From assembly GCA_027295775.1 (NCBI GenBank), contig JAPUKG010000327.1:1-33095 (forward strand): a stretch of 33,095 bases of DNA, given 5' to 3'. Below the pieces are notes generated by a model, which had not been told where the DNA came from, ran no database searches, and saw only the letters and a program-made list of their open reading frames with translations. This DNA is from Pseudomonadota bacterium (GTDB lineage Bacteria > Myxococcota_A > UBA9160 > UBA4427). Both the position numbers and the translations under genes were made by a program. Of the stretch, positions 1 through 33,095 are shown one piece after another. The number at the start of each line of letters is the position of its first letter. Position 1 is the first letter of the stretch.

Positions 1-109
1 CCTGGGGCTTTTCCTTGGCGGTGTCGGGAATGATGATGCCGCCCTTCGTCTTCTCCTCCTCCTCGAGGCGCTTGACGAGGATTCGGTCGTGGAGCGGACG
101 AATCTTCAT
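1..109 (-). CDS. groES: Co-chaperonin GroES (5' portion only, truncated by window edge)
   Basis: Reverse-strand translation from ATG at 109: [36 protein letters not shown]..., the characteristic Cpn10 N-terminus; CIRCE element upstream. Confidence 0.95.
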
Positions 110-176
110 AGCTCCGGTTCCTCCGAGTGGTGGCCCCCCGCTGCTCGGGGGCGCCGTAGCGTTGAAAGTTGGATTT

Positions 177-203
177 CTGGCACTCGATCAAGGGGAGTGC
201 CAA
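177..203. promoter_or_regulatory. CIRCE-type HrcA operator upstream of groES
   Basis: CTGGCACTC-N9-GAGTGCCAA; perfect 9-nt spacer and inverted arms close to consensus TTAGCACTC-N9-GAGTGCTAA; located 68 bp upstream of the groES start. Confidence 0.88.
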
Positions 204-233
204 ACGGGCTGGCAAGTTAGACCTCCCCGGCGG

Positions 234-252
234 GGCGTCAAGGGGAGACGCC
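234..252. repeat. GC-rich inverted repeat (GGCGTC-N7-GACGCC)
   Basis: GGCGTC AAGGGGA GACGCC; shares the 10-mer TCAAGGGGAG (238-247) with the CIRCE element (188-197). Confidence 0.6.
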
Positions 253-347
253 GTTCCAGAGCGAATTTTCGGATGGGTCCGGGGCTCAGCCGACCGCCCC
301 GGGTGGCCGATCCCATGAGATGAATGGCGGGGCAAAGGCACAGCGGG

Positions 348-968
348 ATGGACAAGGGCCGGGAGCGGATCGAGCGGGGCTCCTCTCGGGCCCTCTTCTC
401 CGAGCTCCTGACGGCGGCCCTGGCCGAGCTGGGCGCTCGGCCGAGCCCGCTGGCCAAGTCCTACCTGGTGGAGCTGCTGGAGGGCTGGATCCGCCGGCCG
501 GGCCCGCTGGGCCGGTTCCGGGAGGGGGATCCGACCCTGGGCGAGGCCTTCCTGGAGGCCCGCCAGGAGAGCGGCGCCGGCCGGATGCGCAAGCTCCGGG
601 ACCTGGGCGATCGGGCCCTGTTCGTGGCGGGCGTCTTCGGCGACAGCCTGCGCCGCAGCCTGGTCGACATGGACTACGTGGGGCAGATCGGCCGTGCGGC
701 CTACGCGGACGTCTCGACCTCGTTGTCCCGGGCGACCCGCGAGCCCACCTGGCCCGGCCTCTTCGGCGAGCTGGCCCGGGACTTCGGCTGCTTCGTGGAC
801 GTGCTGGCCGAGGTGGGTGATCGGACCCGGGCGGGGGCGGACGGAGAGGTCGACCTCCTGCGCATTTACGAGCGCTACGCCGCCACCGCGAGCGAGCGCG
901 ACCGGCGCCGCCTGATCCGGCGCGGCGTCTTGCCGCTCGCGCCCGAGACCCTGAGGCGCTGGCAGTGA
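348..968 (+). CDS. Conserved hypothetical protein (helical, uncharacterised)
   Basis: ORF MDKGRERIERGSSRALFSELLTAALAELGARPSPLAKSYLVELLEGW...; alternative in-frame ATG at 324; 4-bp GTGA overlap with next ORF. Confidence 0.75.
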   Translation: MDKGRERIERGSSRALFSELLTAALAELGARPSPLAKSYLVELLEGWIRRPGPLGRFREGDPTLGEAFLEARQESGAGRMRKLRDLGDRALFVAGVFGDSLRRSLVDMDYVGQIGRAAYADVSTSLSRATREPTWPGLFGELARDFGCFVDVLAEVGDRTRAGADGEVDLLRIYERYAATASERDRRRLIRRGVLPLAPETLRRWQ

Positions 969-1540
969 GGGACGTGGAGCGCGCCGTCTCGAGGGCCGGC
1001 CGCTGGCTCGCGAGCGCCTACGCCCTCGACCTCGACTTCGAGCCCGGAGACTTCGTGATCCGGCCGGAGGCGGCCGAGCACGAGCTGCCGCGGGATCGAC
1101 CGAATCCGCGCAGCGGACTGGTTGCAGTGGAGAAGGGCGGCGTTCTCCGGATCGGCCTCTACCTCGACGAGCGCGACCGGGACGACATGGGCACGATCCT
1201 GGAGGAGACCAGCCACCTGGTCTGCCTGGCCTGGCACGCGGAACGGGACCTGCCCGTGTCGTGCCTGGTGCTCGAGATCCAGGCCGACGTGGACCGCTTC
1301 CTCTACGCCCGCGCGTGCGGCGCCGACCCGCTGGCCCACTTCGAGCGCTTCCGCTGGGCCGACTGGCTGGACGACGAGACCCGGGCCCGCTACGAGACCG
1401 CCCACGCGGTGGCTGGCCGCTACTGCCGGCACCTGGCCCGCCGCTTCCGGCGGCCGTCGGACACCGAGGGCCTGCTCTCGGAGCTGCGCCGCTTCTACCG
1501 CTCCTCGCCCCAGGCGAAGATGCGACGGATTCTCCACTAG
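965..1540 (+). CDS. Conserved hypothetical protein with EETSH...LEIQADVDRF signature
   Basis: GTG start overlapping upstream stop (GTGA); 191 aa; no family recognised. Confidence 0.75.
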   Translation: MRDVERAVSRAGRWLASAYALDLDFEPGDFVIRPEAAEHELPRDRPNPRSGLVAVEKGGVLRIGLYLDERDRDDMGTILEETSHLVCLAWHAERDLPVSCLVLEIQADVDRFLYARACGADPLAHFERFRWADWLDDETRARYETAHAVAGRYCRHLARRFRRPSDTEGLLSELRRFYRSSPQAKMRRILH

Positions 1541-2769
1541 AGGAGCCGATCCGCGCGAGCCATCACCATCTTCTGGTGGCGCCTCGTCCGCTGCTTCCGG
1601 CCGTTCAGAACGGCGCCGATGAAGGTGTACCGGACGCCGAGCTCGTAGCTCAGGAACAGGACCGACAGGGCGCCGACCACCACGATCGTGAATTTGAGTG
1701 GAGCCGGGAGCAGCAGGGGCGCGAGTAGGATCTGAAGTCCCATCACGTAGTAGTCGTGGGTCAGGTAGAGCCAGTAGCTCGAATCGGACACGTAGCGGAT
1801 CGCCGGGCTCTCGTGTCGGAACACGCGCAGAAAGAGCCCCATCGAGCCAAAGATCATCAGCCACGTGAAGGTGGCAGTCAGGAGCAGCGCGATCCCGCGG
1901 AGCACGGCCGGTGCCGGCGGTTCACCGACGTAGCCCGCGACCGAAATGCCGAGGGCGGCCGCACCCACGACGAGCGCGCAGAACAGATCGCGCCCGGTCC
2001 CCTTCCGCAGGTCTCCGAGAAGCGCGGGCTGGCGGTGCAGGGCCCAGCCAAAGCCGAAGAAGGAGCCGTAGTAGAGCAGCCATACGAGCTCCGGCAGGAT
2101 TCCGGCGGGGCTTCCCACGCCCCACTCCCCTGTCCAGTAGAGGAGAGCGGCGTGAGGCATCGCCAGCCACCCGGGCTTCCAGGGCGAGCGCACGAGCGCC
2201 GCGAGGCGTCGGTCCAGCGCCGCGCCACCGGCGGTCCCGCGGTAGCGACGGGTTCGAGCTCCCAGGGCCAGCGTCGCCAGAGCCGCCGCGGAGAAGCAGA
2301 TCAGATACTCCAGGAACCAGTACACACCCAGGCTGAAGTGATCGAAGTAGCTCGCCCAGCCGAACGGCTGCGCCGCCGCCGCTGCCATCTCGGCCGCGTC
2401 GGGCACGACGAGACCTGCCGCGTAGGTGTAGTGGAAGAACGACCCCTGGATCGCGTTGTTCAGCAGTACGCCGACGATGAACGGGAGCGCCAGACGCACC
2501 GCTCGGTGGCGCGTGTAGCGCCAGCTCCCATAGCGGTGGAAGACCAGCCGCGCGAAGAAGCCGGCGATGACGAAGAAGAGCTGCATCCGGAAGCTGTGGG
2601 AAACCCAGGCGAAGACGCCGAAGCCCAGGTGCCGACTCTCGTCCTGCACGACCCAGAACGAGAGGGGTGGATCCACGTAGGCCAGGGAGGCGTGAAAGAA
2701 GATGCCCAGCAGCATGGCTGCGGCGCGCAGGCTGTCGAAGGCGTGGAATCGCTCGTCCGCGTCGCTCAT
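1537..2769 (-). CDS. Acyltransferase 3 family membrane protein (OafA/OpgC-like)
   Basis: MSDADERFHAFDSLRAAAMLLGIFFHASLAY...SHSFRMQLFFVIAGFFARLVFHRYG...RAVRLALPFIVG; multi-TM acyltransferase-3 pattern. The track ORF extends to 3561 but overlaps tetR, so ATG at 2769 is preferred. Confidence 0.88.
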   Translation of the reverse strand: MSDADERFHAFDSLRAAAMLLGIFFHASLAYVDPPLSFWVVQDESRHLGFGVFAWVSHSFRMQLFFVIAGFFARLVFHRYGSWRYTRHRAVRLALPFIVGVLLNNAIQGSFFHYTYAAGLVVPDAAEMAAAAAQPFGWASYFDHFSLGVYWFLEYLICFSAAALATLALGARTRRYRGTAGGAALDRRLAALVRSPWKPGWLAMPHAALLYWTGEWGVGSPAGILPELVWLLYYGSFFGFGWALHRQPALLGDLRKGTGRDLFCALVVGAAALGISVAGYVGEPPAPAVLRGIALLLTATFTWLMIFGSMGLFLRVFRHESPAIRYVSDSSYWLYLTHDYYVMGLQILLAPLLLPAPLKFTIVVVGALSVLFLSYELGVRYTFIGAVLNGRKQRTRRHQKMVMARADRLL

Positions 2770-3383
2770 CTGCGCCCGGGTTGGGCGGCCACCAGGCCCT
2801 CCACCATGTGCCGAAGAGCCGGCGCCGAAGAGCCCGGCTTCGAGGCGCTCGGTGCGGCGGCGTCCAGCTGGTAGACGCCCTGGATCGCAGCGGCGATCGC
2901 GGCCGCGAGGGAACGCGAGCTTCGGGTCGACCGGCCTTCGCTCTTCAACACGCCTCGCAGAAGCCCATCGATGCGGTCGACGAGCGCGAACAACATCCGG
3001 CTGTACTCCTCGCGCACGGCTGGCTGGTGGATGGCCTCGGCCGCGATCACGAGCCATCCGGCCTGGAGCGGGGCGGTGCCTCCGGTGGGGTCGCGCTCGA
3101 GAAGCGCGTCGGTCAGGGCGAAGAGCTGCTTCCAGGGGTCGTCGCCCGCTCGCTCGAGCCGTTCCTCGAAGCGCCCGAGCACGCCCCTTCCGATGCCCTG
3201 CATGAGGGCCAGCAGGATGGCCTGCTTGCTGTCGAAGTAGTAGTGAACCAGCCCGGGGGTCAGATCCGCTTCCCGGGCGATGGTGGCGACCGTCGCCCCC
3301 GCGTAGCCCTGCTGGGCCATGGTTCGCAACAGCCCAGCCACGATCTGCCGGCGGCGCTCTTCTTTCTGGGAGGGTCGAGCCAT
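2766..3383 (-). CDS. TetR/AcrR family transcriptional regulator (BetI-like)
   Basis: N-terminal HTH: RRRQIVAGLLRTMAQQGYAGATVATIAREADLTPGLVHYYFDSKQAILLALM; ATGA overlap with the acyltransferase gene. Confidence 0.93.
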   Translation of the reverse strand: MARPSQKEERRRQIVAGLLRTMAQQGYAGATVATIAREADLTPGLVHYYFDSKQAILLALMQGIGRGVLGRFEERLERAGDDPWKQLFALTDALLERDPTGGTAPLQAGWLVIAAEAIHQPAVREEYSRMLFALVDRIDGLLRGVLKSEGRSTRSSRSLAAAIAAAIQGVYQLDAAAPSASKPGSSAPALRHMVEGLVAAQPGRR

Positions 3384-3396
3384 GGGTCCAATATTG

Positions 3397-3410
3397 GTTG
3401 GTTAACCAAC
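3397..3410. promoter_or_regulatory. Perfect 14-bp palindrome, candidate TetR operator
   Basis: GTTGGTTAACCAAC, self-complementary, 13 bp upstream of the tetR start in the divergent tetR/lexA intergenic region. Confidence 0.65.
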
Positions 3411-3453
3411 TTATAACCCGCTCCCCGCGGCCCCGCAAATCCGCCGCGATCGC

Positions 3454-3493
3454 TTGACTTTCGCCTTCATTTCGTAAATGCTGTCGCGAAAAT
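3454..3493 (+). promoter_or_regulatory. Candidate lexA promoter with overlapping inverted repeat
   Basis: TTGACT (3454-3459), 17-nt spacer, AATGCT (3477-3482); TTTCG-N12-CGAAA (3470-3491) spans the -10 region. Confidence 0.45.
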
Positions 3494-3520
3494 CTGACGA
3501 AGGCTAGGGGGAGGGAAGCC

Positions 3521-4132
3521 ATGGCGCTTACGAAACGCCAGCGCGAGATCTTCGACTTCATCTGCGACTTCGTCGACGAGAACCGCTACTCGCCGAGCCT
3601 CGAGGAGATCGGCGAGCACTTCGGTCTCACGTCGGTGGCGACGGTGCACAAGCACGTGCAGCACCTCGTCGAGAAGGGCTTCCTGCGCAAGGCGTGGAAC
3701 CGCTCGCGCTCGGTCGAGCCCGTGAAGCGGGACGAGCCCTCGAGGTCGGGCCTGGTCGACCTGCCGCTGCTGGGCAGCGTGGCCGCCGGCTCCCCCATCG
3801 AGGCCATCGAGACCGACGAGCGCGTGACCGTCCCGCGCGAGATGCGGGCGAAGGGCAGCGAGTGCTTCGTGCTGCGGGTTCGCGGTGACTCGATGATCGA
3901 CGACCAGATCGCCGACGGCGACCTGGTGGTGGTGGAGAGCCGGGTCGAAGCGCGCAGCGGGGAGACCGTGGTGGCTCTGGTGGGCGGCACCGACGCCACC
4001 CTGAAGAGGTTCTACCGGAAGGGGGGCCTGGTGAAGCTCGTGCCGGCCAACGACCGCATGAAGCCCATCGAGGTACCGGCCTCCGAGGTCACCATCCGGG
4101 GGGTGGTGACGGGCCTCCTGCGCCGGTACTAG
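3521..4132 (+). CDS. lexA: LexA repressor
   Basis: MALTKRQREIFDFICDFVDENRYSPSLEEIGEHFGLTSVATVHKHVQHLVEKGFLRK; AG cleavage site (GSVAAGSPIEAIE), catalytic Ser in RGDSMIDDQIADGDLVVVE, Lys in ATLKRFYR. Confidence 0.96.
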   Translation: MALTKRQREIFDFICDFVDENRYSPSLEEIGEHFGLTSVATVHKHVQHLVEKGFLRKAWNRSRSVEPVKRDEPSRSGLVDLPLLGSVAAGSPIEAIETDERVTVPREMRAKGSECFVLRVRGDSMIDDQIADGDLVVVESRVEARSGETVVALVGGTDATLKRFYRKGGLVKLVPANDRMKPIEVPASEVTIRGVVTGLLRRY

Positions 4133-4200
4133 CGATCCGCCCCGCCGCTCCCTAGACTCCCGATCCGTAAGGATTTCAAGGGGTTGCGGAGCCAGAACGA

Positions 4201-4614
4201 GTGGGATCCCAGGTTCGGGTCACCCGGGCGATCGAGTTCTCGACGTCCCTGCGCTACTGGCTGCCGTCGCTCTCAGAGGCCGAGAACCGGCGGCGCTTCG
4301 GGCGCAAGGCCGACCAGCACGGGCACAACTACCGCCTGGAGCTGACCGTGCAGGGCCAGCCCGATCCGACCACGGGGATGGTCGTAAACCTGACCGAGCT
4401 GAAGGAGCTGCTCGAACGCGAGATCATGGACCGCTTCGACCACCGCGACCTCAACGCGGACACCTCCTACTTCGACGAGGTCCCGCCCACCCCGGAGCAC
4501 TTCGCGCTGGTGATCGCCGGCATCCTGAAGGCGGCGCTGCCGGCGGGGAGCCTCGAGCGGGTGCGTCTGCACCAGGACGCGGACGGGTTCGTCGACGTGG
4601 TGGACCCCGAGTGA
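4201..4614 (+). CDS. 6-pyruvoyl-tetrahydropterin synthase family protein, degenerate active site
   Basis: HGHNYRLELTVQG, DHRDLNADTSYFDEVPPTPEHFA match PTPS; first Zn-His (FSxxH) is FSTSL and the catalytic Cys region is FGRKADQHGHNY. Confidence 0.82.
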   Translation: MGSQVRVTRAIEFSTSLRYWLPSLSEAENRRRFGRKADQHGHNYRLELTVQGQPDPTTGMVVNLTELKELLEREIMDRFDHRDLNADTSYFDEVPPTPEHFALVIAGILKAALPAGSLERVRLHQDADGFVDVVDPE

Positions 4615-5027
4615 GGGTCGAGCTCACCCGTTGCTATCGCTTCCCGGCGGCCCACGTGCTCTGCCAGCCGTCCCTCGGTCCCGAGGAGAACGAGCGCATC
4701 TTCGGCAAGTGCGCGAATCCGGCGGGCCACGGCCACAACTACGGCATCGAGGTGACGGTGACCGGGCCCCTCGACGAGAACGGTTGGGTGGCGGACCCCG
4801 ACTCCCTCGACGCGGTGTTCGACGACGTGGTCCGGGGGCCGTTCTCGCACCGGATGCTGAACGAGCTCGACGCCTTCGCCGAGCTCGTGCCGACGGCGGA
4901 GAATCTCGCCCGGGTGGTGCACCGGGACCTGGCGCCCGTTCTGGCCGAACGCACCGGTGCGCGACTGGTCCGGGTGCGCGTGGTGGAGACGGCGCGAAAC
5001 AGCTTCGAAGTGGGAGAACCCCGATGA
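4611..5027 (+). CDS. 6-pyruvoyl-tetrahydropterin synthase / 6-carboxytetrahydropterin synthase family
   Basis: CYRFPAAHVL...ENERIFGKCANPAGHGHNYGIEVTVTG matches the PTPS signature FGKCxNPxGHGHNY; GTG start with GTGA overlap. Confidence 0.88.
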   Translation: MRVELTRCYRFPAAHVLCQPSLGPEENERIFGKCANPAGHGHNYGIEVTVTGPLDENGWVADPDSLDAVFDDVVRGPFSHRMLNELDAFAELVPTAENLARVVHRDLAPVLAERTGARLVRVRVVETARNSFEVGEPR

Positions 5028-5605
5028 GCGACGTTGCGGATCCGATCACAGGCCTGGTGACCACGCTGTTGAAGGAGCTCGGGGAGGATCCCGGCCGGAA
5101 CGGGCTGGTGAAGACCCCGGAGCGCGTCGCCCAATCACTGCGCTTCTTCACCGAGGGCTACAAGCAGAACCCGCGCGACATCCTGAAAGGCGCGCTCTTC
5201 GATGTCGACTACGACGAGATGGTGGTGGTGAGGGACATCGACTTCTACAGCCTGTGCGAGCACCACATGATCCCGTTCTTCGGGCGCGTGCACGTGGGCT
5301 ACATCCCGGACGGCAGGGTGCTGGGTCTCTCCAAGATTCCGCGCCTGGTCGAGATGTTCTCGCGCCGGCTCCAGGTACAGGAGCGCTTCACGTCCCAGAT
5401 CGCCGAGTCCCTGCAGGACCTGCTCCAGCCCAAGGGCGTGGGCGTGGTGGTGGAGTCCATCCACCTGTGCATGATGATGCGAGGAGTGCAGAAGCAGAAC
5501 ACCTTCGCCATCACGAGCTCCCTGCGCGGCGAGTTCGAGAACGATCCCAAGACCCGCTCCGAGTTCATGGAGCTGATGAAGCACCAGAAGGCCTCCTTCG
5601 CCTGA
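5024..5605 (+). CDS. folE: GTP cyclohydrolase I
   Basis: MSDVADPITGLVTTLLKELGEDPGRNGLVKTPERVAQSL...SLCEHHMIPFFGRVHVGYIPDGRVLGLSKIPRLVEMFSRRLQVQERFTSQI...ESIHLCMMMRGVQKQN. Track ORF start (4631) is too early. Confidence 0.96.
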   Translation: MSDVADPITGLVTTLLKELGEDPGRNGLVKTPERVAQSLRFFTEGYKQNPRDILKGALFDVDYDEMVVVRDIDFYSLCEHHMIPFFGRVHVGYIPDGRVLGLSKIPRLVEMFSRRLQVQERFTSQIAESLQDLLQPKGVGVVVESIHLCMMMRGVQKQNTFAITSSLRGEFENDPKTRSEFMELMKHQKASFA

Positions 5606-5631
5606 CACCGGGGGCCCTCGCTCTGGGTCCG

Positions 5632-6426
5632 ATGCGCGCGTACCTGCACTTCGCACGCTGCTCGTTCCAGCGCCGCGCCGCCTATCGGCTGGCGAACTGG
5701 ACGGGCATCGCCGTCAACTTCTTCTTCTTTTTGATCCACGCCCAGGTGCTGGTCGCGTTCTTCGGGACGCGGACCCTGGCGGCGGGCTGGCGCCCCGAGG
5801 ACGCGGTCCTCTACTTCGCGGGGTCGGAGGCGCTGCTGATGGTGCTGGCCGGCTTCCCGGACTGGGAGAACAACGTGGGCGCCCGGATCCGCTCGGGCCA
5901 GGTGGCCTCGGATCTCGCGCGGCCGGTCGACCTCTTCTACCGCGACCTGGCCGAGCGCTTCGGCAACGCCTTCTACTACCTGCTGGCCAGGACGACGGTG
6001 CTCTACGCCGGCGCCCTCGCGCTGTACGGGATCGCGCCGCCCCTGCGGCCCGAGCTCCTGCTCTTGCCGCTCTCGCTGGTGCTGGCCATCGCCGTGTCCG
6101 GCGCCATCTGGTACATCGCGTTCTCGGTGTCGTTCTGGACGGAGAACGCCACCGGCCCGGTTAGCGCGGTGATCTGGGTGCACACGGTGCTGGGGGGCGT
6201 CGTGGTCCCGCTCGACTTCTACCCCGACGCCCTGCGCTGGGTCTGCGACGCGCTTCCCTTCCGGGCCGCCCTGTACACACCGGTCGCGCTGCTGACGGGC
6301 AAGCTCTCCGGGAGCGCCCTGGCCTTCGGCCTGGCGCACCAGGCGGTGTGGCTGGCACTGCTGGTCGCGGGGGCCCGGGTGATCGAGGCCCGGGGCCTGC
6401 GCCGCCTCGTGGTGCACGGAGGCTGA
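5632..6426 (+). CDS. ABC-2 type transporter permease
   Basis: MRAYLHFARCSFQRRAAYRLANWTGIAVNFFFFLIHAQVLVAFFG...; multi-TM, first of an exporter triplet (COG4587-like). Confidence 0.88.
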   Translation: MRAYLHFARCSFQRRAAYRLANWTGIAVNFFFFLIHAQVLVAFFGTRTLAAGWRPEDAVLYFAGSEALLMVLAGFPDWENNVGARIRSGQVASDLARPVDLFYRDLAERFGNAFYYLLARTTVLYAGALALYGIAPPLRPELLLLPLSLVLAIAVSGAIWYIAFSVSFWTENATGPVSAVIWVHTVLGGVVVPLDFYPDALRWVCDALPFRAALYTPVALLTGKLSGSALAFGLAHQAVWLALLVAGARVIEARGLRRLVVHGG

Positions 6427-6428
6427 GC

Positions 6429-7241
6429 GTGGCCGCGCCCCTCCCCGACGATCTCCGCCTCTACGTCCGGCTGGCGGGCGCGCGCATCCGCGAGCAGATG
6501 AACTACCGGCTCTCCTTCGCCGTCCACACGGTGATCGACGCCTTCTTGATCGTGAGCGACCTGGCGCCGGTCTATCTGCTGTCCCGCTACTTCGGCGCCC
6601 TCGAGGGCTGGACCTTCGCCGAGCTGGCGCTCCTCTACGGGATGGTGGGGCTCTCGTGGGGGCTGGTCGAGACCACGCTCCGGGGCTTCCAGAAGTTCGG
6701 CCCCTTCCTGGTGGACGGCGAGCTCGACCGGGTGCTGCTGCGCCCGCGCGGCGTCCTCCTGCAGATGGCCACCGCGCAGATCGAGGCGCGCAAGGTCGGC
6801 CGCATTCTCCAGGCGGGGCTGGTACTGGGGATCGCATTCGTCTTCCTGGACCTCGGGCCGGCGAGCGTCGCCTGGGTCGCGCTCGGCGTCGCCGGGGGGA
6901 TCCTGTTCTTCGCGGGCATCCTGCTGCTGGGCGCGGCCTCCCAGTTCTGGACCATGGGCCAGACCGCCGAGCTCCAGAACATGCTCACCTACGGCGGGAG
7001 TGCGGCCCTCCTCTACCCGGTGTCCATCTACTCCACCTGGTTCCGGCGCGTTCTGACCTACGGGATCCCGCTGGCGTTCGTGAACTACTTTCCGGCCCTG
7101 GCCGCCCTGGGGCGAACCGCGGAGGCGGGCTGGCCGCCCTGGATCCCCGCGCTGTCACCCTTCGCCTGCGGCGCCGTCCTGGCCCTGGGCATGCTCGCCT
7201 TCCGCCGCGGTCTGCGGCGCTACGAGTCGACGGGGAGCTGA
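6429..7241 (+). CDS. ABC-2 type transporter permease (second subunit)
   Basis: GTG start; VAAPLPDDLRLYVRLAGARIREQMNYRLSFAVHTVIDAF...; multi-TM, COG3694-like. Confidence 0.86.
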   Translation: MAAPLPDDLRLYVRLAGARIREQMNYRLSFAVHTVIDAFLIVSDLAPVYLLSRYFGALEGWTFAELALLYGMVGLSWGLVETTLRGFQKFGPFLVDGELDRVLLRPRGVLLQMATAQIEARKVGRILQAGLVLGIAFVFLDLGPASVAWVALGVAGGILFFAGILLLGAASQFWTMGQTAELQNMLTYGGSAALLYPVSIYSTWFRRVLTYGIPLAFVNYFPALAALGRTAEAGWPPWIPALSPFACGAVLALGMLAFRRGLRRYESTGS

Positions 7242-7244
7242 CGG

Positions 7245-8231
7245 GTGATCGAGGTCGTGGCGCTGCGCAAGGACTACCGGATCGCCGTGCATCACCGCGG
7301 TTTCTGGGGAGCGCTGCGCAACCTGGTCGAGACCCGGTACAACGTGGTGCGCGCGGTGGACGGGATCTCCTTCACGATCGAGCCCGGCGAGTTCGTGGGC
7401 TTCGTGGGGCCCAACGGCGCCGGGAAGTCGACCACCATCAAGATCCTGACCGGCGTGCTCGAGCCCACCGACGGCTCAGTCACGGTGAACGGGCTGGTGC
7501 CGCGGCGCGACCGGATCGAGCACACCCGGGACATCGGCGTCGTCTTCGGGCAGCGCACCCAGCTCTGGTGGGACCTGCCGGTGACGGAGTCGTACGACCT
7601 GCTGCGCCACATCTACTCCGTGCCGGAGGCCGAGTACCGGGCGCAGCGGGAGCGCCTCTGCGAGCTGCTCGAGGTGGGACCGCTCCTCGACACGCCGGTG
7701 CGCAAGCTCTCGCTCGGCCAGCGGATGCGCTGCGAGCTGGCGGCGGCGCTCCTGCACGCGCCCACCATGCTCTTCCTCGACGAGCCCACCATCGGTCTCG
7801 ACGTGGTGGCCAAGGAGACCGTCCGCACGTTCCTGGCGGCCGAGAACCGCGAGCGGGGCACCACGGTCCTGTTGGCCACTCACGACCTGTCCGACGTCGA
7901 GCGGCTGTGCCCGCGGATGATCCTGATCGACCGGGGTGCGCTGGTCTACGACGGTCCCCTCGAGGCGATCCGCCGCCGCTTCGGCGCCGAGCGCGAGCTG
8001 CGCGTCGACTTCGAGGGCGCGGCGCCGGCGGAGCTGCCGGACTCGGTCGAGGAGCAGGAGCGCGGCCCCGAGCGGCTGGTGCTGCGCTTCCGCCCCGGGG
8101 AGATCTCGAGCGCCAAGCTGATCGCCTGGCTCTCGGACCGGCAGACGATCGCCGACCTGGAGATCCACGAGCCGCCCATCGAGCGGATCGTGGCGGAGAT
8201 CTACCGCCGAGGGCTGCCCCCACCGGAGTGA
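7245..8231 (+). CDS. ABC transporter ATP-binding protein (COG4586-like)
   Basis: Walker A GPNGAGKST, signature LSLGQRMRCELA, Walker B MLFLDEPTIGLD, H-loop LLATHDLSDVE. Confidence 0.95.
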   Translation: MIEVVALRKDYRIAVHHRGFWGALRNLVETRYNVVRAVDGISFTIEPGEFVGFVGPNGAGKSTTIKILTGVLEPTDGSVTVNGLVPRRDRIEHTRDIGVVFGQRTQLWWDLPVTESYDLLRHIYSVPEAEYRAQRERLCELLEVGPLLDTPVRKLSLGQRMRCELAAALLHAPTMLFLDEPTIGLDVVAKETVRTFLAAENRERGTTVLLATHDLSDVERLCPRMILIDRGALVYDGPLEAIRRRFGAERELRVDFEGAAPAELPDSVEEQERGPERLVLRFRPGEISSAKLIAWLSDRQTIADLEIHEPPIERIVAEIYRRGLPPPE

Positions 8232-8233
8232 GG

Positions 8234-9583
8234 TCAGCGCAGCTCGCCGAGCAGCTCCTGGAACTCGGCGGAGTTGCGCAGGATCGTGCGGCCGGCGTCG
8301 CGCAGCCGGTCCACCTGCTCGTCGCTGAGCTTGAAGCTCGTTGGGAGCCGATTGAAGTAGCGCCGGTCTTCCTCGTCCGGCAGCAGGTCGAAGGAGACCT
8401 CGATGAAGTAGCCGGTCACCGGCTCGTCGGTGTCCTGCGAGAACTCCTGCGTCCAGTCGTCGACCGCCGTTCGGGCCAGCTCCAGGGTTTCGAAGTTGTA
8501 GCGGCGGATCTGCGCGCCGGAGCTGAGGTTGAGCGACATGGCGAGGGACGGGGCGGCGTAGGAGAGGTCGATGGCGGGGTCGGGATCGACCGCCGCGTTG
8601 ACGGCGATGATCACGAGCTGACGCGGAGGCTCGATATCGAAGATCTGCTTCTGGAGCTTCTTGCCCAGCAGCGCCGTCCGCTCGATCGGGAGCCGCAGCC
8701 CCAGGTTGTCCGAGATCCCGCCGTCGACCAGGTGGATGTAGCGCTTGGCGTCGGGCTCCAGGTACTGGTCGATCGATCGAGCGACCTCGTAGCGACGCGG
8801 GTGGGTCGCCCGGCTCTGGAGCGCGCGCGAAAACCAGTCCGGTACCTCGAAGCCGCAGCCACCACCGTAGTTCTCGAGGGTGAGCGGCGAGAGCAGGACC
8901 GGCACGGCGGAAGAGGCCGCCACCGCGGACGAGATCGGGAAGGGGTCGAGGTCCGAGCAGATCAGGTCGAAGCCGCCCTGGGTGAAGGTGAAGCGGTTGC
9001 CGCGGGTGAGATCCGTCGCGTTGATGTGGATGCGCGGCGCCTTTGCCTCCACGAGGTCGGCGAAGGTGGAGCCCTCGAAGATGTGCTTGTCGTAGTAACG
9101 GCTGGCCAGGTCGGTGCGGCTCAGCAGGGGCGTCATCAGCCTGACCAGGTTCCACGGGTGGAGGGCGCGCAGGAACAGAGCTCCCTGGACGTTCTTGCGC
9201 AGGAAACGCTCCTCGAAGTCCTCGAAGATCCGGTCACCGAAGAGCCCGTAGTAGGCCGCGGGAAAGCTCCCCCCGGAGACGGCGCTGATGGTGTCCACCT
9301 CGTCCAGGAGCGAGATGGACTCGCCGTCGATCACCACCTGCGTTGCCCGCAGCTCCTCCATGACGCCGTAGGCGAAGGCCGCGGCCCGGGTGCCGCCGCC
9401 GGAGAAGGCCAGGATGATCCACAGGTCGCTCCGCTCGCGGTAGATCTCGTTCTTCTCGCTTCGGTAGCCCCGGTCCGGATCCACGCGCTCGAGGGGCTGG
9501 TTCGCGGGGTTGAAGCTGAGGCAGCCGCCCGCCGCGAGCGCCATCGCGACGAGCCCGATCGCTCGCTGACACCGACTCCTCAC
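8234..9583 (-). CDS. Patatin-like phospholipase family protein, possible lipoprotein/exported
   Basis: Oxyanion SGGGTRAAAFAYGV, nucleophile AVSGGSFPAAYYGLFG, catalytic DGGISDNLGLRLP; N-terminal hydrophobic signal ending AAGGC. Confidence 0.88.
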   Translation of the reverse strand: MRSRCQRAIGLVAMALAAGGCLSFNPANQPLERVDPDRGYRSEKNEIYRERSDLWIILAFSGGGTRAAAFAYGVMEELRATQVVIDGESISLLDEVDTISAVSGGSFPAAYYGLFGDRIFEDFEERFLRKNVQGALFLRALHPWNLVRLMTPLLSRTDLASRYYDKHIFEGSTFADLVEAKAPRIHINATDLTRGNRFTFTQGGFDLICSDLDPFPISSAVAASSAVPVLLSPLTLENYGGGCGFEVPDWFSRALQSRATHPRRYEVARSIDQYLEPDAKRYIHLVDGGISDNLGLRLPIERTALLGKKLQKQIFDIEPPRQLVIIAVNAAVDPDPAIDLSYAAPSLAMSLNLSSGAQIRRYNFETLELARTAVDDWTQEFSQDTDEPVTGYFIEVSFDLLPDEEDRRYFNRLPTSFKLSDEQVDRLRDAGRTILRNSAEFQELLGELR

Positions 9584-9602
9584 GTCACCTCGCTCCCGCG
9601 GG

Positions 9603-10022
9603 TCAGCCCTCGAGCTGCTTCTTGATCGCCGCGATCCCGCCCGTGTAGATGCCGCGAACCATCTTCTGGGCCTGCTCCTCGTCTCCGCTGGGCTCGAAGC
9701 GGCCCTTCCAGTCCACGGTGCAGCGGTCGGCGCCGGCCTCGGTGATCCGGACCTCGGAAACGTAGTTCGTGAAGGGCAGCGGGCAGGGCTCGATGATCGA
9801 GTAGCTGAAGCTCTTGGCGTCCTCGTCGAAGGACTCGAGCCGCTCCTTCAGCTTGAGACCGCCGGGCATGGTGAGGGTGCGCACCGCGCCCACGCCGTCG
9901 CCCTCGACCTCGCAGCTCTCGATGGCCGCCGACCACTTCGCGACGCCGCCGAAGTCGCTCAGCATCTCCCAGACCGTCTGCACGGGCGCGGCGATCTCCT
10001 CTTTCACGTGAACCTCTGACAT
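9603..10022 (-). CDS. SRPBCC family protein (polyketide cyclase/START-like)
   Basis: MSEVHVKEEIAAPVQTVWEMLSDFGGVAKWSAAIESCEVEGDGVGAVRTLTMPGG; typical SRPBCC N-terminus. Confidence 0.88.
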   Translation of the reverse strand: MSEVHVKEEIAAPVQTVWEMLSDFGGVAKWSAAIESCEVEGDGVGAVRTLTMPGGLKLKERLESFDEDAKSFSYSIIEPCPLPFTNYVSEVRITEAGADRCTVDWKGRFEPSGDEEQAQKMVRGIYTGGIAAIKKQLEG

Positions 10023-10056
10023 GGGGGGCTCTCCTTGCTGTTTCCGTCGTGGAGCG

Positions 10057-11580
10057 TTAGCGACCGCTGATCAAGTCAGCGTTCACCTGTAACAGGTTGT
10101 CGGCCACCAGGGTATCGCGGCGATGGTCGATCCAGGACTGGAGCAGTCCGTTTCGCTTCTCCTCGAGCAGGCGCTGCTTCTGGGCCTCGGCGGCCTGGCG
10201 GAGCGCCTCCTGCTCCGGCGTATTGCGGTCGAGGAGCTGGACGAGCACGAGCCTCGTCCCCGCTTCGAAGATGCGCGGCGAGCTCGGCCTCTCGGGCGTG
10301 AGCGCGAACGCGGTGGACAGGACCTCGGGCGCCGACCCCAGCCCGGGGATGAACCCGTCGGGCCGCCGGCCGAGCATGCCGGTGCGCTCGAGGGTGAGCG
10401 CCTCGGCCCGCGCCGCCGCCTCCAGCGACTCGCCGTCGCGGATCGCCTGGGCGATGCGCTCGGCCTGTGCGCGCCCCGTCTCGTCGGCCAGACTCGCCTC
10501 GGCCACCTCCCGGGCCAGCTCGAGACCCAGCTCGTCGAAGGTCTGCGTCCGCGCCTCGATGCGCTCCTCGGGGCGGACGACGTGGAAGCCGGTGTCGCTC
10601 TGGACCACGTCGCTCACCGCGTAGAGGTCGAGGGAGAAGGCCCTCTCCTCCAGGACCGGATTGACCTCGCCCCGGGCGAACAGGCCCAGGTCGCCCCCCT
10701 TCTCCCGGGAGCCGGGGTCTTCGGACAGCTCGAGGGCCACGTCCTCGAAGGCCGCGCCCTGCCGGATCCGCGCCAGCGCCGCCTCCGCCCGGCCGCGGGC
10801 CTCCTCCACCTCGGCCTCGTCCTCGAAGTCCTCGACCCGGAAGAAGATGTGGCGCGCCCGGACCTTCTCCGGCTTCTGGAACTCGTCCGCGCGCTCGGCG
10901 TAGGTCTCGAGGAGCTCGTCCTCGTGGGCGGCCAGGTACTCGGCCACCCCCTCCTCCGAGACCTCGGTGCCGGGCGGCAGCTCGGCGGTGTCGATGGCCA
11001 GGAACGCGATCTGGACCCGCTCCAGGGAGTGGAGCGCCACGCCGCGGGCCTCGCCGTCGGAGACCTGGGCCTGGGCGAAGAGCAGCCGGGCCAGCTTCGT
11101 GCGCAGCAGGTCCTGGCGCAGGATGTCGACAAAGCTGCGCTGGCTCCCGTATTCGTACTCGACCTGGTCGAGGAAGCGCTCCCGGTCGAAGCGGCCGGAC
11201 TCGTCCCGGAAGCCCTGCATGTTGCGGACGGTGCGCTGAATCTCGTCCTTGCTCACCCGCAGCCCGAGCTCTTCGGCCGCGTAGGAGAGGACGGCGCCGT
11301 CCACCAGCAGGCGCAGGGCCTGGGTGTCGAGGAAGGGCCCGGCGGTCCTGGCGTCGTACTGGTCGCCCAGCGCCTCGCGGAAGGCCTGGTCCTGGCGGGC
11401 GCGAATGCGCTCGAACTGGAAGAGGTCGTACTCGCGGCCGTCCAGCTCCACCACGGCGGTTGCGCTGGAGTCCGGGCTGAGCGGGCCGCCCAGGCCGATG
11501 AAGGCCGCGAAGACCAGGCCGATCACCCCGATGAAGATGCCGGTGAGCCAGCGCTGGCCCCGGCGTATGACGTCGAGCAC
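10057..11580 (-). CDS. Peptidylprolyl isomerase, SurA/PpiD-like membrane-anchored
   Basis: N-terminal TM (GIFIGVIGLVFAAFIGLGGP) then SurA_N-like helical region; parvulin domain RARHIFFRVEDFEDEAEVEEARGRAEAALARIRQGAAFEDVALELSEDPGSREKGGDLGLFARGEVNPVLEERAF. Confidence 0.9.
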   Translation of the reverse strand: MLDVIRRGQRWLTGIFIGVIGLVFAAFIGLGGPLSPDSSATAVVELDGREYDLFQFERIRARQDQAFREALGDQYDARTAGPFLDTQALRLLVDGAVLSYAAEELGLRVSKDEIQRTVRNMQGFRDESGRFDRERFLDQVEYEYGSQRSFVDILRQDLLRTKLARLLFAQAQVSDGEARGVALHSLERVQIAFLAIDTAELPPGTEVSEEGVAEYLAAHEDELLETYAERADEFQKPEKVRARHIFFRVEDFEDEAEVEEARGRAEAALARIRQGAAFEDVALELSEDPGSREKGGDLGLFARGEVNPVLEERAFSLDLYAVSDVVQSDTGFHVVRPEERIEARTQTFDELGLELAREVAEASLADETGRAQAERIAQAIRDGESLEAAARAEALTLERTGMLGRRPDGFIPGLGSAPEVLSTAFALTPERPSSPRIFEAGTRLVLVQLLDRNTPEQEALRQAAEAQKQRLLEEKRNGLLQSWIDHRRDTLVADNLLQVNADLISGR

Positions 11581-11661
11581 GGAGTCCTCCGGACGGGACG
11601 CCGAGCTTACGAAGCCCCCCCGAGGTGGGCAACCTGACGGGACGGGAGGCCGCGCTTCCGC

Positions 11662-11690
11662 TTGCTGCTGGTGGGGCCGGCTGGTAGGAT
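11662..11690 (+). promoter_or_regulatory. Candidate sigma70 promoter for the mreB operon
   Basis: TTGCTG - 17 nt - TAGGAT, about 165 bp upstream of the mreB start in the divergent ppiD/mreB intergenic region. Confidence 0.4.
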
Positions 11691-11740
11691 GCAGGGGATT
11701 TGCCCGTCACGGTAAACGCCCTGCGAATCCAGATACTTAG

Positions 11741-12892
<1,152 letters not shown>

Positions 12893-12955
12893 CGCCGACC
12901 CCCACGGCGCAGGCGGGTTGGCGCGTCCCCTGGGGTGGGGGGGCCGGACCCGGAC

Positions 12956-13906
12956 ATGCCCGACTTCTGGAAGCGCATCGGTGCCCCGCTCGTGTTCGGG
13001 GCGCTGACCCTGCTCGCCGTGATCACCATGGTCTCGGATCGGGGCGGTCGGGACGCGAGCGAGCGCGGGGAAGACGTCTCCTGGTGGCAGGGCGTGCTCC
13101 TGGACGTGGCGTCCCCCATCCAGAAGGCGGTGGCCGCCCCCGCGGACGGCGCCCGCCGGGTATGGCGCGACTACCTGGCGCTACTCGACGTCCGCGACGA
13201 CAACTCGCGCTTGAAGTCGCGCGTTGCCGAGCTCGAGGAGGAGAACCTCCAGTACCGCGAGGCGCTGGTGACGAGCGGCCACCTGCAGCGCATCGCCGAG
13301 ATGCGCGACGAGTTCGAGACGCCCATGTTGGCCTCCGAGGTGGTGGGGCTCGACGTCTCGCCGTGGTTCCGCTCGGTGCTGGTCGACCGTGGCAGCGGCC
13401 ACGGCGTGCAGGCGGGAAATCCCGTCATCACATCGGAAGGCGTCGTCGGCCTGGTGACCGCGACGTCGGGCGGCGCGGCGCGCACCATGCTGCTGCTCGA
13501 CCGCCAGAGCGCGGTGGACGGCATCGTGCAGCGCAGCCGCGCCCGGGGCATCGTGCGCGGCCGCGGAACGGCGGACCTCGAGTTCGAGTTCGTCGTGCGC
13601 GGTGGGGACGTGGTGGTGGGCGACGTGGTCATCACCTCGGGTCTCGCCGGCGTGTACCCCAAGGGCCTGCGCATCGGGGAGGTCGAGGCCGTGCCGGATC
13701 CCGGCGGGCGGCTGATCCAGACTGCGCTGCTCCGGCCGGCGGTGGACTTCGGCCGGCTCGAGCAGGTCTTCCTGATGCTGCGCCGCGGGCCCACCATGGA
13801 TCTCCTGTACGGGGAGGGGGGAGCCCGGGAGATGGCGGGCGGCCGGCCGGCGCCGGCCCCCGGGTCGGCGGCGCCGCCCGCGGCCCCCCGCGGACCGGCG
13901 TCGTGA
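12956..13906 (+). CDS. mreC: Rod shape-determining protein MreC
   Basis: N-terminal TM, coiled coil (NSRLKSRVAELEEENLQYREAL), VVGLDVSPWFRSVLVDRGSGHGVQAGNPVITSEGVVGLV; follows mreB. Confidence 0.95.
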   Translation: MPDFWKRIGAPLVFGALTLLAVITMVSDRGGRDASERGEDVSWWQGVLLDVASPIQKAVAAPADGARRVWRDYLALLDVRDDNSRLKSRVAELEEENLQYREALVTSGHLQRIAEMRDEFETPMLASEVVGLDVSPWFRSVLVDRGSGHGVQAGNPVITSEGVVGLVTATSGGAARTMLLLDRQSAVDGIVQRSRARGIVRGRGTADLEFEFVVRGGDVVVGDVVITSGLAGVYPKGLRIGEVEAVPDPGGRLIQTALLRPAVDFGRLEQVFLMLRRGPTMDLLYGEGGAREMAGGRPAPAPGSAAPPAAPRGPAS

Positions 13907-14454
13907 GACGCGCCGCTGTCCTGCTGGGCTTCGGGCTGGTGCTGCTCTGGGTCCAGGGCGGGCTGGCGACCTTCCTGCCGCCCCACTTCTGTCCGGACCT
14001 GGGGCTCCTGCTGGTGATCTCCCTGGGGCTCTGGTGGCGGGGCCTGACCTCGGGCCTGTGCATGGCGGCGGGGTTGGGCTACGCGGCCGATGCGCTCTCG
14101 GGATCGCTCCTCGGCTTGCACGCGCTCCTCCGGCTGGTCGCCTTCTCCGGCTCCCGGCTGGCCAGCCGGCAGCTCAACCTGCGCGGGCCGCTGCCGCTGG
14201 CCGTCTTCGCGGCCTGCGCGAGCGTGGCCTACGGCCTGGCGGCGGTCGGGCTGACCCACTTCTTCTCCCCGTCCTCCCCGCCGTCGGGCGACGCCGGCTT
14301 CCGGGGACTCGTCGACGCGCTGGTCCAGGCCCTCGTCACTGCGGTGGCGGCGCCGGCGGTGTCGGCGGCGGTGCAGCGCGTGTTCGCCTGGGCCGGCGAG
14401 GACGAGGCGGCCCGGCGGCCCCTGCTCCTCGAGCCCCGGGGTCCGCTGGCGTGA
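13903..14454 (+). CDS. mreD: Rod shape-determining protein MreD
   Basis: GTG start (GTGA overlap with mreC); small hydrophobic multi-TM protein positioned between mreC and mrdA. Confidence 0.85.
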   Translation: MRRAAVLLGFGLVLLWVQGGLATFLPPHFCPDLGLLLVISLGLWWRGLTSGLCMAAGLGYAADALSGSLLGLHALLRLVAFSGSRLASRQLNLRGPLPLAVFAACASVAYGLAAVGLTHFFSPSSPPSGDAGFRGLVDALVQALVTAVAAPAVSAAVQRVFAWAGEDEAARRPLLLEPRGPLA

Positions 14455-16421
14455 GCTTCCTCGGCGGGTACGGCGACGGCCGACTCGGCGCGGGCGACGA
14501 TCCCACGACCGAGCGGCGCATCGGCGTGCTGGCAGCGCTGCTCGTGCTGGCCCTGGGCGTCTTTCTGGTGCGCCTCTTTCAGCTCCAGATCCTGGAGGGC
14601 GCAGACCTGCGCAACCGCTCCGAGCGCAACTCGGTGCGCACGCTCCGGCTCGAGGCCCCGCGCGGTGACATCGTCGATCGCGAGGGTCGCACCCTGGCCA
14701 CCACCCGCCCGTCCTTCGGTGTGCAGGTGATTCCGAGCGAGCTGCGCGCACCCGACCTCACCTTTTCCGCTCTGGGACAGCTGCTGGAGCGGGATCCCGA
14801 CGAGCTGCGGAAGCGCTACGGCCGGCCCACCGGACGCGCCCGCTTCCAACCGATCATGCTGGCGCCGGACGTGTCGCGGGACCAGATGGCGCGCGTCGAC
14901 ACGCACCGCTTCGCCCTGCCGGGCGTCGTCATCGACACCTCTCCGCGCCGCTACTACGTCGAGCACGACCGCGCGGCCCACCTGCTCGGCAGCATTGGCG
15001 AGATTCAGCCGAAGCAGCTCAAGCAGGACCGCTTCGTCGGCTACCGCGCCGGCGAGGTGGTGGGCCAGGGCGGGCTCGAGTCGCGGCTCGAGGGGCACCT
15101 GCGAGGGCGCGCCGGCGGGCGCAACGTGGTGGTCGATGTGGCCGGCCGCGAGATCGAGGTGATTCACGAGGTAGAGCCCGCCACCGGCGGTCGCGTGGTC
15201 CTGGCGCTGGATCTCGATCTCCAGCGCGTCGCCGAGGAGGCGTTTCGCTCGCCGCGGCCCGAGCCGGTGACGGTGACCGACCGCGAGACCGGCGAGACGG
15301 TGGTGCTTGCCGCGGAGCCCGATCTCATGGGCGCCCTGGTCGCCCTCGACCCGCGCAACGGCGACGTCTTGGCCCTGGTGTCGCGCCCCGCCTACGACCC
15401 GAACTCGTTCGCGGGCGGCATCGACAGCGAGACCTGGAACGGGCTCACCAGCGACGAGTGGCGTCCCCTGCAGAACCGCGCGCTGGCGGGCCAGTATCCG
15501 CCGGGCTCGGCCTACAAGGCCATCATGGCCGTGGCTGGACTCGCCGAAGGCGAGATCGATCCCGCGCGGACCACCTACTGTCCCGGTAGCTTCCGCCTCG
15601 GCCGCCGCCGCTACCGCTGCTGGAAGCGGGGCGGCCACGGCGACGTCGACTTCGAAACGGCGCTCGTCCAGTCGTGCGACGTGTACTTCTACGATCTGGG
15701 TCTGCGGCTGGGCATCGATCGCATCGCCCGCTACGCCCGGGGCTTCGGCCTGGGGCGCCGCACCAGAATCCGCATGCCCGGCGAGATGGCGGGACTCATC
15801 CCCACCATCGAGTGGAAGGAGCGGGCGCGCAAGCAGCCGTGGATCAAGGGCGAGACCGTGTCCGCCTCGATCGGCCAGGGCTACAACCTGGTGACGCCGA
15901 TCCAGCTCGCGGTCGCCTACGCCGCCATTGCCAACGGCGGCACGCTGGTTCAGCCCCGGCTGGTGCTGCGACTCGAGGGCTGGCAGGGAACTCCCCTGCA
16001 GGAGGTGCCGCCGGTTCTGGGGGAGCGGGTGCCGGCGTCCGCGGAGCACCTGGTGCTGGTCCGCAAGGCGCTGACCGCGGTGGTGCAGGACAAGCACGGG
16101 ACCGGCGCCCGGGCGCGGGTGCCCGGGGTCCAGGTGGCGGGCAAGACCGGGACCTCCCAGGTGGTGCGCCTCGAGCACGTGAAGGGGCTCAAAGACGACG
16201 AGGTGCCCGTCAAGTACCGCGACCACGCCTGGTTCGCCGCATTCGCCCCGGCCGAGTCGCCGGAGATCGTGGTGGTGACGCTGGTCGAGCACGGCGGCGG
16301 CGGCGGTGCCGTCGCCGCGCCCATCGCGCAGCGGGTGTTGGCGCGGTACTTCGAGAAGAAGCGCGAGGCCGAGCGGTCCGAGCAGCCGATCGAGGAGGAG
16401 CTGGCGCTTGTTGGGGATTGA
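14451..16421 (+). CDS. mrdA: Penicillin-binding protein 2 (transpeptidase)
   Basis: GTG start with GTGA overlap; RLEAPRGDIVDREGRTLATTRPSFGVQVIP, SxxK motif GQYPPGSAYKAI, SCD motif, KTGTSQ, gene order mreBCD-mrdA-rodA. Confidence 0.96.
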   Translation: MSFLGGYGDGRLGAGDDPTTERRIGVLAALLVLALGVFLVRLFQLQILEGADLRNRSERNSVRTLRLEAPRGDIVDREGRTLATTRPSFGVQVIPSELRAPDLTFSALGQLLERDPDELRKRYGRPTGRARFQPIMLAPDVSRDQMARVDTHRFALPGVVIDTSPRRYYVEHDRAAHLLGSIGEIQPKQLKQDRFVGYRAGEVVGQGGLESRLEGHLRGRAGGRNVVVDVAGREIEVIHEVEPATGGRVVLALDLDLQRVAEEAFRSPRPEPVTVTDRETGETVVLAAEPDLMGALVALDPRNGDVLALVSRPAYDPNSFAGGIDSETWNGLTSDEWRPLQNRALAGQYPPGSAYKAIMAVAGLAEGEIDPARTTYCPGSFRLGRRRYRCWKRGGHGDVDFETALVQSCDVYFYDLGLRLGIDRIARYARGFGLGRRTRIRMPGEMAGLIPTIEWKERARKQPWIKGETVSASIGQGYNLVTPIQLAVAYAAIANGGTLVQPRLVLRLEGWQGTPLQEVPPVLGERVPASAEHLVLVRKALTAVVQDKHGTGARARVPGVQVAGKTGTSQVVRLEHVKGLKDDEVPVKYRDHAWFAAFAPAESPEIVVVTLVEHGGGGGAVAAPIAQRVLARYFEKKREAERSEQPIEEELALVGD

Positions 16422-17511
16422 CCGGCGCTTGGTTCAGAACTTCGACTGGGCCTTCCTCGGCCTGGTGACCGCCCTGGTCGCCTGCGGCATCCTGAACCTG
16501 GTCTCCGCCACCCACGCCGGCGCCGTCGACGGTCTGTCGGAGACGGTGCGCCGTCAGCTCCTGGTGCTGGCGCTCGCGGGCTCGGTGATGGCCGGGATCA
16601 TGCTCGTGGACTACCGGCACTTCGAGCGCCTGGCCATTCCCATCTACGGCGTGGTGATGGCGCTGCTGGTGGTGACCCTGGTGTTCGCGCCTGTGACCCG
16701 AGGCGCCCAGGCCTGGCTCTTCGAGGGGCGCTTCCAGCCGTCGGAGCTGGCGAAGATCGGCATGGTCCTGGCCCTGGCGCGCTTCTTCCAGCGCAACCCG
16801 CCGGGCGAGGTCACCCGACTGCGCCAGCTCGGCCGCCCGCTGCTGATCACGGCCATCCCGGTGGGCATGATCCTGCTCCAGAAGGACCTGGGCGTGGCCA
16901 TGCTCACGCTGCTCGTGGCGCTCACCTACCTGCCCTTCGTGCGCATTCCGTGGCGCGCCTGGACCGCAGTGGCCGCCCTGGGCGTCGTGGCCCTGGCCTG
17001 TGTCTGGAGCTTCGGGCTCCGGGACTATCAGCAGCAGCGCATCCTCGACTTCGTCGACCCCGGGCGCGATCCCCTCTCCTCGGGCTACCAGGCCATGCAG
17101 TCGCGGATCGCGGTCGGCTCCGGCGGGCTCCTGGGCAAGGGCTGGCTCCAGGGCACCCAGACCCAGCTCCGCTTCCTGCCCACCCAGCACACCGACTTCG
17201 TCTTCTCGGTGCTGGCCGAGGAGTGGGGCTTCGTGGGCAGTACGTTCGTGCTGGGCCTCTACTTCACCATGCTGCTCTGGGGTCTGTGGATCGCCCGCAG
17301 CTCGAAGGACGGCTTCGGCGCCATGCTGGCCGTGGGACTGGTGGGGACCCTCTTCTGGCCAGCGGCCATCAACGTGGCCATGGTCCTGGGCCTGGCCCCG
17401 GTGATCGGGGTCCCCCTGCCGCTCTTCTCCTACGGCGGATCGGCCCTGCTGGCCGCGTCCCTCTCCCTGGGCCTGCTCCTGAACATCTCCATGCGTCGGT
17501 ACATCTTCTGA
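16408..17511 (+). CDS. rodA: Rod shape-determining protein RodA (SEDS glycosyltransferase)
   Basis: Likely TTG start (16408 or 16411); RGAQAWLFEGRFQPSELAKIGMVLALA, GLLGKGWLQGTQTQLRFLPTQHTDFVFSVLAEEWGFVG, PLFSYGGSALL. Confidence 0.95.
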   Translation: MLGIDRRLVQNFDWAFLGLVTALVACGILNLVSATHAGAVDGLSETVRRQLLVLALAGSVMAGIMLVDYRHFERLAIPIYGVVMALLVVTLVFAPVTRGAQAWLFEGRFQPSELAKIGMVLALARFFQRNPPGEVTRLRQLGRPLLITAIPVGMILLQKDLGVAMLTLLVALTYLPFVRIPWRAWTAVAALGVVALACVWSFGLRDYQQQRILDFVDPGRDPLSSGYQAMQSRIAVGSGGLLGKGWLQGTQTQLRFLPTQHTDFVFSVLAEEWGFVGSTFVLGLYFTMLLWGLWIARSSKDGFGAMLAVGLVGTLFWPAAINVAMVLGLAPVIGVPLPLFSYGGSALLAASLSLGLLLNISMRRYIF

Positions 17512-17532
17512 GGCGGTAGACTTCCCCCCGAC

Positions 17533-18267
17533 ATGCGGAGCATGAATCCCGTCGCCGTCCGGCCCCCGCGCAGGCGCGTCCGCGCCGAGTCCCGAGTGGT
17601 CGCGATGTTCGACATGGACAAGACGATCATCTCCCAGAACTCGAGCTCGCTGTACATGAAGTACCGCTACCAGCGCGGCGAGGTCACGGGCTGGGAGCTC
17701 ATCAAGGGCCTGGGCGCATACATGCGCTACAAGGCGGGCATCCTCGACATCTCGGCCTGGACCAAGAGCATGATGCTCGAGTTCAAGGGCCAGAGTGAAG
17801 CCGAGCTCGAGCAGTGGGCGCGCGAGTGGTTCGAGGAGATGGTGGCGGAGACGATCTATCCCGAGGCCGAGGAGGCGATCCGCGAGCACCAGGGTCGGGG
17901 TCACGCCGTGCTGATCGTCTCGGGTGCCACCAAGTTCGTGGTGCAGCCCCTGGCGGATCGCCTCGGCATCGAGCACATCCTGTACACGCGCCTCGAGGTG
18001 GAGGAGGGCCGCTTCACCGGCCGCGTGGTGGAGCCGATCTGCTTCGAAGAGGGCAAGATCTACTGGCTCCAGCAGTTCATCGAGGAGCAGGGAATCGACC
18101 TGGCGCGGAGCTACTTCTACACGGACTCGGTCACGGACATGCCGCTGCTCGACCTGGTGGGCCATCCGGTCGTCACGAATCCGGATCCGCTCCTCTACCG
18201 AGCGGCCGTGAAGCGCCGCTGGCCGGTCCGCTTCTTCCGCGATCCGGAGGTTCCGGCGGCTCGATAG
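17533..18267 (+). CDS. HAD-IB family hydrolase (phosphoserine phosphatase-like)
   Basis: VAMFDMDKTIISQNSSSLYMKY; VLIVSGATKFVVQPLADRLGIEHILYTRLEVEEGRFTGRV; SYFYTDSVTDMPLLDLVGHPVVTNPDP. Confidence 0.93.
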   Translation: MRSMNPVAVRPPRRRVRAESRVVAMFDMDKTIISQNSSSLYMKYRYQRGEVTGWELIKGLGAYMRYKAGILDISAWTKSMMLEFKGQSEAELEQWAREWFEEMVAETIYPEAEEAIREHQGRGHAVLIVSGATKFVVQPLADRLGIEHILYTRLEVEEGRFTGRVVEPICFEEGKIYWLQQFIEEQGIDLARSYFYTDSVTDMPLLDLVGHPVVTNPDPLLYRAAVKRRWPVRFFRDPEVPAAR

Positions 18268-18300
18268 AGGTCGCTTCTCCGAACGGGAGCGCGGGGCGAG

Positions 18301-18624
18301 CTACAGAAGCTTCTTGATCATCTCTTCGAAGGCCGCTCTCGGGCGGGCGCCCTGCAGCTGCTCGACGACCTGGCCGCCCCGGAAGGCGAGCACTGTCGGG
18401 ATGGCGCGGACACCGTACTTGCCGGGGGTCGAGGGGGACTCGTCCACGTTCATCTTGACGATCTTGACGCGGTCGCCGTACTCGTCGTTGAGCTCTTTGA
18501 TGATGGGGGCGATGGCGCGGCAGGGGGCACACCACTCGGCCCAGAAGTCGATGACGGCCGGCTGATCGGACTGGAGGATCTCGGCCTCGAAGTTCTGGTC
18601 GGTGATCTCGGCGATCTCTGCCAT
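18301..18624 (-). CDS. trxA: Thioredoxin
   Basis: MAEIAEITDQNFEAEILQSDQPAVIDFWAEWCAPCRAIAPIIKELNDEYGDRVKIVKMNVDESPSTPGKYGVRAIPTVLAFRGG; WCAPC active site. Confidence 0.95.
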   Translation of the reverse strand: MAEIAEITDQNFEAEILQSDQPAVIDFWAEWCAPCRAIAPIIKELNDEYGDRVKIVKMNVDESPSTPGKYGVRAIPTVLAFRGGQVVEQLQGARPRAAFEEMIKKLL

Positions 18625-18754
18625 CGTTGTCGCTCCTTTGGACCGTGCGGGGCGTTCGATGCCGATTCCGCCCGGAGGATTCGCCGCTCAGCATAGCAGC
18701 CGGTCGGGCCACCGATCCGCTTGTATTTTCGGCCGGTTCTCGCATCCTCCCGCC

Positions 18755-19768
18755 ATGGGTCGCGGCCCGCGAAAGACGCGATCGACCCGGACGCGATCGA
18801 CCGGGGGAGTCGACCGCAGCCGTGTTCGCACGGTCTCCGCGCGCCGCCGCAAGAGCCTGGTGCGCAGGGCCGACGAGGCCACGCCGCATCGGCCGGGGGA
18901 CGGCGTCGACCGCTTCCTGGCCGGGCTGCCGTCGCTGCTCGGGGCGGGCGAGCTGCGCGCGGCCATCGACGCCTGGAGCGCGGCCTGGGCCGGCGGCCGG
19001 ACGGTCTTGTGGGGGTTCGGCGCCCATCTGATCAAGGTCGGCCTGGCCCCGGTGCTGGTGGACCTGCTGGAGCGCGGCGCCCTCTCGGGACTCATGACCA
19101 ATGGCGCGGGCTGCGTCCACGATCTGGAGCTCGCGCTGATGGGGCGGACCAGCGAGGACGTGGCCTCTAGCCTGGACGACGGCACCTTCGGCATGGCCGG
19201 GGAGACCGCCGAGCGCCTCAACGACGCCATCGCGCGCGGCGCCCGGGACGGCCTGGGGATGGGGGAGTGCATCGGGCGCGAGATCCTGGAGGGCGACTAT
19301 CGCCACGCCGACCGCTCGGTGCTGGCGTCGGCCATCCGTCTGGGGATCCCGGTCACGGTGCACGTGGCCATTGGGACCGACATCCATCACATGCACCCGG
19401 GCGCAGATGGCGCGGCCCTGGGCGCCACGAGCTATCGCGACTTCGAGACCCTGACCGGGCTGGTGGCGACCCTCGAGGGGGGCACGATCTTCAACGTCGG
19501 CTCGGCCGTGATCCTTCCCGAGGTCTTCCTCAAGGCGCTGGCCCTGGCGCGCAACCTGGGGCACAAGGTCGAGCGCTTTACCGCGGTGGACCTGGACTTC
19601 GTGCGCCAATACCGGCCGACGATGAACGTGGTGCAGCGGCCCACCCGGCTCGGCGGCCGTGGCATCTCGCTCATCGGGCACCACGAGATCATGGTCCCGC
19701 TGCTGGCGGCCGGCGTGATCGAAGCGGACGCGGCACGCGGGCGACGCCGGGGAAAGAAGCCCTCGTGA
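18755..19768 (+). CDS. Deoxyhypusine synthase-like (DHS-fold) protein, putative; catalytic Lys motif not evident
   Basis: Segments [45 protein letters not shown] and [28 protein letters not shown]...[40 protein letters not shown] align by eye with remembered DHS segments. Start uncertain. Confidence 0.6.
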
Positions 19769-20328
19769 GCGGGCGAATCGTGCTCGTCGAGGGCGACATC
19801 ACCGAGCAGGCGGTGGACGCGATCGTGAACGCCGCGAACAGCCAGCTCGTGCTCGGTGCAGGGGTGGCCGGCGCGATCCGCGCCAGGGGTGGCCCGAGCA
19901 TCCAGGAGGAGTGCGACGCCATCGGTCCCATCCAGGTGGGCGACGCCGCGGTCACCGGCGCCGGCGATCTGCCCGCGCGCTTCGTGATCCACGCCGCGGG
20001 GATGCCCCCGGGCGGAAGCGCGGACGAGGAGAGCGTGCGCAGCTCGCTGCGGCGCAGCTTCGAGCGGGCGCGGGAGAAGGGCTGCCAGACCGTCGCGGTC
20101 CCCGCCATCGGCGCCGGCATCGGCGGCTTCTCCATGCAGCGCTGTGCCGAGGTCTCGCTCGAGGAGGCGCGCCGCCATCTCGAGGGCGACACGGACACGA
20201 CGCTCACCGAGATCCGCTTCGTGCTGTTCGGCGAGCCGGCCTACCGCATCTTCGAGATGGTCCACGATCAGGCCCGGGTGGTCGCCCAGATGGAGCGCCT
20301 GGAGATGGCGCGCCGCCAGACGCGCTAA
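19765..20328 (+). CDS. Macrodomain (ADP-ribose-binding/hydrolase) protein, Af1521-like
   Basis: GTG start (GTGA overlap); [49 protein letters not shown]...[26 protein letters not shown]...[18 protein letters not shown]. Confidence 0.93.
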
Positions 20329-20370
20329 CCTCCCGTTCTTTCGACTTTCCTGGCCGCGACGGAGCGCAAC

Positions 20371-21171
20371 GTGGTCGAGCTTCATCAAGTCGTCGCCGCG
20401 ATCTACCTGGCGGCGGGCGTCGGGGCCCTGCTGGGGGTGGTGCTGCCGGCTCCGCGCATGGCCCGGGGCGCCGTCTGGGGCTTGGCGCTGGGCGCGGTCG
20501 TCCACGCGATCGCCTTCGCCTCGCTCCATCGGGCCGACCCCACGCCGTCGCTCACGGATCTGCCGGCCGCGCTGTCGCTCACGGCCTGGCTCGGCAACGT
20601 CTTCCTGCTCCTCCTAATGTGGCGGCTCCGGGTCACCGGCCTGGCGGCGATCGCCGGGCCGGTTTCGTTCCTGGCCGTGTTCACCGCGGCACTGCGCCTG
20701 CCCGACTCCGCCGCGTCCGCGGTGGCTGCCGAGCTGGGGGCGGGCTCCTCGCCCCACGCCCACGTGCTGCTCGGCAGCGCGGGGCTGGCGCTCCTGGGCC
20801 TGGCCGGCATGGCGGGGCTCTTCTTCCTGATCGAGCACCGGCGCCTCAAGGCCAAGCGTCCGCTGACTCGCAGTCTGCGCCTTCCCTCGCTCGAGGCCCT
20901 CGACCGGGTGAACGCCTCGGCGTTGGCCGTCGGCTTCCCGATCCTCACCCTGGGCGTGATCACCGGCATGCTGTGGCTGCAGGAGGCGATGGGCACCCTG
21001 TGGAGCGGCAGCGCCCACGAGACCTGGTCCGCGGTGGCCTGGGGCATCTACGCCGGCCTCGCCGCCGCGCGCTTCGCGGGACACCAGGGAGCGCGGCAGG
21101 CGGCGGCCAGCGCGGTCGCCGGATCGGCATTCCTGATCTTCGCCGTGGTGGGCGTGGGGCTGCTGGCGTGA
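20371..21171 (+). CDS. Cytochrome c assembly (CcsA/HemX-like) membrane protein
   Basis: Eight-TM-like hydrophobic protein; HAHVLLGSAGLALLGLAGMAGLFFLIEHRRLK...ALDRVNASALAVGFPILTLGVITGMLWLQEAMGTLWS; located directly before hemA. Confidence 0.85.
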   Translation: MVELHQVVAAIYLAAGVGALLGVVLPAPRMARGAVWGLALGAVVHAIAFASLHRADPTPSLTDLPAALSLTAWLGNVFLLLLMWRLRVTGLAAIAGPVSFLAVFTAALRLPDSAASAVAAELGAGSSPHAHVLLGSAGLALLGLAGMAGLFFLIEHRRLKAKRPLTRSLRLPSLEALDRVNASALAVGFPILTLGVITGMLWLQEAMGTLWSGSAHETWSAVAWGIYAGLAAARFAGHQGARQAAASAVAGSAFLIFAVVGVGLLA

Positions 21172-22526
21172 AGATCCTGCTGCTCGGCATGAACCACCGC
21201 ACGGCGCCCTTGGAGGTGCGCGAAGCCTACGCCGTGCAGGAGCCCGGGCCGCCCCTGCGCAAGCTGGTCGAGTCGGACGAGATCGACGAGGGCGTGCTCA
21301 TCTCCACCTGCAATCGCGTCGAGCTCGTCGTCACCACGCGACAGCCCGAGGCCGCGCGGCTGCGCATGCGGCGCTTCTTCGGACAGGAGATCGGTGCCGG
21401 ACGGGCTGCCGAAGACCCCTCTCTCGACGACTTCCTCTACGACGTGTCGGACCACCAGGCCATGGGCCACGTCCTGCGTGTCGCCTCCTCCATCGACTCG
21501 ATGGTGGTGGGCGAGCCCCAGATCCTGGGTCAGCTGAAGGATGCCTACCGGGCGGCGGTGGAGTGCGGCGCGTGCGGCCCGGTGCTCTCGCGGCTCTTCC
21601 AGCACGCGTTCTCCACCGCCAAGCGCGTGCGCAACGAGACGCGCATCGCCGAGCGGCCCGTGTCGGTGGCGCGGGTGGCCGTCGATCTGACCCGCCAGAT
21701 CTTCGAGGACCTGCGCGACAAGCGCGCGCTCCTGATCGGGGCCGGCGACATGATCGAAGCCGCCCTCGACGCGCTCCAGCGGGACGGGCTCGGCTCCGTC
21801 CTCGTCGCCAATCGCACCCGATCCCGGGCCGAGGCCCTGGCCGAGCAGTTCGGCGCCACGCCCCACGCCCTGGACGAGGTGGGGGAGCTCCTGGCCGGCG
21901 TCGACGTGGTGCTCAGCTGCATCGGCGGAGACCAGCCCCTGCTGTCCGCGGATCAGGTGCGCGGGGCCCTGCGTGCCCGCCGCAGTCGGCCGCTCTTCCT
22001 CATCGATCTCGGTGTGCCGCGCAACATCGATCCCGCCGTGAACGAGCTCGACAACGCCTTCCTCTACGACATCGACGACCTGCAGGATGTCGCTGCCGCC
22101 AATGTCGAGGAGCGCCGCCGGGAGACCCTGCGCGCCGAGGACATCGTGCGCGAAGAGGAGCAGCGCTTCGACGGCTGGCTCGTCGCGCTCCAGGCGGTGC
22201 CGACCATCCAGCACCTGCGCTCGCGGGCGGAGGCGATTCGCTCCGCCGAGCTGGAGCGAGCCCTGCGCCGGCTGGAGCTCGACGAGACCCAGCGCGAGGA
22301 GCTGGAGAAGCTGACCCGCTCCATCGTGAACAAGCTCCTGCACGCGCCGCTGTCGCGGCTCCGCGCCGACACGGACCGCGAGGAGGGGCTCGCCATGCTC
22401 GAGGCGGCACGCGCGCTCTTCGCCCTCGACGATCCCGACGCGCCGGGCGCCGACGCCGACGCAGACGGGGAGCTCATGGCCGAGGCCGCCCCGGGCGACG
22501 CCGGTCGTGACGACCACGGCGAATGA
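21168..22526 (+). CDS. hemA: Glutamyl-tRNA reductase
   Basis: GTG start (GTGA overlap); LLLGMNHRTAPLEVREAYAV...EGVLISTCNRVELVV...VASSIDSMVVGEPQILGQLKDAYR...RPLFLIDLGVPRNIDPAVNELDNAFLYDIDDLQ. Confidence 0.97.
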   Translation: MKILLLGMNHRTAPLEVREAYAVQEPGPPLRKLVESDEIDEGVLISTCNRVELVVTTRQPEAARLRMRRFFGQEIGAGRAAEDPSLDDFLYDVSDHQAMGHVLRVASSIDSMVVGEPQILGQLKDAYRAAVECGACGPVLSRLFQHAFSTAKRVRNETRIAERPVSVARVAVDLTRQIFEDLRDKRALLIGAGDMIEAALDALQRDGLGSVLVANRTRSRAEALAEQFGATPHALDEVGELLAGVDVVLSCIGGDQPLLSADQVRGALRARRSRPLFLIDLGVPRNIDPAVNELDNAFLYDIDDLQDVAAANVEERRRETLRAEDIVREEEQRFDGWLVALQAVPTIQHLRSRAEAIRSAELERALRRLELDETQREELEKLTRSIVNKLLHAPLSRLRADTDREEGLAMLEAARALFALDDPDAPGADADADGELMAEAAPGDAGRDDHGE

Positions 22527-23461
22527 GCGCGATCCGGATCGCCACGCGCGGGAGCGAACTGGCCCTGGCCCAGGCCCGGTCTGTCGCCGGGCGAATCCGT
22601 GGGGCGCTCGGGGCGGACACCGAGCTGGTGGTGGTGAAGACGAGTGGCGATCGCCTCCAGGACGTGTCGCTGGCCGCGCTCGGCGGCAAGGGCCTGTTCG
22701 TGAAGGAGATCGAGGAGGCCCTGCTCGAGGGCCGGGCGGACGTGGCGGTGCACAGCGCCAAGGACCTGCCCGCCGCCCTCGCGCCCGGTCTGGTGCTGGC
22801 CGCGTTTCCCGAGCGGGCCGATCCGCGCGACGCCCTGGTGGGCCGCGCGCCCGGGGCCACCCTGACCGCGCTCGCCGAGGGGGCGCGGGTCGGCACCGGG
22901 AGCGTGCGCCGCGCCGCGGCGCTCCGGGCGCTGCGGCCGGACGTGGTGGTCGTGCCCCTGCGCGGCAACGTTCCGACCCGACTGCGCAAGCTCGAGGACG
23001 AGGGGCTCGACGCGGTGATCCTGGCCTGCGCCGGGCTCGACCGGCTCGGACTGGGAAGTGCGATCCACGAGCGGATCTCGCCGGATGCGATGCTGCCCGC
23101 CGTGTGCCAGGGCACCCTGGCCCTCGAGACCCGCGAAGACCATCCCCTGGCGGCGGACCTGGCCGCACTCGACGATCCGGACGCGGCGCTCTCGGTCGCC
23201 GCCGAGCGGAGCTTCCTGGCCGAGCTCGAGGGCGACTGCAACGTGCCTCTCGCCGCTCTCGCCGAGCACGTCCCGCGCGGGGGCATGCGCCTGCGAGCTT
23301 GGGTCGCGAGTCCCGATGGACGCCGGTTCGCGCGGGCCGAGCTGGAGTGGGACGGGCACGGGGGTACCGCCGCCGCCGCCGAGGCTGGGCGGAGCGCGGC
23401 GCGGCAGGTGCGCGACTCCGGCGGGCGTTCGATCCTCGACGCGCTGGAGGCGGAGGCGTGA
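22523..23461 (+). CDS. hemC: Hydroxymethylbilane synthase (porphobilinogen deaminase)
   Basis: [25 protein letters not shown]...[31 protein letters not shown]...[17 protein letters not shown]...[14 protein letters not shown]. Confidence 0.97.
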
Positions 23462-25026
23462 GCGACAAGCGCGCCGGCAGGGCCGGGCGCGTCGTCCTGG
23501 TCGGCGCCGGTCCCGGAGACCCGGGCCTGCTCACCCTGCGCGGCGCGGCAGCGCTTCGCGAGTGCGACGCGGTGCTCTACGACGAGCTGGCGTCGCCCGA
23601 GCTCCTCGACCTGGCGCCGCCCGAGGCCGAGCGGATCAACGTCGGCAAGCGCGGCCACGACGCGCCGACGCGCTGCCAGGACGACATCAACAAGCTCCTG
23701 ATCGACCTGGCCCGGGACGGGCGGATCGTGGTGCGGCTCAAGGGCGGAGACCCGTTCGTATTCGGTCGGGGAGGAGAAGAGGCGTCGGTGCTGGAGCGCG
23801 AGGGCATCCCGTTCGAGATCGTCCCGGGCGTGTCCTCGGCGCTGGCCGCTCCCGCCGCGGCGGGTATCCCGATCACCGACCGGCGCCACTCGGCCTCGTT
23901 CGCGGTGGTGACGGGGCACAAGGATCCGACGCGCGTTTCACGCGAGACGCGCTGGGCCGAGCTCGGCAGCGCGGTCGACACCCTGATCATCCTGATGGGG
24001 ATGCGCAACCTCGGCGAGATCGTGGGCCACCTGCTCGATGGCGGGAAGGACCCGTCGACGCCGGCGGCCGCCGTCATGAACGCCACGCTGCCGAATCAGC
24101 GGGTGGTGGAGGCGCCGCTGGCCGAGCTTCCCGAGCGCGTGGCCGCCGCGGGGCTGGGCGCGCCCGCCGCGGTGGTGATCGGCGACGTGGTCCAGCTGCG
24201 CTCGTCGCTCGGCTGGTGGGAGCAGCTCCCGCTGTTCGGGATCCGGGTCCTGGTCACCCGGAGCGCGGATCAGGCGGGGGAGCTGATCGATCGGCTGCGC
24301 CGAGCCGGCGCCGAGCCGGTGCGGGTGCCGCTCCTGCGGCACGAGCCGCCGGAGGACGAGGCCCCGCTGGCCGGCGCGCTCGCCGCCGCGCGGGACTACG
24401 ACGCGATCGTCTTCGCGAGCGTCAACGCGGTGCGCTTCACGGCCCGGGCGGCGGAGCGGGCCGGAGTGGCCCTGGACTCCCCGCCTCCGCGCCTCCTGTG
24501 CGTTGGGCCGGCCACGGCCCGCGCGGCACTCGACGCGGGCATCGGGATCCACGGAGTTGCGTCGGGGAAGAGCGGCGGCGGTGCCGGCGCACTCCTCGAA
24601 GAGCTGGCTGCCTTCCTGCCGATCGAGGGAAGCCGCTTCCTCGTGCCCCGCTCCGAGATCGGGCGCGACGAGCTGGCCGCGGGACTGCGCGCGGCGGGAG
24701 CTCGGGTCGACGAGGTGGTCGCCTACCGCAATCTCCCGCCCGACGTCGACGCCGCCGCGCTCTCCCGCCAGATCGTCGCGGGGGAGATTCCGATCGTCAC
24801 CGTGATGAGCCCGTCCGCCGCGACCCGTCTGGTCGCCCTGCTGGACGCCGACGCGCGGTCGGCGCTTGCGCGTTGTATCGTCGCGGCGATCGGCACCACC
24901 ACCGCCGAGGCGCTCCGCGGCGAGGGAATCGAGCCAGGTGTCGTGCCAGAGCGGCCAGAGGTGCGGCTCCTGGTGGACGCCATCGTGGCGCATGTTCACG
25001 CGCAGAGGGGAGAGGAGGTTTCATGA
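23458..25026 (+). CDS. Fused uroporphyrinogen-III C-methyltransferase / uroporphyrinogen-III synthase
   Basis: N-terminal [39 protein letters not shown]...[16 protein letters not shown]...[22 protein letters not shown]-terminal Hem[34 protein letters not shown]...[20 protein letters not shown] start (GTGA overlap). Confidence 0.95.
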
Positions 25027-25997
25027 GCTTTCCCGCCACCCGGATGCGGCGGCTGCGCCGCACCGCGACCCTCCGGCGGATGGTGCGCGAGACGCGCCTC
25101 TCCAGGGACGACCTGATCCAGCCCCTCTTCGTCGTCGAGGGCAGTGGCGTGCGCGAGGCCGTCGCGTCCATGCCCGGCGTCTTCCGCTACTCGGTCGACC
25201 AGGTGGTGGACGAGGCCAAGCGCGTCACGGACCTGGGCGTGCCCGCCGTGATCTTGTTCGGGATCCCGGCCGCGAAGGACGGCGAGGGCAGCGGCGCGGA
25301 CGCTGCGGACGGCATCGTCCAGCGGGCGGTCGCGAGCCTCAAGCGGGACGTGCCGGAGCTGTGCGTGATCACCGACGTGTGCCTGTGCGAGTACACGGAC
25401 CACGGTCACTGCGGGATCGTCGAGGCCGAGGAGGTTGCCAACGACCCCTCGGTCGATCGCCTGGCACTCACGGCGCTCTCCCACGCCCGTGCCGGCGCCG
25501 ACGTGGTGGCGCCCTCGGACATGATGGACGGCCGGGTCGCCACCATCCGCCGGACGCTCGACGAGCACCACTTCCCCGACGTTCCGATCCTGTCCTATGC
25601 CGCCAAGGTCGCCAGTGCCTACTACGGCCCCTTCCGCGACGCGGCGGAGAGCACGCCCCGCTTCGGCGACCGGCGCGCCTATCAGATGGATCCGCCGAAC
25701 CGGCGGGAAGCGTTGCGCGAGCTCGAGCTCGATCTGGAGGAAGGCGCGGACGTCCTGATGGTGAAGCCCGCGCTCCCGTACCTCGACATCCTGGCCGCGG
25801 CGCGCGAGGCCTTCAACGTGCCGCTGGCCGCGTATCACGTGTCCGGCGAGTACGCGATGATCCACGCCGCGGCCGAGAGGGGCTGGATCGACGGCGAGCG
25901 CGCCATGGAGGAGGCGCTCGTCGCGATCAAGCGCGCCGGCGCTGACTGGATCCTGACCTACGCGGCGGCGTCGATGGCCGCGCGGCTCGGCAGCTGA
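25023..25997 (+). CDS. hemB: Delta-aminolevulinic acid dehydratase (porphobilinogen synthase)
   Basis: [37 protein letters not shown]...[17 protein letters not shown]...[15 protein letters not shown]...[22 protein letters not shown] overlap. Confidence 0.97.
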
Positions 25998-26007
25998 GGG
26001 GACGCGC

Positions 26008-26199
26008 GTGGGCCTTCACTACAAGGTGGTCGAGCTCAGCACCGTCAGCGACGAGGAGATCGAGAAGGCGCTCAACGACTGGACGGCCGAGGGCTGGACC
26101 TTCGACTCCATGCACTTCGCCATGCGCGAGTCTTCGAAGCGCCCGAGCATGGCCTTCCTCTCCTTCACCCGCGATCTGCCGGAAGGCGAGCAGGGCTAG
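26008..26199 (+). CDS. Small DUF4177-like protein
   Basis: GTG start; 63 aa, HYKVVELSTVSDEEIEKALNDWTAEGWTFDSMHFAM, resembling the DUF4177 (LNxxGxEGWE) pattern. Confidence 0.7.
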   Translation: MGLHYKVVELSTVSDEEIEKALNDWTAEGWTFDSMHFAMRESSKRPSMAFLSFTRDLPEGEQG

Positions 26200-27152
26200 A
26201 GCGCGGGCAGGACCTCCTCGGCCAGGCGGGTGAGGGAGGCGTCTCGCTCCTCGTGGGAGGCGCCCGACACCTGGGGCCGGCAGATCAGCAGGTCCATGGC
26301 CGTCTCCTCGCAGTAGCCGCCGAGGCGGTCGATCACCTCGCTCACCGTGCCGACCACCACGCGGTCCCGGACATCTGCGGCGGCCGCGCGGGCCAGGGCT
26401 TTGGGCACGCGGCCGCGCATCATGGCGCGGCCCTCGGCCTCGAGGGCGCCCTCCACCCGGGCGGCCTCGCCGGCGTGCTCGGCCACGTGCACGATGCGCA
26501 TCACCGGCACCACCAGCGAGTCGGGGTCGACGCCGTCGGGCAGGTTCTCGCGGTGCAGGCGCAGGTTCTCGACGATCTGCACGGCGGGCTCCACGGGCGA
26601 TGCCAGGTAGGGGAGCCCCCGGCGCGCGGCCTGGAGGAGTCCCTTCTTTCCGAACGCGGCGACCGCCAGCGGCGGGTGGGGCCGCTGCACGGGCGGATCG
26701 CCCGACCAGAGCTCCAGGATGCGGTCGAGCGCGGCGTCGAAGCGATCCCGCTTCGTCGCCGCGTCGATCCCAAAGGCCTCGAAGAGCGGTGCGCGGAAGC
26801 CGCGGCCGAGGCCGAGGAGCACCCGCCCGCAAGACAGCGCGTCGAGAGAGCGCACCTCCTGGGCCAGCCGGTCCGGGTCGTGGATCGGGAGCAGGAGCGA
26901 CGTGGTGCCCAGGCGCAGGCGCTCCGAGCGCGCGGCGAAGGCGGCCAGCGTCAACAGCGGCGACGCGCTGACGCCCGGTGCGAAGTGCATCTCGGGAACC
27001 CAGACCGAGTGGAGCCCCAGCGCCTCGGCGCGGTCCACCCAGAACAGCAGCTGCTGCCAATCCTCGGGCCGGCCCGCTCCGCCCAGCGAGATCCCCACCG
27101 CCAGGCCGGCGCCGTCGATGCCCCAGCGCTCTCGCTGGGTCGGCTCGCTCAC
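26196..27152 (-). CDS. LLM class flavin-dependent oxidoreductase (luciferase-like)
   Basis: GTG start at 27152; WVDRAEALGLHSVWVPEMHF...LTLAAFAARSERLRLGTTSLLLPIHDPDRLAQEVRSLDALSCGRVLLGLGRGFRAPLFEAFG. Confidence 0.92.
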   Translation of the reverse strand: MSEPTQRERWGIDGAGLAVGISLGGAGRPEDWQQLLFWVDRAEALGLHSVWVPEMHFAPGVSASPLLTLAAFAARSERLRLGTTSLLLPIHDPDRLAQEVRSLDALSCGRVLLGLGRGFRAPLFEAFGIDAATKRDRFDAALDRILELWSGDPPVQRPHPPLAVAAFGKKGLLQAARRGLPYLASPVEPAVQIVENLRLHRENLPDGVDPDSLVVPVMRIVHVAEHAGEAARVEGALEAEGRAMMRGRVPKALARAAAADVRDRVVVGTVSEVIDRLGGYCEETAMDLLICRPQVSGASHEERDASLTRLAEEVLPAL

Positions 27153-28498
27153 TCCTTCCCGGCCGGCGCGGCCCGCCGGCCCAGGGCGTACGGGAGGATG
27201 GTGTTCACCATGTCCAGCCGTGCGTCGAGGGTGCGTCCAAGCCCGGAGAGCAGGCCCACGACCCGGCCCAACAGCACCACGTGGGTGGGGATGCGCACGA
27301 TCGGGTTCTCCCGGGCGAGCCGCGGAAGCTCTTCCCCCGCCCGGCGCACCAGCCCGGGATCGACGTAGCCCTGGTTGCGCAGCCGGTTGCCCACGTCGAT
27401 CACGACCCGGGCCATCTCCTGCAGCGATTGCGTCGTTCCGTCCCGGGTCTCGAAGCCGAGATCCACCAGCGCCCGCGCCATGGCTTCCGGCTTCCCGGTC
27501 AGGAGCGCCGCTGCGAAGCTCACGATGCCCTGGCGGAACTCTGGCGGCAGGTCCTTGGTGAGACCGAAGTCGACAAACACCAGGCGCGGCGGTGCGTCGC
27601 CCCGGGGCTGGACCAGCAGGTTTCCCGGGTGTGGGTCTGCGTGGAAGAGGCCGCGCACCAGGATCTGTTCGCAGTACGCCTCGACCAGGGTGCGCATCAC
27701 CTGGTCCGTGTCCACGCCGGCTTCCCGCAGCGCGTCGGTATCGCTGATCTTGATGCCGTCCATGAACTCCATCACCAGCACCCGGCGCGTGGTGTGCTCC
27801 CAGTGGATTCGGGGGACGACCACGTCGTCGCGATCCGCGAAGAACCCCCCTACGGTCTCCGCGTTGTGGGCCTCGCTCACGAAGTCGAGCTCGCGAGGGA
27901 CGTAGGTGCCGAGCTCGTGCACCAGGGGCATCAGATCGAAGTCCCGCTCGATCCAGCCCACCGCCCGGAACAGCGCCTTCAGGTTGGCCAGGTCCGAGTG
28001 TACGAGTGCCGCGATCTCCGGGTACTGCACCTTGACCGCGACGCGCTCCCCCCCCTTCAGCCGGGCCTCGTGAACCTGGGCCAGGGACGCCGAGGCGATC
28101 GGCGCCTCGGCGAAGGAGTCGAATACGGCGTCCAGTGGGCAGTCGAGCTCGCTCTCCACGATCCCGCGCACCACGGGAAAGGAGCGCGGCGGCACGCGGT
28201 CCTGGAGCTTGGAGAGGACGCCTACGTACTCCGGCGGCAGCACGTCGGCGCGCGAGCCCAGGAACTGGCAGCCCTTGAGAATCAGGCCGCGCAGCTCGAT
28301 CGCGGTGTCGTAGATCGACTCCGCGGATTGGCGGTTGAAGCGCGACCAGCGCCGCTTCATGTCCCGCGGTCCCAGGCGCCGCTCGATGAACTGGTGGGTC
28401 TTGATCCCCAGGTACACCCGCCCGAAGGTCGTGCCTACGCGTCGCGCGCGATAGATCCGCTCGCCGACCGAGAGACGCGTGCGCGGTGTCGGCCTCAC
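27149..28498 (-). CDS. ABC1/AarF/UbiB family atypical kinase
   Basis: LPPEYVGVLSKLQDRVPP; ASASLAQVHEARLKGGERVAVKVQYPEI; RELDFVSEAHNAE; GLFHADPHPGNLLVQP; VFVDFGLTKDL; KGCQ in place of the usual KxGQ. Confidence 0.94.
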   Translation of the reverse strand: MRPTPRTRLSVGERIYRARRVGTTFGRVYLGIKTHQFIERRLGPRDMKRRWSRFNRQSAESIYDTAIELRGLILKGCQFLGSRADVLPPEYVGVLSKLQDRVPPRSFPVVRGIVESELDCPLDAVFDSFAEAPIASASLAQVHEARLKGGERVAVKVQYPEIAALVHSDLANLKALFRAVGWIERDFDLMPLVHELGTYVPRELDFVSEAHNAETVGGFFADRDDVVVPRIHWEHTTRRVLVMEFMDGIKISDTDALREAGVDTDQVMRTLVEAYCEQILVRGLFHADPHPGNLLVQPRGDAPPRLVFVDFGLTKDLPPEFRQGIVSFAAALLTGKPEAMARALVDLGFETRDGTTQSLQEMARVVIDVGNRLRNQGYVDPGLVRRAGEELPRLARENPIVRIPTHVVLLGRVVGLLSGLGRTLDARLDMVNTILPYALGRRAAPAGKE

Positions 28499-28500
28499 GC

Positions 28501-29766
28501 CTACCAGAGCTCCGGACGGGTCCCCGGACAGGACCAGGCCTCGTCGTCCTCGTCCTCGTACTCGTAGTCGTCCTCATACTCCTCGTCGGGCACCCACGGC
28601 GGGTTGTAGGCACACTGAATCCACTCCGTAGAGACGAACTCGAGGACGTAGCTGCTGCCGAGGTTCTGGTAGGAGAACTCGATGGGTTCGATCCAGCCCG
28701 AGTCGTACAGGATGTCGAAGCCGATGCGCGGACGCGGGATGGCGTCGATGTACCGGGCCTCGACCAGGATGTCCAGAGTCTCGGGGTACTCTTCCCGCTC
28801 CTCGTAGTGGACGGCAAGGGCGTCGATCACCTGCTGGGCGCGGAAGAAGCGGGTCGCGGTGTAGTCGCCCGTCGCCATGGAACGCCCCACGAAGAGCGGT
28901 AGGAAGACCAGCGCAGCGCCGAGCGCCAGCGCGACCGAGCGCTGACGAAGCCGCTCCTCCCGCGAGGCGCCCCGTGCGATCGCGGCGAGTCCGAGGAGCA
29001 GCGCGCCGATCGGGAGCAGCGCGACGCGCAGCCCGGGGGAGGCCGGTCCGAAGCGCGACTCCAGCCACGCGTAGGGAACCGCCAGGCCGACTGCGAAGAG
29101 CAGGATCGCCAGGCCGGGGCGAGCGCCCCATTGGCTCGCGCCCAGCGCGGCCAGCGCCATCCCGAGCAGAAACCCCACCACGGCGTAGGCGCCAATCTCG
29201 AGCCCGAAGACGGAAACCGCCGGCCAGGGCGAGAAGTTGAAGGCCAGACTCTCGTCGGTGCCGGTGACGTTGCGCAGCAGAGCGGCCACCGCGAACAGGA
29301 TGGGCACATAGAGCACGAGCTTCCAGATCCAGTGCCGGCGCAGCCAGCTCGTGACGAGCAAGGGAGACGCGGCCGCCGCGCCGATCAGGAGTGCGGTGCA
29401 CACCATGGTCAGCGAGCCTCGCCAATAGAAGAAGTTCCAGGGCAGCCGGGCCTGGAAGCCGTAGAAGTTGAACAGGAGAACCGCCACGACGCACGAGAAG
29501 GCGAGCATCCGCGCGATCGCCGAGCGGGTGCAGGCGAACACGATCCCGGTGAGCGCGAGGGCGGGCAGCGCCAGGACGAAGGTGCCGAGCGCGATGTTCT
29601 CCTCCAACGCCTCGGCGCCCTCCCAGTAGAGCAGGAACTGATTCGGGTGCCACCACGCCGGTGCCAGGCGGCCGGCGTCGTAACCCAGGCCGTGGTGGAT
29701 CAGCGCCGCGTAGGCCAGGGCCCCGAGGACCGCACCCCAGCCCAGCAAGCGTCTGCCGGTATTCAT
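28501..29766 (-). CDS. Polytopic membrane protein with C-terminal pseudopilin-like soluble region and acidic tail
   Basis: Many hydrophobic segments, then VIDALAVHYEEREEYPETLDILVEARYIDAIPRPRIGFDILYDSG and tail DEEYEDDYEYEDEDDEAW; ATGA overlap with upstream gene. Confidence 0.8.
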   Translation of the reverse strand: MNTGRRLLGWGAVLGALAYAALIHHGLGYDAGRLAPAWWHPNQFLLYWEGAEALEENIALGTFVLALPALALTGIVFACTRSAIARMLAFSCVVAVLLFNFYGFQARLPWNFFYWRGSLTMVCTALLIGAAAASPLLVTSWLRRHWIWKLVLYVPILFAVAALLRNVTGTDESLAFNFSPWPAVSVFGLEIGAYAVVGFLLGMALAALGASQWGARPGLAILLFAVGLAVPYAWLESRFGPASPGLRVALLPIGALLLGLAAIARGASREERLRQRSVALALGAALVFLPLFVGRSMATGDYTATRFFRAQQVIDALAVHYEEREEYPETLDILVEARYIDAIPRPRIGFDILYDSGWIEPIEFSYQNLGSSYVLEFVSTEWIQCAYNPPWVPDEEYEDDYEYEDEDDEAWSCPGTRPELW

Positions 29767-30224
29767 CGCTTTCCCTTCTTCTCCTTCCCGCCTTCCTCGA
29801 GGTGCACCTTGGCGTGGACCCGCCTCCGCCCGGGCTTCGCCTCGCGGTCGCCGAGGCGGATCTGGGCCGAGATCTCGATGGTGCGCCCATCGAGGAGCCG
29901 CTCCGCCAGCTCGACCAGATCCACCTCTTCGAGGATGCGACCGAACTCCGCCGAGAGCCGGTCGATGAACTCGGCCCGGGCGCGATCGCTCTGCTGAGTC
30001 GCGAAGTCGACCCAGTCCTGGGGCAGAGTGTCGCCGAGCGCTTTGCGGAGCGCCTCCTCGGTGCTGAAGAAGCCCGTGAGGCCGAGGGCCATGGCGCGGC
30101 GAAGGAATTCGGGCAGGGCCGGCCCGCGGGTGATCGTGCCGTCCTCCGACGCGGAATCGTCGCCCGACACGGAATCGTCCGGATGGGGCGGCCGGGGGCC
30201 GTCGACGTGGTCGTTCCGGGCCAG
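29763..30224 (-). CDS. Phasin-like/hypothetical protein (start uncertain; possible CTG start)
   Basis: FLRRAMALGLTGFFSTEEALRKALGDTLPQDWVDFATQQSDRARAEFIDRLSAEFGRILEEVDLVELAERLLDGRTIEI. The 323-aa track ORF overlaps the divergent CBS gene; strong SD AAGGAGGAGA (RC of 30231-30240) lies 6 nt before CTG at 30224. Confidence 0.65.
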   Translation of the reverse strand: MARNDHVDGPRPPHPDDSVSGDDSASEDGTITRGPALPEFLRRAMALGLTGFFSTEEALRKALGDTLPQDWVDFATQQSDRARAEFIDRLSAEFGRILEEVDLVELAERLLDGRTIEISAQIRLGDREAKPGRRRVHAKVHLEEGGKEKKGKR

Positions 30225-30294
30225 AGTCGTTCTCCTCCTTCCCAAGAGTCCCGCGAGGCCCCAAGAGACAGGCCCCAGGGTGTAGACTCCTATT

Positions 30295-30789
30295 ATGGAC
30301 CGCGGCGTGGACCAAAGCACGGACCGACTTCCGGCCTCGGGGGCACCGTCGGCGCGTCCGTCCCGAACCCTGGTCCGGGACATCATGCAGACGCAGGTCG
30401 TGCGCATCAGCTCCGAGGAGCGCCTCTCCACCGTCGAGGACATCATGACGCTCGGGGGCGTGCGGCACATGCCCGTGGTGCGCGGCGGTGAGCTGGTGGG
30501 CGTGGTGTCGGAGCGCGATCTCCTGCGCGCCTCGCTCTCGAACCTGAACGCCTTCGGCTCCGAGCAGCGGCGCGCCTTCCTCCACGCCGTCGAGATCACC
30601 CGGGTGATGTCCGAGCCGCCCATCGTGATCGGCGAGGAGGACACGGTGGAGGCGGCTGCGCGCGTGCTGGGCGAGCGCAAGATCGGCTGCCTGCCCGTGG
30701 TGGACGGCGACGGCAAGCTGGTCGGACTGGTCACCGAGACCGACGTGCTCCGCTACTTCGCCGGTCTGGAGCCCGAGCCCCAGCCCTGA
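30295..30789 (+). CDS. Tandem CBS-domain protein
   Basis: VRDIMQTQVVRISSEERLSTVEDIMTLGGVRHMPVVRGGELVGVVSERDLL...VMSEPPIVIGEEDTVEAAARVLGERKIGCLPVVDGDGKLVGLVTETDVLRYF. Confidence 0.94.
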   Translation: MDRGVDQSTDRLPASGAPSARPSRTLVRDIMQTQVVRISSEERLSTVEDIMTLGGVRHMPVVRGGELVGVVSERDLLRASLSNLNAFGSEQRRAFLHAVEITRVMSEPPIVIGEEDTVEAAARVLGERKIGCLPVVDGDGKLVGLVTETDVLRYFAGLEPEPQP

Positions 30790-30826
30790 GCGCGCAGCAC
30801 GGCGTTGCCGCGGCGCGGGCGCTCTC

Positions 30827-32365
30827 CTACCCGCCCAGCTCTTTCCAGCGGCCGAGGATGTGGTGGGCGGTGCGGTCGGCGAGGGCGGCGGTGGTGATCT
30901 GGGGCGGGGCGCCCAGCGATGTGGGGAACACGCTCATGTCGGCGACGAACAGGCCCGGGACGTCGAAGCATTCGCCATAGGCGTTCACGACGCCGCGCGA
31001 CGGATCGCCGTTCATGCGGCAGGTCGATTGGGGGTGGGTGGAGGCGATGGGCATGTGGCCCTCGCGCACGCCGCGGCGGGTGATGACCGAGAGGTCGTCG
31101 CCCGGGGCGAGAATCGTGGCCTCGGGCAGGGTCGGGATCATGACCTTCCGGGCCCCGCCGGCGAAGAGCACCTCGGCGCAGTGGACGAGGCCTTCGGCGA
31201 GCTGGCGACGATCCTTTTCGGTGAGGCCGTACTCGATGCGGGGCTTTGCCAGCACGTCGCCGCTCTCGACCCGGCCCGCGCTCTCGTCGTGGAGCAGGAC
31301 GAGGAGTCCCACCATGCGGTCGAAGTGCCGCATCAGCTCGTAGTGATCGCGGCCGAAGCCCGGCAGCAGTGACGAGGTGAGGACGGGGAAGCCGCTGATC
31401 GGCATCAGCACGTACCCGGAGTGGGGATCGCGCTCCAGGTCGATGAACTCGTCCACGTAGTAGCTCTGGGGAATGCCCCGGTAGGGCTCGAAGGCGTCGT
31501 CCATGATGCCGGCCGCCATCACCGACGGATGGAGGTGGAGATTCGCGCCCAGCTGACCGGAGCTGCCGGCGAGGCCGCTCCGCAGCAGGATGTCCGGCGA
31601 CGCGACCGCACCCGCTGAGAGCACCACCACCTTCGCCTTCACCTCGATGTGGCCGCGGGCCTCTCCGTCGGGCCCGACGATGCGGGCCAGGACGCGGCGC
31701 GCCCGCCCGCCCTCCGCCTCGATCCGGTCGACCCGCGCGTTGGCGTAGATCCGGGCGCCCGCGCGATCCGCCCGCGGCACGTAGGTGACGAGCATGGACT
31801 GCTTGGCGTCGTAGCTGCAGCCGAGGATGCAGTAGCCGGCCTGGACGCAGCCCTTGCGGTTGTGCTTGGTGACGAAGCCGGAGTAGCCGAGTTTTTGGGC
31901 CCCCGCGCGCACCACCTGGTTTACGCGGTTCACCTCGTCCTCGCGGATCGGCACCACGTGGAGGTTCTTCTCCACGCGGGCGAAGGAGGGCTCGAGGGCC
32001 TCGGCGGTCAGCTCGTCGAGCCCGTGCTCCTCGCGCCACATGCGCAGGATGGGATCGGGGGCGCGGAAGCAGTAGCAGAGGTTGTGCACCGTCGAGCCGC
32101 CCACGTTGCGTCCCTGAAGGATCGTGAAGGCACCGTCGACGGTCTGGCGCATACCCGACTCCTCGAAGAGCCGCGGCAACATCTCCTCCTCGCGCTGGGT
32201 GAAGTCCACCGCCGTCCAGTAGTGGCCCTGCTCGAGCACGACCACGGAGCGCCCCGCCTCGGCCAGCTCCGCCGCCACCACCGCGCCCCCGGCGCCCGAG
32301 CCGATCACGCAGACGTCGGCGCGGAGCGTCAGGTCGCCGGCGTGGTCCTGCAGCGTGTCGATCAC
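30827..32365 (-). CDS. GMC family oxidoreductase (FAD-dependent)
   Basis: GTG start at 32365; ADVCVIGSGAGGAVVAAELAEAGRSVVVLEQG; GRNVGGSTVHN; STHPQSTCRMNGDPSRGVVNAYGECFDVPGLFVADMSVFPTSLGAPPQITTAALADRTA. Confidence 0.94.
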   Translation of the reverse strand: MIDTLQDHAGDLTLRADVCVIGSGAGGAVVAAELAEAGRSVVVLEQGHYWTAVDFTQREEEMLPRLFEESGMRQTVDGAFTILQGRNVGGSTVHNLCYCFRAPDPILRMWREEHGLDELTAEALEPSFARVEKNLHVVPIREDEVNRVNQVVRAGAQKLGYSGFVTKHNRKGCVQAGYCILGCSYDAKQSMLVTYVPRADRAGARIYANARVDRIEAEGGRARRVLARIVGPDGEARGHIEVKAKVVVLSAGAVASPDILLRSGLAGSSGQLGANLHLHPSVMAAGIMDDAFEPYRGIPQSYYVDEFIDLERDPHSGYVLMPISGFPVLTSSLLPGFGRDHYELMRHFDRMVGLLVLLHDESAGRVESGDVLAKPRIEYGLTEKDRRQLAEGLVHCAEVLFAGGARKVMIPTLPEATILAPGDDLSVITRRGVREGHMPIASTHPQSTCRMNGDPSRGVVNAYGECFDVPGLFVADMSVFPTSLGAPPQITTAALADRTAHHILGRWKELGG

Positions 32366-32931
32366 GGGGTCCTCCGGGCGAGGAGCGGTCCCCGGTAGCC
32401 GATCAGGGGCCAGGTCTCGTCCCGGCTGTAGTAGCCGAGGAAGGCCAGGTTGCGGAGCGCGGTGAAGGCCATGCGCCGCAGCGTGAGCGAGCTGGTCATC
32501 CACGCCCGGATCGAGGCGTCCTTCTCCGCGTCGGTCATGCGCGTGAAGCGCGAGAAGGTGAGATCGAAGACGAAGGGACCCCACTCGAAGAGCGCGAGCA
32601 CCAGGGGGAGCTGACCCGAGATCGCCGGGTCGGCGTGGCGCATGAGTTGGTCGAGGGTCTCGATGGCGCGGGTCTTGCGCACCGGGGGCGCCTCGGGCAC
32701 CCCGGTGTCCACCATGCGCTCGACGATCTGGGTGAGGATCTCGGTCTCAGACCGGGAGAAGAACCTCTCCGGGGATGCGGCGGCGAGCGTCTCGGCGGAT
32801 GCGGGCAGGGCGCGCAGACCGGCGCACCACGAGAGCGACGCCGCGAGTCCGCCGCCCAGGAACGCCCGCCGGCCGATCTGGGGCAGCCCGCTCCCGCCAC
32901 CTCTCTCGTGCCTGCGGGGCAGCTCGCTCAC
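32362..32931 (-). CDS. Twin-arginine-signal small subunit, gluconate 2-dehydrogenase subunit 3-like
   Basis: Tat motif GRRAFLGGGLAASLSW; ETEILTQIVERMVDTG...; GTGA overlap with GMC gene. Confidence 0.7.
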   Translation of the reverse strand: MSELPRRHERGGGSGLPQIGRRAFLGGGLAASLSWCAGLRALPASAETLAAASPERFFSRSETEILTQIVERMVDTGVPEAPPVRKTRAIETLDQLMRHADPAISGQLPLVLALFEWGPFVFDLTFSRFTRMTDAEKDASIRAWMTSSLTLRRMAFTALRNLAFLGYYSRDETWPLIGYRGPLLARRTP

Positions 32932-33095
32932 GCCGCCCTCCGCGCGCCGCGCTCGACGGCGCGACGAATGCCGAGGGGCAGCAGCCCGCGCTCGGGCCGG
33001 CGGGGCGCCGCCGCCGCCACGTCGATCCCGCTGTACGTGTTCCAGAACAGGATCGGTCCGCCCGGCGGCTCCGGGCCCCGGGCGAGGAGCGCCGC
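32928..33095 (-). CDS. C-terminal fragment, possibly PLP-dependent ACC deaminase/D-cysteine desulfhydrase family (truncated by window)
   Basis: Reverse translation AALLARGPEPPGGPILFWNTYSGIDVAAAAPRRPERGLLPLGIRRAVERGARRAA*; GPILFWNT resembles the C-terminal HTGG region of that family; GTGA overlap with downstream gene. Confidence 0.45.
   Translation of the reverse strand, partial: AALLARGPEPPGGPILFWNTYSGIDVAAAAPRRPERGLLPLGIRRAVERGARRAA

Follow-up and report, generated by a model that had tools for sequence, protein, structure and literature searches.

HldD, the last enzyme on the way to the heptose of the outer membrane, is a short-chain dehydrogenase that epimerises C6 of ADP-heptose; a nicotinamide cofactor held by the enzyme oxidises the sugar transiently. 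Deoxyhypusine synthase (DHS) is an NAD-binding enzyme that oxidises a carbon of spermidine, and its lysine carries the aminobutyl group. In the SirTM-Macro operons a sirtuin-type protein of the superfamily that also holds DHS is encoded next to a macrodomain; MacroD-type ADP-ribosyl hydrolases have their catalytic Asp in the motif GGGGVDGAI. The gene pair described here, from a window of 33,095 nucleotides (the whole stretch of DNA analysed, contig JAPUKG010000327.1), shares with SirTM-Macro operons the superfamily-level fold and the adjacent macrodomain, but its first protein is of the DHS type rather than a sirtuin, its macrodomain accompanies the family in one order only and is without the MacroD Asp, and its neighbours are LPS-sugar and heme genes. 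We propose that the family of the first protein very probably belongs to the ADP-heptose branch of LPS synthesis, and that it probably takes the place of HldD there as an NAD-dependent enzyme with a DHS fold, the exact step being deduced from context.

The first gene (18755..19768, + strand, ATG start) encodes a DHS-fold protein of 337 aa, and the second (19765..20328, + strand, GTG start) encodes a macrodomain protein of 187 aa. The stop of the former and the start of the latter overlap in GTGA (19765..19768, + strand), as a sequence-only reading of this DNA had noticed. Both are real genes, as homologs of the DHS-like ORF are found in 42 out of 61 related genomes and the macrodomain scores 115.6 bits against PF01661 (cut-off 22). 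The locus is framed by rodA and a HAD-type hydrolase gene (PF12710; 17533-18267) before a divergent thioredoxin gene (PF00085; 18301..18624, - strand), which lies upstream of the DHS-like gene, and by hem genes downstream; this order (rodA, HAD, thioredoxin, DHS-like, hem) is preserved across many genera. At the window locus, with its thioredoxin gene upstream, gmhA is missing; in the same genome gmhA is next to hldE on a different contig (C35), and thus GmhA and HldE are both present. No HldD was found in this genome by profile search, and no recognisable copy of GmhB either, so the HAD-type hydrolase in the window is a candidate phosphatase that could matter for heptose synthesis.

The DHS-like protein is a member of the GSU2086 family (NCBIfam NF052581; 390.7 bits over residues 19-319, cut-off 250); the match is full length, with no sequence difference from the family, for which NCBIfam gives no function. 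The family has so far been known by name alone, and its assignment to heptose synthesis in place of HldD is newly proposed here. An AlphaFold2 model based on 91 homologs has a mean pLDDT of 94.5 and a pTM of 0.88, and the best Foldseek matches of this model in the PDB are all DHS (E 3.7e-10, probability 1.00, TM about 0.6, 12-16% identity), so the earlier placement of the protein in the DHS/sirtuin superfamily was right. By sequence the resemblance to DHS is faint: the score is 21.6 bits for Pfam DS (PF01916; cut-off 27) and 17.5 for TIGR00321 (cut-off 304), and a sequence search of solved structures returned marginal matches, to DHS and ArgZ-type proteins only. The fold is therefore common to DHS (PF01916, TIGR00321), to bacterial proteins of the homospermidine synthase type (NF001980) and to the protein in the window, but the latter differs from both in its low identity and scores below the family cut-offs, in the loss of the SWGK lysine and in its sugar-operon setting. 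The HldD model (TIGR02197, cut-off 274.6 bits) gives no match in the DHS-like protein; since the protein has a DHS fold, a fold family different from that of HldD, it can be at most an analog of HldD.

Aligned by profile with DHS-type proteins (probability 97%; reliable for the N-terminal half only), the NGAG..HD motif of the DHS-like protein aligns with TGANLYHD (TGAN..HD) of DHS-family and NF001980-type proteins, and the motif is invariant in 91 homologs, including H122-D123 (19118..19123, + strand). The catalytic lysine of DHS is gone: the C-terminal block that the sequence-only reading had singled out for this loss does read as given there, with neither SWGK nor a lysine in that region, and SWGK is found in none of the 91 aligned homologs, whereas true DHS-type proteins retrieved from the window's phylum retain SWGK or TWGK. 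If one counts back from the shared PLL, the DHS lysine falls on residue 294-295, where R295 (codon 19637..19639, + strand) is Arg in 91 out of 91 homologs; since the profile alignment leaves the C-terminal register unsettled, R295 can be placed only provisionally at or beside the DHS lysine position. The sole invariant lysine of the family, K260 (PEVFLK; codon 19532..19534, + strand; 91/91), is on another helix, away from the position of DHS K329. A polyamine enzyme of the DHS or homospermidine synthase type that uses another lysine would account for the DHS fold, for the weak matches to homospermidine and deoxyhypusine synthase models and for the invariance of K260; but with SWGK missing throughout the family while true DHS-type proteins of the same phylum keep it, and with sugar genes instead of polyamine genes as neighbours, we give this explanation hardly any weight.

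Genomic contexts point to heptose synthesis. A scan of GTDB species genomes yielded 80 loci of the family in many phyla, of which five from the window's own lineage were set aside, leaving 75 outside the window's clade (Desulfobacterota, Planctomycetota, Omnitrophota, Acidobacteriota, Nitrospirota and others). In 66 of these 75, ADP-heptose, Kdo or lipid A genes lie on the same strand within 4-5 kb, typically adjacent: GmhA is encoded in 39 loci, HldE in 24 and LpxK in 16 (the identities of these three were verified at the family level), along with GmhB and KdsA-D. The gmhA gene is mostly within about 200 bases upstream of the family gene, and hldE is mostly directly downstream. In none of the loci scanned was the DHS-like domain fused to GmhA, HldE or a macrodomain; one apparent fusion, a 554-aa frame in locus L119, was rejected, the first part not being GmhA in frame. 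A recurrent arrangement in Desulfobacterales (L105, L110, L121 and other loci) is selA, TPR protein, gmhA, GSU2086 family, hemC and cobA/hemD, and the hem genes that follow both these loci and the window locus represent an old shared synteny.

Within the window's order, gmhA is directly upstream of the DHS-like gene in 16 of the loci examined and the macrodomain gene is directly downstream in 28, so that gmhA, DHS-like and macrodomain genes form a frequent unit. The 4-nt overlap of stop and start recurs in 19 of the 28 (the window included), and hence is not due to chance. The adjacency to the macrodomain, whose conservation the sequence-only reading had left to be checked across genomes, thus holds within this order but was seen at none of the 75 loci outside the clade. 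In a phylogenetic tree the window's clade (support 100/100) groups with a GmhA-linked Desulfobacterales clade through a weak joining branch (87/77), so the link to gmhA looks ancestral. The simplest history starts from a unit of gmhA and the DHS-like gene; in the window's order the macrodomain then joined this unit, and the window's lineage afterwards lost gmhA from it.

These observations bear on the pairing proposed from the sequence alone, in which the DHS-like protein is an NAD-consuming ADP-ribosyl transferase and the macrodomain its eraser. Such a pair would agree with the DHS/sirtuin superfamily fold and with the conserved coupling, but only in the window's order is a macrodomain the neighbour; across phyla the neighbours are instead gmhA, hldE, kds genes and lpxK, and the distribution of the family goes with HldE and against HldD (see below). 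The macrodomain is well matched by its Pfam model and its closest solved relative is TTHA0132 (2dx6, E 3.3e-41), but the position of the MacroD catalytic Asp is taken by Ala35, invariant in 28 copies. An ADP-ribosylation switch is rejected as the role of the family, and we regard the writer-eraser pair as very improbable for the window as well; the NAD dependence that was part of this claim stays plausible. A single order has added the macrodomain to a heptose operon, and the tight coupling there suggests that it works alongside the heptose enzyme; it may, as a guess, bind an ADP-sugar of the heptose pathway, and a role with ADP-ribose is possible for the macrodomain alone. The macrodomain and its same-order relatives also reach past the TTHA0132-like core with a conserved C-terminal stretch (25 protein letters not shown).

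The family is distributed together with HldE and largely apart from HldD. In the 286 genomes of the window's phylum, the GSU2086 family is found in 53 and HldD in 17 (HldD calls are over the cut-off with at least 302 bits, and the next best match has 160), and none has both. HldE (domain II with at least 140 bits, a threshold set in this analysis) is found in 78 of these genomes, and 66 of the 78 carry exactly one of the two, the family or HldD; only four carriers are without a strong HldE, and 204 genomes have neither the family nor HldD nor HldE. Among 138 Desulfobacterota genomes, 131 with HldE, the family is found in 86 and HldD in 34; among 217 Acidobacteriota genomes the figures are 70 and 57. 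The two co-occur in nine Desulfobacterota (21 expected) and three Acidobacteriota genomes (18 expected), which speaks against HldD replacement in so far as the exclusion is not absolute. Because related genomes enter them as if independent, the p-values come out too small (Fisher 4.6e-47 in the window's phylum for the tie between HldE and one of the two; 1.2e-6 in Desulfobacterota and 5e-8 in Acidobacteriota for the low overlap), but all three phyla show the pattern. HldD turned up in one of 50 carrier genomes belonging to several phyla. Both states occur side by side only inside two families (f4 and f8) of the window's order. In Desulfobacterota, 24 genomes (G353, G357, G363 and 21 more) have HldE and neither HldD nor the GSU2086 family; they are either users of D,D-heptose or carriers of yet another epimerase, and they too count against replacement.

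The same data were weighed for another step of the pathway. A protein that replaces, for example, the GmhB phosphatase, or that partners GmhA in a structural or regulatory role, would explain why gmhA is directly adjacent and why GmhB was not found in the window's genome. GmhB, however, is found in 31 out of 41 carriers, more commonly than in non-carriers, so it co-occurs with the family and its replacement is not supported; in addition, an NAD-type fold fits a redox reaction rather than the removal of phosphate, and many loci pair the family with HldE instead of GmhA. We consider a function of this kind improbable.

HldD and the GSU2086 family have nearly exclusive genome distributions and are proposed to hold the same position of one pathway. 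As the fold is that of an NAD-dependent superfamily, features of the NAD site are kept, the lysine is lost, gmhA and hldE are neighbours and HldD is avoided, the DHS-like protein is best read as an NAD-dependent heptose epimerase; the use of NAD, the substrate and the epimerase reaction are what we infer from this. The distribution agrees with an enzyme that, like HldD, would turn ADP-D,D-heptose into ADP-L,D-heptose. The enzyme would convert D-glycero- to L-glycero-D-manno-heptose by an NAD-linked transient oxidation and re-reduction at C6, acting on ADP-heptose (as HldD does) or, earlier, on the heptose phosphate made by GmhA. The DHS lysine may have been lost because no aminobutyl group is covalently transferred, and the invariant arginines could hold the phosphate of the substrate. 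An SDR paralog could be the epimerase in place of the DHS-like protein.

An enzyme of the same pathway that makes another product, such as a differently epimerised or oxidised heptose, in lineages that do not need L,D-heptose in their LPS, would explain the operon setting and the co-occurrence with HldE. It would also accommodate the genomes that have both HldD and the family, as well as a second, divergent group of GSU2086-type paralogs, 40-41% identical, that is tied to its own divergent HldE. But the near-exclusion from HldD in three phyla is most simply explained by replacement, and we take a different product to be unlikely, though deserving of some weight. The paralogs in question (L041:7634-8608, L042:7365-8321 and L043, in genomes G018, G005 and G014) directly follow a divergent HldE-like gene of their own and have an rmlB-like gene beside them, which suggests that this group has a separate heptose or sugar product.

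A published phenotype fits the placement of the family in one pathway with its neighbours. In an electrode Tn-seq study of Geobacter sulfurreducens, GSU2086, described as a 'hypothetical cytoplasmic protein in sugar biosynthesis operon' and encoded between hldE and gmhA, showed the same insertion defect as these two, with a value of -3.2 as compared to -3.1 for GSU2085 (hldE) and -3.7 for GSU2087 (gmhA) (PMC5585712); a polar effect within the operon is also possible. Our literature searches found no paper that links deoxyhypusine synthase with heptose, and no evidence from LPS chemistry of L,D-heptose in a family carrier without HldD.

Genomes in many phyla have ADP-heptose genes but no HldD, which is a gap in the textbook pathway of LPS synthesis. 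The most far-reaching version of our proposal is that the DHS fold was recruited as a sugar epimerase, giving a second, unrelated HldD in many phyla (at the level of the heptose phosphate or of the ADP-sugar), and that the macrodomain of one order recognises ADP-heptose and not ADP-ribose; this combination as a whole we hold to be doubtful. If the family does fill the HldD gap, a widespread uncharacterised protein would gain a function, the DHS/sirtuin fold would gain a sugar reaction, and the annotation of the LPS core would change in Desulfobacterota, Acidobacteriota, Planctomycetota and others.
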